A stretch of DNA of 64,000 nt from Stenotrophomonas indicatrix. Lineage in GTDB: Bacteria; Pseudomonadota; Gammaproteobacteria; Xanthomonadales; Xanthomonadaceae. Below the pieces are notes generated by a model. It was not told where the DNA came from, ran no database searches, and saw nothing but the letters and a program-made list of their open reading frames with translations. The number at the start of each line of letters is the position of its first letter. Within the stretch, counting starts at the first letter, position 1. A program made the position numbers and the translations under genes. Positions 1-64,000 of the stretch are shown in pieces. The DNA is taken from contig CP168152.1 of NCBI GenBank assembly GCA_041545745.1, positions 618,001 through 682,000 of the forward strand. Direction: 5' to 3'.

Positions 1-458
1 TCGGACGGCTGCGGGTCCATGGTGAAGGTGCTGCGCGACCAGTCGGCCGAGGTACCGAGGCGGCGCATCTGCCGTTCGATGATGTCACCGGACTGCTGCT
101 TCCACTCCCACACCTTGCCGATGAAGCCCTCGCGGCCCAGCGAATCGCGGGTCTCGCCGTTGCCTTCCAGCGCCAGGTTGCGGCTGACCACCATCTCGGT
201 GGCGATGCCGGCGTGGTCGGTACCGACCTGCCACAGCGTGTCGTAGCCGCGCATGCGGTGATAACGCACCAGCGCATCCATCAGGGTCTGCTGGAAGGCA
301 TGGCCCATGTGCAGGGTGCCGGTCACGTTCGGCGGCGGCAGCAGGATGGTGTACGGCTCGCCCTTGCCGGACGGCTTGAAATGGCCGGCCTTCTCCCAGG
401 CCTCGTAGAGGTCGGTCTCGAAGGACTTCGGGTCGTAGCTGGAGGCGAGTTGGGTCAT
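1..458 (-). CDS. valS: Valine-tRNA ligase, N-terminal part (runs off the window)
   Basis: Class I aminoacyl-tRNA synthetase that charges tRNA-Val in the cytoplasm. Only the first 152 residues are present, because the gene continues beyond base 1. The HIGH-type ATP-binding motif is visible as HMGH at residues 50-53, after the family-typical [14 protein letters not shown] stretch, and GTDHAG follows near residue 80. The start [10 protein letters not shown] matches the usual length before the HIGH motif. It lies upstream of and co-directional with holC, here separated by a small membrane-protein gene; holC next to valS is a common gammaproteobacterial arrangement. Confidence 0.97.
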
Positions 459-492
459 GCGGGGGAACCAGTCATCAAGGCGGGAAGGGAGA

Positions 493-684
493 TCAGCGCG
501 ACCCGAGGGTGCGCCGGATCTTCTGGTCGGTGTGGTACTGGCTGACCGAATAGGCAGCCCAGATCGCGGCGGGCAGCCAGCCGATCAGGGTGATCTGCAG
601 AATCAGGCAGACGATGCCGGCAAACGGCCGGCCGATGGTGAAAAAGGACAGCCAGGGAAGAATCAGGGCGATCAGCAGGCGCAT
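493..684 (-). CDS. YqaE/Pmp3-type small membrane protein
   Basis: A 63-residue protein with two hydrophobic segments (about residues 2-22 and 28-48) joined by a short turn containing GRP, and ending in a charged tail. This is the pattern of the UPF0057/Pmp3 proteolipids, which sit in the inner membrane and are associated with membrane-potential and salt stress in other organisms. The ATG at 684 is preceded by GAGGA seven bases away; a TTG one codon earlier is possible. It lies between holC and valS on the same strand. The family call is from pattern and length; the role here is unknown. Confidence 0.8.
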
Positions 685-703
685 CAAGGGGTCCTCGCCG
701 GGC

Positions 704-1129
704 TTACATGTCGTGCTTGTTCAGGTCGTAACCGGCGGTCTTGTACTGGCGCCAGCGCTCGCGCAGCGGTTCGCGCGCTTCCGGATCGGCCGGCACCACT
801 TCCAGCACGCGCTCGCACTGGCCCAGCCAGGGTTCGTCGCGCAGGTTGATCACCAGCGGCCGCACGGGGGCCTCGCCACCGGGTGGGGCGATCAGCACCA
901 GCGCCTCTTCCTCGTCTACATCCTCACCCACGATCTGGTGCGGAATGTAGGCATCGTCGTCGAACGACCAGAGAAGTTCGTCCAGTTCTTCGGCCTGGGC
1001 CTGGTCGCGGGCCAGCACCAGGGTGAACAACCCGGCGTCGTTGGCCTTGCGCGCCAGCTCGCAGACCAGGCGCAACGGCTCGGTCAGGAAACGGGGCTTG
1101 GCGATCAGGTAGAAGTCGGCGCGGGGCAT
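704..1129 (-). CDS. holC: DNA polymerase III subunit chi
   Basis: A 141-residue protein starting MPRADFYLI. It is recognisable as the chi subunit of the clamp-loader complex, which links DNA polymerase III to single-strand-binding protein. Features seen are the opening beta strand ADFYLI, a central helix with LVLARDQAQAEELDELLWSF, and the acidic stretch VGEDVDEEEALVLI. A start 11 codons further upstream is open but would add a tail atypical of the family. It is followed by the small membrane gene and valS and lies downstream of pepA on the same strand, the common pepA-holC-valS order. Confidence 0.93.
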   Translation of the reverse strand: MPRADFYLIAKPRFLTEPLRLVCELARKANDAGLFTLVLARDQAQAEELDELLWSFDDDAYIPHQIVGEDVDEEEALVLIAPPGGEAPVRPLVINLRDEPWLGQCERVLEVVPADPEAREPLRERWRQYKTAGYDLNKHDM

Positions 1130-1226
1130 GGTGGCATCCAGGTGAGGCAGGTGCCGATCCATGCCGGCTGACGGCTGGACCGGCGAGGCCCGGGCCGGCG
1201 GTTGCCGGCCAGGGTCAGGTACAGCG

Positions 1227-2705
1227 TCAGGCGCGGGCGACCTGGTCCAGCAACCACTGGCTCAGCAGGCCGACCGGACGGCCGGTGGCCATGCCACGCT
1301 TGCCTTCATCGCTGGCCACGCCGGCGATGTCCAGATGGGCCCAGCGCTGGCCTTCGGCGAAGCGCGACAGGAAACAGCCAGCGGTGATGGCACCGGCCCA
1401 GCGGCCGCCGATGTTGTAGACGTCGGCGAAGCTGGAATCCAGCATCGGCTGGTACTCGTCCCACAGCGGCAGGCGCCAGGCGCGGTCGAAGACCTGCTCG
1501 CCGGCGGCCAGCAGCTCGTTGGCCAGGTCGTCGTGCTTGCTCATCAGGCCCGCGGTCTGGTGGCCGAGGGCGACCAGGCAGGCGCCGGTCAGGGTGGCCA
1601 CGTCCACCAGGGCAGCCGGCTCGAAGCGCTGTGCGTAGGTCAGGGCGTCGCACAGGATCAGGCGGCCTTCGGCGTCGGTGTTGCCGACTTCAATGGTCTT
1701 GCCCGACATCGAGGTGATGACGTCGGACGGACGGTAGGCGTTGCCGTCGATGGCGTTTTCCACCGCCGGCACCACCACGACAAGGTTCAACGGCAGCTTG
1801 GCCTTGACCGCGGCGACGAAGGTGCCGATGACGTTGGCGCCACCGCACATGTCGTACTTCATCTCTTCGATGCCACCCTGGGTCTTCAGGTTGACGCCGC
1901 CGGTATCGAAGGTGATGCCCTTGCCGACCAGCACGTAGGGCTTGGCGTCGCCGCCATTGCTCCACTTCAGCACCACCAGGCGCGGGCGGTTGGCCGAGCC
2001 ACGGGCCACGGCCAGCAGCGAGCCCATGCCCAGCGCTTCCATCTGGGTCTCGTCGAGGATCTCGGCTTCGGCACCGTCATGCTCGTCGGCGAATTTCACG
2101 CCCACTTCAGCCAGATAGGCCGGGGTGCAGTAGTTCGGCGGCAGATTGCCCAGCTCGCGGGCGAACTCGACACCGGCGGCGATGGCCTGGCCCTGGGCCA
2201 GGGCCTGCGCGTCCTCACCTGCGATGGCCAGCTGGGCCAGGCCGGCATCGTCGGCCTTCTTCTTGCCCAGGGTGGCGGTGTAGCGGTAGGCCGCGTGGTC
2301 GGCAGCGATCACCGCCTGGCGGATCGCCCAGGCCGCGTCGCGGTCCTTCACCGCCACTTCGGAGAGGGTGAACAGTGCGCTGCGGGCAGCGCCGGCCTTC
2401 AGCGCGCGCACGGCATCGCCGACTGCCTTCAGGTACTGCGGCACGCCGAAGCGGGCGGCATCGCCGAGGCCGACCACCAGCACGCGCGGGGCGGTCACGC
2501 CCGGCAGGTCGTGCAGCAGGGTGGTGGCGCCGGTCTTGCCGGACAGGTCGCCGCGCTGGGCCAGGGCGGCCAGGCGGCCACCGCTTGCAGCATCCAGTGC
2601 CTGCGCGGACGCAGTCAGGGTATGGTCGGCATAGGCGCCGACGACGAGGCAGTCAACGGCGGCCGAAGCCGCAGCGAGGTGGTTCAGGGTGAATTCGAGA
2701 GCCAT
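1227..2705 (-). CDS. pepA: Leucyl aminopeptidase (M17 family)
   Basis: A 492-residue cytosolic metallo-exopeptidase that removes N-terminal amino acids; in E. coli PepA also binds DNA as an accessory factor for Xer recombination. The M17 active-site region is intact: [10 protein letters not shown] (residues 251-260) supplies metal ligands K252 and D257, K264 follows, and the family signature NTDAEGRL is at 342-349 with D344 and E346. The start [10 protein letters not shown] at 2705 was preferred over an ATG ten codons earlier. It is divergent from lptF with about 100 bp between, the usual arrangement in gammaproteobacteria. xerD lies about 3 kb away. Confidence 0.97.
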
Positions 2706-2730
2706 TGAGCAGATTCCATTGGCAAGTCCG

Positions 2731-2736
2731 TACAAT
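2731..2736 (+). promoter_or_regulatory. Candidate -10 box for lptFG
   Basis: TACAAT in the short pepA-lptF divergent spacer, about 74 bp before the lptF start. No good -35 hexamer is spaced correctly: TTGAGC at 2705-2710 leaves a 20 bp gap. The same TACAAT box occurs before purL, glyA and the FMN riboswitch in this window, which supports it modestly. Confidence 0.35.
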
Positions 2737-2809
2737 CGCGGACCGTTTACGCCCAGACGCTAGACTGGGCGGCACCGCGAACGAACCTGAGAGTTTAAAC
2801 CACCGCCCC

Positions 2810-3892
2810 ATGTTGAAGCTCGACCGCTATCTATTGGGCGATTTCGTCCAGAGTTTCCTGGCTACCCTGATCGTCCTGCTGGTGGTCAGCGTGGGCGGCG
2901 TGCTGGTGGACATCCTCGGCAACATCGCCGACGGGCGGCTGCCGGCCAAGCTGCTGTTCTCGCAGCTGGGCCTGCAGTTCATCGTCTACATGCCGCTGAT
3001 CCTGCCGCTGGCACTGATGCTGGGCCTGCTGCTGGCCATCGCCCGCCTCTACCGCGACTCGGAAATGGCGGTCATCACCGCCATTGGTGTCGGCCCCAAA
3101 CGCCTGCTCAAGCCCCTGCTGCTGCTGGTGCTGCCGGTGATTGCGGTGGTGGGCGCCTGTTCGTTGTGGCTGGGGCCCTGGGCCCAGCGCACCGCCGAAC
3201 AGATGATCCAGGACGCCAACCGCAGCGTGCTGATGGCCGGCCTGGAGCCGGGCCGGTTCACCCCGCTGCCCAATGGCGGCGTGGTCTACGTCGCCTCGAT
3301 CTCCCCCGATGGCAGCCAGCTGGGCCGTGTGTTCCTGCAGCGGCAGAAGGAGGATCGCCTTGAGGTGGTGTCCGCTGCCAGCGGCCGCATGTACTTCGAA
3401 GGCGCCCGCCAGCGCTTCCTCGAACTGGATGATGGCCACCAGCTGGAAGGGCCGGCGGCCGGCGCACTGGATTACCGTCTGGCGACCTTCGCCCGCAACG
3501 ACGTGGCGCTGCCCGACGGCAGTGAGGCCCGCAAGAGTGATGATCCCGAACTGATGCCGACCACCGCGCTGTTCGGCGACAAGCGCCCCGAGGCGCAGGC
3601 ACAGCTGCACCGCCGCCTGGCCCCGCCGCTGATCGCGCTGGCCTTCGCCCTGCTGATCGTACCGCTGGGGCGCAGTTCGCCGCGCCAGCAGCGCTACGGC
3701 CGGATGATGCTGGCCCTGCTGGCCTACATGGTCGGCACCAACATGATGTTCATCGGCAGTGGCTGGATTGCCAATGGGCAGATTCCGCCGGCGCTTGGCC
3801 TGTGGTGGCTGACCCTGCCGTTGCTGGCACTGGCGATCTGGATGTACGCGCGTGATGGCCGCATGGCCCGCCCGAAGGGAGCCCGCGCATGA
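2810..3892 (+). CDS. lptF: LPS export ABC transporter permease LptF
   Basis: A 360-residue inner-membrane protein of the LptB2FG complex, which extracts lipopolysaccharide from the inner membrane and passes it along the Lpt bridge. Seen: the family opening LKLDRYLLGDFVQSFLATL, paired hydrophobic segments in the first 110 residues, a long periplasmic beta-rich middle (about 125-270), and C-terminal membrane segments from about residue 273. The ATG at 2810 gives the usual family length. The stop overlaps the lptG start by four bases (ATGA), so the two are translationally coupled. Confidence 0.95.
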   Translation: MLKLDRYLLGDFVQSFLATLIVLLVVSVGGVLVDILGNIADGRLPAKLLFSQLGLQFIVYMPLILPLALMLGLLLAIARLYRDSEMAVITAIGVGPKRLLKPLLLLVLPVIAVVGACSLWLGPWAQRTAEQMIQDANRSVLMAGLEPGRFTPLPNGGVVYVASISPDGSQLGRVFLQRQKEDRLEVVSAASGRMYFEGARQRFLELDDGHQLEGPAAGALDYRLATFARNDVALPDGSEARKSDDPELMPTTALFGDKRPEAQAQLHRRLAPPLIALAFALLIVPLGRSSPRQQRYGRMMLALLAYMVGTNMMFIGSGWIANGQIPPALGLWWLTLPLLALAIWMYARDGRMARPKGARA

Positions 3893-4995
3893 TGCTGCGA
3901 CCGATGCGTTTCGATCTGTACCTGGGCCGGGCGGTGCTGGGTACCGTGCTGCTGACCTGGGCGGTGCTGGTCGGCCTGGACGTGCTGATGGCCTTCTCCG
4001 GCGAGTTCAAGGACATCGGCAAGAACGGCTATTCGCTGGGCCATGCGGCAGCCTGGGTGCTGTACACCGTGCCGCGCCGGGCTTACACGATGTTCCCGAC
4101 CGCGGCGGTGATCGGCGCGCTGATGGGCCTGGGCCAGCTGGCCGCGACCTCGGAGCTGACCGCATTGCGCGCGCTGGGCCTGTCGCGCAAACGCCTGAGC
4201 GTGTCGGTGGCGATCGCCCTGTCGCTGCTGACCGGGCTGATGGTGATCAGTGCCGAGACCCTGGGACCGTGGGGTCAGAACCGCGCCGATTCGCTGAAGA
4301 TGAGTGCCAAGTGGGGCACCGACATGGCGGTGGCGCGGTACTCCGGCTTGTGGGCGCGCGAGGGTGACACGTTCCTCAACGCACAGAGTGGCGAGGAACA
4401 GCTGGTCGGCGACAAGGGCACCCGGCTGATTCTGCGGGACGTGCGCCTCTACAGGATCAACGAGGACGGGCGCGTCGGTACGTTGACCCATGCGGCCACC
4501 GCCGAGCATGACAAGGATGGCTGGGTGTTGACCGGCGTGCGCCGTGACACCTTCGGCGAGCGCTCGGCAACGCGCCAGGAAGTGGCCCGTGAGCCGTGGA
4601 ATTCCAAGCTGGACGCTGGAGCCCTGGCCACCGGCATCGCCAAGCCGCGCAACCTCAGCGTGTCCGAGCTGAGCACCAGCATTGCCTATCGTGAGCGCAA
4701 TGGGCTGGATGCACGCGACTACGAGGATGTGTACTGGAGCCGCTGGTTCTATCCGTTGAATGTGCTGGCGCTGTGCCTGGCGGCGGTGCCGTTCGCGTTC
4801 GGTTCGCTGCGCAGTGGCGGCATGGGCAAGCGCCTGTTCCTGGGCATCCTGTTCGCGCTGGCGTTCTGGCTGCTGCAGCTGTTCTTCGGCCGCATGGCCG
4901 GCGCGCTGAAGTTTGACTACCGCATCGCCTACGCGCTGCCGCCGATCGTGATGCTGGCCGTGTCCGGATTGTTGTTCCGGCGTAAATCGGGCTGA
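3889..4995 (+). CDS. lptG: LPS export ABC transporter permease LptG
   Basis: A 368-residue partner of LptF in the inner-membrane LPS extractor. It has the same architecture: membrane segments at the N terminus (VLGTVLLTWAVLVGLDVLM), a periplasmic jelly-roll middle, and membrane segments at the C terminus, beginning with a SRWFYPLNVLALCLAAVPFAFGS region. The ATG overlaps the lptF stop; a second ATG follows at once. A GC-rich hairpin follows the stop, where the convergent RDD gene ends. Confidence 0.95.
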   Translation: MMLRPMRFDLYLGRAVLGTVLLTWAVLVGLDVLMAFSGEFKDIGKNGYSLGHAAAWVLYTVPRRAYTMFPTAAVIGALMGLGQLAATSELTALRALGLSRKRLSVSVAIALSLLTGLMVISAETLGPWGQNRADSLKMSAKWGTDMAVARYSGLWAREGDTFLNAQSGEEQLVGDKGTRLILRDVRLYRINEDGRVGTLTHAATAEHDKDGWVLTGVRRDTFGERSATRQEVAREPWNSKLDAGALATGIAKPRNLSVSELSTSIAYRERNGLDARDYEDVYWSRWFYPLNVLALCLAAVPFAFGSLRSGGMGKRLFLGILFALAFWLLQLFFGRMAGALKFDYRIAYALPPIVMLAVSGLLFRRKSG

Positions 4996-4999
4996 GTCC

Positions 5000-5028
5000 G
5001 GCAGTGCCGGGCCCTGCCCGGCGCTGCC
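5000..5028. terminator. GC-rich hairpin between convergent genes
   Basis: An imperfect palindrome of 29 bp (GGCA-GT-GCCGGGC / GCCCGGC-GC-TGCC) in the 41 bp between the stops of lptG and the RDD gene. There is no T-run on either side, so it resembles a REP-type hairpin that could stabilise both 3' ends more than a classical intrinsic terminator. Confidence 0.45.
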
Positions 5029-5036
5029 AGCACAGG

Positions 5037-5525
5037 TCAGCGCTTCGGTATCCGCAGCACCCGCGTGGCGCTCGCGCGGTCGTGCCAGGTCAGCCGCTGG
5101 CGATCCACCAGCGCCCACCAGAAGCCCAGCCCGCCCAGCAGCAACGACAGCGTGGCCACCGCGAACCGCAGCCACAGCTGGCCGCGTCGCAACGGCGTGC
5201 CATCGCGTGATTCCAGCTTCAAGCGCCAGGGGCGCATGCCCAATGTCTGCCCGCCGCGTCGCCAGCTGGCGGTGGCATACCACCCGGTCATGCCCCAGCA
5301 CACTGCCCACAGCAGCCATTGCCATGCGCTGAAAGGCGCGATGTTGTCGCGCTGCGCATGGCCGCTGAACGTATAGGCCAGGGTGAACACGGTGCCGGCC
5401 AGCATCCACAAGGCCAGTACCGGCAACGCGTCATAGATCATCGCCAGCAGGCGCCACAGCAGCAGCGCGCGCGGGCGGGGCGTATCAGCGGCGACGTGGG
5501 CCGCATCGGTGGCGGGGCTCGACAT
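5037..5525 (-). CDS. RDD family membrane protein
   Basis: A 162-residue inner-membrane protein. The RDD hallmark is present in modified form: a hydrophobic helix beginning [18 protein letters not shown] (about residues 25-43), a second long segment [19 protein letters not shown], then [20 protein letters not shown], the typical glycine-rich turn after the second helix, and a third helix near 118-138. RDD proteins are mostly of unknown function, with some Na+/H+ antiport reported. It is divergent from xerD with 56 bp between. Confidence 0.88.
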
Positions 5526-5581
5526 GTGCCGAGCATACGCAATGCTGGCCGTGCCCGCAGTCGGCCTCGTATCCTGCGTGC

Positions 5582-6565
5582 ATGGCCGTCACTTCCACTC
5601 CCGCCGAGCGTCGTCAGCTGGTTCAGCAACTGCCCGAGTTGCGCGGCGAGGACAGCCAGCGCATCCAGCGTTTCCTCGACGCGATCTGGGCCGAGCACGG
5701 TCTGGCCCGCGCCACGCTGGACAGCTACCGCCGCGACCTCGAAGGTCTGGCGCGCTGGTGTGATGGACGCGACGGTGGTCTGGCCGGTGTTGAACGCGCC
5801 GGTCTGTTCGATTACCTGGCCTGGCGTACCCGCCACAACTGGTCGCCGCGCAGCAACGCGCGGCTGCTGTCGGCGCTGCGTGCCTTCTTCGCCGACGCCG
5901 TGCGCCGTGGCGAACGCAGTGAAGATCCCAGCGCACTGCTGGATCCGCCGAAGCTGCCGCGGCTGCTGCCCAAGGCGTTGGCCGAGAGCCAGATCGACGC
6001 GCTGCTGGCGGCACCGGATATCGACAGTCCGCTCGGCCTGCGTGACCGCGCCATGCTGGAACTGATGTATGCCGCCGGGCTGCGCGTGAGCGAGCTGGTG
6101 CTGCTGCCCGCCACGGCGGTGAACCTGCGCCAGGGTGTGCTGCGGGTGACCGGCAAGGGCAGCAAGGAGCGCTTGGTGCCGCTGGGCGAGGAGTCGCAGT
6201 ACTGGCTGGAACGCTACCTGCAGCAGTCGCGACCGCAACTGGTGGGCAAGGGCAAGGGCAAGGTGCAGGCGCTGGCCGACGGGCAGACGCCCTTGTTCAT
6301 CGAACCGGCCCTGCATGGTTTGACCCGCCAGGCGTTCTGGCACCTGGTCAAGCGTTATGCGGCGGTGGCCGGTATCGACCCGGCGCGGATCAGTCCGCAT
6401 GGCCTGCGGCACAGTTTCGCCACCCACCTGCTGAACCATGGCGCCGATCTGCGCGCGCTGCAGATGCTGCTGGGCCACAGCTCGCTGTCCACCACCCAGA
6501 TCTACACGCTGGTCGCACGCGAACACCTGCAGAAACTGCACGCCCGCCATCATCCACGCGGCTGA
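5582..6565 (+). CDS. xerD: Site-specific tyrosine recombinase XerD
   Basis: A 327-residue tyrosine recombinase that works with XerC and FtsK at dif to resolve chromosome dimers. All catalytic residues are visible: R168 (AAGLRVSEL), K192 (TGKGSKERL), H273 and R276 ([13 protein letters not shown]), H299 (LGHSS) and nucleophile Y308 (TTQIYT). The N-terminal core-binding domain covers about residues 22-110. The ATG at 5582 has no evident Shine-Dalgarno sequence but a TATCCT box lies only about seven bases upstream, so the mRNA may be leaderless. dsbC follows about 100 bp downstream, a gene order also known in E. coli. Confidence 0.95.
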
Positions 6566-6664
6566 CCCCACGGCTGAACCCTGCCGGGCCTGTGCGCGGC
6601 ATCGCGGACCGCTCAGGATGGCTGTGTCAGAATCCGAAGTCTTCTTTCTGCTGCGGACTGCTCC

Positions 6665-7456
6665 ATGCTCCGATTCGCCATCGCCGCCGTGTTCGGCGCG
6701 CTCAGCCTGAGTGCCTGCGCCCAGCCCGCCCCGCCCGCCGCAAAAGTGCCCGCCGCAGCGGCAGCCAAGGCCGGTCCTGCCGCCGCGGCCAATGGCCCGG
6801 CCGAGCAGGCTGTGCGCAAGGCACTGACCGAGCTCAACCCCGGCTTCCAGGTGGACTACATCGGTGCCGCGCCCTTCCCGGGCTTCCGCGAAGTGGTGGT
6901 CTCCGGCCAGCTGCTGTACGTCTCCGACGACGGCCGCTACCTGTTCCAGTCGCAGCCCTACGACACCCGCGCCAAGAGCCCGGCCAACAGCGAAGGCCTG
7001 CTGGGCTACCGCCGCGACCTGCTGGCCAAGGCCAACCATGGCGACCGCATCGTGTTCGCCGCGCCGAACGCGAAGTACACCATCAGCGTGTTCACCGACA
7101 TCGAATGCGGCTACTGCCGCAAGCTGCACCAGGACATCGCCGAGCTCAACCGCAACGGCATCACCGTCGAGTACCTGGCCTTCCCGCGCATGGGGCTGGG
7201 CAGCAAGGATTACACCGACATGATCTCGGTCTGGTGCGCGGCCGATCGTCGCCAGGCCCTGACCAATGCCAAACGCGGTGGCACGGTGGCCGCGAAGAAC
7301 TGCACCAACCCGGTGGCGATGCAGTACGCCCTGGGCCAGCAGTTGGGCGTGAACGGTACGCCGGCCATCTTCGCGCCGGATGGCACCCAGCTCGGCGGCT
7401 ACCTGCCGCCGGCGCAGCTGCGTGCCGCGTTGGAGAAGCTGTCGGCCAAGCGCTGA
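6665..7456 (+). CDS. dsbC: Thiol:disulfide interchange protein DsbC
   Basis: A 263-residue periplasmic disulfide isomerase. The CGYC active site follows FTDIECGYCRKLH (cysteines near residues 149 and 152), which is the DsbC-type motif, with the downstream cis-proline region GVNGTPAIFAPDG. The N-terminal dimerisation domain covers about residues 45-110. The first 18 residues end in LSAC, a lipoprotein-like box that is unusual because E. coli DsbC is soluble; it may therefore be membrane-anchored. It could support folding of secreted proteins such as the type II substrates nearby. It is followed by an inverted SMAG pair and a terminator. Confidence 0.9.
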   Translation: MLRFAIAAVFGALSLSACAQPAPPAAKVPAAAAAKAGPAAAANGPAEQAVRKALTELNPGFQVDYIGAAPFPGFREVVVSGQLLYVSDDGRYLFQSQPYDTRAKSPANSEGLLGYRRDLLAKANHGDRIVFAAPNAKYTISVFTDIECGYCRKLHQDIAELNRNGITVEYLAFPRMGLGSKDYTDMISVWCAADRRQALTNAKRGGTVAAKNCTNPVAMQYALGQQLGVNGTPAIFAPDGTQLGGYLPPAQLRAALEKLSAKR

Positions 7457-7465
7457 TTGAAACGC

Positions 7466-7524
7466 CGCCGGGCATGGCCCGGCGCTACCGTGGATGGGCG
7501 GGTAGCGCCGGGCCATGCCCGGCG
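7466..7524. repeat. Inverted pair of SMAG (GTAG) palindromes
   Basis: Two copies of a 23 bp unit in opposite orientation: positions 7466-7488 read on the minus strand, and 7502-7524 on the plus strand, begin GTAG followed by a perfect hairpin CGCCGGGC-CAT-GCCCGGCG. The GTAG ends face each other with 13 bp between, so the whole block can fold into one long hairpin. This matches the SMAG family of S. maltophilia. Confidence 0.85.
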
Positions 7525-7541
7525 GATGCATCAGACAGAAA

Positions 7542-7572
7542 GCCGGGGACGCAGTGCGCCCCCGGCCTTTTT
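7542..7572 (+). terminator. Rho-independent terminator after dsbC
   Basis: A GCCGGGG stem pairs with CCCCCGGC across a loop of about 11 bases and is followed by TTTTTCTT on the plus strand. It directly abuts the stop of the convergent chitinase gene, so it may serve both directions. Confidence 0.7.
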
Positions 7573-7573
7573 C

Positions 7574-9685
7574 TTACTTCAAGCCATCACTGACCGCCTT
7601 GGTCAGCGTGCCCTGCGCGTCGTCGCCGCTGAACTCCCAGACAAACGCACCGCCCAGTCCCTGGGTCTTCACGTAGCCCATCTTGCGGGTGATGTTGGCC
7701 GGGGTATCGAAGCTCCACAACGTGCTGCCGTTGTAGATCCAGGTGGCCCCGGCGGTGTTGTCGGTGTAGCCCGGCCACGCCAGGTTCTTCAGCACCTTCC
7801 AGTCTTCGATGCCGGCCTCGTAGGTGCCCGGTGCCGCGCCGGTGGCGCTCTGGTACAGGCCGTTGTTGGCGTTGGCCACCCCGGTCCAGCCGCGCCCGTA
7901 ATAGCCGATGCCCAGGTTGAGCTTGGCGGCGGGAACACCACGGCTGATGAAGGCCTCGATGGCGTCGTTGCTGTTGTACAGCTTCTGGTCGCCGGTGGAC
8001 GGATCACTCGGCGAATCGAACAGCGCCGATTGGTGATTGGTCTTCGCATCCCACGCGCCGTGGAAGTCGTAGGTCATCACGTTGATGTAGTCCAGGTACG
8101 GATGGTACGCGGCCGGATCGGTGACGCGGATCTTGTCGATGCCGGCGCCGACCGCCACCGTCAGCAACAAGCCCGGACGCACCGCATCGAGCTGGCGGCG
8201 GAACTCGGCCATCAGCGCGGTGAAGTTGGCATTGTCCTCGGGCGTGCCGCAGGCAATACCGCAGGCCACCGGGTATTCCCAGTCGATGTCGATGCCGTCG
8301 AACACGCCCAGTGCTGCCCCCGGGCCACCGGCTCCGTCGGTCACCGGCAGGTTGCCCTTGATGTAGGCGTCGATGCACGAGGCGACGAAGGCCTGGCGGT
8401 TGGCCGGTTGCGCCGCGCTGGAGAAGCCACGCGACCAGGTCCAGCCACCCAGCGAGATCAGCACCTTCATGCCCGGGTACTTGGCCTTGAGCTGCTTGAG
8501 CTGGTTCCAGTTGCCACGCAGCGGCTGGTCCCAGGTATCGGCGCTGCCGCTTACGCTTTCACCGGCACCGAAGGCCTTGGTGTAGTCGGCGAAGGCATCG
8601 CCACCCACACCGGTGTTCGGGTCCGATGCCTGGGTCACGCCCACTTCGCAGCGGTTGTTGCGCACGTTGCCGAAGGCGTAGTTGATGTGCGTCAGGCGCG
8701 CGGCCGAACCGCTGCTGTCGATGTTCTTGACCCGGTAGTTGCGGCCATAGATGCCCCACTGGGTGAAGTAGCCGATGACCCGCTTGCCGGTGGTGCCACC
8801 GTCGCCGGCCAGGGTGCTGGCGGTCACCGCCGTGCCCTGCGCCGATGCATTGCCGGCGTTGTCGCGGGCGCGCACGCGGTAGCTGTAGCTGGTGGACGCG
8901 GTCAGTCCGCCATCGACATAGCTGGCGCTGGACGGTGACCCGACCAGGCTGCCGTTGCGGTACACGTCGTAGCCGGCCAGGCCGCTGCCACCGGTGTTGT
9001 CGCTGGACGGGCTCCAGCTCAGGGCGATGCTGTTGGCGGTGCGGGTACCTACTGCCAGGCCGCCGGGCACACTGGGTGCGGTGGTATCGCCACTGGCTGC
9101 GTTGACGGTGATGGTGATGGTCGCGGTGCTGGCGGTGGCGTTGTTGTTGTCGGTGGCGACCGCGCGCAGGGTATGGCTGCCGGCGCTGGCGTTGGCCCAG
9201 TTGGCGCTGTACGGCGCGCTGGTGTCGACGCCCAGCGAACTGCCATCGCGGAAGAACTCGACCTTGCTGACGCTGCCGTCCGGATCGCTGGCGTTGGCGG
9301 TCACGTTGACCGTGCTGCCGGCGCTGAAGGTGGCGCCGTTGGCCGGCGAGGTCAGGCTGACCACCGGCGGCTGGTTGGCCCCGCCGCCGTCGCAGGCGCC
9401 GAGGTTGGTGTAGTAGGGTGCACCGGCCGGATGGTCCGGCGGCGCGTTCCAGATGTCCTGGTTCGCCCGGTAGAGGACCCCTCCCTTCTGCAGGGTGTCG
9501 CCACTGCGGTAGATCTTGGCCTGGTCCCACTCGGCAACGCCGGCACAGCTGGCGGCCTGGGCCAGGCCGGGCAGCGCAACGGCCCCGGCGAGGGCCAGCA
9601 GCCAGGCCAGACGGCGCGGGCGACAGCGTTGGAGGGAAGGGTGGGCACTGCGTACATCGGCACTCTGCACAAGCGGGTCGTACAT
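7574..9685 (-). CDS. Secreted chitinase, GH18, with chitin-binding, Ig-like and fibronectin III domains
   Basis: A 703-residue extracellular endochitinase. Order of parts: signal peptide to about residue 44 (ending LPGLAQA), a CBM5/12-like chitin-binding module at 46-98 (AEWDQAKIYRSGD...Y), an Ig-like domain at 107-195 (SPANGATFSAGSTVNVTA), a fibronectin type III domain at 203-291, and the GH18 barrel from about 301. The barrel has the SLGGW strand (411-415) and the catalytic motif DGIDIDWE with acid/base E470. The start at 9685 has GGAGA seven bases upstream; a longer open frame extends upstream but lacks a signal. It is a probable Xps type II secretion substrate. Confidence 0.95.
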   Translation of the reverse strand: MYDPLVQSADVRSAHPSLQRCRPRRLAWLLALAGAVALPGLAQAASCAGVAEWDQAKIYRSGDTLQKGGVLYRANQDIWNAPPDHPAGAPYYTNLGACDGGGANQPPVVSLTSPANGATFSAGSTVNVTANASDPDGSVSKVEFFRDGSSLGVDTSAPYSANWANASAGSHTLRAVATDNNNATASTATITITVNAASGDTTAPSVPGGLAVGTRTANSIALSWSPSSDNTGGSGLAGYDVYRNGSLVGSPSSASYVDGGLTASTSYSYRVRARDNAGNASAQGTAVTASTLAGDGGTTGKRVIGYFTQWGIYGRNYRVKNIDSSGSAARLTHINYAFGNVRNNRCEVGVTQASDPNTGVGGDAFADYTKAFGAGESVSGSADTWDQPLRGNWNQLKQLKAKYPGMKVLISLGGWTWSRGFSSAAQPANRQAFVASCIDAYIKGNLPVTDGAGGPGAALGVFDGIDIDWEYPVACGIACGTPEDNANFTALMAEFRRQLDAVRPGLLLTVAVGAGIDKIRVTDPAAYHPYLDYINVMTYDFHGAWDAKTNHQSALFDSPSDPSTGDQKLYNSNDAIEAFISRGVPAAKLNLGIGYYGRGWTGVANANNGLYQSATGAAPGTYEAGIEDWKVLKNLAWPGYTDNTAGATWIYNGSTLWSFDTPANITRKMGYVKTQGLGGAFVWEFSGDDAQGTLTKAVSDGLK

Positions 9686-9968
9686 GGTGTGTCTCCGATC
9701 GATGGTTGGCGCACGGGCCAAGACGGCGCCGCACGTAACGCAGGGTCCGGACATCGCCCGGGAAGGCGACGGAGGGGGCGGACGGAGGTACCTGGTGGGC
9801 CGGGGAGAGAGTCCGGCGCCAGGTAGGGACAACGTTGTCATCAATTGCGTGGTCAATCCGTGAGCGAGCGCATGGTTCGGGGATTTGGGCGAGAGCGGCG
9901 CTGGCGCGCGGTCGGCAGCCATCGGCGGGGCCCCTTCGTGGTTGGCGTCTAGAGCAGGTTCCGGGGTT

Positions 9969-10075
9969 GGGCCCGGGCGGGTGGGCTGCGCAGGGGTCGC
10001 TGCAAGTACGTCCCTGTAAGCTCGGTCGCCGCATCCATGCGGCTCACGCCCCTGCGCAGCCCACCCGCCCGGCCC
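9969..10075 (-). repeat. Structured repeat A: long inverted arms around a 52-nt two-hairpin core
   Basis: Arms 9969-9996 and 10049-10075 are complementary over 27 bp with a one-base bulge. They enclose exactly 52 nt (9997-10048). Read on the minus strand, the core has hairpin 1 (GCCGCAT-GG-ATGCGGC) and hairpin 2 (TAC-AGGGAC-GTA), each presenting CA-N-GGA-N-G in its loop. The element points toward the chitinase gene. Its outer flanks match copies B-D only weakly. Confidence 0.85.
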
Positions 10076-10125
10076 CCGACAGGTTCATGCGCGCGCCAGC
10101 CACGAAAGACGAACAAAAAATCAAG

Positions 10126-10161
10126 ATCAAACGCCGATCGCTTCGCTCTCAGGCGTTTGAT
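10126..10161 (-). terminator. Hairpin with minus-strand T-run
   Basis: ATCAAACGCC and GGCGTTTGAT form a 10 bp perfect stem around 16 nt. Read on the minus strand, the stem is followed by TTGATTTTTTG. This is terminator-like, but there is no minus-strand gene just upstream, so it could instead be part of the repeat cluster. Confidence 0.4.
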
Positions 10162-10172
10162 TTCCAGGGAGC

Positions 10173-10220
10173 ATCCACGCATGGCATGGATCTACCGTGT
10201 CGACCAAGGTCGACACCTAC
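10173..10220 (-). repeat. Two CTAC-ended palindromes (SMAG type)
   Basis: Unit 1 (10173-10195) is ATCCACGCATGGCATGGAT plus CTAC; unit 2 (10197-10220) is GTGTCGACC-AA-GGTCGACAC plus CTAC. Both have their GTAG end on the minus strand, so they are tandem in the same orientation although their stems differ. Confidence 0.75.
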
Positions 10221-10244
10221 CAACAGCAGCAGGAAACTGTCGAA

Positions 10245-10346
10245 GGCGGGGTGGGTCCGGTTGCGGGGGCGTGAGCGCCATGGATGGCGCGCCCGAGCCT
10301 ACATGGACGTATTCACGGCGTCCCCCGCAACCGGACCCACCCCGCC
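10245..10346 (+). repeat. Structured repeat B: long inverted arms around a 52-nt two-hairpin core
   Basis: Perfect 25 bp arms at 10245-10269 and 10322-10346 enclose 52 nt (10270-10321). The core on the plus strand has hairpin 1 (GCGCCAT-GG-ATGGCGC) and hairpin 2 (TAC-ATGGAC-GTA). It is preceded by AGCAGCAGGAAACTGTCGAA and followed by a GTTGCT/TCGGCT-like hexamer tract and a GCCGGGC hairpin (10417-10433), flanks shared with copies C and D. It is oriented toward purL and divergent from copy A. Confidence 0.88.
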
Positions 10347-10455
10347 ATCCCGCGGAATGCCCGCTGTTGCTTTGGCCGTTGCCGTTGCTTCGGCTCTGGC
10401 TCTGGCCTCTGCGGGTGCCGGGCGCCGCCCGGCCGAAGCCTCCCCCCGCTTCCGG

Positions 10456-10461
10456 TACAAT
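10456..10461 (+). promoter_or_regulatory. Candidate -10 box for purL
   Basis: TACAAT 35 bp before the chosen purL start, immediately downstream of the tail hairpin of structured repeat B. No clear -35 element is seen 16-18 bp upstream. Confidence 0.4.
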
Positions 10462-10495
10462 GTCGGGCCCGTTTCCCAACTACGGTTCCCCGGAC

Positions 10496-13400
10496 ATGAT
10501 GGTCCTCGAGGGCGCGCCCGCCCTGTCGCCGTTCCGCCGCGAACGTCTTGAATCCCGCCTGCAGTCCATCGCTCCCTCCCTGCGCATCAGCGGTGCCTGG
10601 CACGTCTACTTCGTGCAGGCCGAGGGCACTGCCGCCCCCGACGTCGATACCCTGTGCCGCATCCTGGAAGCCCGTCCGCAGTCCGAAGCGGTCGCGGACG
10701 GTGCGGTCAGCCGCATCGTGGTGCCGCGCCTGGGCACGCTGTCGCCGTGGTCGAGCAAGGCCAGCGAACTGGTCCGCGGTGCCGGCCAGCCGGTGAGCCG
10801 GGTCGAGCGTGGCCTGCGCATCGACGTGCAGGGCTGGCCGACAGACGCTGCCACCCAGCAGGCATTGATCAAGGTGCTGCACGACCCGATGACGCAGTCG
10901 GTGCTGGAGACCGTCGATCAGGGCCAGTCCCTGTTCTCGACCCCGGCCCGTGGCGAACTGGAGCGCGTGCCGGTGGACCAGCTGGAGGCCGCCAACCAGC
11001 GCCTCGGCCTGGCCATGGCGCAGGACGAGATCGACTACCTGCGCGAGCGCTTCACCGCGCTGGGCCGCTCGCCGTCGGACGTGGAACTGATGATGTTCGC
11101 GCAGGCCAATTCCGAGCACTGCCGGCACAAGATCTTCAATGCCAGCTGGACCATCGACGGCCAGGAGCAGGACCGCTCGCTGTTCCGGATGATCAAGAAC
11201 ACCCACCAGCAGACCCCGCAGCACACGCTCAGCGCGTACAGCGACAATGCTGCGGTGATCGAAGGCCATCCGGCCTCGCGCTATCGCCCGGACCCGGCCA
11301 GCGGCGAGTACCGCCGTGAACCGCAGGTGCCCAGCGCGTTCCAGATCAAGGTGGAAACGCACAACCACCCGACCGCGATCGCGCCGTTCCCGGGCGCGTC
11401 GACCGGCGCCGGTGGTGAAATCCGCGACGAAGGTGCAACCGGTCGTGGTGGCAAGCCGAAGGCCGGCCTGAGCGGTTTCTCGGTCTCGCACCTGCGCATT
11501 CCCGAGCTGCCGCAGCCGTGGGAGGCGCCGCGTGCGCTGAACCCGCGCATGGCGCCGGCACTGGAAATCATGACCGACGGCCCGCTCGGCGGCGCTGCGT
11601 TCAACAATGAATTTGGTCGGCCGGCCCTGCTCGGCTACTTCCGCAGCTTCGAACTACCGGAAGGCGCCGACCTGGTGCGCGCCTACGACAAGCCGATCAT
11701 GCTGGCCGGTGGCCTCGGCGCCATCGATCGCGTGCAGGTCGACAAGATCCTGCTGCAGGACGGCGATGCCGTGATCGTGCTCGGCGGCCCGGCGATGCTG
11801 ATCGGCCTCGGCGGCGGTGCCGCCAGTTCGGTCGCCTCCGGTGAAAGCGCCGAGGATCTGGACTTCGCCAGCGTGCAGCGCGACAACCCGGAAATGGAGC
11901 GTCGCTGCCAGGAGGTCATCGACCGCTGCGTGGCGATGGGTACCAACAACCCGATCAAGTTCTTCCATGACGTCGGTGCAGGTGGCCTGTCCAACGCCAT
12001 TCCCGAACTGCTGCACGATTCCGGCGTGGGCGGCATCATCGACCTGGGCAAGGTGCCCACCGACGATCCGTCGCTGTCGCCGATGCAGCTGTGGTGCAAC
12101 GAGTCGCAGGAGCGCTACGTGCTCGGCGTGGCGCAGGAGCGCCTGGCCGAATTCGCCGCGCTGTGCGCACGCGAGCGCTGCCCGTTCGCTGCGGTTGGTG
12201 TTGCCACCGCAGCCGAGCACCTGGTGGTGGCCTATGGCGCCGTGCCGGGCAACATCCCGGCCGACGCGCCGATCGACCTGCCGATGGACGTGCTGTTCGG
12301 CAAGCCGCCGAAGATGCACCGCGATACCGCGCACCCGCCGGCACCGCGCTGGCCGGCGCTGAAGACCGCTGGCCTGGATCTGCAGGAAGCCGGTCTGCGC
12401 GTGCTCGCGCACCCGACGGTGGCCTCCAAGAACTTCCTGGTCACCATCGGCGACCGCAGCGTCGGCGGCCTGACCGCGCGCGAGCAGATGGTCGGCCCGT
12501 GGCAGCTGCCGGTGGCCGACGTGGCGATCACCCTGGCCGATTTCGACGGCGTGGCCGGCGAGGCGATGGCACTGGGTGAACGCACGCCGCTGGCGCTGCT
12601 GGATGCGGCTGCCTCGGCCCGCATGGCCGTGGGCGAAGCGCTGACCAACCTGTGTGCGGCCCCGGTCGATGCGCTGGATGAAATCAAGCTGTCGGCGAAC
12701 TGGATGGCCGCTGCCGGCCACCCGGGCGAAGACGCGCTGCTGTACGACGCAGTGAAGGCGGTGGGCATGGAACTGTGCCCGCAGCTGGACATCAGCATCC
12801 CGGTGGGCAAGGACTCACTGTCGATGCAGGCGCAGTGGCACGACCAGGGGCAGGCGCACAAGAGCGTGTCGCCGGTGTCGCTGGTGATCACTGCGTTCGC
12901 GCCAGTGGCCGATGCGCGCCAGCAGCTGACCCCGCTGCTGGACCGCGATATCGACAGCGAGCTGTGGTTGATCGGCCTCGGTGCCGGCAAGCAGCGCCTG
13001 GGCGGTTCGATCCTGGCCCAGGTGCACGCCGACCACGGCGACCTGCCGGCCTTCGCCGGTGCCGCCCCGGACCTGGACGATCCGCAGCGCCTGCGTGGCT
13101 TCTTCGAGCTGATCCGCGATGCACGCCAGGCCGGCCTGCTGCGCGCGTACCACGACCGCAGCGATGGTGGTGCGTTCGCTGCCCTGTGCGAAATGGCCTT
13201 CACCTCGCGCCTGGGCCTGGACATCACCCTCGACGCCTGGGGCGATGATCCGTTCCGCAGCCTGTTCAATGAAGAGCTGGGCGCCGTTGTACAGATCGCC
13301 CGCGAAGACCGCGCCGCGTTCGCAGATCTGGTCGAGCGCCACGCGCTGACCGAGTGCGCGCAGCGCATCGCCAAGCCGACCACCGCGCCGGTGGTGCGGG

Positions 13401-14380
13401 TGTCGCTGGGCGGTGACTCGCTGGCCGAATGGCGCTGGGAGGCGTTGTTTGATGCGTGGTGGTCGGTCACCCACGCCATGCAGAAGCGTCGCGACAATCC
13501 GGCCAATGCCGATGCCGAGCGCGAGATCGCCCGCGCCTTCACCGCGCCGGGCCTGAAGCCGAAGTTGAGCTTCGACCTCAATGAGGATGTCGCCGCGCCG
13601 TTCGTGCAGACCGGGGCGCGCCCGCGCGTTGCGATCCTGCGCGAACAGGGCGTCAACGGCCAGATTGAAATGGCCAACGCCTTCGAACGTGCCGGCTTCC
13701 GCGCGTTCGATGTGCACATGAGCGATCTCATCGAAGGCCGCGTGGCGCTGCAGGACTTCACCGGCCTGATCGCCTGCGGCGGCTTCAGCTACGGCGACGT
13801 ACTCGGTGCCGGCCGCGGCTGGGCGACCTCGATCCTCGAGCGCACCGCGCTGCGCGATGCCTTCGCCGCGTTCTTCGCGCGCGAGGACAGCTTCGCCCTG
13901 GGCGTGTGCAACGGCTGCCAGATGATGAGCCAGCTGAAGGACATCATCCCCGGTGCCGAACACTGGCCACAGTTCCGCCGCAACGCCAGCGAGCAGTTCG
14001 AAGCCCGCACCGCGCTGCTGGAAGTGGTGGAGTCACCGTCGATCCTGCTGCGTGGCATGGCCGGGTCGCGCCTGCCGGTAGCGGTGGCGCATGGCGAAGG
14101 CCAGGCGGTGTTCGACAACGCCGTCGACCAGGCCACAGCCCGTGTCGCACTGCGCTACATCGATGGCAACGGCAACGTCGCCAGCCAGTACCCGCTGAAC
14201 CCGAACGGCTCGCCCGACGGCATCACCGGCCTGACCAGCACCGACGGCCGGGTGACCATCATGATGCCGCACCCGGAGCGCACCCCGCGCGCGCTCAACC
14301 TGAGCTGGGCCCCGTCCGAGTGGCAGGGCGATTCACCGTGGATGCGCATGTTCCGCAATGCACGGGTGTGGTGCGGCTGA
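10496..14380 (+). CDS. purL: Phosphoribosylformylglycinamidine synthase
   Basis: A 1294-residue large-type FGAM synthase, which converts FGAR to FGAM in purine synthesis using glutamine and ATP. The length equals that of the fused proteobacterial enzyme (about 1295). Seen: the N-terminal PurS-like domain, the linker with [10 protein letters not shown] (near residue 205), and two AIRS-type synthase halves ([26 protein letters not shown] region near 285). The C-terminal class I glutamine amidotransferase has GVCNGCQ with nucleophile C1138 and a distal HPER motif. ATG 10496 is one of two adjacent ATGs; an ATG at 10460 is open but overlaps the promoter box. It is followed by a strong terminator. 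Confidence 0.97.
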
Positions 14381-14423
14381 TCGCGTTCCCGCTGCGCAGC
14401 TGACGATGCCATCGCGTATGGAG

Positions 14424-14456
14424 AACCCGCCGGGAAACCGGCGGGTTTTTCTTTTT
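14424..14456 (+). terminator. Rho-independent terminator after purL
   Basis: AACCCGCCGG-GAAA-CCGGCGGGTT, a perfect 10 bp stem on a GNRA-type loop, followed by TTTTCTTTTT about 45 bp after the purL stop. It is among the clearest terminators in the window. Confidence 0.92.
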
Positions 14457-14820
14457 GAATAGGGAAACTCCTGCACTGGCCATCAGTTACATACGTTTTC
14501 ATATGTGAGGATTTCCTCACGCACGCCTAACAAAATACGTACATAAACAAGTGAAACAGTGAACTGCTTCACGGCAATGGCTTTTGCTGCGTCAAACTCT
14601 TGACGATTCACAAAGATGCCGTTAACACTTGACCTCCGTTTCAAATCTGTTCATTCCGCAGTAACCGCACGGCGCATGCGCTCGGTTTTCTGTCCCTGCG
14701 CGCCGTTCGGCAATACCCCGCAGTAGATCACGCGAATAACGCCCCCAGGGGACGTTGAACCACGAAGGTTCGGCGGTGGCGTTGCTTTGCCCAAAACCAG
14801 TCCAATCAGGAGCCGTACCG
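14457..14820 (+). promoter_or_regulatory. AT-richer promoter region of the trimeric adhesin, with two palindromes
   Basis: This 360 bp gene-free stretch is markedly more AT-rich than its surroundings. It contains a 16 bp perfect palindrome GTGAGGA-TT-TCCTCAC (14505-14520) and a 22 bp imperfect one, GTGAA-A-CAGT-GA-ACTG-C-TTCAC (14551-14572), both plausible operators. Downstream are TTGACG (14600) followed 16 bp later by TTAACA, a tentative promoter, and a second TTGACC at 14629. AGGAG precedes the adhesin start. The transcription factor is unknown. Confidence 0.5.
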
Positions 14821-17800
14821 ATGAATCGGATTTATCGCAAGGTCTGGAACAAAGCATTGGGTCAGTTGGTGGTGGCCTCGGAACTGGCCTCTTCCGGCTC
14901 ATCAGGCGGGGTCGTCGACCAGCGCCGCAGTGCGACGGATGCCGCGCCGGCACGACTGGCCGCAGCGTTGGCCTTTGCAATGGGACTGGGAATGACCGGC
15001 ATCGCCTCGGCGCAGTCGGTCGAGATTGGCGGCAGCGCGAACTGCGTGGTGCTCAACAGCAAGGTGGTGGACAAGTGCACGGTCGATGGCAGTGCCAGCG
15101 CCAAGGGCAGCAACGCGGTGGCGATCGGTACAGGCACCAGTGCCACCGGCGCCAACAGCGTGGCGCTGGGCGCCGGTTCCAAGGCAGCGCGCGCCAACAC
15201 CGTCTCAGTCGGTGATGCCGGCAAGGAACGGCAGGTGACCAACGTCGCCGCCGGTACCGCCGCTACCGATGCAGTGAACAAGGCGCAGCTGGATGCACAG
15301 GCTCGCGCCACGCAGGCCGCGCTTGCGGAGACGGCGGCCGAGGGCAGCCGCTATTTCAAGGCCGATGGCGCCGGTGATGACAGTGACGCGGCGAAGATCG
15401 AAGGCCAGGGCGCCATCGCGGTCGGTAGTGGCAGCCAGTCGCTGGCCAACGCCACCACCGCGGTCGGCACCCAGGCGATTGCCGCAGGAATCGGTGCCAG
15501 TGCCTTCGGCCAGAACGCGCTCGCCTTCGGCGATGCCAGCGTGGTGGTCGGGCAGAGCGCGGCCGCATTCGGCCTTGGCGATACCGCAGTAGGTGCCAGC
15601 GCCATGGCCGCCAGTGAGAACGGTGCAGCCACCGCGTTGGGTGCACTGTCCGAAGCCAGTGCCGATGGCGCCACAGCAGTGGGTGCAGGCGCGGTGGCGA
15701 TGGGCCCCGGCAGCACCTCGTTGGGCCGTGGTGCGGCCGCCGCCAATGAAGCGTCGATTGCCGTCGGTGCGTTCAGCACGGCGGTGGGCGAGTACAGCAC
15801 TGCGCTGGGTTCCAATTCGGCGGCCGTGGCCACCGGCAGCGTGGCGCTGGGCGCCGGCTCGCTGGCCGACCGCGTCGATACCGTGTCGGTAGGTGCGGTC
15901 GACTACGGCCTGACCCGGCAGATCACCAGTGTTGCCGCAGGTACCGAAGATACCGATGCGGTCAACGTCGGCCAGTTGAAGGACGTGGCAGCAGTAGCCG
16001 ATACCACCGCCAAGCGCTTCCAGGCCACCGGCAGCAGCAACAGCGATGCCGGCGCATTGGCCGAGGGAGATGACGCGCTCGCCGCTGGCGAGGCCGCCAA
16101 TGCAATCGGTAACGGTACGACTGCAGTCGGTGCAGGTGCGACCGCGGCCGCGCAGAACGCCACTGCGGTCGGCAACAATGCGCAGGCGTCGGGCCAGAAC
16201 AGTGCGGCCTTCGGCAACAACGCGCAGGCGGTCGGCCCGGGTAGCGTCGCCGTGGGTGGTGCTGCGGTGGATGCCGATGGCAATCCGCTGATCACCAGCG
16301 GTGGCGTGCCGGTAGAGACCGGTGCCACCAGTGCCGGAGTCGGTGGTACCGCTGTCGGCGCCAGTGCCGATGCCGGTGGTTTTGCCGCCTCGGCGTACGG
16401 CGTGGGTGCCTACGCGGCAGGTGCGCAGTCGTCGGCATTCGGCGCAGTGTCCAATGCCATCGGCGACTACTCCACGGCCGTCGGTACGCAGAGCAACGCT
16501 ACCGGTACCAGCAGCGTGGCCATCGGTGGTCCAGCCGATCTGATCCCGGGCCTGGGCTTCTTCGTGCAGACCCAGGCCAGTGGCGAAGCGGCCACGGCCG
16601 TCGGTGCCGGTGCGATCGCCAGCGGTGACCACGCCGTGGCCAACGGCAGCCTGACCGAGGCCTCCGGTGCCGAGGCGGTCGCAGTGGGCTACTTCGCCTA
16701 TGCACCGGGCGAGAACGCCAGCGCGCTGGGGGCGCAGACCTGGGCCAGTGGCGCGCAGAGCACCGCCGTCGGCTACTACGCCACCGCGCGTGGTGCCAAC
16801 AGCGTTGCACTGGGCGCCAATTCCGAAGCGGTGCGCGCCAACAGCGTGGCCGTGGGCAGTGCAGGCAACGAGCGGCAGATCACCAGCGTGGCTGCCGGCA
16901 GCGAAGCCACTGATGCAGTGAACAAGGCCCAGCTGGACGCCGTGGCCAGCACCGCCGACACCACCGCACGCTTCTTCCAGGCGCAGCCGGAAAGCGGCAG
17001 TGATGTCGGCGCCTATGCGGAAGGCGAGGGTGCGGTGGCGGCGGGTTCGGCCAGCAACGCCATCGGTGCCGGCGCGTTGGCACAGGGTGCAGGCGCAGCG
17101 GCCATCGGTGCCGACAGCGTGGCACTGGGCCGCAATACCTTCGCCGATGGTGACGGTGCAGTGGCCGTGGGTGGTCTCGGCCAGGCCTACGACGAATACA
17201 ACCAGCCGCTGCTGGATGAGCAGGGCAACCCGGTGCAGATCGGCACCACCGCTTCGGCCGGATCCACCGCCGTCGGCAATGCCGCGCAGGCGACCGGTGC
17301 CAGCAGCAGCGCCTTCGGCAATGCGGCACAGGCTACCGGCGACAACAGCTTCGCGGCGGGCGGCAAGTCGCGCGCCACCGGCAGCTATGCCGTCGCCATC
17401 GGTGACAGTGCCTTTGCCAAGTCCGACGACAGCACTGCGGTGGGCGGCTACAGCACAGCCAGCGAAGAGGGTGCCACCGCTTTCGGCGCCGGTGCCTGGG
17501 CCACCGGCCGCAATGCCTCGGCGTTCGGTCCGGCGGCCTGGGCCAGTGCCAACGGCGCGACCTCCATCGGCTACAACAGCTGGGCCAACGGCACCAGTTC
17601 CACCGCCGTCGGCCGCGGCGCCTTCAGCTACGGCGACAACAGCGTTGCGCTGGGCTTCCAGGCGCTGGGCAACAGCATCAACAGCATCGCCATCGGCACC
17701 AATACGGTGGCCGGCGGTGAAAGTGCGATCGCCCTGGGCGCGGGCAGCACGGCCAGTGGCAACAACGCGGTTGCGCTGGGTGCTGGTTCGGTGGCCAGCC

Positions 17801-20800
17801 GTGACCGCAGCGTGTCGGTGGGCAGCGCCGGCAACGAGCGGCAGATCACCAGTGTGGCGGCCGGTACCCAGGCCACCGATGCGGTGAACAAGTCGCAGCT
17901 CGATGCGGTTGCAGCCACTGCGGCGACCACCAGCAAGTACTTCCAGGCCAGTGGCAGCGCCGACAGCGATGCCGGTGCCTACGTGGAAGGCGACAACGCG
18001 TTGGCCGCGGGTGAATCGGCCAATGCCATCGGCAACGGCGCAACCGCCCTCGGCAGTGGCGCCAATGCACTGGCCGGCAACGCACAGGCCATCGGCTTCA
18101 ATGCCCTGGCCAGCGCGGCCAATGCCAGCGCCATTGGTGCCAATGCACAGGCGACCGGCGAATACGCCACCGCGCACGGTGCCGAAAGCGAAGCCAGTGG
18201 CGAGCAGAGTGCAGCCTTCGGTGCGGCCTCGGTGGCCAGCGGCGCCGGCAGCACCGCCACCGGCGTGCTGTCCGAGGCGAGCGGCGAGGAAGCCGTGGCG
18301 GTGGGCTACTTCAGCAACGCCAGCGGTGAGGCCGCCACCGCGGTCGGTAGTGAAAGCGTGGCCAGTGGCACCGCTTCGGCCGCATTCGGCATCGGCGCAG
18401 AAGCGACCGGTGGCTACAGCACCGCCATCGGTGGTTACGCCAACGCATCGGCATTCAACGCCACCGCCTTCGGCAACTTCGCCAACGCCTCCGGCTCCAA
18501 CAGCGTGGCGCTCGGCGGCGATTCGGAAGCATCCGGTGCCTACAGCACTGCCACCGGCCAGGGCAGCCTGGCTACCGGCACCAATGCCGTGGCCGTCGGT
18601 GGATCGTTGTTCGGCCTGCTGGCGACCGAAGCATCCGGCGACTATTCCACCGCGGTCGGTGGCGGCGCCTATGCGCCGGGCATCAACAGCACCGCGCTGG
18701 GCAATGCGGCTGAATCGCGCGGTGCCAACAGCGTGGCGCTGGGCGCCGATTCGATTGCCGACCGCGACAACACCGTGTCGGTCGGTGGCGGCGGCAACAC
18801 CCGCCAGATCACCAACGTGGCCGCCGGTACCCAGGGTACCGATGCGGTGAACAAGGACCAGCTGGACGCGGTGGCCGCCGAGGGAGCGAAGACCAGCAAG
18901 TACTTCCAGGCCAGCGGCAGCGCCGACAGCGATGCCGGTGCCTATGTGGAAGGCGACAACGCACTGGCTGCCGGTGAAGCGGCCAATGCGATCGGCAATG
19001 GCGCCACCGCGCTCGGCAGTGGTGCCACGGCCGTGGCCGCCAACGCGACCGCGGTGGGCTTCAACACGCTGGCCACGGGCAGCAATTCGGCCGCGGTCGG
19101 CAGCAACGCACAGGCTACTGGCGAAGACAGCGCCGCACTCGGCAACGGCGCGGTGGCCAGTGGCATCAGCGCTACCGCCACTGGCACCGCGGCACAGGCC
19201 AGCGGCGTCTACAGCACCGCCAACGGTGCGGAAGCCGTCGCCAGCGGTGCGCAGTCGCTGGCCAGTGGTTTCCGCAGCGCGGCCTCGGCCGATGGCACCA
19301 CCGCCATCGGTGGTTACAGCGAAGCCAGCGGCCGCCTCGGCACCGCGCTGGGCTACGGCTCGGCGGCGACCGGTGCCAACACAACGGCTGTCGGCTTCGG
19401 TGCAGCAGCGGCAGGCAGCGGCGCGGTCGCCGTCGGTCAATCCAGCGAAGCCAGTGGCGCAGAGAGTGTCGCCATCGGTGGCAGCACCTTCTTCGGCCTG
19501 ATTCCGTCGCGTGCCAGCGGTACCGGTGCGGCGGCCTTCGGTGCCGGTGCCTGGGCCACCGACGACTACGCCACCGCGATTGGCTGGAATGCGTGGGCCG
19601 ATGCGGCTGACAGCACCGCTCTGGGTGCCAGCGCTACGGCCAGCGCTGCCAACAGCGTCGCCCTCGGCGCAGGCTCGAAGGCGGACCGTGCCAACACGGT
19701 GGCCGTCGGCAGCGCAGGCAACGAACGTCAGGTCGCCCACGTTGCTGCTGGTACCGAGACCACCGATGCGGTGAACAAGGGCCAGCTGGATGCAGTGGCC
19801 AGTGTCGCCGACAAGACCAGCAAGCACTTCCAGGCCGGCGGCAGTGCCGACAGCGATGCCGGGGCGTACGTCGAAGGCGACAACACGCTGGCCGCGGGTG
19901 AAGCGGCCAATGCGATCGGCAACGGCGCCAGTGCGCTCGGCAGCGGTGCCACGGCAGTTGCGGCCAACGCTACTGCGGTCGGTTTCAATGCGCTGGCCAG
20001 CGGCGCCAATGGCGCTGCGTTGGGCAACGCGGCACAGGCCACCGGCGTGGACAGCGTGGCGCTGGGCAGTGGTGCTGCCGCCAGCGAGCTCGGCTCCAGC
20101 GCCACCGGCGCCGGTGCGCAGGCCAAGGGTGCCTACAGCACCGCCAGTGGCGCGCAGTCCACCGCCGGCGGCACGCAGTCGCAGGCCAGTGGCTTCCGTG
20201 CCACGGCAACGGCCGACGGCACGTCGGCGCTGGGCAGCTACGCCGAGGCCAGCGGTCGCCTCGGCACCGCTGTCGGCTACAGCGCCAAGGCCACCGCCGC
20301 CGGTTCCACGGCGGTTGGTTTCGGTGCCACCGCAAGTGCCGCCAACAGCACGGCGCTGGGCGCGTCGGCAGTAGCCGATCGGGCCAACACGGTATCGGTG
20401 GGCAGTGCAGGCGCAGAGCGGCAGATTACCCGCGTTGCCGCCGGTACCCAGGCCACCGATGCAGTCAACCGCGCGCAGCTGGATGCGGTCGCTTCCACCG
20501 CCGACACCACCAGCCGCCACTTCCGCGCCAGCGGCAGTGGCACCGCAACCGCCAGCGGCACCGACGCGGTGGCCATCGGCTCGGCTGCCAACGCCGGCGG
20601 TGCACGCAGCAACGCACTGGGTGCCAATGCCTCGGCCATTGGTGGCGGCGCGCTTGCGCTGGGTGCCAACAGCGGCGTCACCGGGACCAACTCGGTCGCC
20701 CTCGGCACCGGTGCACGTGCCCTGGAAGCCAACGTGGTGTCGGTCGGTGGCGGCAACGGCACCGCCGGCCCTGCCACGCGCCGCATCGTCAACGTTGCAG

Positions 20801-22014
20801 ATGGCCGCATCACCGCCGGCAGCAGCGATGCCGTGACCGGTTCACAGCTCAACGTCACCAACCAGCGCGTGGGCGCGGTGGAAACACGGGTCGGAGATTT
20901 CGACTCGCGCATCGCCACCGTTGAAACCAGCGCGGCCAGTTCGGTCGGCTACGACGATGCCAGCCGCGACCGCCTGACCCTGGCCGGTATCCAGGGCACC
21001 ACCATCGACAACGTCGGCGCCGGCAGCATTGCGTCCGGCAGCCGCCAGGCGATCAACGGTGGGCAGCTGTTCCAGTCGCTCAGCGATGCCGCCAGCTTCC
21101 TCGGCGGCGGTGCCAGCGTCGGCATGCAGGGCGTGTTCGTTGCGCCGAACTATGTGATCCAGGGGTCCACCTACAGCAACGTCGGCGACGCGCTGGGCGC
21201 ACTGGACCGCAAGGTCAGCGAGATCGATCGTCGCACCGCCAGCGGCACACGTTCCGGCGCGGCCAGCCTGCGTTCGATGGCCGCTCCGCTGGATGCAGAC
21301 GCGTCCAACGTGGCCACGGCGTCGGCCAGCGCCGATGCGAGCCTGGCGGATGGCGGATCGGCAACGGCCACTGCCCGTGTGCAGGGCACCCCGACCGCAG
21401 CCAGCGCAGGCAGTGCACAGCCGGCACTGGTCGCAGGCGGTGGCATCAACGCCGTCGCGATGGGTGATGGCGCTGTCGCCAGTGGTGCATCGTCCACCGC
21501 TGTCGGCCAGGGCGCGAGTGCAACGGCGGCCAATGCGGTGGCGCTGGGCCAGGGCTCGGTTGCCGATCGTGCCAACACCGTCTCGGTCGGCAGCGAGGGC
21601 AGCGAACGCCAGGTCACCAACGTGGCGGCCGGTACGACAGCCACCGACGCGGTCAACAAGGGCCAGCTGGATCGTGGCATCACCACCGCCAACAGCTACA
21701 CCGACAGCCGCGTGCAGGCGGTCAGCGACAGCTTCGATGTGTTCAAGGGTGAAGTGGATGGACGCCTGCGCCACATGGATCGCCGCATCGACCGCCAGGG
21801 CGCGATGAGCTCGGCGATGCTCAACATGGCCACCAGTGCCGCCGGCATCCGCACCCAGAACCGGGTCGGCGTCGGCATCGGTTTCCAGGGCGGTGAGTCG
21901 GCCATGTCGCTGGGCTACCAGCGTGCGATCAGCGATCGCGCCACGGTCACCATCGGTGGTGCCTTCAGCAGTGATGACAGCTCGGTCGGCGTTGGTGCCG
22001 GCTTCGGCTGGTAA
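14821..22014 (+). CDS. Giant trimeric autotransporter adhesin (YadA/Hep-Hag type)
   Basis: A 2397-residue type Vc surface adhesin. The start MNRIYRKVWNKALG is a classic extended signal peptide region (ESPR), and the signal ends near IASAQ. The passenger is a long series of YadA-head repeats (A-x-A-x-G-x-x-S/N-x-A), broken eight times by a neck/stalk motif of the form ERQITSVAAGTxATDAVNKAQLDAVA, plus one divergent neck (RRIVNVADGRI). The C-terminal 70 or so residues form the YadA anchor, ending in tryptophan. Likely roles are adhesion and biofilm formation. Three head modules beginning KYFQASGSADSDAGAYVEGD are nearly identical, a substrate for recombination. Two cysteines near the mature N terminus are unusual for such fibres. 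Confidence 0.95.
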   Translation: MNRIYRKVWNKALGQLVVASELASSGSSGGVVDQRRSATDAAPARLAAALAFAMGLGMTGIASAQSVEIGGSANCVVLNSKVVDKCTVDGSASAKGSNAVAIGTGTSATGANSVALGAGSKAARANTVSVGDAGKERQVTNVAAGTAATDAVNKAQLDAQARATQAALAETAAEGSRYFKADGAGDDSDAAKIEGQGAIAVGSGSQSLANATTAVGTQAIAAGIGASAFGQNALAFGDASVVVGQSAAAFGLGDTAVGASAMAASENGAATALGALSEASADGATAVGAGAVAMGPGSTSLGRGAAAANEASIAVGAFSTAVGEYSTALGSNSAAVATGSVALGAGSLADRVDTVSVGAVDYGLTRQITSVAAGTEDTDAVNVGQLKDVAAVADTTAKRFQATGSSNSDAGALAEGDDALAAGEAANAIGNGTTAVGAGATAAAQNATAVGNNAQASGQNSAAFGNNAQAVGPGSVAVGGAAVDADGNPLITSGGVPVETGATSAGVGGTAVGASADAGGFAASAYGVGAYAAGAQSSAFGAVSNAIGDYSTAVGTQSNATGTSSVAIGGPADLIPGLGFFVQTQASGEAATAVGAGAIASGDHAVANGSLTEASGAEAVAVGYFAYAPGENASALGAQTWASGAQSTAVGYYATARGANSVALGANSEAVRANSVAVGSAGNERQITSVAAGSEATDAVNKAQLDAVASTADTTARFFQAQPESGSDVGAYAEGEGAVAAGSASNAIGAGALAQGAGAAAIGADSVALGRNTFADGDGAVAVGGLGQAYDEYNQPLLDEQGNPVQIGTTASAGSTAVGNAAQATGASSSAFGNAAQATGDNSFAAGGKSRATGSYAVAIGDSAFAKSDDSTAVGGYSTASEEGATAFGAGAWATGRNASAFGPAAWASANGATSIGYNSWANGTSSTAVGRGAFSYGDNSVALGFQALGNSINSIAIGTNTVAGGESAIALGAGSTASGNNAVALGAGSVASRDRSVSVGSAGNERQITSVAAGTQATDAVNKSQLDAVAATAATTSKYFQASGSADSDAGAYVEGDNALAAGESANAIGNGATALGSGANALAGNAQAIGFNALASAANASAIGANAQATGEYATAHGAESEASGEQSAAFGAASVASGAGSTATGVLSEASGEEAVAVGYFSNASGEAATAVGSESVASGTASAAFGIGAEATGGYSTAIGGYANASAFNATAFGNFANASGSNSVALGGDSEASGAYSTATGQGSLATGTNAVAVGGSLFGLLATEASGDYSTAVGGGAYAPGINSTALGNAAESRGANSVALGADSIADRDNTVSVGGGGNTRQITNVAAGTQGTDAVNKDQLDAVAAEGAKTSKYFQASGSADSDAGAYVEGDNALAAGEAANAIGNGATALGSGATAVAANATAVGFNTLATGSNSAAVGSNAQATGEDSAALGNGAVASGISATATGTAAQASGVYSTANGAEAVASGAQSLASGFRSAASADGTTAIGGYSEASGRLGTALGYGSAATGANTTAVGFGAAAAGSGAVAVGQSSEASGAESVAIGGSTFFGLIPSRASGTGAAAFGAGAWATDDYATAIGWNAWADAADSTALGASATASAANSVALGAGSKADRANTVAVGSAGNERQVAHVAAGTETTDAVNKGQLDAVASVADKTSKHFQAGGSADSDAGAYVEGDNTLAAGEAANAIGNGASALGSGATAVAANATAVGFNALASGANGAALGNAAQATGVDSVALGSGAAASELGSSATGAGAQAKGAYSTASGAQSTAGGTQSQASGFRATATADGTSALGSYAEASGRLGTAVGYSAKATAAGSTAVGFGATASAANSTALGASAVADRANTVSVGSAGAERQITRVAAGTQATDAVNRAQLDAVASTADTTSRHFRASGSGTATASGTDAVAIGSAANAGGARSNALGANASAIGGGALALGANSGVTGTNSVALGTGARALEANVVSVGGGNGTAGPATRRIVNVADGRITAGSSDAVTGSQLNVTNQRVGAVETRVGDFDSRIATVETSAASSVGYDDASRDRLTLAGIQGTTIDNVGAGSIASGSRQAINGGQLFQSLSDAASFLGGGASVGMQGVFVAPNYVIQGSTYSNVGDALGALDRKVSEIDRRTASGTRSGAASLRSMAAPLDADASNVATASASADASLADGGSATATARVQGTPTAASAGSAQPALVAGGGINAVAMGDGAVASGASSTAVGQGASATAANAVALGQGSVADRANTVSVGSEGSERQVTNVAAGTTATDAVNKGQLDRGITTANSYTDSRVQAVSDSFDVFKGEVDGRLRHMDRRIDRQGAMSSAMLNMATSAAGIRTQNRVGVGIGFQGGESAMSLGYQRAISDRATVTIGGAFSSDDSSVGVGAGFGW

Positions 22015-22176
22015 GTGCGCAACAACGTGCCGGTGGGCAACCCCATCGGCACGTCGAGCAGTGAGCGCCAAAGGGGCGTGGCACGGCAACCCTGGTGGGC
22101 CAGCCAGGGCAGTCGCAGGGAGTGATGGCCGTAGTGAGCTCCGTCCGTGCAACGGGCGGAGAAGGAAAGCTCAACC

Positions 22177-24054
22177 ATGACCTTGAAGAGGATTTCGAAC
22201 GTGACCAAGAAGCAGACCCTTCGCATCAATGTGCTGGCTGCCGCCGTGTTGTCGTTGACCGCCGTTGGCGCCGTCCACGCCGCCGGGTTGCCGGTGCACG
22301 AACCAGTGCGCCAGGCAAGCGCTGCCCAGTCGGGCACCGACCGCATCATCGTCAAGTACCGCGCCGGCACGGCCGCCGCACTCGACCGTTCGGCCAAGCT
22401 GTCCACCGTGCAGTCGGCGTTGACCCGGGCCAGCCTGTCCGGTGGTGCGGCGCGTGCCAGCACGTTGGGGCCGCAGGTGGTGCGCAGGCTGGGCGTCGGC
22501 GCCGATGTGATCCGCCTGCAGGGCCGTCTGGCGCCCGCCGAGCTGCAGCGGGTGCTGAAGGAGCTGAAGGCCGATCCGGCCGTGCAGTACGCCGAGGCCG
22601 ACGTGAAGCTGCGTCGCAGTGAACTCCGGGCCGGCGATGTGCAGCCGGCGCTGGCGCCGAACGACCCCTACTATCAGCAGTACCAGTGGCACCTGCACGA
22701 CGCCACCGGTGGCATCAACGCGCCGGCGGCGTGGGATGTGTCGCAGGGCGAGGGCGTGGTGGTAGCGGTGCTCGACACCGGCATCCTGCCGCAGCATCCG
22801 GACCTGGTCGGCAACCTGCTGGAGGGCTACGACTTCATCAGTGACGCCGAGACCTCGCGCCGCGCGACCGACGATCGCGTGCCGGGCGCACAGGACTATG
22901 GCGATTGGGTTGAGAACGACAACGAGTGCTACAGCGGCTCGCTCGCCGAAGACAGTTCCTGGCATGGCACCCATGTGGCCGGTACCGTGGCTGAGCAGAC
23001 CAACAACGGCGTCGGCATGGCCGGTGTCGCGCACAAGGCCAAGGTGTTGCCGGTCCGCGTACTTGGCAAGTGCGGTGGCTACCTGTCCGATATCGCCGAT
23101 GCCATCACCTGGGCCTCCGGTGGCACCGTGGTGGGTGTCCCGGCCAACGCCAATCCGGCCGAGGTCATCAACATGAGCCTGGGTGGCAGCGGCAGCTGCG
23201 ACGGCACCTACCAGGATGCGATCAACGGCGCGATCTCGCGCGGTACCACCGTGGTGGTGGCGGCAGGCAACGAGACCGACAACGCCTCCAAGTACCGCCC
23301 GGCCAGCTGCGATGGCGTGGTTACCGTGGGTGCCACCCGTATCACCGGTGGCATCACCTACTACTCCAACTATGGCACCCGCGTTGACCTGTCCGGCCCG
23401 GGTGGTGGCGGCAGCGTCGACGGCAACCCGGGTGGCTATATCTGGCAGTCCGGCTCCGATGCGGCCACCACGCCAGCGTCGGGCAGCTACAGCTACATGG
23501 GCATGGGCGGCACGTCGATGGCCTCGCCGCACGTGGCCGCCGTCGCTGCACTGGTGCAGAGCGCGCTGATCGCCAAGGGCAAGGATCCGCTGGCCCCGGC
23601 GGCGATGCGTACCCTGCTGAAGGAAACCGCACGTCCGTTCCCGGTCAGCATCCCGACTGCCACCCCGATCGGCACCGGCATCGTCGATGCCAAGGCTGCG
23701 CTGGCCAATGCACTGGAAGAGCCGTGCACCGAGAACTGCGGACCGGTGGCGACGCCGCTGACCAACAAGACCGCGGTGGGGGGGCTGAACGGCACTGCCG
23801 GCAGCAGCCGCCTGTACAGCTTCGAGGCAGCCGCCGGCAAGCAGTTCAGCGTGATCACCTACGGTGGCACCGGCAACGCCTCGGTCTACATTGCCCAAGG
23901 GCGCGAGCCGAGTGCCAGCGACAACGATGGCAAGTCGACCCGTCCCGGCACGTCCGAAACGGTGCGGGTGAACAAGCCGGTGGCTGGCACCTACTACATC
24001 AAGGTGGTGGGCGAAGCGGCCTACAACGGGGTGAGCATCCTGGCGACCCAGTAA
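22177..24054 (+). CDS. Secreted subtilisin-like serine protease (S8) with C-terminal PPC domain
   Basis: A 625-residue extracellular protease. Parts: signal peptide to about residue 36 (AVHA-AG), an inhibitor-like propeptide (about 50-150), and a catalytic domain with D200 (VVAVLDTGI), H263 (SWHGTHVAG), oxyanion N365 (AAGN) and S447 (GGTSMASPH). A linker with CTENC leads to a pre-peptidase C-terminal domain from about 537. The PPC domain is often removed after export. Start MTLKRIS is preceded by GGAGAAGGAAA. It resembles the major alkaline proteases of S. maltophilia, which are Xps substrates, and it lies right before the xps operon. Confidence 0.95.
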   Translation: MTLKRISNVTKKQTLRINVLAAAVLSLTAVGAVHAAGLPVHEPVRQASAAQSGTDRIIVKYRAGTAAALDRSAKLSTVQSALTRASLSGGAARASTLGPQVVRRLGVGADVIRLQGRLAPAELQRVLKELKADPAVQYAEADVKLRRSELRAGDVQPALAPNDPYYQQYQWHLHDATGGINAPAAWDVSQGEGVVVAVLDTGILPQHPDLVGNLLEGYDFISDAETSRRATDDRVPGAQDYGDWVENDNECYSGSLAEDSSWHGTHVAGTVAEQTNNGVGMAGVAHKAKVLPVRVLGKCGGYLSDIADAITWASGGTVVGVPANANPAEVINMSLGGSGSCDGTYQDAINGAISRGTTVVVAAGNETDNASKYRPASCDGVVTVGATRITGGITYYSNYGTRVDLSGPGGGGSVDGNPGGYIWQSGSDAATTPASGSYSYMGMGGTSMASPHVAAVAALVQSALIAKGKDPLAPAAMRTLLKETARPFPVSIPTATPIGTGIVDAKAALANALEEPCTENCGPVATPLTNKTAVGGLNGTAGSSRLYSFEAAAGKQFSVITYGGTGNASVYIAQGREPSASDNDGKSTRPGTSETVRVNKPVAGTYYIKVVGEAAYNGVSILATQ

Positions 24055-24083
24055 TAACCGACTGTCGTAAATGAATAAGCGAG

Positions 24084-24116
24084 GCCCGTCACCTGTGTGA
24101 CGGGCTTCGTCTTTTT
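24084..24116 (+). terminator. Rho-independent terminator after the protease gene
   Basis: GCCCGTCAC-CTGT-GTGACGGGC, a 9 bp perfect stem, followed by TTCGTCTTTTT. It separates the protease from the gspE operon. Confidence 0.85.
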
Positions 24117-24189
24117 ACGAAAGAAGAATCGGAGGGGGTGGAAACCACGGCTTAACTGCTAAAGTCGGGACGATCGACAGGAGAGTCAC

Positions 24190-25911
24190 GTGAACGCGCT
24201 CGCTGCCACCGCCATCGACGACACTGAAGGCCGCATCCTCGATGCGCTGCTCGCGCGTGGTCGGCTCAAGGAAGGAGATCTGGCGCGTGCGCGGCCGCTG
24301 CATGCCGAGGCCGGTGGCAGCCTGCTCGGCCTGCTGGTACGGCTTGGGTTGGTGTCCGAACGTGACCAGGCGCAGGCCAGTGCCGATGTGCTGGGCCTGC
24401 CGCTGCTGGAAGGACGGCAGCTGCCTGAATCGCCACCGCAGGCACTGGCTGAAGGCCTGCCACTGTCGTTGCGCTTCCTCAAGCAGTTCCACGTATGCCC
24501 GCTGGCGTTGGATGAACACGGCGTGCAGCTGTGGCTGGCCGACGCCCACGATCCTTATCCGCAGCAGGCCGTGCAGTTGGCACTGGGTGTGCCGGTCACG
24601 CCGCTGCTGGGCATGCGCGCGGAGATCGATGACCTGGTCGAGCGCTGGTTCGGCCAGGGCCGCAGTGCGATGGGTGCGATCGTGGAAACCGCCGATGGCG
24701 AAGGCGGCGCGGTGGACGATATCGAGCACCTGCGCGATCTCGCCTCTGAAGCGCCGGTGATCCGCCTGGTCAACCTGGTGATCCAGCGCGCGGTCGAACT
24801 GCGCGCATCGGACATCCACGTCGAGCCTTTCGAGAACCGTCTGAAAGTGCGTTACCGCGTCGATGGCGTACTGGTCGAAGGCGAGAGCCCGCCGGCCAAC
24901 CTGACCGCCGCGGTGATCAGCCGCATCAAGATCATGGCCCGGCTCAACATCGCCGAACGCCGCCTGCCGCAGGATGGCCGCATCATGCTGCGCGTGCAGG
25001 GCAAGGAACTGGACCTGCGTGTCAGCACGGTACCCACCGCACACGGCGAAAGCGTAGTGATGCGCCTGCTCGACCGCGAGACGGTGGTGTTCGACTTCCA
25101 TCGGCTGGGCTTCACCGATGCCTTCCTGCCGCAGTTCCGCAAGGTGCTTGAACAGCCGCACGGCATCCTGCTGGTGACCGGCCCCACCGGTTCGGGCAAG
25201 ACCACCACGCTGTACACCGCGTTGAGCCAGCTCAACACCGCCGACGTCAAGATCATCACCGTTGAAGATCCGGTCGAGTACCAGATCGAAGGCATCAACC
25301 AGATCCAGGCCAAGCCGCAGATCGGGCTGGATTTCGCCAATGCGCTGCGCAGCATCGTGCGCCAAGATCCGGACATCATCATGATCGGCGAAATGCGCGA
25401 CCTGGAAACCGCGCGCATCGCGATCCAGTCAGCGTTGACGGGCCACCTGGTGCTGTCCACGCTGCATACCAACAATGCGGCAGGCGGCATCACCCGCCTG
25501 CTCGACATGGGCGTGGAAGACTATCTGCTCACCTCCACCATCAACGGCATCCTGGCCCAGCGTCTGGTGCGCCGGCTGGAGCCGACCCACGCCGAGCGCT
25601 ATGAAGCCTCGCCGGAAGAGATCGAGCGCTTCGACCTGCGTCGCCTGCAGCCGCACGGAACGATCCACCTGTATCGGCCGAAGTCGTCGGCACTGGCACC
25701 GACCGGCTATCTTGGGCGCACCACCATCATGGAATTCCTGGTGATGAACGACGCGCTGCGACGTGCGGTGATGCGCCGTGATGGCATGGGCGAGATCGAA
25801 CGCATCGCCCGCGAAGCCGGCATGCGCACCATGTACGAGGACGGCCTGAGCAAGGCCCTGAGCGGGCAGACGACCCTCGAGGAAGTCCTGCGCGTGACCG
25901 AGGAAGGCTGA
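24190..25911 (+). CDS. gspE: Type II secretion ATPase GspE (XpsE)
   Basis: A 573-residue cytoplasmic hexameric ATPase that powers pseudopilus assembly. Seen: N1/N2 domains in the first 190 residues; Walker A GPTGSGKTTT (near 332-341); an Asp box with EDPVEYQIEG; and Walker B and His boxes with RQDPDIIMIGEMRD and TGHLVLSTLHTNNA. The four-cysteine zinc motif of most GspE/PilB proteins is absent: the segment between QRLVRRLEP and GYLGRTTIMEF contains no cysteine. The GTG start has AGGAG upstream. It is the first gene of an eleven-gene operon in the Xanthomonas xps order. Confidence 0.96.
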   Translation: MNALAATAIDDTEGRILDALLARGRLKEGDLARARPLHAEAGGSLLGLLVRLGLVSERDQAQASADVLGLPLLEGRQLPESPPQALAEGLPLSLRFLKQFHVCPLALDEHGVQLWLADAHDPYPQQAVQLALGVPVTPLLGMRAEIDDLVERWFGQGRSAMGAIVETADGEGGAVDDIEHLRDLASEAPVIRLVNLVIQRAVELRASDIHVEPFENRLKVRYRVDGVLVEGESPPANLTAAVISRIKIMARLNIAERRLPQDGRIMLRVQGKELDLRVSTVPTAHGESVVMRLLDRETVVFDFHRLGFTDAFLPQFRKVLEQPHGILLVTGPTGSGKTTTLYTALSQLNTADVKIITVEDPVEYQIEGINQIQAKPQIGLDFANALRSIVRQDPDIIMIGEMRDLETARIAIQSALTGHLVLSTLHTNNAAGGITRLLDMGVEDYLLTSTINGILAQRLVRRLEPTHAERYEASPEEIERFDLRRLQPHGTIHLYRPKSSALAPTGYLGRTTIMEFLVMNDALRRAVMRRDGMGEIERIAREAGMRTMYEDGLSKALSGQTTLEEVLRVTEEG

Positions 25912-25935
25912 TGCGCGCGCAGGGACGACGCTGAC

Positions 25936-27156
25936 ATGCCGAACTACCGTTACAAGGCACTGAATACACACGGTGAAGTGTTTGACGGGCAGATGGAAGC
26001 GGCCAGCGAGGCCGAGCTGGTCGCTCGCCTGCAGGACCAGGGCCATCTGCCGATGGAAACGCAGCTGGCCGACGGTAGTGCGGTTGGTGGCAGCAGCCTG
26101 CGCGGCCTGTTCCGCCAGCGTCCGCTGCAGGGCGCGGCATTGCTGCAGTTCACCCAGCAGCTGGCTACCCTGCTCGGTGCCGGGCAGCCGCTGGACCGCG
26201 CACTGTCGATCCTGCTCAGCCTGCCCGAAGATGAGCGCTCGCGTCGTGCGATCACCGACATTCGCGACGTGGTGCGCGGTGGCGCGCCGCTGTCGACTGC
26301 GCTGGAGCGCCAGCACGGCCTGTTCTCGCGCCTGTACGTGAACATGGTGCGCGCCGGTGAAGCCGGTGGCAGCCTGCACGACACGTTGCAGCGCCTGGCC
26401 GACTACCTTGAACGCAGCCGTGCGCTGCAGGGCAAGGTGATCAACGCGCTGGTGTACCCGGCGATCCTGCTGGTGGTGGTGGGCGGTGCGCTGCTGTTCC
26501 TGCTGGGCTATGTGGTGCCGCAGTTCGCACAGATGTACGAAAGCCTGGACGTGGCGTTGCCGTGGTTCACCAACCTGGTGCTGCAGCTGGGCCTGTTCGT
26601 ACGCGACTGGTGGGTCCTGCTGCTGGTGGTGCCGGGCGTGCTGCTGCTGTTGTTCGAACGCAAGGCGCGGCAGCCCGCGTTCCGTCTGGCGCTGGATGGC
26701 TGGTTGCTGCAGCGCCGCGGCATCGGCCGCCTGCTGGGCGAACTGGAAACCGCGCGACTGGCGCGCACTCTGGGGACACTGCTGCGCAATGGTGTGCCGC
26801 TGCTGGCGGCGCTGGGCATCGCCCGCAACGTGCTTGGCAACCGTGCCCTTGCAGCCGATCTGGAAACCGCCGCCGACGAGGTCAAGAACGGCACCGGCCT
26901 GTCGCTGGCGCTGTCGCGCGGCAAGCGTTTTCCCCGGTTGGCGCTGCAGATGATCCAGGTCGGCGAGGAGTCCGGCGCGCTCGATACCATGCTGCTGAAA
27001 GCTGCTGATACTTTCGAACAGGACAGTGCCCGCCGCATCGACCGCCTGCTGGCGGCGATGGTGCCGGCGATCACGCTGGTGCTGGCCTCGGTGGTCGGCG
27101 CGGTGATCGTGGCCGTGCTGGTGCCGTTGTACGACCTCACCAACGCCATCGGCTGA
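25936..27156 (+). CDS. gspF: Type II secretion inner-membrane platform protein GspF (XpsF)
   Basis: A 406-residue polytopic protein of the assembly platform that contacts GspE and GspL. The start MPNYRYKALN with the following G-x-x-F-D-G-x-M-E is family-typical. There are two homologous cytoplasmic domains, each followed by membrane segments (ILLVVVGGALLFLLGYVVPQF near 176-196, WWVLLLVVPGVLLLLF, and a last one near the C terminus ending VPLYDLTNAIG). It lies 24 bp after gspE. Confidence 0.96.
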   Translation: MPNYRYKALNTHGEVFDGQMEAASEAELVARLQDQGHLPMETQLADGSAVGGSSLRGLFRQRPLQGAALLQFTQQLATLLGAGQPLDRALSILLSLPEDERSRRAITDIRDVVRGGAPLSTALERQHGLFSRLYVNMVRAGEAGGSLHDTLQRLADYLERSRALQGKVINALVYPAILLVVVGGALLFLLGYVVPQFAQMYESLDVALPWFTNLVLQLGLFVRDWWVLLLVVPGVLLLLFERKARQPAFRLALDGWLLQRRGIGRLLGELETARLARTLGTLLRNGVPLLAALGIARNVLGNRALAADLETAADEVKNGTGLSLALSRGKRFPRLALQMIQVGEESGALDTMLLKAADTFEQDSARRIDRLLAAMVPAITLVLASVVGAVIVAVLVPLYDLTNAIG

Positions 27157-27205
27157 CGATGGCCTCCTTCGCAACCCCGACATCCCGTACCTGAAAGGAC
27201 CGACC

Positions 27206-27649
27206 ATGATTGCTTCCCGTCGACCGATCCGCCTTTCCTTCACCGCCGCACGCCACCAGTCGGGCATGAGCCTGCTGGAGATCATCATCGTCATCGTGCT
27301 GATCGGCGCGGTGCTGACCCTGGTCGCCAGCCGCGTGCTCGGCGGCGCTGATCGAGGCAAGGCCAACATCGCCAAGGCGCAGGTGCAGACCGTTGCCTCC
27401 AAGGTCGACAACTACCAGATCGACACCGGCAAGCTGCCTGGCTCGCTCAACGACCTGGTGACCGCACCGGCCGGCGTCGGTGGCTGGCTGGGCCCGTATG
27501 CCAAGCCCGCCGACCTCAACGACCCGTGGGGCCACGCGCTGGAGTACCGCGCACCGGGCGAGGGCCAGGCGTATGAACTGATCAGCCTGGGCAAGGACGG
27601 CAAGGCCGGCGGCAGCAGCGTCGACGCTGACATCCGCTACCAGCCGTAA
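27206..27649 (+). CDS. gspG: Major pseudopilin GspG (XpsG)
   Basis: A 147-residue precursor of the main subunit of the type II pseudopilus. A 20-residue leader ends in HQSG, followed by MSLLEIIIVIVLIG: cleavage after Gly, Glu at mature position 5. The mature N-terminal residue is Met rather than Phe, which is slightly unusual. The C-terminal part has the GspG pattern (KLPGSLNDLVTAP, LNDPWGHALEYR, SLGKDGKAGG) including the calcium-binding loop acidic residues. The prepilin peptidase is not encoded in this window. Confidence 0.95.
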   Translation: MIASRRPIRLSFTAARHQSGMSLLEIIIVIVLIGAVLTLVASRVLGGADRGKANIAKAQVQTVASKVDNYQIDTGKLPGSLNDLVTAPAGVGGWLGPYAKPADLNDPWGHALEYRAPGEGQAYELISLGKDGKAGGSSVDADIRYQP

Positions 27650-27655
27650 GCACGC

Positions 27656-28150
27656 ATGCTGCTTTTCCTGCCGCGCCGGGTGTCACGCCCGCGCCTGCAC
27701 GGCAGGCGCGCGGCGGGCCTGTCGCTGCTGGAAATGCTGCTGGTGATCGCATTGATCGCGGCCATCGGACTGATCACCGCCGCTGGCATGTCACGCGGCT
27801 TTGCCGGCATGCAGCTGCGCAGTGCCGGCAAGGACATCGCCAACCAGCTGCGCATGGTGCGCGCGCAGGCCATTGCCCGCGGCGAACCGCAGCGCTTCGT
27901 GATCGAACCGGCGCAGCATCGTTGGCAGGGCGCCAGCCAGCGCCACGGTGAAGTGCCGGCCAAGCTGAAGGTGCAGTTCGAAGGTGCCGCGCAGCTGGCC
28001 ACCGCGCCCGGCCAGGGCGTGATCGAATTCCATCCCGATGGCGGCTCCAGCGGCGGTCGCATCCGCCTGCAGCTGGAGAGCGCCGAGTGGCGCATCGATG
28101 TGGGCTGGTTGACCGGTGAAGTCCGTTCCGGACCGTGGCGGGCGCAATGA
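27656..28150 (+). CDS. gspH: Minor pseudopilin GspH (XpsH)
   Basis: A 164-residue minor pseudopilin. The leader of 21 residues ends RRAAG, then LSLLEMLLVIALIAAIGLI, with Glu at +5. The remainder (SAGKDIANQLRMVRAQAIARGE, then a beta-rich part ending GEVRSGPW) is typical of GspH/FimT. Six bases separate it from gspG and its stop overlaps the gspI start. Confidence 0.92.
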   Translation: MLLFLPRRVSRPRLHGRRAAGLSLLEMLLVIALIAAIGLITAAGMSRGFAGMQLRSAGKDIANQLRMVRAQAIARGEPQRFVIEPAQHRWQGASQRHGEVPAKLKVQFEGAAQLATAPGQGVIEFHPDGGSSGGRIRLQLESAEWRIDVGWLTGEVRSGPWRAQ

Positions 28151-28566
28151 GGTCGCGCGCCCGTGGCTTCACCCTGCTTGAAGTGATCGTTGCCTTCGCC
28201 TTGCTCGGGTTGGCGCTGACGCTGTTGCTGGGCAGCCTGTCCGGTGGCGCGCGCCAGGTGCGCGATGCCGAGCTGCGCACGCGCGCGGTGCTGCACGCGC
28301 AATCATTGTTGGCCGCCGCTGGCGTGGAAGCGCCACTGCAGGCCGGCAGCCAGCAGGGCGAGTGGGAGCAGGGGCGTTATCACTGGCAGCTGCAGGTGCA
28401 GCCCTGGGCCGAGCCGCGCAGTGGTGCGCTGCCCGCTGCGCAGTCGCCGGGTGCACCGTGGCTGGCGGAACTGCAGCTGCAGGTGCGCTGGGGCGACAGC
28501 GAGCGTGAGCAGCTGCGCTGGCGCAGCCTGCGCCTGTTGCCACCCGCCCTGGAGAATGCGCGATGA
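28147..28566 (+). CDS. gspI: Minor pseudopilin GspI (XpsI)
   Basis: A 139-residue tip-complex pseudopilin with a short leader MRSRARG followed by FTLLEVIVAFALLGLALTLL. An in-frame ATG 12 bp upstream is possible, but the ATGA overlap with the gspH stop favours 28147. GspI, J and K form the tip trimer in other type II systems. The stop overlaps gspJ by four bases. Confidence 0.92.
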   Translation: MRSRARGFTLLEVIVAFALLGLALTLLLGSLSGGARQVRDAELRTRAVLHAQSLLAAAGVEAPLQAGSQQGEWEQGRYHWQLQVQPWAEPRSGALPAAQSPGAPWLAELQLQVRWGDSEREQLRWRSLRLLPPALENAR

Positions 28567-29195
28567 GGCGCCGCGCGCGCGGCTTCACCCTGATCGAGGT
28601 CATGCTGGCCACCGTGCTGCTGGCCGGCGGCCTGGCGTTGGCGTTCGCCAGCGTGCGCTCGGCGATGGCGATCAGCCAGCGCGGTGAGCAGATTGCCGCG
28701 CAGAGCGAACGCATGCGCGCAGTGCAGGCCCTGCTGCGGCGCCAGCTCGCCAGCGCCCTGCGCAGCCCGCTGGAAGTGCCCGATCCTACCCGTGAACCGG
28801 TGTTCTTCCAGGGTGACGATCAGGGCATGCAGTTCGTTACCGACCTGCCGGGCTATCTCGGTCGCGGCGGCCCCTACCTGCATGCGCTGCAGGTGGATGG
28901 CGCAGCCGGCCACCGCCGCTTGCTGCTGGGGCTGGTGCTGCTGCAGGAAGGCGAGCGCATCGAAGAGAACCCGCCGCGCCCGCCCGAGGTGCTGGCGGAG
29001 GAATTGAAGGACGTGAGGTTGCGCTACCGCGGTGTCGACGCCAGCAACGGGCAGCTGACCGAATGGTTGCCACGCTGGGAGGACACCCGGCGCCTGCCAT
29101 TGCTGGTGGAAGTGCAGATCGTGCCGGCCAGGGGCACGCCGTGGCCGCCGCTGGTGGTGTCGCTGCGCGCCGGTGGCAGCGGAGGTGCGCGATGA
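28563..29195 (+). CDS. gspJ: Minor pseudopilin GspJ (XpsJ)
   Basis: A 210-residue tip-complex pseudopilin. The leader MRRRARG precedes FTLIEVMLATVLLAGGLALAF with Glu at +5. A long beta-rich globular domain follows (PVFFQGDDQGMQFVTDLPGYLGRGG, then LRYRGVDASNGQLTEWL). It has four-base overlaps with gspI before it and gspK after it. Confidence 0.92.
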   Translation: MRRRARGFTLIEVMLATVLLAGGLALAFASVRSAMAISQRGEQIAAQSERMRAVQALLRRQLASALRSPLEVPDPTREPVFFQGDDQGMQFVTDLPGYLGRGGPYLHALQVDGAAGHRRLLLGLVLLQEGERIEENPPRPPEVLAEELKDVRLRYRGVDASNGQLTEWLPRWEDTRRLPLLVEVQIVPARGTPWPPLVVSLRAGGSGGAR

Positions 29196-30055
29196 AGCGT
29201 CCACGTGGTGCCGCGCTGGTACTGGTGCTGTGGCTGATCGCGCTGATGACCACGCTGGTCGGCGCCTTTGCGCTCAGCGCACGGGTCGAACACCTGCAGC
29301 AGCGGGTGCTCGGTGACGACGCACGTGGCCAGGAGCGGGCGCGCGCGGGCCTGGAGTACGCGCTGCTGCGGCTGCAGCCAGACCCGCAGCGTCCGCCGTG
29401 GCAGGCCGACGGCCGCGCCTATCGCTGGCAGTTCGACGACGCCCGCATCGAGATCCGGGTGCTGGACGAGAACGGCAAGATCAACCTCAATCTGGCCGAT
29501 GCCGCGCTGCTCTCCGCATTCATGCAGGCATTGGGCGAGCCGGCTGAAACCGCCAAACAGTTGGCCGGTGCGATCATCGACTGGCGCGACGAAGACAGCC
29601 TGCTGCAGCCGGGTGGCGGTGCCGAGGCACCGGAGTACGCCGCCGCAGGCCTGCCCTATGGCCCGCGCAACAAGCGCTTTGAAACCCTGGGCGAACTGCA
29701 GCGGGTGCTGGGGATGCGCGGGTCGCTGTATGCCGCGATGCTGCCGCACCTGACGCTCTACAGCCGGCAGGCGCGCCCGGATCCACGCTTCGCCAGTGGC
29801 CCGGTGTTGACGTCATTGGGCCTGGATGCGGAACAACTGCTGGCGCAACGCGCCCAGCAGGAGCGTGACGGAGATAACGATGCGGGTGCATCGGCGCTTG
29901 CCAGCGGCAGTGGCACCTATAGTATCGAGTCCCGCGCCACTGACGGCAGCGGACGCCTGTCGGTGCTGCAGGCGGTGGTGCGCAACGGATCGGGCGGGGT
30001 GCCCGGCCGGACCTACACAGTGCTTCGCTGGGAGCAGGGAATGGCAGCAAGATGA
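29192..30055 (+). CDS. gspK: Minor pseudopilin GspK (XpsK)
   Basis: A 287-residue large pseudopilin that caps the tip. The leader MKRPRG precedes AALVLVLWLIALMTTLVGAF and lacks Glu at +5, as expected for GspK. The conserved region VLDENGKINLNLAD, then AIIDWRDEDSLLQPGGGAE and YAAAGLPYGPRNKRFETLGELQ, matches the family. It overlaps gspJ and gspL by four bases on each side. Confidence 0.94.
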   Translation: MKRPRGAALVLVLWLIALMTTLVGAFALSARVEHLQQRVLGDDARGQERARAGLEYALLRLQPDPQRPPWQADGRAYRWQFDDARIEIRVLDENGKINLNLADAALLSAFMQALGEPAETAKQLAGAIIDWRDEDSLLQPGGGAEAPEYAAAGLPYGPRNKRFETLGELQRVLGMRGSLYAAMLPHLTLYSRQARPDPRFASGPVLTSLGLDAEQLLAQRAQQERDGDNDAGASALASGSGTYSIESRATDGSGRLSVLQAVVRNGSGGVPGRTYTVLRWEQGMAAR

Positions 30056-31221
30056 CGGCGTGGCAGGACAGTCTGCGGCAGGTGCAGGGCCAGATCGGCC
30101 CCGGTGCCGGCCGCTTCCTGCGCTGGTGGCGGCAGTCGTTGCTGGCCTGGGTGCCGATGCGCTGGCAATGGGCGCTGGGCTGGTCGCAGACTCGCCTGCT
30201 GCTGCAGCGCGAGGATGGGCAGCTGCAGGTCTGGCGTGAAACCGGTGACGGCCTCGAGCCCGTGGCCCGTCTTCCGTGGCCGCTGCAACCGGCGGACCTG
30301 GACCGCGTGCTGGAGCCGCGCCTGCGCAGCCTGCCACGGGTGTGGCTGCTGCCCGCCGGGCAGGTGCTGCAGCGCACGCTGCGCCTGCCCGCCGCGGCCG
30401 GTGACCGCCTGCGTGCGGTGGTCGGCTACGAGATCGACCGGCAGACACCGTTCGAAGCCGGCCAGGTCAGCTATGACATCCGTGAACTGGGCAGTGCCGG
30501 CGAAGGCCTGCTGCAGGTCGAGCTGGTAGCCTGGCCGCTGCGCCAGCTCGATGACTGGCGTGCGCAGATCGGCGAGTGGGCTGACACGCTGGCCGGTGTC
30601 GATGCAATTGATGCACAGGGCCGCGCGCTGCAGGTCAATCTGCTGCCGCTGGCGCAGCGTCAGCAGCGGCCGGACCCGATGCGACGCTGGAACCTGCTGC
30701 TCGCCGTGGCGGCGCTGGTGATGCTGGTGCTGGCGGCGATGCAGTTGCTGGACAACCGCCGCGCCGCCGTTGATGCACTGCGCGAAGACGTCGAACGCAG
30801 CGCCCGCAGCGCACGGGGCGTCGCCGGCGAGCGCAGCCAGCTGCAGGCGTTGCTGGATGGGGCGGCGTTCCTGGAAACACAACGCAGCCAGCGCGCCGGT
30901 ACCGTCGAGGTATGGAACGAGCTGAGCCGACGACTGCCCGATGGCACCTACCTGGAAAAACTGGCGATCGAGAACAACAGCCTGCAGCTGATCGGCCTCA
31001 GCAGCGAAGCATCGCAGCTGGTTCCATTGCTGCAGGACGCGCCGCAGTGGCGCAAGGTCAATCTCACCGGCGTGCTGCAGGCCGACGGTGCCGCCAGTGG
31101 CCGCGACCGCTTCACCCTGACCGCCGAGCTGCAGCCATTGCCATCGGCAGCACCCGCGCGGGCACCCGCCCCGACTGCAACCACGGAGGCGGCCGATGCC
31201 GATGCCAAGCGCACGCCGTGA
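30052..31221 (+). CDS. gspL: Type II secretion platform protein GspL (XpsL)
   Basis: A 389-residue bitopic inner-membrane protein that recruits GspE. The cytoplasmic actin-like domain (about residues 40-205) includes VWLLPAGQVLQRTLRLPAAAGDRL and VGYEIDRQTPFEAGQV, the motif shared with PilM/GspL. One membrane helix at about 212-233 is followed by a periplasmic ferredoxin-like part of PilN type. A low-complexity Ala/Pro tail precedes the stop, which overlaps gspM by 26 bases. Confidence 0.93.
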   Translation: MTAWQDSLRQVQGQIGPGAGRFLRWWRQSLLAWVPMRWQWALGWSQTRLLLQREDGQLQVWRETGDGLEPVARLPWPLQPADLDRVLEPRLRSLPRVWLLPAGQVLQRTLRLPAAAGDRLRAVVGYEIDRQTPFEAGQVSYDIRELGSAGEGLLQVELVAWPLRQLDDWRAQIGEWADTLAGVDAIDAQGRALQVNLLPLAQRQQRPDPMRRWNLLLAVAALVMLVLAAMQLLDNRRAAVDALREDVERSARSARGVAGERSQLQALLDGAAFLETQRSQRAGTVEVWNELSRRLPDGTYLEKLAIENNSLQLIGLSSEASQLVPLLQDAPQWRKVNLTGVLQADGAASGRDRFTLTAELQPLPSAAPARAPAPTATTEAADADAKRTP

Positions 31222-31915
31222 CCGCTGGCTGGCACTGGCACTGCTGTTGGCAGTGCTGGGCCTGGCCTACCTGCTGCTGGTGCACCCGTGGTTCACCCAG
31301 CCGCTGCTGGCGATCGATGCCGATGCCGCTGCCCTGCGCGAGCGCCAGCAGCGCGTGCAGGCGCAGCTGCAGCAGCAGCCGCAGATCGAACAACGGCTGC
31401 GCGCGACCCGCGACGCCCTGCAGCAGCGCCCGGGGTTCCTGCAGGAAGCCACCGCCGAGGCCGCTGCGGCCGCGCTCGGCGCACGTCTGCAGGATGCGGT
31501 GGCGATGGCCAGCCCGGGCAACCGCAGCTGCACCATCAGCAACCGCACGCCGTTGAGCGACAACCGTCGCGATGCTGCGTTCGTGCGCGTGGCCATGCAG
31601 GTGCGCCTGCGCTGTGGCGTGGCCGAACTGGCCACCGTGCTGCACAGCCTTGAGACCGGCAGCCCGCGTCTGTTCGTGGACAACCTCAACCTGATCGCAC
31701 AGCGCTTCCAGCAATCGCCGAACGAATCCGGCCTCGGTCTGGATGTGTCCTTCGAGCTGGCCGGCTACCTGTTGCCGGCGGCGGCTGCCGATCCCTCGAC
31801 AGCGCCCGTGGCCACGCCGCCTGCAGCGGCGCCGGTGGTGTCGCCGCCGGCACCTGTACCAGCACCGGTGGAGCAACCGGCTGCCGATGCGCAGGAGGTG
31901 GCTGATGAAGCTTGA
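31196..31915 (+). CDS. gspM: Type II secretion protein GspM (XpsM)
   Basis: A 239-residue inner-membrane protein that pairs with GspL. It has a short basic N terminus, one membrane helix (WLALALLLAVLGLAYLLLVHPW), a coiled-coil-like stretch rich in Q and R (RERQQRVQAQLQQQPQIEQRLRAT), and a periplasmic domain. The C-terminal 35 residues are Ala/Pro-rich. The second Met (31202) is an equally plausible start. It overlaps gspN by 11 bases. Confidence 0.88.
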   Translation: MPMPSARRDRWLALALLLAVLGLAYLLLVHPWFTQPLLAIDADAAALRERQQRVQAQLQQQPQIEQRLRATRDALQQRPGFLQEATAEAAAAALGARLQDAVAMASPGNRSCTISNRTPLSDNRRDAAFVRVAMQVRLRCGVAELATVLHSLETGSPRLFVDNLNLIAQRFQQSPNESGLGLDVSFELAGYLLPAAAADPSTAPVATPPAAAPVVSPPAPVPAPVEQPAADAQEVADEA

Positions 31916-32690
31916 GCAGATCAACCTGCGCACCGGGTTGTTGCTGGCGCTGGCCGGATGGGCAGCGGCGATCTGGCTGGCCACTGGTTTCGGCCTTGGC
32001 GGCCAACTGCCCACGGTCAGTGCGGAGGGCGACGCCCAGGCCGCGCTGCCGGCACTGCCCGTGCTGGCGCCAGAACGCATGGCCGGTGCAGACAGCTACA
32101 GCGTGATCAGCGAACGGCCCCTGTTCGCCGAAGACCGCAAGCCGCGCCCGTATCTGCTGGGGGGCAGTGAGACCACCGCCAGTCCGGCACTGCGCCTGAC
32201 CGGCGTGCTGATGACCGGCGACTTCAGCATGGCCACATTCACCACCGAGCAGGGCCGGTCGCTGCGCCTGCGCCTCAATGGCGATGCAGTCGATGGCTGG
32301 CAGCTGGTCGCCTTGGAACCACGCCAGGCCACGGTGATCGGCTCCAGTGGCAGCCAGGTGCTGGAACTGGCCGTGTTCAATGGCCAGGGCGGTGAAGCGC
32401 CGACCGCGCTGCGGGGGGCCAATGGCGCGCCGCCTGTACCCGGCGCGGTGGTTCCGCCGCCGCCGCCACAGCCGGCGCCAAGCCAGACCCTGCCCAACCC
32501 ACGTGCCACCGATGGCAATGTGGCTCCCGCGTCGCCTGCACCGGCCGCCGCCGCACCCCCTGCAAACACCAACGGTCCCAGCGAAGCGCAGATGCAGGCC
32601 ATCCGCGAACGCATCCAGGCCCGCCGCCGTCAGCTGCAGCAACAGCAGCAACAACCGTCGCCGCCCCCGGGCGATGGCACCAACCGATAG
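31905..32690 (+). CDS. gspN: Type II secretion protein XpsN, the likely GspC equivalent
   Basis: A 261-residue bitopic inner-membrane protein. One helix at about residues 10-30 is followed by a periplasmic part in which SYSVISERPLFAEDRKPRPYL and LRLTGVLMTGDFSMATF resemble the HR domain of GspC/PilP proteins. A Pro/Ala-rich linker and a glutamine run (LQQQQQQPSPPP) end it. In Xanthomonas XpsN takes the GspC place, joining the platform to secretin XpsD; the position here between gspM and gspD agrees. GGAGG lies upstream of the ATG. Confidence 0.85.
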   Translation: MKLEQINLRTGLLLALAGWAAAIWLATGFGLGGQLPTVSAEGDAQAALPALPVLAPERMAGADSYSVISERPLFAEDRKPRPYLLGGSETTASPALRLTGVLMTGDFSMATFTTEQGRSLRLRLNGDAVDGWQLVALEPRQATVIGSSGSQVLELAVFNGQGGEAPTALRGANGAPPVPGAVVPPPPPQPAPSQTLPNPRATDGNVAPASPAPAAAAPPANTNGPSEAQMQAIRERIQARRRQLQQQQQQPSPPPGDGTNR

Positions 32691-32699
32691 AGTGAATGC

Positions 32700-34910
32700 A
32701 TGAATCTGCGTTTTCTTCCCTGGTCCCTTGCCCTGACACTGCTGGTCGGCTGCAGCACCGTGTCCGCCCCGCATGTGCAACGCAACGGCAACCTGCAGCC
32801 ATCGGCCAGCGCCGGCCAGGCCGCCACCGATGCGCAGACCGAAGCGGCCGATCAAGCCCAGGGGACGCCGCAGGCGGTGATCCGCCGTGGCACCGGCACC
32901 ATGATCAACCGCGAGGCCGCGCGCAAGCCGTCGCCCGCGTTGCATGCGGCCAGCTCCGGCGAAGCCACCTTCAACTTCGAGGGCGAGTCGGTGCACGCGG
33001 TGGTCAAGGCCATCCTCGGTGACATGCTCGGCCAGAACTACGTGATTGCCCCGGGGGTGCAGGGCACAGTGACCCTGGCCACGCCCAAGCCGGTATCGCC
33101 GGCACAGGCACTGAACCTGCTGGAGATGGTGCTGGGTTGGAACAACGCCCGCATGGTCTACAGCGGTGGCCGCTACAACATCGTCGCCGCCGACCAGGCA
33201 CTGGCCGGGACCGTGGCGCCGAGCACCGCGCCCGCATCCAGTGCACGCGGCTTTGAAGTGCGCGTGGTGCCGCTGCAGTTCATCTCTGCCACCGAGATGA
33301 AGAAGGTGCTGGAGCCCTATGCGCGGCCCAATGCCATCGTCAACGTCGACAGCGGCCGCAACGTGATCACGCTTGGCGGCACCCGTGCCGAGCTTGAAAA
33401 CTACCTGCATACCGTCGAGATCTTCGACGTCGACTGGCTCTCGGGCATGTCGGTGGGCGTGTTCCCGATCCAGTCTGGAAAGGCCGAGCAGGTCGCGGCC
33501 GATCTGGAGAAGGTATTCGGCGAGGAGAGCAAGACGCCCAGCGCCGGCATGTTCCGTTTCCTGCCGCTGGAAAACGCCAACGCGGTGCTGGTGATCACCC
33601 CGCAGGTGCGCTACCTGGACCAGATCCAGCAGTGGCTGGACCGCATCGATACCGCCGGTGGCAGCGCGCGCCTGTTCTCGCATGAACTGCGTTACATCAA
33701 GGCACGCGACCTGGCAGAACGCCTCAGCGAAGCCTTTGCCAGCAGTGGCAACCGGGGCGGCGCCGGCTCGGCATCGCTGGCACCAGGCGCCATTCCGTCG
33801 CAGCTGGGCAGCGATGGCGAACGTGGCATGGACGCCAACAACGGCAGCAGCTTCAACAATCAGGTCGGCGGCGGCAGCAGCGGTAGTGGCAGCAGCGGCG
33901 GCAGCCTGAACCTGCCGCAGCGCCAGTCGGGCAACGTCAGCATCAGCCTGGAAGTGGAGGGCGATCGTGTCGGCGTGTCGGCGGTAGAGGAAACCAATAC
34001 GCTGCTGGTGCGTTCGACGCCGCAGGCCTGGCGCTCGATCCGCGAAGTGATCGAAAAGCTGGACGTGATGCCGCTGCAGGTGCACATCGAAGCGCAGGTG
34101 GCCGAAGTCGGGCTGACCGGCGACCTGAAGTACGGCGTGAACTGGTACTTCGACAACGCCGTGGCAGGGCGCGCGCTGACCGGTGCGCTGTCCGGGTTGT
34201 CACTGCCGGCGATGGCCGGCGGTTCCTGGAACACCTTCGCTGGTGCGGTGACCGGCACCGATGGCGCCAACTGGGCGTTCACCGGGCACAACGGCGCCGC
34301 CGTGGTCAGTGCACTGGACAAGGTTACCGACGTGCGCCTGCTGCAGACACCCTCGGTGTTTGTGCGCAACAACGCCGAAGCCACGCTCAACGTGGGCGAC
34401 AAGGTGCCGATCAACACCACCACGGTCAACACCGGCATCGGCACCAGCAGCTACAGCTCGGTGCAGTACATCGACACCGGCGTGATCCTCAAGGTGCGCC
34501 CGCGCGTTACCCGCGACGGAACGGTGTTCCTGGATATCGTGCAGGAGATCAGCAGCGCCTCCGACGTACCGGAGAACTGCAATCCGCAGGAACGCAACTG
34601 CAATCCGCGCATCTCCACCAAGAAGCTGGCCACCGAGGCAGCGGTGCAGAGCGGGGACACCATCATGCTGGCCGGCCTGATCACCGATTCGGCCACTGAT
34701 GGCAGCAGCGGCATTCCCGGCCTCAGCCGGATTCCGGTACTGGGTGCGCTGTTCGGCCAGAAGAGCCGCACCAGCCGTCGTTCGGAAGTGATCGTGCTGC
34801 TGACCCCGACCATCGTCCGCAACGGCCAGGAAGCACGCACCCTGACCGACGAATACAGCCAGCGCTTCCGCGCGATGGAGCCGCTGAACCAGCCGCGCGC
34901 AAAGAAGTAA
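32700..34910 (+). CDS. gspD: Type II secretion outer-membrane secretin GspD (XpsD), lipoprotein
   Basis: A 736-residue secretin forming the outer-membrane export channel. The signal ends in LLVGC (lipobox Cys about residue 18), so it is a lipoprotein, as known for XpsD. N0-N3 domains span about 80-480, with a Ser/Gly-rich loop (GGGSSGSGSSGGS) near residue 390. The secretin core includes VPINTTTV, VQYIDTGVILKVRPRV and GDTIMLAGLI. The C-terminal motif GIPGLSRIPVLGALFG is intact. It is the last gene of the operon; a GC hairpin belonging to structured repeat C starts 10 bp after the stop. Confidence 0.96.
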   Translation: MNLRFLPWSLALTLLVGCSTVSAPHVQRNGNLQPSASAGQAATDAQTEAADQAQGTPQAVIRRGTGTMINREAARKPSPALHAASSGEATFNFEGESVHAVVKAILGDMLGQNYVIAPGVQGTVTLATPKPVSPAQALNLLEMVLGWNNARMVYSGGRYNIVAADQALAGTVAPSTAPASSARGFEVRVVPLQFISATEMKKVLEPYARPNAIVNVDSGRNVITLGGTRAELENYLHTVEIFDVDWLSGMSVGVFPIQSGKAEQVAADLEKVFGEESKTPSAGMFRFLPLENANAVLVITPQVRYLDQIQQWLDRIDTAGGSARLFSHELRYIKARDLAERLSEAFASSGNRGGAGSASLAPGAIPSQLGSDGERGMDANNGSSFNNQVGGGSSGSGSSGGSLNLPQRQSGNVSISLEVEGDRVGVSAVEETNTLLVRSTPQAWRSIREVIEKLDVMPLQVHIEAQVAEVGLTGDLKYGVNWYFDNAVAGRALTGALSGLSLPAMAGGSWNTFAGAVTGTDGANWAFTGHNGAAVVSALDKVTDVRLLQTPSVFVRNNAEATLNVGDKVPINTTTVNTGIGTSSYSSVQYIDTGVILKVRPRVTRDGTVFLDIVQEISSASDVPENCNPQERNCNPRISTKKLATEAAVQSGDTIMLAGLITDSATDGSSGIPGLSRIPVLGALFGQKSRTSRRSEVIVLLTPTIVRNGQEARTLTDEYSQRFRAMEPLNQPRAKK

Positions 34911-34996
34911 GGGGGTTCGGCCGGGCTGCGCCCGGCACCCGCCGAAGCCGAAGCCGAGCAACGGCAGCAGCAACAGCGGGTTTACTGGGGGAGGGC

Positions 34997-35092
34997 GGGG
35001 CACTGTGGGTTTGCGGGGACGCCGTAAATACGTCCATGTAGGCTTGGTCGCCGCATCCATGCGGCTCACACCCCGCAAACCCACAGTGCCCC
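34997..35092 (-). repeat. Structured repeat C: long inverted arms around a 52-nt two-hairpin core
   Basis: Perfect 22 bp arms (34997-35018, 35071-35092), unrelated to the arms of A and B apart from G-richness, enclose 52 nt (35019-35070). On the minus strand the core contains GCCGCAT-GG-ATGCGGC and TAC-ATGGAC-GTA. The tail hairpin (34920-34936) follows the gspD stop, so in the plus direction the element could also act as a 3'-end structure for the operon. Confidence 0.88.
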
Positions 35093-35166
35093 ACCTTCGA
35101 CAGTTTCCTGCTGCTGACGGATCTGATCCCAAGAGTCGGTCCGACAGTTCGCGGAAAACTGTCGAA

Positions 35167-35268
35167 GGCGGGGTGGGTCCGGTTGCGGGGGTGTCCGCGG
35201 CATGGATGCCGCGGCCAAGCCCCCAGGGACGGGTTTACGGCGTCCCCCGCAACCGGACCCATCCCGCC
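35167..35268 (+). repeat. Structured repeat D: long inverted arms around a 52-nt two-hairpin core
   Basis: 25 bp arms (35167-35191, 35244-35268) with one G-T mismatch, nearly identical to the arms of copy B, enclose 52 nt (35192-35243). Hairpin 1 has an extended stem CCGCGGCAT/ATGCCGCGG and hairpin 2 has CCC-AGGGAC-GGG in place of TAC...GTA, so both stems are preserved by paired changes. It points toward the glycosyltransferase gene at 35394. Confidence 0.88.
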
Positions 35269-35393
35269 ATCCCACGGAATTCCCGCGGTTGCTGTTGCTT
35301 CGGCTTCGGCTTCGGCTTCGGCGGGTGCCGGGTGCAACCCGGCCGACACCCACCCGATGCTACGCTGTGGCCACCGACAACCACGGAGGCGGG

Positions 35394-36248
35394 ATGGGGG
35401 CGATCGTGTTGTTGCCGCTCGGCGTGGACGACGCGGTGCTTGACCGCTGCCTGGCCGCGCTTGATGCCGGTACCGCAGCGGGTACATCGATCTGGCTGGG
35501 CGATGACGCGCAGGCCGGGCCACGTGCACAGGCGGTGGTCGAACACTGGCTGGCACACACCCCGCTGCAGGCCGAATACACCCGGCGCGCCAGACCCCTC
35601 GGCGAGGTCGCCCACCTGGACGAAATGCTGCGTGCCTGCGATGGCCTGGACGTCGCGGTGCTGGCCCCGGACAGCGTGCCTGCACCGGGCTGGCTGCAGC
35701 AACTGCAGGCCACCTTCGCCCGTGATGCCGCCATCGCGACGGCCACGCCGTGGTGCAACGTCGGCGAAACCGCCGCTTGGCCGCGGTTGGGCGAGCTCAA
35801 CCCCGAACCGGGCGACCCGGCGCTGTTGGCCCAGGTCTGCGCCGCACTGCCGAGCCTGCATCCTGAACTCCCTTCGGCGGTCACCCACGCCGTGCTGGTG
35901 CGCGCCAATGCGCGGCGGCGCGCCGGTGGCCTGGATGCAGAAAGCTACCTGGGCTGGAACGCGGCGCTGGTCGATCTGAGCCTGCGCATGGCCGGTCTCG
36001 GCTGGCGCAACGTGTTGTGCGAAAACGCCTTCGTCAGCCGTGCCAGTGAAGCACCCAGCCGCGACGGCGATCTGGAAGCATTGGCCGCGCGCTGGCCGGG
36101 CTGGGTGCCGCGGTTGGCTGACTTCCTGATGCACGACCCGTTGCACACGCTGCGCCAGGACCTGCAGCACGGCCTGCAGCAGGCGATAATGCCGCGTGGG
36201 CAGGGCGACCTGTTCGTCTCGCCATCACCGTTGGAGCCGCCTGTTTGA
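35394..36248 (+). CDS. Glycosyltransferase-like protein (GT2-related)
   Basis: A 284-residue cytoplasmic protein. The opening strand IVLLPLGVDDAVLDRCLAALD, then SIWLGDDA, VAVLAPDSVPAPGWLQQL and the later THAVLVRANARRRAGGLDAESYLGWNAALVDLSLRMAGLGW follow the plan of family 2 glycosyltransferases, but the usual DxD is not evident, so activity is uncertain. Start ATG 35394 has GGAGG upstream. It overlaps the next glycosyltransferase gene by four bases, and the two probably act together on a surface polysaccharide. Confidence 0.7.
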   Translation: MGAIVLLPLGVDDAVLDRCLAALDAGTAAGTSIWLGDDAQAGPRAQAVVEHWLAHTPLQAEYTRRARPLGEVAHLDEMLRACDGLDVAVLAPDSVPAPGWLQQLQATFARDAAIATATPWCNVGETAAWPRLGELNPEPGDPALLAQVCAALPSLHPELPSAVTHAVLVRANARRRAGGLDAESYLGWNAALVDLSLRMAGLGWRNVLCENAFVSRASEAPSRDGDLEALAARWPGWVPRLADFLMHDPLHTLRQDLQHGLQQAIMPRGQGDLFVSPSPLEPPV

Positions 36249-37084
36249 ATGCTGCCATTGCCGCCATCGTCGTCACCTTCCAGAGCGGCAGCACCATCGA
36301 TGCCTGCCTGTCGCGGCTGCGCCAGGCGCAGGACGTAGCCGAGATCCGGGTGATCGACAATGGCTCGCTGGATGACACCCTGGAGATCGTGCAGCGCCAC
36401 GCCAGCCACGATCCACGTCTACGTTTCATCGCCAACCCGGACAACCCCGGTTTCGCCGCAGCCAACAACCAGGGTGTTGCTGATTCACACAGCCCGTGGC
36501 TGGCCTTCATCAATCCCGACCTGATGGTCGAAGTCGATACCCTCGCAGCACTGCGTGATCGCGCCGGGGCGGTGGGTGACAGTCTGCTGGGCGTGGAGCA
36601 GGTGGACGAACACGGCCAGGCCGACGAAGCGGTGCGGCGTCGAGATCCGGACTTCCTCGCCATGCTGCGCTCGCCCGGTCGCGGCGCGCGGTTGGCCATT
36701 GCCCGCGACCCGGCGCAGCCGTTGCAGCAGGTGCCGGCATTGTCCGGTGCGCTGCTGCTGATGCCGCGCGCCTTGTTTGATCGCATCGGCGGCTGGGATG
36801 CCGGCTACCGGCTGCACGCCGAAGACCTGGACCTGTGCCGCCGCGTGCGTGAGGCCGGTGGCGTGGTCGCCATCGCCAACGACCTGAAGGTGACCCACGT
36901 GCGCGGGGTGTCCAGCCGTTCGCGCCCGTTCTTCGTCGAATGGCACAAGCATCGCGGGCTGTGGCGCTACTTCAGCAAGTTCGAAGCGCCGCAGCGGTCG
37001 TTGCCGGTGCGGGTGGCAGTGTGGGGCGCGATCTGGGCCCACGCGCTGGTGCAGGTACCAAGGTTGCTGCGCAGGTCGCTGTAA
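36245..37084 (+). CDS. Family 2 glycosyltransferase (rhamnosyltransferase-like)
   Basis: A 279-residue inverting glycosyltransferase. Seen: AAIVVTFQSGSTIDACL, VIDNGSLDDTLEIV, the dGSxD and NPDNPGFAAANNQG motifs, AFINPDLMVE in the DxD position, and LHAEDLDLCRRVREAGG, the acceptor-side ED motif of rhamnosyl- and galactofuranosyltransferases. It starts with TTG (36245), whose TTGA overlaps the preceding stop; GGAG lies about 8 bases before. Its substrate is not predictable from sequence alone. Confidence 0.88.
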   Translation: MNAAIAAIVVTFQSGSTIDACLSRLRQAQDVAEIRVIDNGSLDDTLEIVQRHASHDPRLRFIANPDNPGFAAANNQGVADSHSPWLAFINPDLMVEVDTLAALRDRAGAVGDSLLGVEQVDEHGQADEAVRRRDPDFLAMLRSPGRGARLAIARDPAQPLQQVPALSGALLLMPRALFDRIGGWDAGYRLHAEDLDLCRRVREAGGVVAIANDLKVTHVRGVSSRSRPFFVEWHKHRGLWRYFSKFEAPQRSLPVRVAVWGAIWAHALVQVPRLLRRSL

Positions 37085-37101
37085 CCCGCTTCCACAGAAT
37101 C

Positions 37102-37124
37102 ATCCACGCATGGCGTGGATCTAC
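37102..37124 (-). repeat. SMAG-type palindrome
   Basis: ATCCACGC-ATG-GCGTGGAT followed by CTAC (GTAG on the minus strand), in the short spacer before pncB. The same unit recurs at 54060 and, with small changes, at 10173, 54125 and 55269. Confidence 0.85.
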
Positions 37125-37168
37125 TGGCGGCGCCCGCGGTTCACCCCTACAGGCGCATAATTCCAGCC

Positions 37169-38356
37169 ATGCCTATCATCCAGTCCCTGCTCGACACCGA
37201 CCTGTACAAGTTCACCATGATGCAGGCGGTGTTGCATCAACACCCCGGCGCGCAGGTTCAATACCGCTTCAAATGCCGCACCCCCGGTATCGAACTGGCC
37301 CGCTTCATCGACCAGATCGATGAGGAGATCAACCACCTGTGCAGCCTGCGCTTCAGCAATGAAGAGCTGGATTACATGCGTGGCCTGCGCTTTGTGAAGG
37401 CGGATTTTGCCGATTTCCTTGGCCTGTTCCACCTGGATCGCAAGTACATCCAGCTGCGTGCGTCCAAGACGGTGCCCGGCGAGATCGAACTGGACATCAC
37501 CGGTCCGTGGCTGCACACCATCCTGTTCGAAGTGCCGTTGCTGGCGATCATCAACGAAGTCTGGTTCCGCAACACCACCACGGCCGATTTCGCCGAGGGC
37601 GAACGCCGTCTGCAGGCCAAGGCCGCGCTGCTGCGCGATACCCCCGGCTTCGAACAGTGCCGCATCGCCGACTACGGCAGCCGCCGCCGCTACTCGCGCG
37701 ACTGGCATGCGCGCCTGCTGCCGCTGCTGCGCGACGCGCTGGGCCCGCAGCTGGTCGGCACCAGCAACGTGCACTTCGCGCGCCTGTACGGCATGACCCC
37801 GCACGGCACCATGGCCCACGAATACCTGCAGGCTTTCCAGGCGCTGGGCCCGCGCCTGCGCGATTCGCAGGTAGCGGCGCTGGAATCGTGGGCGCGCGAG
37901 TATCGCGGTGACCTTGGCATCGCGCTGTCCGACGTGGTCGGGCTGGATGCGTTCCTGCGCGACTTCGACATGTATTTCTGCAAGCTGTTCGACGGCGTGC
38001 GCCATGATTCAGGCGACCCGTTCGACTGGGGCGACCGCATGCTGGCCCACTTCCAGCACCGCCGCGTCGACCCGCGCAGCAAGGTGCTGGTGTTCAGCGA
38101 TGGGCTCGACATCACCAAGGTGATGCGTCTGTACGACTACTTCCGCGGCCGCTGCCAGGTGGCGTTCGGTGTGGGTACCCATCTGACCAACGATCTGGGG
38201 CCGACCCCGCTCAACATCGTCATCAAGATGGTCCGCTGCAATGGCCAGCCGGTGGCCAAGCTCAGCGATTCGCCGGGCAAGAGCATGTGCGACGACCCGG
38301 GCTACCTGTCCTACCTGAGACAGGTGTTCGAACTACCGAACCCTGCTCAGGGGTAG
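37169..38356 (+). CDS. pncB: Nicotinate phosphoribosyltransferase
   Basis: A 395-residue enzyme of NAD salvage that joins nicotinic acid to PRPP, with ATP stimulating. Family features: [22 protein letters not shown] at the start, [15 protein letters not shown] near residue 170, [24 protein letters not shown], and [16 protein letters not shown] with [11 protein letters not shown] near the end. The His in PHGTMAHE is at the place of the autophosphorylated His of E. coli PncB. A CATAAT box lies only eight bases before the ATG, so translation may be leaderless. The 3' end overlaps the convergent pilin-like gene by 10 bases. Confidence 0.96.
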
Positions 38357-38712
38357 TCGACCACCACCAGGTAGGCGCCTCGCAGCGGTTGGCGCTGTGA
38401 GGCTTCCAGGCGATAGCGCTCGGAGAACGACAGGTCGCCGGCACGCAGCGTGCGTGCGGCTACGGCCAGCTGCTGACCATGGCGGCCGCCTTCGCGCAAC
38501 GTTGCCGTTTCACCTTCGCCCAGCGCCGTCACAGCCACCTTGGCGCCCTTGGCCGATGGCGGGCACGCTTCCAGGCTCAGCTCCTGCTGGGACAGGCGCG
38601 TCATGCAGCCGGGATCGACGATGCGACCGCTGAAGCGGACGCTTCCGCTGCTGGCCTGAGCCAGTGCGCTGACGGACATCAAGGCCACGCACAGCAGGAT
38701 CGAGCTCTTCAT
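38347..38712 (-). CDS. Small secreted protein, fimbrial-subunit-like
   Basis: A 121-residue protein with a clear signal peptide ([21 protein letters not shown]). The mature part opens [17 protein letters not shown], the strand-plus-cysteine pattern of type 1 pilins, with a second Cys in SLEACPPS. It is shorter than a true pilin and lacks the usual C-terminal penultimate tyrosine pattern, ending VVVDYP. It is divergent from the smf-1 operon across a 420 bp AT-rich spacer and may be an accessory subunit or assembly modulator. The true role is unknown. Confidence 0.7.
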
Positions 38713-39132
38713 GACACGTTCTCTGGTTCGGTGTGTCCTAGTTAGCGACAACCGCGAGCAGTCATTGATAGGCAGTGTTTCGTTCTGCTAGGGCCATCAC
38801 CCGAGAAGGGTGATGTACGTCAAATAACGTCGTTTTTACCTGCAAATTTGGCCGACGACGGTGTGCCATTTGCGTCGCAGGCCAAGCCCGCCTTGCATTC
38901 TCCGGCCCCTTCCATTGCTGAGCTATCACGTCAAATTATTGGCGTCAAGATGTCATGTTAATAAAAATTTATGAGACCTGGGTCACATTTATGCATATAC
39001 TTGCGTCACGGATTCAGGGAGAGGCACGTCCGAATCCGGCAACAGGTGAGACGCAAGGAAGGGTCCGATGCCCGGCAGTGCTCCTTGCTTCCTCCTCTAC
39101 TTCCATCTCTTCAGTAGGGTTAGGTACAAGCA
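38713..39132 (+). promoter_or_regulatory. AT-rich control region of the fimbrial operon
   Basis: 420 bp between two divergent fimbria-related genes. The part from about 38930 to 39005 is strikingly AT-rich for this genome (TCAAATTATTGG, AATAAAAATTTATGAG). TATACT at 38996-39001 could be a -10 box, without a good -35 partner. The low GC content suits silencing or regulation by nucleoid proteins, as for other fimbrial operons. No gene seen. Confidence 0.5.
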
Positions 39133-39672
39133 ATGCACAAGATCAAATTCATCGCGGTTCTGATGCTGGCTGCCGCTCCGCTGGCCGCCAATGCTGCCGA
39201 CGGCACCATCACCTTCAATGGCAAGGTCACCGACAAGACCTGCACCATCTCGACCCCGGGTGGCAAGGACTTCTCTGTCAACCTGCCGACCGTCTCCAAG
39301 AGCACCCTGGCTGCCGCCGGTGCCGTTGCCGGTCGTACCCCGTTCGCGATCAACCTGACCAAGTGCAGCGCCGGTAACGTCGCAACCTATTTCGAGCCGG
39401 GTTCGACCGTTGACTTCAACAGTGGCCGCCTGAACAACCAGGCTGCGGCCAACGCTGCCGGCAACGTGCAGCTGCAGCTGCTGGGCTCGAACAACCAGTT
39501 CCTGCCGATCAAGGCCTCGGGCACCAACCAGGCCCAGGACAACTCGCAGTGGGTGACCGTGGCTGCCGATGGCACCGCCAACCTGAACTACTACGCTGAG
39601 TACTACGCGACCGCCGCCGCGTCTGCCGGTGAAGTCACCAGCAACGTCAAGTACACGATCATCTACAACTGA
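39133..39672 (+). CDS. smf-1: Major fimbrial subunit SMF-1
   Basis: A 179-residue pilin. The signal peptide ends at ANA, and the mature protein begins ADGTITFNGKVTDKTCTI, which fits the SMF-1 fimbrillin of S. maltophilia. The conserved cysteine pair of chaperone-usher pilins (KTCTIS near 36 and TKCSAG near 77) and the C-terminal beta strand NVKYTIIYN with penultimate Tyr are present. It forms adhesive fimbriae used in attachment and biofilm formation. It is followed by chaperone, usher and adhesin genes. Confidence 0.93.
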   Translation: MHKIKFIAVLMLAAAPLAANAADGTITFNGKVTDKTCTISTPGGKDFSVNLPTVSKSTLAAAGAVAGRTPFAINLTKCSAGNVATYFEPGSTVDFNSGRLNNQAAANAAGNVQLQLLGSNNQFLPIKASGTNQAQDNSQWVTVAADGTANLNYYAEYYATAAASAGEVTSNVKYTIIYN

Positions 39673-39757
39673 TCGTCGTCGTACCCCGCACTGGCCGGCG
39701 TACGCGCCGGCCAGTGTGCCTTGGCCCTGGTCACACACCTCGAGCGTAGTCCTTCCG

Positions 39758-40486
39758 ATGAAAGCCTTCTTTCCCCGGGCGCTGCTGCTGGCAGCGTCGA
39801 CGCTGGCGTTTTGCCAGATTGCCTCTGCGGGTGTCGTGGTCAATGGCACCCGGGTGATCTACCCGGCGCAATCGCGCGAAGTCACCGTGCAGGTCGACAA
39901 CGTCGGCGACTCCCCGGCCCTGGTGCAGGCGTGGGTCGACAGTGGCGACGCCGACCAGACCGCTGATACCAGCGACGCGCCGTTCGTGCTGACGCCGCCG
40001 ATCAGCCGTGTCGAGCCCGGCCGCAGCCAGGCGCTGCGCCTGATCTTCTCCGGCGCGCAGCTGCCGACCGATCACGAATCGGTGTTCTGGCTCAACGTGC
40101 TGGATGTGCCGCCGTCGCCGGAAAGCGCCGACAGTGGCGAACAGAACTACCTGCAGGTCGCGTTTCGTTCGCGCCTCAAACTCTTCTATCGGCCGCAGGG
40201 TCTGAAGGGCGTCGCCAACGATGCGCCCGCAGCCCTGCGCTGGACCCGCAGCGGTGATCGCCTGCGGGTGGAAAACCCCAGTCCCTTCCACGTGACCCTG
40301 GCTGAAGTGCATGCCGTGACCGGCGGCGGTGAGCGGCCGGTCGAAGAGCAGGGAAAGATGGTTGCACCGAAGCAGAGCCTCGACTTCGCGGCTCCGGCCG
40401 GCATCGAGCAGGTCCGCTTCATCACCATCAACGACTACGGCGGCCGGGTCGAACACACGATCCGCCTGTCCGCTACCGGGGGCTGA
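39758..40486 (+). CDS. Periplasmic fimbrial chaperone (PapD type)
   Basis: A 242-residue two-domain Ig-like chaperone that donates a strand to pilins. Signal peptide to about residue 24. Seen: GTRVIYPAQSREVTVQVDN (with the conserved Arg near the start of strand A), PPISRVEPGRSQALRLIF, ESVFWLNVLDVPP, and YLQVAFRSRLKLFYRPQGL with the strand G hydrophobic pattern and RxKLFYRP signature. The second domain ends ITINDYGGRVEHTIRL. It lies 86 bp after smf-1. Confidence 0.95.
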   Translation: MKAFFPRALLLAASTLAFCQIASAGVVVNGTRVIYPAQSREVTVQVDNVGDSPALVQAWVDSGDADQTADTSDAPFVLTPPISRVEPGRSQALRLIFSGAQLPTDHESVFWLNVLDVPPSPESADSGEQNYLQVAFRSRLKLFYRPQGLKGVANDAPAALRWTRSGDRLRVENPSPFHVTLAEVHAVTGGGERPVEEQGKMVAPKQSLDFAAPAGIEQVRFITINDYGGRVEHTIRLSATGG

Positions 40487-40557
40487 AAGCGCCGCGTGGG
40501 CCATTGGCCTGCGCATCCCGCAACTGCCGCCGTGCGGCGAATTGAAGGAATGTCAGT

Positions 40558-43143
40558 GTGATCGGAAACAGATTGACATTGTCGATCCATCAGGCGCTTT
40601 GCCTGTTGGCTGCTGGCGTGGCCTGCCCAGGATGGGCACTGGCTGCACCGGCCAATCTCGGCGAACAGGCGCTGATGGCGCAGAGCAGTGCGGCGACGGC
40701 GCGTGCGCCGGAACAGGCGCAGTTCAATTCCAGCTTCCTGTCTGGCCAGGCCAAGCAGGTCGACCTGGCAGCATTCTCCAATGGCAACCCGATGGTTGCC
40801 GGCAACTACCGCGTCGACGTCTACGTCAACGGCGCCTGGCAGGGCCGCCGCGACCTGCAGTTCAAGGCCGATGCGCAGGGCCGTGTCGATGCCTGCCTGG
40901 ACCTGGCGACGCTGGAAGAACTGGGCGTGGACAGCGAAGCGATCCTGCTCCAGCAGGACCCGTCCGCAACGTTGGACAAGGCCGCCTGTGCGCCGGTGCA
41001 GCAGCGCATGGCCAATGCCTATGGCGCCTATGACAGCGGCAACCTGCGCTATGACCTGAGCATCCCGCAGGCGTTCATGCGCCGGGAAGCGCGCGGCTAT
41101 GTCAATCCTGCACTGTGGGACCGCGGCATCAATGCCGGCTTCGTCGGCTACAGCTTCAACGCGATCGACAGCGACAGCCGCACCGATGGTGGCAACCGCA
41201 ACCGCAGTGCCTACCTGGGCCTCAACGCAGGCCTGAACCTGGGCGGCTGGCAGTTCCGTCACGACTCCAACCTGACCTGGAACGAAGGCGACGGCCGCCA
41301 TTGGCAGAGCATCGCGACCTATGCCCAGCGCGGTATTCCGCAGGTGCGCGGCATGCTCACCCTGGGCGAGGCCTACACCAGTGGCGAGCTGTTCGATTCG
41401 ATCGGTTACCGCGGTGCCAGCCTGGCCAGCGACGATCGCATGCTGCCCGATTCGCTGCGCGGTTACGCGCCGGTGGTGCGTGGCATCGCCGAGACCAACG
41501 CGCGCGTCGAAGTCCGCCAGAACCAGCAGCTGATCTATTCGGCCTCGGTGTCGCCGGGCAACTTCGTGATCGACGACCTGTACCCGACCGGTTACGGCGG
41601 CGACCTGGAAGTGAGCGTGGTCGAAGCCGATGGCCGTCGCCGCGAGTTCAAGGTTCCGTTCGGTTCGGTGCCGCAGATGCTGCGCGCCGGCGTATCCCGC
41701 TATGCGATTACTGCCGGCCAGGTCCGCAACAAGCAGCTGCGCGATGAGCCATGGCTGATGCAGGGTACCTATCAGCGCGGCATCGGCAACCAGCTGACCC
41801 TGTACGGTGGCAGCGCGTTGAGCGATGGCTACCTGTCGCTGCTGTACGGTATCGGCGTGTCCACGCCGCTGGGTGCCTTCGCCGCCGATGTCACCCATGC
41901 CCGTACCTCGTTCGATCATTACGGCAACAGCACCGGCGCCAGCGTGCGCCTGAGCTACAGCAACATGATCGGCGAGACCGGCACCAACCTGACCCTGGCC
42001 GCTTACCGCTATTCCACTGAAGGCTTCTACAGCCTGCAGGATGCGCTGTACGCACGCGACGCCGATGATCGTGGCATCGACCCGAGCACCCGCGGCCGCC
42101 AGCGCAGCCAGTTCCAGCTGACCCTGAACCAGCCGCTCGGCCGTCGCTGGGGCGCGCTGTACGTGACCGGCTCGGTGCGTGACTTCTACGATCGCCCCGG
42201 TACCGCCAAGCAGTACCAGGTGGGCTACAACAACGCCTGGCGCTCGGTGAACTTCGGCTTCTCCGCGCTGCGTACCGAAGAAGGTGCGCTGGGCCGTTCC
42301 GACACCCAGTACCTGTTGTCGATGAGCGTACCGCTGGGCCGCGGAACCCGCCCGGTCTCGCTCAGTGCCGATGTCGGTGTGCGCGAACGCGGTGGCTACG
42401 ACAGCAGCCGTGTAGGCATCACCGGTGCCGCAGGCGTGGACAACAACTTCAGCTACGGCGTGGCCCTGTCCGATACCCGCGACGGTGGCACCACCGCCGT
42501 CGGCAATGCCGAGTACCGCAGCCGCTACACCGCATTGAACGCGACCTACGGCCATTCGCGTGACTTCCGCCAGGCATCGTTCGGTGCCAACGGCAGCCTG
42601 GTCATGCACAGTGGCGGCGTGACCCTGACCCCGCAGCGTGGTGAAACCATGGTGCTGGTCGAGGCACCGGGTGCACGTGATGCCATGGTCAGCAACGCGC
42701 CGGGCCTGCGCATCGATGGTCGCGGTTACGCCGTGGTCCCCTACGTGTCGCCGTATCGCCTCAACACCGTGACCCTGGACCCGCAGGGCATGGCCCACGA
42801 TGTCGAGCTGGAAAGCAGCAGCCAGTCGATCGCTCCGTTCGCCGGTGCCATCAGCTACCTGCGCTTCGATACCCGCAAGGGCAATGCGCTGCTTATCCAG
42901 GTGCGCAGCACCGACGGCCGTACGCTGCCGTTCGGCGCGCAGGTCAAGGACGAAACCGGCCAGCCGGTAGGCATGGTCAGCCAGGGCGGCCGCCTGTACG
43001 TACGCAGCGAGAAGAACCAGGGCAGCCTGCAGGTTGAATGGGGCTCCGGTGCTGACCAGCGCTGCACGGTTGATTACCAGGTACCGGCGGGCGCCGATGC
43101 GTCCAAGACCGGCTTCATCCCGCTGGAGGCAGCATGCCGATGA
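40558..43143 (+). CDS. Fimbrial outer-membrane usher
   Basis: An 861-residue FimD/PapC-type usher that receives chaperone-subunit complexes and threads the growing fimbria out. Parts: signal peptide to about residue 31, N-terminal substrate-binding domain with FNSSFLSGQAKQVDLAAF, a 24-strand barrel with plug (GYAPVVRGIAETNARVEVRQNQQLIY), and C-terminal domains with LPFGAQVKDETGQPVG. GTG start with AAGGAA about eight bases upstream. A three-codon frame (ATG TCA GTG TGA) overlaps the start codon and may couple translation. Confidence 0.95.
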   Translation: MIGNRLTLSIHQALCLLAAGVACPGWALAAPANLGEQALMAQSSAATARAPEQAQFNSSFLSGQAKQVDLAAFSNGNPMVAGNYRVDVYVNGAWQGRRDLQFKADAQGRVDACLDLATLEELGVDSEAILLQQDPSATLDKAACAPVQQRMANAYGAYDSGNLRYDLSIPQAFMRREARGYVNPALWDRGINAGFVGYSFNAIDSDSRTDGGNRNRSAYLGLNAGLNLGGWQFRHDSNLTWNEGDGRHWQSIATYAQRGIPQVRGMLTLGEAYTSGELFDSIGYRGASLASDDRMLPDSLRGYAPVVRGIAETNARVEVRQNQQLIYSASVSPGNFVIDDLYPTGYGGDLEVSVVEADGRRREFKVPFGSVPQMLRAGVSRYAITAGQVRNKQLRDEPWLMQGTYQRGIGNQLTLYGGSALSDGYLSLLYGIGVSTPLGAFAADVTHARTSFDHYGNSTGASVRLSYSNMIGETGTNLTLAAYRYSTEGFYSLQDALYARDADDRGIDPSTRGRQRSQFQLTLNQPLGRRWGALYVTGSVRDFYDRPGTAKQYQVGYNNAWRSVNFGFSALRTEEGALGRSDTQYLLSMSVPLGRGTRPVSLSADVGVRERGGYDSSRVGITGAAGVDNNFSYGVALSDTRDGGTTAVGNAEYRSRYTALNATYGHSRDFRQASFGANGSLVMHSGGVTLTPQRGETMVLVEAPGARDAMVSNAPGLRIDGRGYAVVPYVSPYRLNTVTLDPQGMAHDVELESSSQSIAPFAGAISYLRFDTRKGNALLIQVRSTDGRTLPFGAQVKDETGQPVGMVSQGGRLYVRSEKNQGSLQVEWGSGADQRCTVDYQVPAGADASKTGFIPLEAACR

Positions 43144-44168
43144 TCCTTTCCCGTGGCCGCAAGGCGCTGGCCACCCTGGCCGTGCTTGGTGGCATGCTGA
43201 TGGCCCAGCAGGCCAGCGCCTCCTGTCGCATCCAGTCCAGCTGGTTTACTGCCCAGGACGTGACGATGGACATGGGGCAGATAGTGATCCTGCCCAGCAC
43301 TGCCGTGGGCGGTGTGATCAAGGAGATCAGCGTGGCGATCAACCAGCAGAACAGCGTTGCCCGCTGTGACTGGTCAGGTGGCCGTTCCGTCGGTGAGTAC
43401 GTCAATGCAGCGCAGCGTCGGCCGGTTGCCGGCTTCTCCAATGTCTATGAAACCGATGTCGCAGGCGTGGGTATCCGCCTGTTCCGCGACTCCGGTGCCA
43501 TCCAGACGTACTACCCGCACTCCATCAATTTTGCCGGCAACGCCACCATCTCGCTGGTCGGCGGTCAGTTCCGCATCCAGCTGATCAAGACGGCGGCACA
43601 GACCGGCTCAGGCACCATCGCACCGAACGGCCGCTTCACCACGTACTACTTCGACGGTGATGGTGCCGGTCGACCGGTGCTGACGTCCACCTTCAAGGGC
43701 TCGGGCACCACCGTGGTCAGCCCGACCTGCGAAGTACAGGCCGGCAGCCGCAACATTCCGGTGGATTTCGGCAGCGTGCCCAACACCAGCTTCACCGGCG
43801 TCGGCTCCAAGGCCGTCAACCGTGATTTCGACATCCGCCTGAACTGCCAGGGCAGCAACCTTGCGCAGTTCCAGAGCAAGGTCGGCATCCGCCTGGATGC
43901 CGACCAGGATGGTTCGAACATGCCGGGTGTGCTCAAGCTCAGCGCCGCTGCCAACAGCGCCACGCGCATCGGCATCCAGATGGTGCAGCGTGATGGCAGC
44001 AGCGAGCGCGAAGTGCGTTTCGGCCAGACCATCAACGTCGGCACGACGACGGTTGGCAGCTCCACGTTGAGCCTACCGCTGCGCGCCCGCTACGTGCAGA
44101 CCCAGGCCGGTACCGTGGGCGCCGGTATTGCGAACGGGCAGGCGACCTTCACCATCCAGTACGAGTGA
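43134..44168 (+). CDS. Fimbrial tip adhesin / minor subunit
   Basis: A 344-residue two-domain fimbrial protein. After the signal peptide (ending QASA), residues about 30-185 form a lectin-like N-terminal domain with its own cysteines (SCRIQSS, ARCDWSG). The second half is a pilin domain with SPTCEVQAGSRNIPVDFGSVP, LNCQGSN and a final strand GQATFTIQYE. This domain plan is that of tip adhesins. It overlaps the usher by 10 bases and ends the operon; SMAG repeats follow. Confidence 0.9.
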   Translation: MPMILSRGRKALATLAVLGGMLMAQQASASCRIQSSWFTAQDVTMDMGQIVILPSTAVGGVIKEISVAINQQNSVARCDWSGGRSVGEYVNAAQRRPVAGFSNVYETDVAGVGIRLFRDSGAIQTYYPHSINFAGNATISLVGGQFRIQLIKTAAQTGSGTIAPNGRFTTYYFDGDGAGRPVLTSTFKGSGTTVVSPTCEVQAGSRNIPVDFGSVPNTSFTGVGSKAVNRDFDIRLNCQGSNLAQFQSKVGIRLDADQDGSNMPGVLKLSAAANSATRIGIQMVQRDGSSEREVRFGQTINVGTTTVGSSTLSLPLRARYVQTQAGTVGAGIANGQATFTIQYE

Positions 44169-44185
44169 AGGCCACGCGGCATCGG

Positions 44186-44257
44186 GTAGTGCCGGCCGCT
44201 GGCCGGCAACTGCAGGATTCCTGAAGCATGTGAGGTTGCCGGCCAGCCGCCGGCAAC
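44186..44257. repeat. Inverted pair of SMAG-type palindromes
   Basis: GTAG at 44186 opens a hairpin TGCCGGCC-GC-TGGCCGGCA; a second GTTGCCGGC..GCCGGCAAC hairpin occupies 44235-44257. They lie between the convergent adhesin and permease genes and probably stabilise both 3' ends; no T-rich terminator is seen. Confidence 0.75.
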
Positions 44258-44267
44258 AGCCGCCGGC

Positions 44268-45584
<1,317 letters not shown>

Positions 45585-45647
45585 CGCAGATCTCTCGTAC
45601 CTGCACGCCCTGCCGCCCGAAGGACCGGCGGGTGCGTCGCCAGGCGG

Positions 45648-46337
45648 TTAGAAGTGGTAGTTCAACTTCAGCGTAACGCTGCTGTAGTTGGTATGGAAGC
45701 TGCGTCGCGCCGCAGCCGGGTAGTTGGGATCTTCCAGGTAAACCGGGCTGGAGCCCAGATGGGTGTAACGGTACTCCGCACCCGCCGAAAGCTGGTCGCT
45801 GAAGCGGTACAGCACGCCTGCGCCGACGTTGCCGCCGGTGGAAACATGGGATGCGCGGGTTTCGAACTCGGCGACGCGGCAGCCATTGGTGGCCTCCACC
45901 AGCGACTTGTCGCAGCCCAGCGAAAACTCCTGGCGGGCCACGCTCACCCCGGCGCTGACGTACGGCAGCCACTGGCCCGCCGCGTAACCCAGCGTCAGGT
46001 TGATCGCGCCCGAACGGGTCACCGCATCCTTGCCGTAGTAAGGGCTGTACTGATGGTTGTCGCGGTCCTTCCACTCCTGGTTGATGGTACCGAAGGACAG
46101 GGCGCCTTCGATCCCGGCAACGACGTTGTTGTCGAACTGCCAGTTGCGGCCGACCTGCAGCCCGCCGGCAAAGCCGCGGATGCTCTTTTCAGAGGCGTTG
46201 GCATTGCTGCGGTCCTGGCTGTGGCCTTCGCCGTGGGTGGCATGTGCCCCCAGATGGATGCCTTCCCAGTTCGCCGGCGCGGCGGCGGCGGTGCCGGACA
46301 GCAGCAGTGCCGCCGTGGTCGAGATCAGTGCTTTCAT
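45648..46337 (-). CDS. Outer-membrane beta-barrel protein (Omp25/opacity-like)
   Basis: A 229-residue porin-like protein. Signal peptide MKALISTTAALLLSGTAAAA, mature start APANWEGIHLGAHATHGEG. The pattern is of alternating strands of an eight-stranded barrel: SIRGFAGGLQVGRNWQFD, VVAGIEGALSFG, GAINLTLGYAAGQWLPYVSAGVSVARQEF, NVGAGVLYRFSDQLSAGAEYRYTHLG, and a terminal strand SSVTLKLNYHF ending in Phe for BAM recognition. Two cysteines (LGCDK and NGCRV) probably bridge an extracellular loop. Function unknown. Confidence 0.85.
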   Translation of the reverse strand: MKALISTTAALLLSGTAAAAPANWEGIHLGAHATHGEGHSQDRSNANASEKSIRGFAGGLQVGRNWQFDNNVVAGIEGALSFGTINQEWKDRDNHQYSPYYGKDAVTRSGAINLTLGYAAGQWLPYVSAGVSVARQEFSLGCDKSLVEATNGCRVAEFETRASHVSTGGNVGAGVLYRFSDQLSAGAEYRYTHLGSSPVYLEDPNYPAAARRSFHTNYSSVTLKLNYHF

Positions 46338-46546
46338 GGTGTTTCCTACGTGGGGGTGAATCGGGTGCGTAGGAAAACCGAAGCGTTGGGCCGGGAACAT
46401 GCAAAGAGTTGCAAAGTACGGAAGTTGCCGTGTGCGACAAGGGATCAACACTGCTTTACACGTGCGACCTTCAGCCGAGGGGCGCGGGAGCACGGTGCGA
46501 AAGGGGCAAAAGCGTCAACAAAAATCGATTGCGGCCCATGAAAGGC

Positions 46547-46572
46547 GAAAGGCCGCGCGAGCGCGGCCTTTC
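46547..46572. terminator. Terminator hairpin downstream of ettA
   Basis: GAAAGGCCGCGC and GCGCGGCCTTTC form a 12 bp perfect stem nine bases after the ettA stop. Read on the minus strand it ends in CCTTTC, T-poor; on the plus strand CTTTCGTTCTT follows. It is acceptable as a bidirectional terminator. Confidence 0.6.
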
Positions 46573-46580
46573 GTTCTTGC

Positions 46581-48245
46581 TTACTTCAGCGCCTTGAAGC
46601 GCAGGCGCTTCGGCGCAGCGTCGTCGCCCATGCGGCGGCGCTTGTCTTCTTCGTACTCGCGGTAGTTGCCCTGGAAGAACTCCACGTGCGAGTCGCCTTC
46701 GAACGCCAGGATGTGGGTCGCGATGCGATCCAGGAACCAGCGGTCATGCGAAATGACGAACGTGTTGCCCGGGAACTCCAGCAGCGCATCTTCCAGCGCA
46801 CGCAGGGTTTCGATGTCCAGATCGTTGGACGGTTCGTCGAGCAGCAGCACATTGCCACCCTGCAGCAGGGTCTTGGCCATGTGCAGGCGGCCACGCTCAC
46901 CACCGGACAGCGAACCGACCATCTTCTGCTGGTCCTGGCCCTTGAAGTTGAAGCGGCCGATGTAGGCGCGCGACTGGATCTCGATGCCGTTGATGTTGAG
47001 GATGTCCAGGCCGCCCGCGATTTCCTGGAACACGCTGTGGTTGCCTTCCAGCGCGTCGCGGCTCTGGTCCACGTAGGACAGCTGCACGGTCGGGCCGACC
47101 ACGATCTCGCCGGTGTCCGGCTTTTCCTGGCCGGTGATCATCTTGAACAGGGTCGACTTACCGGCACCGTTGGGGCCGATGATGCCGACGATGGCGCCCG
47201 AGGGCACCAGGAAGTTCAGGTTGTCGAACAGCAGGCGGTCGCCGAACTTCTTGGAGACGTTCTTGAATTCCATCACCGCCTGGCCCAGGCGCTCGCCCGG
47301 CGGGATGAAGATTTCATTGGTCTCGTTGCGCTTCTGGTAATCGACCGACTGCAGCTCTTCCAGGCGGGCCAGACGGGCCTTGCCCTTGGTGCGGCCGCCC
47401 TTGGCGTTCTGGCGCGACCACTCCAGTTCCTTCTGGATCGCCTTTTGGCGAGCCTTTTCCTGGTTGTCTTCCTGCTTCAGGCGCTCATCCTTCTGGGTCA
47501 GCCAGTCGGTGTAGTTGCCCTTCCACGGAATGCCGCGGCCACGGTCCAGTTCCAGGATCCACTCGGCGGCGTTGTCCAGGAAGTAGCGATCATGGGTGAC
47601 CGCCACGACGGTGCCGGTGTAGCGCGCCAGGAACTGTTCCAGCCATTCCACCGACTCGGCATCGAGGTGGTTGGTCGGTTCGTCGAGCAACAGCATGTCC
47701 GGCTTCTGCAGCAGCAGGCGGCACAGCGCCACACGGCGCTTTTCACCACCGGACAGCTTGCCGACGATGGCATCCCACGGCGGCAGGCGCAGCGCATCGG
47801 CGGCCACGTCCAGCTGGTTTTCCAGCGTGTGCGCATCGCCGGCGGCGAGGATCGCCTCCAGGCGCTCCTGTTCCTTGGCCAGCGCGTCGAAATCGGCGCC
47901 TTCTTCGGCATAGGCAGCGTAGACCGCGTCCAGCGCAGCCTGTGCCTGCAGCACTTCGCCCACGCCTTCTTCAACCGCTTCACGCACGGTCTTGGTCGGG
48001 TCCAGCTCCGGTTCCTGCGCCAGGTAGCCAACCTTGATGCCGGCCTGCGGACGGGCTTCGCCTTCGAAATCGGTGTCCACGCCGGCCATGATCTTCAGCA
48101 CGGTGGACTTGCCGGCGCCGTTCAGGCCCAGCAGGCCGATCTTCGCGCCCGGGAAGAAGGACAGCGAGATGTCCTTGATGATCTGCCGCTTGGGCGGGAC
48201 CACCTTGGACACGCGGTTCATGGTGTAGATGTATTGCGAGGACAT
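46581..48245 (-). CDS. ettA: Energy-dependent translational throttle protein EttA (ABC-F)
   Basis: A 554-residue soluble ABC-F protein that binds the ribosomal E site and gates the first elongation step by cellular energy state. Two ATP-binding cassettes are seen: Walker A GLNGAGKST and GPNGAGKST, ABC signatures LSGGEKRRVAL and LSGGERGRLHM, and Walker B LLLDEPTNHLD and LLLDEPSNDLD. The EttA arm region between the first Walker A and signature and the linker rich in K/R/Q (KARQKAIQKELEWSRQNAKGGRTKGKARL) are intact. Start MSSQYIYTMNRVSK, GGAG upstream. Confidence 0.96.
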   Translation of the reverse strand: MSSQYIYTMNRVSKVVPPKRQIIKDISLSFFPGAKIGLLGLNGAGKSTVLKIMAGVDTDFEGEARPQAGIKVGYLAQEPELDPTKTVREAVEEGVGEVLQAQAALDAVYAAYAEEGADFDALAKEQERLEAILAAGDAHTLENQLDVAADALRLPPWDAIVGKLSGGEKRRVALCRLLLQKPDMLLLDEPTNHLDAESVEWLEQFLARYTGTVVAVTHDRYFLDNAAEWILELDRGRGIPWKGNYTDWLTQKDERLKQEDNQEKARQKAIQKELEWSRQNAKGGRTKGKARLARLEELQSVDYQKRNETNEIFIPPGERLGQAVMEFKNVSKKFGDRLLFDNLNFLVPSGAIVGIIGPNGAGKSTLFKMITGQEKPDTGEIVVGPTVQLSYVDQSRDALEGNHSVFQEIAGGLDILNINGIEIQSRAYIGRFNFKGQDQQKMVGSLSGGERGRLHMAKTLLQGGNVLLLDEPSNDLDIETLRALEDALLEFPGNTFVISHDRWFLDRIATHILAFEGDSHVEFFQGNYREYEEDKRRRMGDDAAPKRLRFKALK

Positions 48246-48334
48246 GAGGTCTCCGTAGGCGCGACCCTGCGCCCGGTCCGTCACGGGGAACTTCCCGTTG
48301 CGGCAGCGGGCACAGACTGAATGGAATACCCCCA

Positions 48335-48340
48335 ATTATA
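48335..48340 (-). promoter_or_regulatory. Candidate -10 box for ettA
   Basis: TATAAT on the minus strand, about 90 bp before the ettA ATG, in the divergent spacer with the RcnB-like gene. No clear -35 element is seen. Confidence 0.4.
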
Positions 48341-48497
48341 GCCGGAACCGCTTACGGCCCGCGCTGGTCGCAGCGCCCGGGGCTGGCCGAGGACTGAATG
48401 GGCCGTCACAGTCCCGCAACGGGAAGCGTTTCCAGCCGGAAACCGTTCAGATCGAATGCGCAATATGGGCTCACCACCCACCCAGCAGAGGTCTCCC

Positions 48498-48974
48498 ATG
48501 CACATCCATCGACTCATGGCCGGCGCCGTGGCCTCTGTACTGGCGCTGGGCGCCATCGCCCCGGCCTTCGCCGACAACGACCACCGTGGTCGTGACCACG
48601 ACCGCCGTGAATGGCGCGAAGATCGCCGCGAGTGGCGCCACGACCGTCGCGACTGGGAACGCGACCGCCGCGAAGCGCGCCGTGATTACCGCCACGACCG
48701 CCGCTACGACCATGGCTACTACCGCCCGGCACCGCCACCGCCGCGCGTGGTCTACAGCCCGGGCTACCGGCCCGGCCATGGCTATGGCTGGCAGCGCGGC
48801 CACCGCTATCGCGACTACTACCGCGGCCCGATCTACGTGGTCAACGACTACCCGCGCTACCAGCTGCGCCGCCCGCCGTACGGCCACCACTGGATCCGCG
48901 ATGACCGCGGCAACATGCTGCTGGTCGCCGTGGCAACCGGCATCATTGCCGACTACATCATCAACAACCGTTGA
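48498..48974 (+). CDS. RcnB-like periplasmic protein
   Basis: A 158-residue secreted protein. Signal peptide [25 protein letters not shown], then a repetitive Arg/Asp/His/Glu region ([32 protein letters not shown] shortened here as RREW-type repeats, about residues 27-62), then a Tyr/Pro/Arg region and the RcnB-type end [33 protein letters not shown]. RcnB proteins assist nickel/cobalt homeostasis in E. coli; the [10 protein letters not shown] end is the family hallmark. The long charged repeat is unusually regular. Metal specificity here is unproven. Confidence 0.85.
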
Positions 48975-48983
48975 TGCAGCGTC

Positions 48984-49022
48984 GGGGTCGGATCCCTTTC
49001 CAACGGAAAGGGCTCTGACCCC
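48984..49022 (+). repeat. Asymmetric palindrome, copy 1
   Basis: 39 bp: an 18-base arm beginning GGGGTCGGATCC, a 3-base loop, and an 18-base arm ending GGCTCTGACCCC. The two arms pair except for a G-T wobble and a T-C mismatch, which recur at the same places in the other two copies (50422-50460, 61327-61365). It lies just after the RcnB-like gene. Confidence 0.85.
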
Positions 49023-49044
49023 ACAACGCCATTCGAAACCATAC

Positions 49045-49075
49045 GGGGCCGGATTCGTTCGTCGAATCCGGCCCC
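49045..49075. terminator. Strong hairpin between rcnB-like gene and glyA
   Basis: GGGGCCGGATTCG-TTCGT-CGAATCCGGCCCC, a perfect 13 bp stem with a 5-base loop, followed by GGTCGTTTCGG. There is no clean T-run, but it is a likely 3' end for the upstream gene. Confidence 0.6.
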
Positions 49076-49108
49076 GGTCGTTTCGGCCCCAGCAGGCCAG
49101 GGCGGGGC

Positions 49109-49114
49109 TACAAT
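49109..49114 (+). promoter_or_regulatory. Candidate -10 box for glyA
   Basis: TACAAT 45 bp before the glyA start, in the context GGGGCTACAATC. The -35 region is not recognisable. Confidence 0.4.
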
Positions 49115-49158
49115 CAAGGGCTGAGTCGTACCCCTTTCCCCGCCTGCTGGAGTACCCG

Positions 49159-50412
49159 ATGTTCCCGCGTGACGTCCGCATCGAAACCTACGATCCCGAA
49201 CTGGCCAAGGCCATCGCCGCTGAGACCCAGCGCCAGGAAGACCACGTCGAGCTGATCGCCAGCGAGAACTACACCAGCCCGGCGGTGATGGAAGCCCAGG
49301 GCAGCCAGCTGACCAACAAGTACGCCGAAGGCTACCCGGGCAAGCGCTACTACGGTGGCTGCGAATACGTGGACATCGCCGAACAGCTGGCGATCGACCG
49401 CCTCAAGCAGCTGTTCGACGCGGACTATGCCAACGTGCAGCCGCACAGCGGTTCACAGGCCAACCAGGCCGTGTACTTCGCGCTGCTGCAGCCGGGCGAC
49501 ACCATCCTCGGCATGAGCCTGGCCCACGGCGGCCACCTCACCCACGGTGCCAAGGTCAATGCGTCGGGCAAGCTGTTCAACGCCGTGCAGTACGGCGTCA
49601 ACGACCAGGGCCTGATCGATTACGACGAAGTCGAGCGCCTGGCGCTGGAGCACAAGCCGAAGATGGTCGTGGCCGGCTTCTCGGCCTACTCGCAGGTGAT
49701 CGACTGGGCGCGCTTCCGCGCCATCGCCGACAAGGTCGGTGCCTACCTGTTCGTCGACATGGCCCACGTCGCCGGTCTGGTTGCCGCTGGCGTCTACCCG
49801 AGCCCGCTGGAACATGCCCACGTGGTTACCTCGACCACCCACAAGACCCTGCGCGGCCCGCGCGGCGGCATCATCGTCGCCAAGGGCGCCGACGAGGATC
49901 TGGTCAAGAAGCTGCAGTCGATCGTATTCCCGGGCATCCAGGGCGGTCCGCTGATGCACGTCATCGCCGGCAAGGCCGTGGCCTTCAAGGAAGCGCTGGA
50001 GCCGGGCTTCAAGACTTACCAGCAGCAGGTGGTGAAGAACGCGCAGGCGATGGCCAACACGCTCATCGCACGCGGCTACAAGATCGTCTCCGGCGGCACC
50101 CAGAACCACCTGATGCTGGTGGACATGATCGGCAAGGACGTGTCCGGCAAGGACGCGGAAGCCGCACTGGGCAAGGCCCATATCACCGTCAACAAGAACT
50201 CGGTGCCGAACGACCCGCGTTCGCCGTTCGTGACCTCGGGCCTGCGCCTGGGCACCCCGGCGGTGACCACCCGTGGTTACGTGGAACAGGACTGCGTGGA
50301 TCTGGCCAACTGGATCGCCGACGTGCTCGATGCGCCGGCCGATGAAGCCGTCATCGGCCGCGTGCGCGATGCGGTCAGCGCGCAGTGCCGCAAGTACCCG
50401 GTTTACGGTTGA
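49159..50412 (+). CDS. glyA: Serine hydroxymethyltransferase
   Basis: A 417-residue PLP enzyme that converts serine and tetrahydrofolate to glycine and methylene-THF. The PLP lysine is K229 in [15 protein letters not shown]; also seen are [10 protein letters not shown] (31-40), [12 protein letters not shown] and [16 protein letters not shown]. Length and lysine position equal those of E. coli GlyA. The ATG at 49159 was chosen by homology; the frame is open far upstream through the spacer. In xanthomonads glyA is usually followed by nrdR; here about 3 kb separates them. Confidence 0.97.
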
Positions 50413-50421
50413 TCGGGCACT

Positions 50422-50460
50422 GGGGTCGGATCCCTTCCCTGCGGGAAGGGCTCTGACCCC
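50422..50460 (+). repeat. Asymmetric palindrome, copy 2
   Basis: 39 bp beginning GGGGTCGGATCC and ending GGCTCTGACCCC, 10 bp after the glyA stop and 20 bp before the next ATG. It has the same two mispairs as copies 1 and 3 and lies in a genic 3' end, as copy 1 does. Confidence 0.85.
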
Positions 50461-50479
50461 GGGCATCGGAGTACCGCGC

Positions 50480-50899
50480 ATGGATGAGCGCCGCCTCAAG
50501 TATCTCTATGCAGCCTTGGCTGCACTCTTCGGCCTGCCCAGCCTGGTGGGCGGCGGGGCCGCAGCGATGATGCTGCTGTTGATGGGCCTGGGCCAGTTTG
50601 GTCACGGCAGCCTGGCATCGGTGACGCTGATGCCGCTGTGGGGCCTGTCCGGAATTGCTGGCTGCCTGGCCTGGTTGTGGCTCAGCGCGGGTTACCTGAT
50701 GCAGGGGCGTGCTGGTCTGCGCGTGCGGCCGGTCTGGTGGCGCATGCTGCTGGCCGGAGGTCTGGCCGCCATGCCGCCGCTGGGGCTGGCGCTGTGGTGG
50801 GGCATCACGGTCCATGCCGAAGGCCTCAATCTGCTGCTGTTGGGGCCGTCGATGCTGGTGCCGGCCGGCATGCTCTTGTGGCTGCGACCGCGCGCTTGA
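50480..50899 (+). CDS. Membrane protein of unknown function, first of a duplicated pair
   Basis: A 139-residue protein with four hydrophobic segments (about 10-40, 52-74, 86-106, 114-134) and a start MDERRLKYLYAALAALFGLPSL. It shares the start MDER, the GLPxLVxGGxA stretch and the motif GxAGxLAWLWLSxxYLxxGRxGLR with the next gene, so the two arose by tandem duplication. No family recognised. It may be co-transcribed with glyA, although an asymmetric palindrome lies between them. Its stop codon sits inside a 23 bp direct repeat. Confidence 0.75.
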   Translation: MDERRLKYLYAALAALFGLPSLVGGGAAAMMLLLMGLGQFGHGSLASVTLMPLWGLSGIAGCLAWLWLSAGYLMQGRAGLRVRPVWWRMLLAGGLAAMPPLGLALWWGITVHAEGLNLLLLGPSMLVPAGMLLWLRPRA

Positions 50900-50936
50900 A
50901 TCGAGCGACCTTACGCGCTTGAATCGAGCGACCTTA
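50891..50936 (+). repeat. Perfect 23-bp tandem direct repeat spanning a stop codon
   Basis: The unit starting CGCGCTTGAATCGAGCGACC (50891-50913) is repeated exactly at 50914-50936. The first copy contains the last codons and TGA stop of the upstream membrane gene. It is the probable scar of the tandem gene duplication or a replication-slippage product. Confidence 0.9.
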
Positions 50937-50952
50937 AAAGAGATTCGAACGC

Positions 50953-51399
50953 ATGGATGAGCGTCTGCACAAACGCCTGTATATCGCCCAATGCCTGCTG
51001 CTGGGGCTGCCTGCACTGGTGGCCGGTGGTGGCGTCGCCGGGTTCGGCATCTACACCTTCCTGATCCGTCACGGGCTGATGCGTGGCGACGAAGGTGCGG
51101 TGCTGTTCCTGTGGGCGAGCGCGGGTGTTGCCGGCTTGCTGGCCTGGTTGTGGCTCAGCATCCGCTACCTGCGGCGGGGGCGCGATGGCCTGCGGCACAC
51201 CGCCCGTATTCCCTGGATTGGCTTGGCGCTGGGCGCCATGGCGGCGCTGGCCGTGATCGGCGTGGTGCTTTTCAGCTTGTTCGCCGGCAGCCCCTGGCAG
51301 GTACTGGGATATCTGGTGCTGGGCGTGCCGTTGCTGCTGCCGTCGGCGCATCTGGTGTGGCTGCGCCGGGCGCATCGGAGCGCCCGGTCACAAGGCTGA
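50953..51399 (+). CDS. Membrane protein of unknown function, second of a duplicated pair
   Basis: A 148-residue paralogue of the upstream gene: four hydrophobic segments, start MDERLHKRLYIAQCLLLGLPAL, and the shared AGVAGLLAWLWLSIRYLRRGRDGLR motif near residues 55-78. The first loop (RHGLMRGDEGAV) differs fully from that of its partner, so divergence is old in parts. AAGAG lies upstream of the ATG. It is convergent with the Ig-like gene. Function unknown. Confidence 0.75.
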   Translation: MDERLHKRLYIAQCLLLGLPALVAGGGVAGFGIYTFLIRHGLMRGDEGAVLFLWASAGVAGLLAWLWLSIRYLRRGRDGLRHTARIPWIGLALGAMAALAVIGVVLFSLFAGSPWQVLGYLVLGVPLLLPSAHLVWLRRAHRSARSQG

Positions 51400-51421
51400 T
51401 CGGACGCTCATCAAGCAACCG

Positions 51422-52954
51422 TCAAGGTACCTCCACGACATCGAGTACTTCGTGCGAGGCCGCGTACTGGTGCGCGATCTGGTCTGGAACGTCCTTGGCG
51501 AACACAACCGGGATACGGCCAAGCGGCAATCCTTCAATGTGGATGCTCCAGCGTTGCGCATCATCGACCGGGGCCGTGAATGAACGTCCGTCCGGCAACG
51601 TCACCTTGATCGGGCGCAATGTACCGGACAGGTCTTCGCCGCTCAGCGTGGCAGTTCGCCCGACGCGCGCGGGCGAGGTCATCCGGGGCGCTCCCGCCAG
51701 CAGCGGAACGGTCACACGGTCGGTGGGATGGTCGCCCAGGCTGGGGACATTCAGCCTGCCCACCTGCGGGTAACCCTTGCCTTCGATGGATTCGCTCTGC
51801 AGATACATGTCGTCCGGTACCGGACCGGCGTAGTGCCAGTGCCCATCTTCCTGCACGTGGGCCAGTGTCTTCCAGGTCTGCTCGACACTGAGATAACGGA
51901 CCACCGTATCAGGCCCGGACAGCGTGACAGTACCTTCGGCGTCCAGCGTCCAGGTGTAGCTGGGCTGGAACGTGGTGTATTGACGGAACCGGTTGACCAC
52001 CGGGTCACCGAAATAGGCGACATCCACGTTGTAGACAACCTGTTCGCCGGTGCCGGGCAGCGCGACCTGCAAGGGAACCGACCCATGCGTTGCGCTGGTC
52101 ACCCGCGCCGACCAGCCATGATGGGTTGCGCTCACAGGTGCCTCGACTGTGGCGCCTCCGCCCAGCGTGACCTGGACGTTGCCACGCCCGGGCGATGCGA
52201 CACCGCGCACGTCAACCGTGCGCTGGATGGGAAATCCCTCCGGCGGTGAAGTGACCTGCAGGGGCCGGAGGATGTCGCCCTCGGCGGCCACAGTGGCGCG
52301 GGCGGGGGTGGAATCGGGGAAAGTACCCATCAGGTCGTACACCCTGGCGAGAACCTCATGCTGCCCCTCGCCCAGGCCGGTGAACTCAACGCTCCAGTCT
52401 CCGGTGTGACCATTTGCCATGATCGCCCGACGCTGCCCGGCCACTTCCACGTTGATGCGGGCACCGCGCAGTGCCGTGCCGTGGATGCGGGCCGACCCGC
52501 GCCCTCCGACCGCAGCGGTGATGCGCGGCGCAGGCAGGACGATCTGCGGTTGCATGACGAAGGGGGCACTGGGCTGATAGGAACCGTCTTCGGAGGGGGA
52601 GACGAAGAAGACGGCACTTCCATCCACGACGATGTCGTTCAGCGCGACCATTGAGGGATGCCGGAAATAGCCTGGGGCGAGCCGCCCCAGGCTGAGTTTC
52701 ATGCGCGCCCCGACAGCGCTGTAGGCAAACAGGTTGACCGCCTCCTGGCTGGAGATGTTGCCCTCCACCTCGCCCTGCAGGGCGCCATCAACGACGGAGA
52801 CGCTCGTCGGCGTTACCCGGCTGACAACGACTGCCGCATTTTCCATCGAAGCCCTGGACGCGGCCTGAGAGGGTGGCAAGGCCGCGGCGGCTGAGGCCGG
52901 CATTGATGCCGACAGGAGCAGCAGACACGGCAGTACGAGCGATGGCGTGGTCAT
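51422..52954 (-). CDS. Secreted protein with bacterial Ig-like repeats
   Basis: A 510-residue exported protein with signal peptide MTTPSLVLPCLLLLSASMPASAAAA. The mature part is all beta with several Ig-like modules, for example ITAAVGGRGSARIHGTALRGARINVEVAGQ, TSPPEGFPIQRTVDVRGVASPGRGNVQVTLGG, and near the end LSGEDLSGTLRPIKVTLPDGRSFTAPV. Such modules usually mediate surface binding or act as spacers; no catalytic domain, cell-wall anchor or transport domain is visible. It is a single-gene unit within the block between glyA and nrdR. Confidence 0.75.
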   Translation of the reverse strand: MTTPSLVLPCLLLLSASMPASAAAALPPSQAASRASMENAAVVVSRVTPTSVSVVDGALQGEVEGNISSQEAVNLFAYSAVGARMKLSLGRLAPGYFRHPSMVALNDIVVDGSAVFFVSPSEDGSYQPSAPFVMQPQIVLPAPRITAAVGGRGSARIHGTALRGARINVEVAGQRRAIMANGHTGDWSVEFTGLGEGQHEVLARVYDLMGTFPDSTPARATVAAEGDILRPLQVTSPPEGFPIQRTVDVRGVASPGRGNVQVTLGGGATVEAPVSATHHGWSARVTSATHGSVPLQVALPGTGEQVVYNVDVAYFGDPVVNRFRQYTTFQPSYTWTLDAEGTVTLSGPDTVVRYLSVEQTWKTLAHVQEDGHWHYAGPVPDDMYLQSESIEGKGYPQVGRLNVPSLGDHPTDRVTVPLLAGAPRMTSPARVGRTATLSGEDLSGTLRPIKVTLPDGRSFTAPVDDAQRWSIHIEGLPLGRIPVVFAKDVPDQIAHQYAASHEVLDVVEVP

Positions 52955-53492
52955 GTGGCCTCCAGGAGGGGAATGACAGCAACTTCTCGTATCTGCAGGC
53001 GCAGCACACTAGCCAAGAACGACAGCGCGTTGATTCCTTGACGCAGTGGGCACTATGGGGGCTATGGGACATCGGCGAGCACTGACGCGCACGACGGGAC
53101 ATTCGCTGGCGGGCCGCTTCATCCCGACATAAAGGCCGCATTTGCTGGTCTGCGCGGCCCGCGTGGCAGCATCATCGTTGCCAAGAACGCGGACGATGAC
53201 CCGGTCACGCGGCCGCGGCAGTTTCGGTGATCGCTCTCCAGCGGGTGCCGGGCGAGTTGATCGGCGTACGTGTTGATGGGGCCGCTGTGTCGATCCCCGG
53301 TATCCAGCCGCTCTGGCTGGAGGGCCGCAGGACCGGTTCGGGAGCGCATGGGTTCTGGCCAGGTGAGGATTTCGCGGTTCCGTGGATTGATTTTCCGACT
53401 TGGCGCCTTATTTGCTGCCTCGGCCTTTCTCAGGTACCGTTGCGACGCCGCCACGACCGTGGCAGCAGGTATTCTCCTGAGCCAGGCGTTCA
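52955..53492. other. Spacer before nrdR holding a glyA remnant
   Basis: 538 bp. The first part is the control region of the Ig-like gene; the middle contains a decayed glyA fragment (53150-53206); the rest leads to nrdR, with TATTCT at 53469-53474 as a possible -10 box. No intact gene is seen; a minus-strand frame across it is an antisense artefact of the glyA remnant. Confidence 0.65.
53150..53206 (+). pseudogene. glyA: glyA remnant
   Basis: 57 bases match glyA 49849-49905 at 48 positions. In frame the fragment reads LRGPRGSIIVAKNADDDPV against [19 protein letters not shown] of the real gene (15 of 19 identical), i.e. the stretch right after the PLP lysine. Flanking sequence does not align by eye and the frame ends shortly after. 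It sits just before nrdR, the normal downstream neighbour of glyA. Confidence 0.8.
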
Positions 53493-54011
53493 ATGCATTG
53501 CCCCTTCTGCCAACATGCCGATACACGGGTCATCGACTCGCGCGTCTCCGAAGACGGCGCGACGATTCGTCGTCGGCGTGAGTGTGAGGCGTGCAACGAA
53601 CGCTTCAGTACCCTGGAAACCGTCGAACTGAAGCTGCCGGCCATCGTCAAGAGCGATGGCACCCGCGAAGCCTTCGATGCCCGCAAGGTCCGCGCCGGCT
53701 TCGACCGTGCGCTGCAGAAGCGTGCGGTGCCGGAAGAGAAGATCGAAGCGGCGGTACGCGCGGTGGTGCATCAGCTGCGCATCAGCGGCGAACGCGAAGT
53801 GCCGTCGATCAAGGTCGGCGAGTTCGTCATGAATGAACTGCGCAAGCTCGACCATGTTGGTTATGTGCGTTTCGCCTCGGTCTACCGCAGCTTCGAGGAC
53901 GTGGCCGATTTCCGCGAGGAGATCGAGAAGCTCGAACGCGACCTGCCGTCGAGCACCGAACAGCTGCAGCTGCTGGGTGATGTGATCGCCCTGACCAAGA
54001 AGAAGGGCTGA
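53493..54011 (+). CDS. nrdR: Transcriptional repressor NrdR
   Basis: A 172-residue regulator of ribonucleotide reductase genes, sensing ATP/dATP. The N-terminal zinc ribbon has CPFC (residues 3-6) and CEAC (31-34) with the RRRRECE DNA-binding segment; an ATP-cone covers about 49-139 ([28 protein letters not shown]). The length is slightly above the usual 150-170. It is followed after SMAG repeats by ribD, the conserved nrdR-rib order. Confidence 0.96.
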
Positions 54012-54025
54012 CGGCATTTGCTTCG

Positions 54026-54143
54026 GTAGCCGCCAACCTTGGTTGGCGCTTTGCTATCAATCCACGCATGGCGTGGATCTACTGGGTTCTGGTGGAGGCC
54101 AACCTTGGTTGGCGCTTTGCCGCCATCCACGCATGGCGTGGAT
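54026..54143. repeat. Array of four SMAG-type palindromes, two repeated pairs
   Basis: Order: GTAG + CGCCAACC-TT-GGTTGGCG (54026-54047), ATCCACGC-ATG-GCGTGGAT + CTAC (54060-54082), GCCAACCTTGGTTGGC (54098-54113), and ATCCACGCATGGCGTGGAT (54125-54143). The second pair is a near-exact copy of the first, including the GCTTTGC linker, so the pair was duplicated as a unit of about 67 bp. The last copy lies 27 bp before ribD. Confidence 0.85.
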
Positions 54144-54170
54144 CCATACCAACGGCGCTACCATGGCGGC

Positions 54171-55256
54171 ATGAGCATATCGTTCACCGTCCTTGACCAC
54201 CTGCACATGGCCGCCGCATTGCGGCTTGCCGAACGCGGTGCCTATACCACCCGTCCCAATCCGATGGTCGGCTGCGTGATCGCCCATGGCGAGCGCGTGG
54301 TCGGGCAGGGTTGGCACCAGCGTGCCGGCGGCCCGCATGCCGAAGTGTTCGCATTGCGCGAGGCCGGCGCCGAAGCGCGTGGTGCCACCGCCTACGTCAC
54401 CCTCGAGCCGTGCGCGCATTACGGACGCACACCGCCGTGCGCACTGGCACTGATCGACGCCGGTGTGTCGCGCGTAGTTGCCGCGATGCGCGACCCGTTC
54501 CCGAAGGTCGATGGCGGTGGTTTCGATCTGCTGCGCGAAGCCGGCATCGAGGTCGCCGAGGGCTTGATGGCGGCGCAGGCGCGCGAGCTCAACAAGGGCT
54601 TCCTGTCGCGCGTGGAGCGCGGTCGTCCGTGGCTGCGGGTGAAACTCGCAGCCAGCCTGGATGGCCGTACCGCGATGGCCGACGGCAGCTCGAAGTGGAT
54701 CACCGGGCCCGCCGCGCGCGAGGACGTGCAGCACTGGCGCGCGCGCGCTGGTGCGATCCTCACCGGTGCCGACACCGTGATCGCCGACGACCCGATGCTG
54801 ACCGTGCGCCTGGCTGACACCGAGGTGATGCCACCCTTGCGCGTGGTGCTGGACTCGCGTCTGCGCTCGCTGGAATGCAGCCGGGTACGCGAGGGCGGAG
54901 CACCGACCCTGTACCTGCACGATGCGATGGTCAGCCCGCCCGACGCCGCCGACGCGGCATTCGCCAGCGTGGCCGTCCGCCACGGTCGCCTTGATCTGAG
55001 CGCGGTTCTGGCGCTGCTGGCCGAACGCGGCATCAACGAAGTGCATACCGAAGCCGGCGCGACGCTGGCCGGTGCACTGCTGCGCGGTGGCTGGGTGGAC
55101 GAACTGCTGCTGTACCAGGCGCCGACCCTGCTCGGCGACAACGGCCGCCCGCTGCTGGCTGGTCTTGGCATCGACGCGATGGACCAGCAGCGCCGCCTGC
55201 GCGTGGTCGATCAGCGCCAGGTGGGTGAGGATCTGCGGCTGCTGCTGCGCGTGTAA
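54171..55256 (+). CDS. ribD: Riboflavin biosynthesis deaminase/reductase RibD
   Basis: A 361-residue bifunctional enzyme. The N-terminal pyrimidine deaminase has the zinc site H56-A-E58 (GGPHAEVF) and C81/C90 (EPCAHYGRTPPC). The C-terminal reductase starts near residue 155 with LRVKLAASLDGRTA and contains GSSKWITGPAAR and HTEAGATLAGALL. There is no clear Shine-Dalgarno sequence; a TACCAT box lies only seven bases before the ATG. It is separated from the riboswitch-ribE-ribB-ribH group by the 5.9 kb paralogue cluster. Confidence 0.95.
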   Translation: MSISFTVLDHLHMAAALRLAERGAYTTRPNPMVGCVIAHGERVVGQGWHQRAGGPHAEVFALREAGAEARGATAYVTLEPCAHYGRTPPCALALIDAGVSRVVAAMRDPFPKVDGGGFDLLREAGIEVAEGLMAAQARELNKGFLSRVERGRPWLRVKLAASLDGRTAMADGSSKWITGPAAREDVQHWRARAGAILTGADTVIADDPMLTVRLADTEVMPPLRVVLDSRLRSLECSRVREGGAPTLYLHDAMVSPPDAADAAFASVAVRHGRLDLSAVLALLAERGINEVHTEAGATLAGALLRGGWVDELLLYQAPTLLGDNGRPLLAGLGIDAMDQQRRLRVVDQRQVGEDLRLLLRV

Positions 55257-55268
55257 GGCGAGAAGTTC

Positions 55269-55326
55269 ATCCACGCATGACGTGGATCTACCTTGCCCTG
55301 GTAGATGCCGACCTTGGTCGGCGCAT
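55269..55326. repeat. Two SMAG-type palindromes, tail to tail
   Basis: ATCCACGC-ATG-ACGTGGAT + CTAC (55269-55291) and GTAG + ATGCCGACC-TT-GGTCGGCGCAT (55301-55326), 9 bp apart with the GTAG ends facing each other, in the spacer between ribD and the paralogue cluster. The right-hand unit overlaps the end of the remnant gene at 55288. Confidence 0.8.
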
Positions 55327-55521
55327 TTGCTTCAAGTGCCCGACACTCTGCCAGCGGAATCTGCACAGTTCAGAGGTATCCTCATCCACCCCGCGTGCGT
55401 CCCACACATCCAGCGGTAGCAGCCCCGCCAGCACCTGCAGGGTGTATGCCTGCTCGGGCGAGGGAGCAGCAGCAGATGTGTTCCACCACAGAACGCCCAG
55501 CAGGAAGCACAGGTGTCTCAT
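55288..55521 (-). pseudogene. Internally deleted paralogue of the VDYxC family
   Basis: A 77-residue frame with an intact signal (MRHLCFLLGVLWWNTSAA) followed by APSPEQAYTLQVLAGLLPLDVWDARGVDED. The first half matches the mature N termini of its neighbours (e.g. PAQLTPEQTFDLYARALL), and LLPLDVWDARG matches their late motif (LMPFQAWDERI). The roughly 150-200 residues between are missing, so it looks like a deletion derivative. Its end runs into a SMAG repeat. Confidence 0.65.
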
Positions 55522-55559
55522 CGGCCCTGCCAATCGACCGCTCGTTGCTCCTGCCGCCA

Positions 55560-56099
55560 TCAGTGCGTCTGCTTGGATGATTCGTTGTCACGTTTGGCTC
55601 CGCGGATCACGTTGAAGCGAAACACCGCCTCAACGGCGCCGCCCTCATCGCGACCGTTACGGTGTGCGGGCAGGTAACACCACTCCTGTGCGGCGTCCAT
55701 CGCGGCAGCTTCCAGCAGGGCATTGCCACTGGACTGCACCACACGAACATCCAGAAGGCGGCCACCCGTGTCTACTTGCATCTGCAGGCGCACCATGCCG
55801 CTTTCGCGAGCCCTAACGGGAAAAACAACCTGGCGCGCAGCGCGGGTGGTGGGCTCGATCGAGACGCTGTCGCCGCGCTCGGTGAATACACTGCAGTCGG
55901 CGCGTGCGGTGAAGGTCCGGGTCGGCGTTGAGGCAAAGCGCTGCAGGCAAGTCACAACGTCGTCGTCTTCCCTGCAACCTGGCTTCTCGGTCTGCAGGCG
56001 ACTCTGGGTCTGCTCGGGCCCGACTCCGCCGGCGGGTGGCGGTGCGCATGCGCCCAGTCCGGCCAGCGCAGACAGAAGAACCGTGCTGCGCAGATTCAC
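55560..56099 (-). CDS. Lipoprotein with TonB-type C-terminal domain
   Basis: A 179-residue protein with a lipobox (LSALAGLGAC), a Cys pair (PGCREDDDVVTC) and a C-terminal TonB-like fold: GMVRLQMQVDTGGRLLDVRVVQSSGNALLEAAAMDAAQEWCYLPAHRNG, ending with EAVFRFNV. It lacks the N-terminal membrane anchor and Pro-rich spacer of real TonB, so it is not an energy transducer of the usual kind. Its start overlaps the stop of the VDYxC gene upstream by four bases, so the two are probably made together. Confidence 0.75.
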   Translation of the reverse strand: MNLRSTVLLSALAGLGACAPPPAGGVGPEQTQSRLQTEKPGCREDDDVVTCLQRFASTPTRTFTARADCSVFTERGDSVSIEPTTRAARQVVFPVRARESGMVRLQMQVDTGGRLLDVRVVQSSGNALLEAAAMDAAQEWCYLPAHRNGRDEGGAVEAVFRFNVIRGAKRDNESSKQTH

Positions 56100-56968
56100 T
56101 CGGTCACCGGCCCCGCAGGCGGCTCACTGCGATAGCCTTCCCACAGCGCGCGGTTCCGTTCATGGGTTCCCCGGCAATAGGCAGCGGCCAGCTCCGGCCC
56201 CAGCGTTCTCACCTTTTCTTCCACGGCATCCTGCAGGGTGGTGCCATGCTGCAGTGGGCTATCCGGATCATAGCGTTCGGCGAACTTCAGTTGAGCATCC
56301 AACATCAGGTCGCATACGGGAATGCCAGAGTACGCAGTGACCGCTTCCGCCTCGATCCGCTCGTCCCATGCCTGGAAGGGCATCAGCTGTTTCAAGAGCT
56401 TCAGCCCAAGAAGGTCCATGTCGATACTGGCCCATGGTCCGTTGTCGCCAACGCGCGAGAATTCCGCTCGCGCCTCGTATCTGGTGTCAGGCGCATCGCG
56501 CAGAATGGCTGCATACGTTTGCAGGAATGCCTTGGCCCCCTCCAAGCTCTGCTCTCCTGAGCGATGTCGTGCCTTGGCGTCACGGTAGGCCCCAAACGCA
56601 GCGGAGACATCGGGAAGCACGCAGTGGTAGTCCACAATGCCGGCGCGGGAAGAAGTGCTCTCTTCAACTTTGTCGGCATGGCACTGAATGGTGTTTCGTC
56701 GCTCACCAATCTCGCTCGCGGCAGGCTCCTCGAATCCCGCTGCGAGGTTCTCGAACGCGTACAGCACATCTACGATACTGCTGACATCGGGATAGTCATT
56801 CGGATCTGCAGTACGCAGGCTGTTACGCAGAGCTGCTTTGGCGTTCTCATCATTCTGGGTAATGATGCGTGTGTAGGCATCGAAGGAGTCCTGCAGGGAA
56901 AGGGCAGCAGGCGCGGCGGTAGCGCAGAGGGGTGCGCAGAGCAGCAGGACAAGCGTCGGCTTGAACAT
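56096..56968 (-). CDS. Secreted protein of the VDYxC paralogue family (long form)
   Basis: A 290-residue exported protein of unknown function. Signal MFKPTLVLLLCAPLCATAAPAA, then LSLQDSFDAYTRIITQ. Family features: first Cys (IQCHADK, near 95), the signature GIVDYHCVLPD (near 111-121), LRDAPDTRY, LMPFQAWDERI, and a C-terminal extension with GIPVCDLMLD and a last Cys (AYCRGTH), shared with the gene at 59531. Overlaps the TonB-like gene; a 178 bp divergent spacer leads to the repeat-domain gene. Confidence 0.7.
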   Translation of the reverse strand: MFKPTLVLLLCAPLCATAAPAALSLQDSFDAYTRIITQNDENAKAALRNSLRTADPNDYPDVSSIVDVLYAFENLAAGFEEPAASEIGERRNTIQCHADKVEESTSSRAGIVDYHCVLPDVSAAFGAYRDAKARHRSGEQSLEGAKAFLQTYAAILRDAPDTRYEARAEFSRVGDNGPWASIDMDLLGLKLLKQLMPFQAWDERIEAEAVTAYSGIPVCDLMLDAQLKFAERYDPDSPLQHGTTLQDAVEEKVRTLGPELAAAYCRGTHERNRALWEGYRSEPPAGPVTE

Positions 56969-57146
56969 GGTAGGACGTAGGCAGTCGGGACAATGGCGGA
57001 TGATCTCGGCGATTGACGGCCACGTCCATGCAACTTGTCCGAAATTACTGGCGCGCTGGCATGTCCGTTGCGTCGGAGCAATTTGAAACTATTCGCATAT
57101 ACCAGTAGACGCCGATCAAGCACGGTAGTTGGTCGCATCTTTTCAG

Positions 57147-58256
57147 GTGACTACTTTGTTGCACTCAAGTCGAACCCTCGCGCTTCTGGGGCTGGCGTCC
57201 CTGAGTCTGGCCATCTCACCGGTCTGCATGGCTGATGAAGAAGGTGAAGCCCTCCGGTACGAGTTCACCGCCGAACAGGCCCAGCAAGTGTTGACGGCGG
57301 CTATCGAGTGCCGCGCATCCACGCACGCCCAGCTGGCTCTTTCCACGAACGTTTGGCCTGTGGTGCTGGGCGATAGCAGTCGTGCCGGTTCACCGTTTGA
57401 AGCGTGGACCGAGGTAAAACAGCCCAATAGCTCGCTGCACGAGATCGAGCTGCCGGTGCCGATTACTGTGTTCGGCCACGAAACGCAACGAATCGCGGTG
57501 CTGTCCGAGGCGACGATGGCTATTCTTGAGCGTATTTCTCTCGAAGACATTTCAAGCCAGCTGGACATGAAGCCCTTGAGCGCCACGGATGCCCCGCATA
57601 TCCACTTGCGCGAGCTGTCGCTACGCAACAGTGGCGATGATGGATTCTACGTGCGCTCGCTTACCGCATCTCGCATTGCCAGCCACCCTGGCGCGGTGCT
57701 GGTGGGATGTGAAGAGCGCTACGGCACTCGCACGGAACAACTGCGCCGGCGGGGCAAGGAACCCGATACCGCATTCGCGCCCGGCGTCGACATAAACAAG
57801 GAGCTGGACGCGGTGCTCACCTGCAAGGCCGACGCGCTGCGAAACTATACTGCGGGCTGGGCAGTGCTCATGGGGCCGCTATCCACTGACCCGCGCTTCA
57901 AGGGCTGGAAGAGCGGAGAGGATGATGAAGGCAATCGCTGGTGGACACCCCCAGCGCCGATTGCCATTGCCGGAATGCCGGTGTCGCGCTTTGTAAAGCT
58001 TGGCCAGACCCTGTATGCCGAGCTTGATGGTGACATCGCTCCAGCACTGGCAGAACGGTGGGATCTACCGCCCTACGATGGCTGGGACGATGTTGCATTC
58101 GTCGGCTTCTACGATACCGATGCCGCCGCCGATGGCTGGCTTGAAGATCGCGCACGCATCGCGCGCGCCTTTCGTCCCGGCAAGACTCTGCATGGCTGCG
58201 AGTACCAGCAGAATCGCCAGGAGTTCGGAAAAACCCCGGACGATGACGATGCGTAG
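57147..58256 (+). CDS. Secreted protein of unknown function with two internal repeats
   Basis: A 369-residue protein from GTG 57147; TTG codons at 57129 and 57156 are also possible. Signal peptide near residues 8-29 (ending CMADEE). Two homologous halves: the first runs from C55 (AIECRAS) through FEAWTEV and VPITVFG to C188 (LVGCEER); the second from C226 (VLTCKAD) through FKGWKSG and APIAIAG to C351 (LHGCEYQ). Each half has one Cys at either end, suggesting two disulfide-closed domains. It is the only plus-strand gene within the paralogue cluster. Family not recognised. Confidence 0.65.
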   Translation: MTTLLHSSRTLALLGLASLSLAISPVCMADEEGEALRYEFTAEQAQQVLTAAIECRASTHAQLALSTNVWPVVLGDSSRAGSPFEAWTEVKQPNSSLHEIELPVPITVFGHETQRIAVLSEATMAILERISLEDISSQLDMKPLSATDAPHIHLRELSLRNSGDDGFYVRSLTASRIASHPGAVLVGCEERYGTRTEQLRRRGKEPDTAFAPGVDINKELDAVLTCKADALRNYTAGWAVLMGPLSTDPRFKGWKSGEDDEGNRWWTPPAPIAIAGMPVSRFVKLGQTLYAELDGDIAPALAERWDLPPYDGWDDVAFVGFYDTDAAADGWLEDRARIARAFRPGKTLHGCEYQQNRQEFGKTPDDDDA

Positions 58257-58271
58257 CCAGCGAGGATATAG

Positions 58272-58895
58272 CTAGCTAGCGGCGCCGTCAGGCAGCGTCA
58301 GCAGCATCTGTATCCACTCGTGCATGGGCGGCAGGTCCTGCGGGACCCATGCACGCTCATCATTTTCGCGTGCCATGGTCACGCGGGTGTTGTAGGTTCG
58401 CTTCGGCGCCCGCTGCAGCAGATCCATCCACACCCGGATCCCGACGAGGTCATCGTGCGCCATCTGCTCGCGAAGTTCGGGCGCGGGTGTGCCGTCCGAA
58501 AGTGCTGCGTAATCGGGCATCTGACAGCTGTAATCGACGATCGAAATCTGGACGCCATCGCGATCGCTGCGCTTGCTGTCGGTGCTGCGGCAGCGCGTCT
58601 GCCGCAGTGCTTCGGCCATGATCGGCGACAGTTCGCGGCCCAGGTGCGTCTGCGCGTCATCTTCCGGTGCTTCGCCGATCATCATCCGCTCCACCGTCGC
58701 CTCCCAGCGCTCGCTGAGCGGTGGCATGTCGATCATGGCCGAGACCTGTGCTGCCGCCTCTTCATCGCCTTCCAGCAGGTAGCGCGCGAACAGATCGAAG
58801 CTCTCCTCGGGCGAGGGCATGGGCGTCTGCGCCCCCGCCGAGGTGGCGACGAACATCAAGGCAAGCATTGATGGCAGATGCAGGCGGTTGCGCAC
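58272..58895 (-). CDS. Secreted protein of the VDYxC paralogue family (short form)
   Basis: A 207-residue exported protein. GTG 58895 is chosen because it lies one base after the upstream gene's stop and gives a clean signal (NRLHLPSMLALMFVATSAGAQ). The mature N terminus MPSPEESFDLFARYLLEGDEEAA matches its neighbours; a first Cys (RCRSTDSK), the signature SIVDYSCQMPDYAAL, LLQRAPKRTYNTRVT and LPPMHEWIQML follow. It lacks the C-terminal extension of the long forms. It forms a run of three genes with 58897 and 59531. Confidence 0.7.
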   Translation of the reverse strand: MRNRLHLPSMLALMFVATSAGAQTPMPSPEESFDLFARYLLEGDEEAAAQVSAMIDMPPLSERWEATVERMMIGEAPEDDAQTHLGRELSPIMAEALRQTRCRSTDSKRSDRDGVQISIVDYSCQMPDYAALSDGTPAPELREQMAHDDLVGIRVWMDLLQRAPKRTYNTRVTMARENDERAWVPQDLPPMHEWIQMLLTLPDGAAS

Positions 58896-58896
58896 G

Positions 58897-59523
58897 TCAG
58901 CGATCCCCGCCGGGCGGGTGCTCGTTCCACTCGAAGAACGGCAGGAAGGCATCGGCCAGTGTCCCCATCAGCGGCGAGGGGTCTGCCCGCCAGCGACCGC
59001 CGCTATCGCGTTCGAAGGCCAGCGTGACATTCCGCTCCCGATCCGGCGCATCGGCGAGCAGCTGCGTGTACGCCGCCGCCAGTGCCGGCGCCATCTGTGG
59101 CGGGTGCGGGCCATTGAACGGCACCGGGTGTTGCCGGTACACGGGCAGCAGCGCCGCCAGATCCGGCAGGGCGCAACGGTAGTCCACCAGGGCACTGTCA
59201 CCGTCAGGCCCGTGCGGGTACTGCACGCTGTCGGTCGTGCATCGCACCGAGGCCTGCCGCGCACGCAGCGCGGCCGCCGCCTGCGGCCAATCGGCCATTT
59301 CCGGTGCGTCGTCCAGGTGGCTCACACCGGCCAGGGCCGCAGCGATGGCCACACCCTTGTCGCCTTGCATGTACTGCGCCAACGCACGCTGTGCAGGCGC
59401 ATCGCCGTGCACGATCACCTGTGCAAACAGATCGAATACCTGCGCGTCCGGAAATGCCGCAGAACCTGCCCGCGCACTACTGAAGGCCAGCAGCAGCGCT
59501 GCCAGCCCCCATGTCTTCAACAC
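58897..59523 (-). CDS. Secreted protein of the VDYxC paralogue family (short form)
   Basis: A 208-residue exported protein with signal LKTWGLAALLLAFSSARA. The mature part begins GSAAFPDAQVFDLFAQVIVHGD; also seen are VRCTTDSV, ALVDYRCALPDLAALL, LLADAPDRERNVTLAF and AFLPFFEWNEH close to the end. GTG start (59523) with GAGAGGG just before. Seven bases separate it from the gene upstream and one base from that downstream, so the three are almost certainly one operon. Confidence 0.7.
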   Translation of the reverse strand: MLKTWGLAALLLAFSSARAGSAAFPDAQVFDLFAQVIVHGDAPAQRALAQYMQGDKGVAIAAALAGVSHLDDAPEMADWPQAAAALRARQASVRCTTDSVQYPHGPDGDSALVDYRCALPDLAALLPVYRQHPVPFNGPHPPQMAPALAAAYTQLLADAPDRERNVTLAFERDSGGRWRADPSPLMGTLADAFLPFFEWNEHPPGGDR

Positions 59524-59530
59524 GGCCCTC

Positions 59531-60412
59531 TCAGGCGCATTCGTCGGTCCACATCATCTCGGCCATCGGGCGCAGTGCCTTGCACTCCTGCGTCATTTCC
59601 TCGGCCGACATCACCTGCGTCTTGGCCTTCAGCTCTTCGGCCATCGCATCAACACCGCTGATCTGGTCCGGCGCAATCTTCGCCACGCAGCTGCGGTGCT
59701 GCTGCAGCAGCAGGTCGCAGGCCGGCACGCCGGTCACTTTCGGTGCCTTGGCCGCTTCAACGTCCTGCATCCAAGCATCGAACGGCGCCAGCGCACCCAG
59801 CACCGGGCCGACCAGATCGTCGAAATTGCTGCTGTACCAGTAGCCCTTGTCCTTGGCGGTATACAGGGTGAGGGTACCGGTCACGGCCTTGCGCGGGCCG
59901 CGCTGCAGGGCCTGCGTGTAGGCCTCGGTGAAGCGCACGCGCGGGGCCTTGTCTTCCCCCGTCAGGCTGGCGAGGAACAGCGGCTGCACGCTGCCCAGGT
60001 CGGCCAGTTGGCAGCTGAAATCGACCTTGGCGATCTTCTGGTCGTCCACGTACTCGTTGTCTTCCACCGTGCTGCGCGTGGCACGGCACTGCGAGGCCTT
60101 CAGCGCCTTGGCGTACATTGCTTCCGCCGCTGCAGGATCGCCTTTCACGCCGGCCACGGCCAGCACCGTCTGCCACGGCTCGGCCAGCGCTTGGGCCATC
60201 ATGCCCGGCACCGGCGTTACCGAGTCCTGGCCTTCAAAGGCCGGCTTCAATGCATCGTTGAGCGTGCGCGTGGCAGTGGCATCGTCTTCCAGCAATGCGC
60301 GGGCGTACAGATCGAAGGTCTGTTCCGGCGTCAGCTGCGCCGGTGCAGCGACGGCGAACAACGGGGCGCACAGCAGTGCGGTGGCCAGCAGGCCGCGGAT
60401 CGGGGTCTTCAT
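59531..60412 (-). CDS. Secreted protein of the VDYxC paralogue family (long form)
   Basis: A 293-residue exported protein; first gene of the three-gene run. Signal MKTPIRGLLATALLCAPLFAVAAPA, then QLTPEQTFDLYARALLEDD. Family features: SQCRATRST, KVDFSCQLADLGSVQPL (signature with Phe and Ala variants), LQRGPRKAVTG, LAPFDAWMQDVEA, and the extension GVPACDLLLQQH, SCVAK, ECKAL and final DECA. At least six cysteines suggest a disulfide-rich periplasmic or extracellular protein. Function unknown. Confidence 0.72.
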   Translation of the reverse strand: MKTPIRGLLATALLCAPLFAVAAPAQLTPEQTFDLYARALLEDDATATRTLNDALKPAFEGQDSVTPVPGMMAQALAEPWQTVLAVAGVKGDPAAAEAMYAKALKASQCRATRSTVEDNEYVDDQKIAKVDFSCQLADLGSVQPLFLASLTGEDKAPRVRFTEAYTQALQRGPRKAVTGTLTLYTAKDKGYWYSSNFDDLVGPVLGALAPFDAWMQDVEAAKAPKVTGVPACDLLLQQHRSCVAKIAPDQISGVDAMAEELKAKTQVMSAEEMTQECKALRPMAEMMWTDECA

Positions 60413-60508
60413 GACGGTGTTCCTGTTCCAGAGGGCGGCAAGCCTAGCGCAATTGTCATCGCATTCGATGGTGTGTCGCAGCCAAGCATATTGCGCGCGG
60501 CGGCCAAC

Positions 60509-60536
60509 AAAAAACGGGCCCCTTGCGGGACCCGTT
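60509..60536 (-). terminator. Terminator of the Ax21-like gene
   Basis: On the minus strand AACGGGTCCC-GCAA-GGGGCCCGTT runs into TTTTTTG, 25 bp after the stop of the gene at 60562. It is a typical intrinsic terminator. Confidence 0.8.
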
Positions 60537-60561
60537 CGATCACACGACGAGGATCGGGCAA

Positions 60562-61185
60562 TCAGAAGCTGGCGCGCACGCCGGCCGAGTACTGGGTGAC
60601 GTCGCGGTAGCCGGAGATCTCGCCGACCAGGCCCCAGGTCCGGGTGAAGTTGATCTGGCCGCCGACGGTGCCGACCCAGGTGCCCTTGAACTCGTTGCCA
60701 CCGTCCATGTAACCGGCCTTGATCCAGGCTTCGGTCATGCGCGAGGGCTTGCCACGCAGGCCCATGGTGGCGCGCACCAGGTTGGTGTGGTCTTTCACGC
60801 TGAAGCGGCCGTAGTCAACGTCCTTGACGGTGATCTCAGCCTGCTGGCGGACCCAAGCAATGTCAGCGGTGTAATCAACGCGGTCGCTGAAGGGCATGTG
60901 GTAACCGATGCCCAGCTCCGGCTGGTTCAACTTCAGCTTCATCGAGCCGTAGTCGTAGTCGTAGCTCTTGCTGGCGTAGTTCCAGCCGCCGAACACATGT
61001 ACCTGCTCGGCCAGCGCGATCGAACCGCGCACGTAGCCACCATCAACCTTCGGATCGTTGAACGCTTCGTCGTCGGTCTTGACCTGGGTCCAGCCGCCTT
61101 CAACGTAGGTGTAGCTCAGGGCGTCGGCCGAGGCCGAGAACGGGGCAGCGGCCAGCAGGGCTGCCGCGATCAGGATCTTGCGCAT
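60562..61185 (-). CDS. Ax21-like outer-membrane beta-barrel protein
   Basis: A 207-residue protein. Signal MRKILIAAALLAAAPFSASA, mature start DALSYTYVEGGWTQVK. The phrases SYTYVEGGW, EQVHVFGGWNYAS, and the strand-turn-strand plan through to SAGVRASF (terminal Phe) resemble Ax21 of Xanthomonas/Stenotrophomonas, once proposed as a secreted quorum factor and now regarded as an outer-membrane-vesicle protein. It may be a paralogue rather than the canonical Ax21. It has its own terminator and an AT-richer upstream spacer. Confidence 0.75.
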   Translation of the reverse strand: MRKILIAAALLAAAPFSASADALSYTYVEGGWTQVKTDDEAFNDPKVDGGYVRGSIALAEQVHVFGGWNYASKSYDYDYGSMKLKLNQPELGIGYHMPFSDRVDYTADIAWVRQQAEITVKDVDYGRFSVKDHTNLVRATMGLRGKPSRMTEAWIKAGYMDGGNEFKGTWVGTVGGQINFTRTWGLVGEISGYRDVTQYSAGVRASF

Positions 61186-61326
61186 GGGAATTCCTGTGAA
61201 TTTCAGTCCATTGGCGGTCCACCTGTGCGGCAGTCCGTGGCGACCTCATGTCGTCCGACCGCCGATTTTAATGAAAGCTTTACGAAATGCGAGCGACGGC
61301 CGTCACAGGCTCGGACGCGCCCGGGT

Positions 61327-61365
61327 GGGGTCAGAGCCCTTTCCTGCGGAAAGGGATCCGACCCC
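61327..61365 (-). repeat. Asymmetric palindrome, copy 3
   Basis: The same 39 bp element as at 48984 and 50422, in the opposite orientation (reads GGGGTCAGAGCC first on the plus strand). It ends 33 bp before the riboflavin operon -10 box, so unlike the other copies it lies at a promoter, not at a 3' end. Confidence 0.85.
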
Positions 61366-61397
61366 CGGGGCATCCGACCCCGTTCAGCCCGGGCTGC

Positions 61398-61403
61398 TAC
61401 AAT
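61398..61403 (+). promoter_or_regulatory. Candidate -10 box for the riboflavin operon
   Basis: TACAAT in GGCTGCTACAATGCCC, about 29 bp before the riboswitch, so transcription would start near 61410, a correct distance. The -35 region is not consensus. Confidence 0.5.
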
Positions 61404-61431
61404 GCCCGCGCCGGTTCGCCGGTACACAAAC

Positions 61432-61570
61432 GTCTTCAGGGCGGGGTGCAATTCCCCACCGGCGGTAGGTGCGCAAGCACGAGCCCGCGAGCGCCCCGGT
61501 CTTACCGTCGGGGGTCAGCAGATCCGGTCAAATGCCGGAGCCGACGGTCATAGTCCGGATGAAAGAAGAC
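61432..61570 (+). promoter_or_regulatory. FMN riboswitch (RFN element)
   Basis: The RFN core is evident: closing stem GTCTTC (61432-61437) with GAAGAC (61565-61570), the conserved AGGGCGGGGTGCAATTCCCC and ACCGGCGGTA blocks, then AGCCCGCGAGCGCC, GGTCAGCAGATCCGGT and a final GACGGTCATAGTCCGGATGAAAG. A stem CAGGGCC-TTTGC-GGCCCTG (61578-61596) and a GC stretch ending GGCGTTTTT (61616-61625) follow and could form the FMN-dependent terminator of the ribE-ribB-ribH operon. Confidence 0.95.
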
Positions 61571-61651
61571 GGTGCCACAGGGCCTTTGCGGCCCTGCGCC
61601 CGCCTGTTTGCCTTGCGGCGTTTTTCGCTCACTTTTCGCGGAGAACGTTAC

Positions 61652-62314
61652 TTGTTTACTGGAATCATCGAAGGCGTCGGCCGTCTGGCCGCACGCGAAT
61701 CCATCGGCGGCGATGTCCGCTTCACCTTCAACGTCGGGAATCTGCCGTTCGACAACGTGCAGATGGGCGAGAGCATCGCTATCAACGGCGTCTGCCTCAC
61801 CGTCATCGCGTTCGACGCCAGCAGCTTCCAGGCCGATGCGTCCACCGAGACCCTGGGCCTGACCACGCTGGGCCAGCTGGCCGAAGGTGCGGTCATCAAC
61901 CTCGAGCGTGCCATGCGTCCGACCGACCGCCTTGGCGGCCATCTGGTCAGCGGCCACGTCGACGGCCTCGGCCAGGTGCTGTCCATCCACGAAGATGCCC
62001 GCGCGCAGCGCTGGCGTTTCGCCGCGCCGGCCGCGCTGCGCCGCTACATCGCCAAGAAGGGCTCGATCTGCGTGGATGGCGTCAGCCTCACCGTCAACGA
62101 AGTGGACGACGAAGGTTTTGAAGTGGCGCTGATCCCGCACACCGTGGCCAATACTGCGTTCTCCGGCACCGGCGTGGGCAGCGCGGTGAACCTGGAAATC
62201 GACCTGGTCGCTCGTTATGTGGAACGCCTGATCAGTGTGCCGACCAACGGTCTGCACCCACAGGGAGATGCCGTGCCGACCCACGGTCAGCATGCACAAG
62301 GAGGTGCCGCATGA
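61652..62314 (+). CDS. ribE: Riboflavin synthase alpha chain
   Basis: A 220-residue enzyme that dismutates two 6,7-dimethyl-8-ribityllumazine molecules to riboflavin. It has two lumazine-binding barrels: MFTGIIEGVG at the start, GESIAINGVCLTVI and LGGHLVSGHVDG, then the second copy with KGSICVDGVSLTVNEVDD and VALIPHTV. TTG start with GGAGA seven bases upstream. The last 26 residues (SVPTNGLHPQGDAVPTHG...) are not part of the family; they are encoded by two SMAG-like repeat units. The stop overlaps the ribB start by four bases. Confidence 0.95.
   Translation: MFTGIIEGVGRLAARESIGGDVRFTFNVGNLPFDNVQMGESIAINGVCLTVIAFDASSFQADASTETLGLTTLGQLAEGAVINLERAMRPTDRLGGHLVSGHVDGLGQVLSIHEDARAQRWRFAAPAALRRYIAKKGSICVDGVSLTVNEVDDEGFEVALIPHTVANTAFSGTGVGSAVNLEIDLVARYVERLISVPTNGLHPQGDAVPTHGQHAQGGAA
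62237..62293 (+). repeat. Two REP-like units inside the ribE coding end
   Basis: 62237-62257 matches the intergenic palindrome at 63422-63442 in 20 of 21 bases; 62273-62293 matches it in 18 of 21. Both are read in frame as part of ribE. Each substitution breaks the perfect hairpin (GGTCGGCAC became GGTCTGCAC and GGTCAGCAT). Confidence 0.8.
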
Positions 62315-63411
62315 ACTTCGCCCCCATCCCCGAAATCCTGGAAGACATCCGCCTCGGCCGCATGGTCGTCATCGTCGATGACGAAGACCGCGAGAACGAA
62401 GGCGACCTGATCATGGCCGCCGAGCTGGTCAAGGCCAGCGACATCAACTTCATGGTTACCCACGGCCGCGGCCTGGTGTGTCTGCCGCTCACCCGCACCC
62501 GCGCCGCCGACCTCGGCCTGGCGCCGATGGTGCAGGCCAATACCGCGCAGTTCCAGACCAACTTCACCGTCAGCATCGAAGCGGCCGAGGGCGTGACCAC
62601 CGGCATTTCGGCGCACGACCGCGCGCACACCATCCGCACCGCGGTGAAGCCCAACGCCAAGCCGGCCGACCTGCACCAGCCGGGCCACATCTTCCCGCTG
62701 ATCGCCCAGCCCGGTGGCGTGTTGACCCGCGCCGGGCATACCGAAGCCGGCGTCGACCTGGCCATGCTGGCCGGGCTGGAACCGGCCGGCGTGCTGGTGG
62801 AGATTCTCAACCCCGACGGCAGCATGGCGCGTCGCCCGGAACTGGAGGTGTTCGCCCGCGAGCACGGCCTGAAGATGGGTTCGATCGCTGATCTGATCGC
62901 CTATCGCCTGGCCACCGAAAAGACCGTCGAGCGCGTCGATGAGCGCGAGATCGAGACCGAATTCGGTCCGTTCAAGCTGGTCACCTACCGCGACCGCATC
63001 GCCCACGACCTGCATTTCGCCCTGGTCCGTGGCACCCCGGATGCCGACACCCCGACCCTGGTGCGCGTGCAGGTGGAAAACCCGCTGGCCGACCTGCTGC
63101 ACTGGCGGCGCGACGACTTCGGCGTGGCCGCCACCGATGCGCTGCGTGCCATCGATGCCGAAGGCAGTGGCGTGATGGTGGTGCTGCAGGCCCCGCGCGA
63201 CGGCGAAGGCCTGCTGGCCCGCCTGCGCCAGCAGCCGGCGCCGGAGGTGCCGGGCAAGGACAAGGACGTGAGCCAGTGGCGCCGCAACGGTGCCGGGGCG
63301 CAGATCCTGTCCGACCTGGGCCTGGGCAAGCTGCGCGTGCTGGGCACCCCGCGTCGCCAGATCGGCCTGGCCGGGTACGGCCTGGAAGTGGTGGAGACGG
63401 TGACCCCGTAA
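62311..63411 (+). CDS. ribB: DHBP synthase with degenerate GTP cyclohydrolase II domain (RibB-X)
   Basis: A 366-residue protein. The first 200 residues are an intact 3,4-dihydroxy-2-butanone 4-phosphate synthase: VDDEDRENEGDLIMAAE, THGRGLVCLPL, TGISAHDRAHTI, LHQPGHIFPL and RAGHTEAGVDLA. The second half has the frame of RibA (FKLVTYRD, RVQVENPLADLL, GAGAQILSDLGLGKLRVL) but none of the zinc-binding cysteines, so GTP cyclohydrolase II activity is very unlikely. It overlaps ribE by four bases. A separate true RibA must exist elsewhere. Confidence 0.93.
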   Translation: MNFAPIPEILEDIRLGRMVVIVDDEDRENEGDLIMAAELVKASDINFMVTHGRGLVCLPLTRTRAADLGLAPMVQANTAQFQTNFTVSIEAAEGVTTGISAHDRAHTIRTAVKPNAKPADLHQPGHIFPLIAQPGGVLTRAGHTEAGVDLAMLAGLEPAGVLVEILNPDGSMARRPELEVFAREHGLKMGSIADLIAYRLATEKTVERVDEREIETEFGPFKLVTYRDRIAHDLHFALVRGTPDADTPTLVRVQVENPLADLLHWRRDDFGVAATDALRAIDAEGSGVMVVLQAPRDGEGLLARLRQQPAPEVPGKDKDVSQWRRNGAGAQILSDLGLGKLRVLGTPRRQIGLAGYGLEVVETVTP

Positions 63412-63421
63412 ACCCCTTGGC

Positions 63422-63442
63422 GTGCCGACCAACGGTCGGCAC
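63422..63442. repeat. Perfect palindrome in the ribB-ribH spacer
   Basis: GTGCCGACC-AAC-GGTCGGCAC, a 9 bp stem 10 bp after the ribB stop. GGGTGCCGAC recurs at 63462-63471 as a partial second unit. It is the intact relative of the units fixed within ribE. Confidence 0.75.
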
Positions 63443-63513
63443 CCACCGTCTGCCCTCTGGTGGGTGCCGACGCCCCCGGGCCCCCGCCAGCAACGGCCGG
63501 GGCCCATCCACGG

Positions 63514-63519
63514 TAGAAT
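63514..63519 (+). promoter_or_regulatory. Candidate -10 box for ribH
   Basis: TAGAAT 28 bp before the ribH start (GGTAGAATTACC). It could give ribH and downstream genes an expression path independent of the FMN riboswitch. No good -35 is seen. Confidence 0.35.
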
Positions 63520-63547
63520 TACCCCTTAATCGAATCCCAAGCCGCAT

Positions 63548-64000
63548 ATGAGCCACTACGAAGGCGATCTTCGCACTCCCGAATCGGCGCGCTTCGCCAT
63601 CCTGGCCAGCCGCTGGAATGCCCGCATCACCGACGTGCTGGTCGCTGGCGCCCGCCAGAGTCTGGCCGGCAACGGCATTGCCGAAGCCAGCATCGACGTG
63701 ATCCGCGTGCCGGGTGCCTGGGAGCTGCCGCTGGTCGCCGCGCGCCTGGCCGCCGCCCACGAACACGCCGCCATCCTCACCCTGGGCTGCGTGATCCGCG
63801 GCGACACCCGCCACTACGAACACGTGGCCGACCGTTGTGCCGAAGGCCTGATGCGCGTGCAGCTGGACTTCGGCGTGCCGGTGCTGAACGGCGTGCTGGC
63901 AGTGGAGCGCGTGGAAGATGCCGAGGCCCGCGCTGGCGGCAGCCACGGCAACAAGGGCGAGGAAGTCGCACTCGCCGCATTGGAAATGGTCAACCTTCTG
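63548..64000 (+). CDS. ribH: 6,7-dimethyl-8-ribityllumazine synthase (runs off the window)
   Basis: 151 residues are visible, nearly the whole protein, with no stop before base 64000. It makes the lumazine precursor used by RibE. Features: [28 protein letters not shown], the VPGAWELPL substrate loop, [15 protein letters not shown] with the catalytic His, [24 protein letters not shown] with the phosphate-binding segment, and [17 protein letters not shown] at the cut end. It completes the ribE-ribB-ribH order. Confidence 0.96.

Follow-up and report, generated by a model that had tools for sequence, protein, structure and literature searches.

A dispersed twin-hairpin repeat of Stenotrophomonas indicatrix with GGA loops, apparently selected as RNA: a probable RsmA/CsrA-binding element

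Two pairs of similar palindromic sequences in a 64,000-nucleotide stretch of the 4.66-Mb Stenotrophomonas indicatrix genome, referred to below as the window, raise the question of whether such repeats are maintained as DNA or as RNA and, in the latter case, what reads the GGA motifs in their loops. An earlier sequence-only reading had described four copies of one design, with arms that differ between copies and are complementary within each, and all four were located. Copy A (9972-10073, minus strand) has arms 10049-10073 and 9972-9996, core 9997-10048 and hexaloops ATGGAT (10033-10038) and AGGGAC (10010-10015). Copy B (10245-10346, plus) has arms 10245-10269 and 10322-10346, core 10270-10321 and hexaloops ATGGAT (10280-10285) and ATGGAC (10303-10308). 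In copy C (34994-35095, minus) the arms are 35071-35095 and 34994-35018, the core 35019-35070 and the hexaloops ATGGAT (35055-35060) and ATGGAC (35032-35037), and in copy D (35167-35268, plus) the arms are 35167-35191 and 35244-35268, the core 35192-35243 and the hexaloops ATGGAT (35202-35207) and AGGGAC (35225-35230). The strand given is the one reading GGA in both loops; the corresponding genome matches of our model R1 are C1:627987-628059 (minus), C1:628259-628331 (plus), C1:653009-653081 (minus) and C1:653181-653253 (plus).

Each copy thus consists of a 25-nt arm, a core of exactly 52 nt, as had been claimed, and a second 25-nt arm, 102 bp in all. Watson-Crick pairs join 24, 25, 24 and 24 of the 25 arm positions in A to D, respectively, and a single G.U arm pair occurs in C and in D. 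All eight hexaloops conform to ANGGAN, in agreement with the proposed GGA loops: loop 1 is ATGGAT throughout and loop 2 is AGGGAC in A and D and ATGGAC in B and C. The opposite strand, thought to lack GGA, does so in three of the four cores, and that of copy D contains one GGA. The centre of the outward-pointing pair A/B (10074-10244) holds palindromes of the GTAG-type REPs known from Stenotrophomonas together with CTGTC-type flanks of both copies, the REP letters in the pair centres being matched by eye to a table in the accessible part of PMC2817692; the centre of pair C/D (35096-35166) is a short form. CTGTC-like flank letters were also seen, by eye, in some other genera. Directly before the stem, flank columns -28 to -14 carry a conserved CGGAAA.CTGTCGAA, and the 3' flank that separates the element from the following gene, for example at 35269-35345, contains a GTGCCGGG...CCCGGC hairpin as well as hexamer-like GTTGCT/TTCGGC repeats. 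Elsewhere in the window, an FMN riboswitch (RF00050, 113.9 bits) lies at 61428-61574 on the plus strand.

RNAalifold and pair counts resolve the core into a three-way junction. Hairpin 1 has a two-pair lower helix (columns 12-13 with 36-37) followed by up to seven pairs, hairpin 2 has three pairs, a 5-nt 3' bulge and three further pairs, and both end in ANGGAN, with 20 nt between the two GGA motifs. The two hairpins drawn in the sequence-only reading are therefore present, and its drawing was incomplete in omitting the bulge and the lower helix that creates the junction. Among 30 copies from this genome (28 distinct rows), 95.0% of cells are paired, as opposed to 36-50% in slid registers, and 19 of the 25 pairs have changed on both sides. 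Double-changed cells number 152 against a shuffle mean of 47.9, a value reached in none of 500 shuffles; of the five measures compared with shuffles, that of further pair types showed no excess (32 versus 34.1). For 77 matches from other genomes (69 distinct rows), whose alignment was fitted to the model and so leans to the structure, 97.3% of cells are paired, 21 of 25 pairs are changed on both sides and double-changed cells number 368 versus 91 in shuffles. In some genera the stems of hairpin 1 have been entirely rewritten with the loop kept. The covariation whose absence over many copies had been named as grounds for abandoning the proposal is thus strong in this genome and in others.

The genome contains at least 150 copies according to R1, which was built from 30 of them, and three more two-box sites lie inside the fetched loci beyond the R1 copies. 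The genome-wide pattern search that had been proposed (two CANGGANG boxes and a fixed AGC, with up to two mismatches) returned 185 matches versus 19 for the reversed pattern. With gaps below 1 kb, the 150 copies, a lower bound, fall into 101 clusters: 47 minus-then-plus, one minus-minus-plus, 53 single, some of which may have a lower-scoring partner, and none plus-minus. Since the order is always minus then plus, the GGA strands of a pair point outward; GTAG REPs occupy the middle of some of these pairs. One 250-kb bin (G000:C1, 2.25-2.5 Mb) has no cluster, and 25 of the 101 lie at 3.25-3.75 Mb. A BLAST search (distant setting) of copy B against plasmids gave no match. Within the 100 clusters fetched (148 copies), CANGGANG is in place in both hairpins of 143; of the five copies that fail, one does so in hairpin 1 and four in hairpin 2, where loss of a single base has displaced the box in two. 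Arm counts leave out three of the 143, whose arms are not in register. In the remaining 140, which have the enclosing outer stem also found in RF01731 (see below), stem pairing extends over 25 bp and drops just past that, and 68 have G at the first N of loop 2; in copies from other genomes, preselected for both boxes, the stem measures approximately 25-28 bp.

The mismatches of this stem bear directly on the level at which it is selected, because a mismatch read as G.U on one strand appears as A.C on its complement, and selection on the RNA of one strand should therefore produce an excess of G.U there. On the GGA strand of 108 distinct arm pairs, mismatches comprise 83 G.U, 5 A.C and 41 others, or 39, 5 and 30 when each combination of arm family and position contributes one event. 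Relative to family majorities (six arm families with at least four members, covering 81 of the 108 distinct arms), 33 one-sided changes led to G.U, 5 to A.C and 19 to other mismatches, and 47 two-sided changes preserved a Watson-Crick pair. Expressed as mutations, the arms show 26 C>T versus 3 G>A and 7 A>G versus 2 T>C. In these families the 15-nt flanks have 21 C>T, 18 G>A, 16 A>G and 8 T>C; arms and flanks differ with Fisher P values of 0.0016 for the C>T part and 0.0036 for all transitions, both approximate since the copies are related to one another. The A>G counts are too few for separate judgement, and the flanks lean the same way (16 versus 8), which counts against the interpretation. 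A mutational strand bias of C>T as the cause of the G.U excess is not supported by the flanks. In other genomes, 146 distinct copies gave 213 G.U, 31 A.C and 165 others under a filter that is symmetric for G.U and A.C, requires both boxes and excludes one locus from the present genome (L257), with 60 copies dropped; a looser filter, which admits more chance matches (167 copies, 35 dropped), gave 265, 78 and 356. An initial assignment to DNA-level selection, made when 30 copies showed almost no G.U, was dropped after 140 copies had been counted. The G.U excess on the GGA strand, not seen in the flanks, points to selection on the RNA of that strand, an explanation of the mismatch bias that we regard as close to settled; together with the covariation, it bears out the earlier claim of a strand-specific RNA structure.

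Genes predicted with a home-made codon-usage gene finder were never overlapped by more than 40 nt (0/148 copies). Among gaps of at least 100 bp in the fetched loci, with duplicates removed, the 101 that hold an element comprise 40 convergent, 54 codirectional and 7 divergent ones, compared with 9, 50 and 43 of the 102 without; the window pair A/B is located in a divergent gap, a rare placement. The upstream gene lies on the element's strand in 101/148 copies, and a crude scan found an intrinsic-terminator-like site ahead of the element in 25 of these 101, which counts against read-through. The downstream gene lies on the other strand in 97/148, with its 3' end 31-105 nt off in 88 of the 97. 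An antisense hairpin serving this adjoining gene was considered and rejected, as it is the opposite strand that shows the bias. By gene context, G.U versus A.C counts are 44 versus 1, 17 versus 2, 26 versus 2 and 2 versus 0, the third pair coming from the 39 of 148 copies that have both neighbouring genes on the opposite strand. That these copies keep the bias means that gene read-through is insufficient to account for all sense transcription; copies without a same-strand neighbour would either be served by another promoter or have acquired the bias through exchange among copies.

Exchange of this kind is suggested by comparisons between species. Of 61 genomes of the genus, 57 have a match to gspD, the gene that marks the locus of copies C/D, and among the best-matching 30 of these 57 loci the element is present at 23. 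Arms and cores have been swapped as modules between species, including a replacement of TAC/GTA by CCC/GGG in hairpin 2 on the same arms, and this looks like gene conversion among copies. Within minus-plus pairs (42 of 47 comparable), no partners share 90% arm identity where 4.6 would be expected (P 0.004), a deficit suggestive of avoidance of long perfect inverted repeats; the mean identity of arms in pairs, 0.588 versus 0.598 in shuffles (sd 0.024), is not lower beyond noise, and core identity within pairs is weakly lower (P 0.07). With the best 24 candidates scored per genome, R1 detects the element in 54 of 198 genomes of the family and 16 of 54 genera. Model R2, applied with strict filters to the best 13 candidates per genome, detects it in 75 of 369 gamma-proteobacterial genomes and 66 of 271 genera, and a sample of the phylum yielded 33 positive genomes out of 398, with one weak match outside the class (E 1.4e-4). 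Positive genera among the matches listed include Lysobacter, Arenimonas, Luteimonas, Marinobacter, Halospina, Rheinheimera, Alishewanella, Alteromonas, Kineobactrum and Parahaliea, and one genome of the host's own genus rated 100% complete (G029) gave no match in any of the three genome surveys. Other arrangements were also observed: locus L175 (755-1573) holds a tandem array of three minus/plus pairs with a period of approximately 293 bp, and G792:C1:94434-95643 holds six copies on one strand approximately 227 bp apart, unlike the outward pairs of this genome.

The sequence-only reading recognised no published name for the element, which in fact is related to the TwoAYGGAY RNA, Rfam RF01731 (listed as such in the accessible part of PMC2864571). 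Rfam at gathering score gave no hit at the window copies, and RF01731 returned none at E values up to 10 in the two loci that hold the four copies between them (L021 and L023); in the whole genome it has one match, of 31.6 bits, under the gathering score of 43. On 46 of the 75 R2-positive genomes, 12 match RF01731 at E <=0.01 and five exceed gathering, and one copy from the class (L226) reaches 44.0 bits. All 30 RF01731 loci from these genomes that were compared by eye coincide with an R2 match in the same place and on the same strand, two of these R2 matches being weak. The element and RF01731 form one kin group, and the window copies fall outside the family by its formal score; AYGGAY loops are found in hairpin 1 of A-D and in hairpin 2 of B and C. 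What is new with respect to the family is the scale, the strand-specific RNA selection, the fixed stem length, the paired placement near gene ends, the modular exchange between copies and a reach far past RF01731 detection. A literature search, largely of titles and abstract openings, retrieved no description of this twin-hairpin repeat. The Yersinia sRNA Ysr224 (RF02770) gives matches of up to 35 bits, versus a gathering score of 70, on the strand opposite the GGA strand (L191 1509-1617, minus; L229, L235, L239, L021 and L023), and widespread annotations of Ysr224 may in part represent that opposite strand.

The sequence-only reading took hairpin 2 to fit the consensus for RsmA/CsrA, and the comparison supports it. 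The accessible part of one account gives the CsrA SELEX consensus as RUACARGGAUGU and describes sites in six-nt loops above four or fewer pairs, with bridging at 10-63 nt (PMC7652899); hairpin 2 agrees with this consensus and the 20-nt GGA spacing is within the bridging range, both of which favour predicted CsrA binding. A C-G-closed ANGGAN hexaloop in which A and GGA are conserved is present in both hairpins of 143/148 copies here and of 70/77 elsewhere; one or both boxes are broken in the other 7, which counts against binding, as do the three pairs below the loop of hairpin 2, a possible A-U pair within loop 1 and several single-sequence folds that lack hairpin 2 as drawn. The host has one csrA/rsmA gene, whose protein has L4 and R44. 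A csrA gene was identified in 70 of the 75 genomes that bear the element versus 243 of 294 others, and, in genomes at least 90% complete, in 61 of 62 with the element versus 219 of 252 without, low contamination also being demanded of the latter group. This association may just mirror reduced genomes that lack both. One element-bearing genome that is 98% complete (G391) gave no CsrA match, which counts against CsrA binding, and neither did four less complete ones. From the motif evidence, binding by RsmA/CsrA is probable.

Our preferred explanation, which we consider probably correct, is a dispersed, mRNA-borne RsmA/CsrA-binding element. It would be transcribed mainly within the 3' untranslated read-through of neighbouring genes, its RNA would present two ANGGAN hexaloop hairpins atop a rigid 25-bp stem, and the two loops, 20 nt apart, could be held by the two faces of a single dimer; the copies, at least 150 in number, might jointly form a distributed decoy or buffer and might also mark or stabilise individual mRNA 3' ends. 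The likeness to sponge RNAs proposed earlier stands as regards two motifs at bridging distance and fails as regards a single sponge gene, since the repeat is dispersed in at least 150 copies. A fuller version, in which a genome-wide RsmA/CsrA buffer in mRNA 3' ends is kept by copy exchange and RNA-level selection, is offered tentatively, and we lean towards doubting it.

Placement behind gene ends with divergent gaps avoided, together with a stem that stops at 25 bp over the 140 copies in register, would also suit a structure at RNA 3' ends with a role in transcript protection, processing or termination, its stem serving as an exonuclease block or RNase III substrate and its GGA loops being read by a factor other than CsrA (another RNA-binding protein or an anti-Shine-Dalgarno sequence), and the RNA-level bias leaves the protein unnamed. 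A stem alone, however, needs no A plus GGA with a variable N in both loops, and although the antisense hairpin is the one nearest the adjoining gene's 3' end in 97/148 copies, the sense strand is the one that carries the bias; we consider a 3'-end structure of this kind unlikely. More improbable still is a DNA-level mobile palindrome, similar to REP/BIME or MITE sequences, whose single-stranded hairpins would be recognised by a transposase and spread selfishly. The strand-specific G.U excess absent from the flanks, the retention of orthologous position at the gspD loci and the lack of a GTAG head at the element end all argue against it, even if a DNA hairpin formed by one strand and more tolerant of G.T than of A.C could give a similar bias, and even if many copies, outward pairs with GTAG REPs central in some, a patchy occurrence among relatives (54/198 family genomes) and the precedents of YPAL and REP are what such an origin would predict. 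Chance or an alignment artefact of GC-rich sequence has a probability close to nil: high G+C makes hairpins common, but the shuffle, slide and pattern controls (185 versus 19 matches) refute this reading, and conservation across genera speaks against it as well.

If RsmA is bound, the genome would offer approximately 300 or more candidate sites, two per copy, in intergenic gaps, whereas E. coli CsrB, according to the accessible part of PMC7652899, has 22 GGA sequences in one RNA. The accounting of free CsrA/RsmA would then change in many gamma-proteobacteria, and an RNA family listed since 2010 would gain a function. Were the proposed buffer real, free RsmA would track total transcription, and Csr control here need not depend on one sponge gene. 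The strand-specific comparison of G.U with A.C, for its part, provides a general way to determine whether palindromic repeats of bacteria are selected as RNA or as DNA.

Xanthomonas campestris, which belongs to the same bacterial family as the host, provides one point of comparison among known systems. Its RsmU (sRX061) is, in the accessible part of its description, a 3'-UTR-derived RsmA-binding RNA with GGA motifs (PMC7694677), a likeness by description and not by sequence, with RsmA binding predicted in our case; RsmU is a single locus with 3-4 GGA motifs, and with all four changed both RsmA binding and function persisted. As in sponge sRNAs of the CsrB/RsmZ type, hairpins with GGA loops stand at bridging distance (PMC7652899, in the part accessible), but those RNAs gather many sites at one locus and the element places two at each of many. 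The GTAG REP/BIME sequences of Stenotrophomonas are likewise intergenic, high-copy and palindromic; in the accessible parts of their accounts they are 20-40 bp long, GTAG-headed and RAYT-linked, with no twin GGA loops described (PMC2817692, PMC3733652), whereas the element measures 102 bp and neither its consensus nor any of the four copies carries GTAG at an end, GTAG letters occurring within the antisense core of TAC/GTA copies. YPAL/RU-2 of Yersinia, an intergenic palindromic repeat of approximately 168 bp said to be co-read with upstream genes (PMC2229807, PMC2267715, each in the part accessible), is comparable by description and not by sequence. TwoAYGGAY, proposed in 2014 as a CsrA-binding RNA by motif match (PMC4333381, accessible part), differs in that hairpin 2 of the present element often reads AGGGAC in place of AYGGAY and has a 5-nt bulge, in that the window copies score below gathering, and in that the accessible description of the family is without the copy number and paired arrangement found here; the two share an outer stem and two hairpins with GGA loops on one strand.
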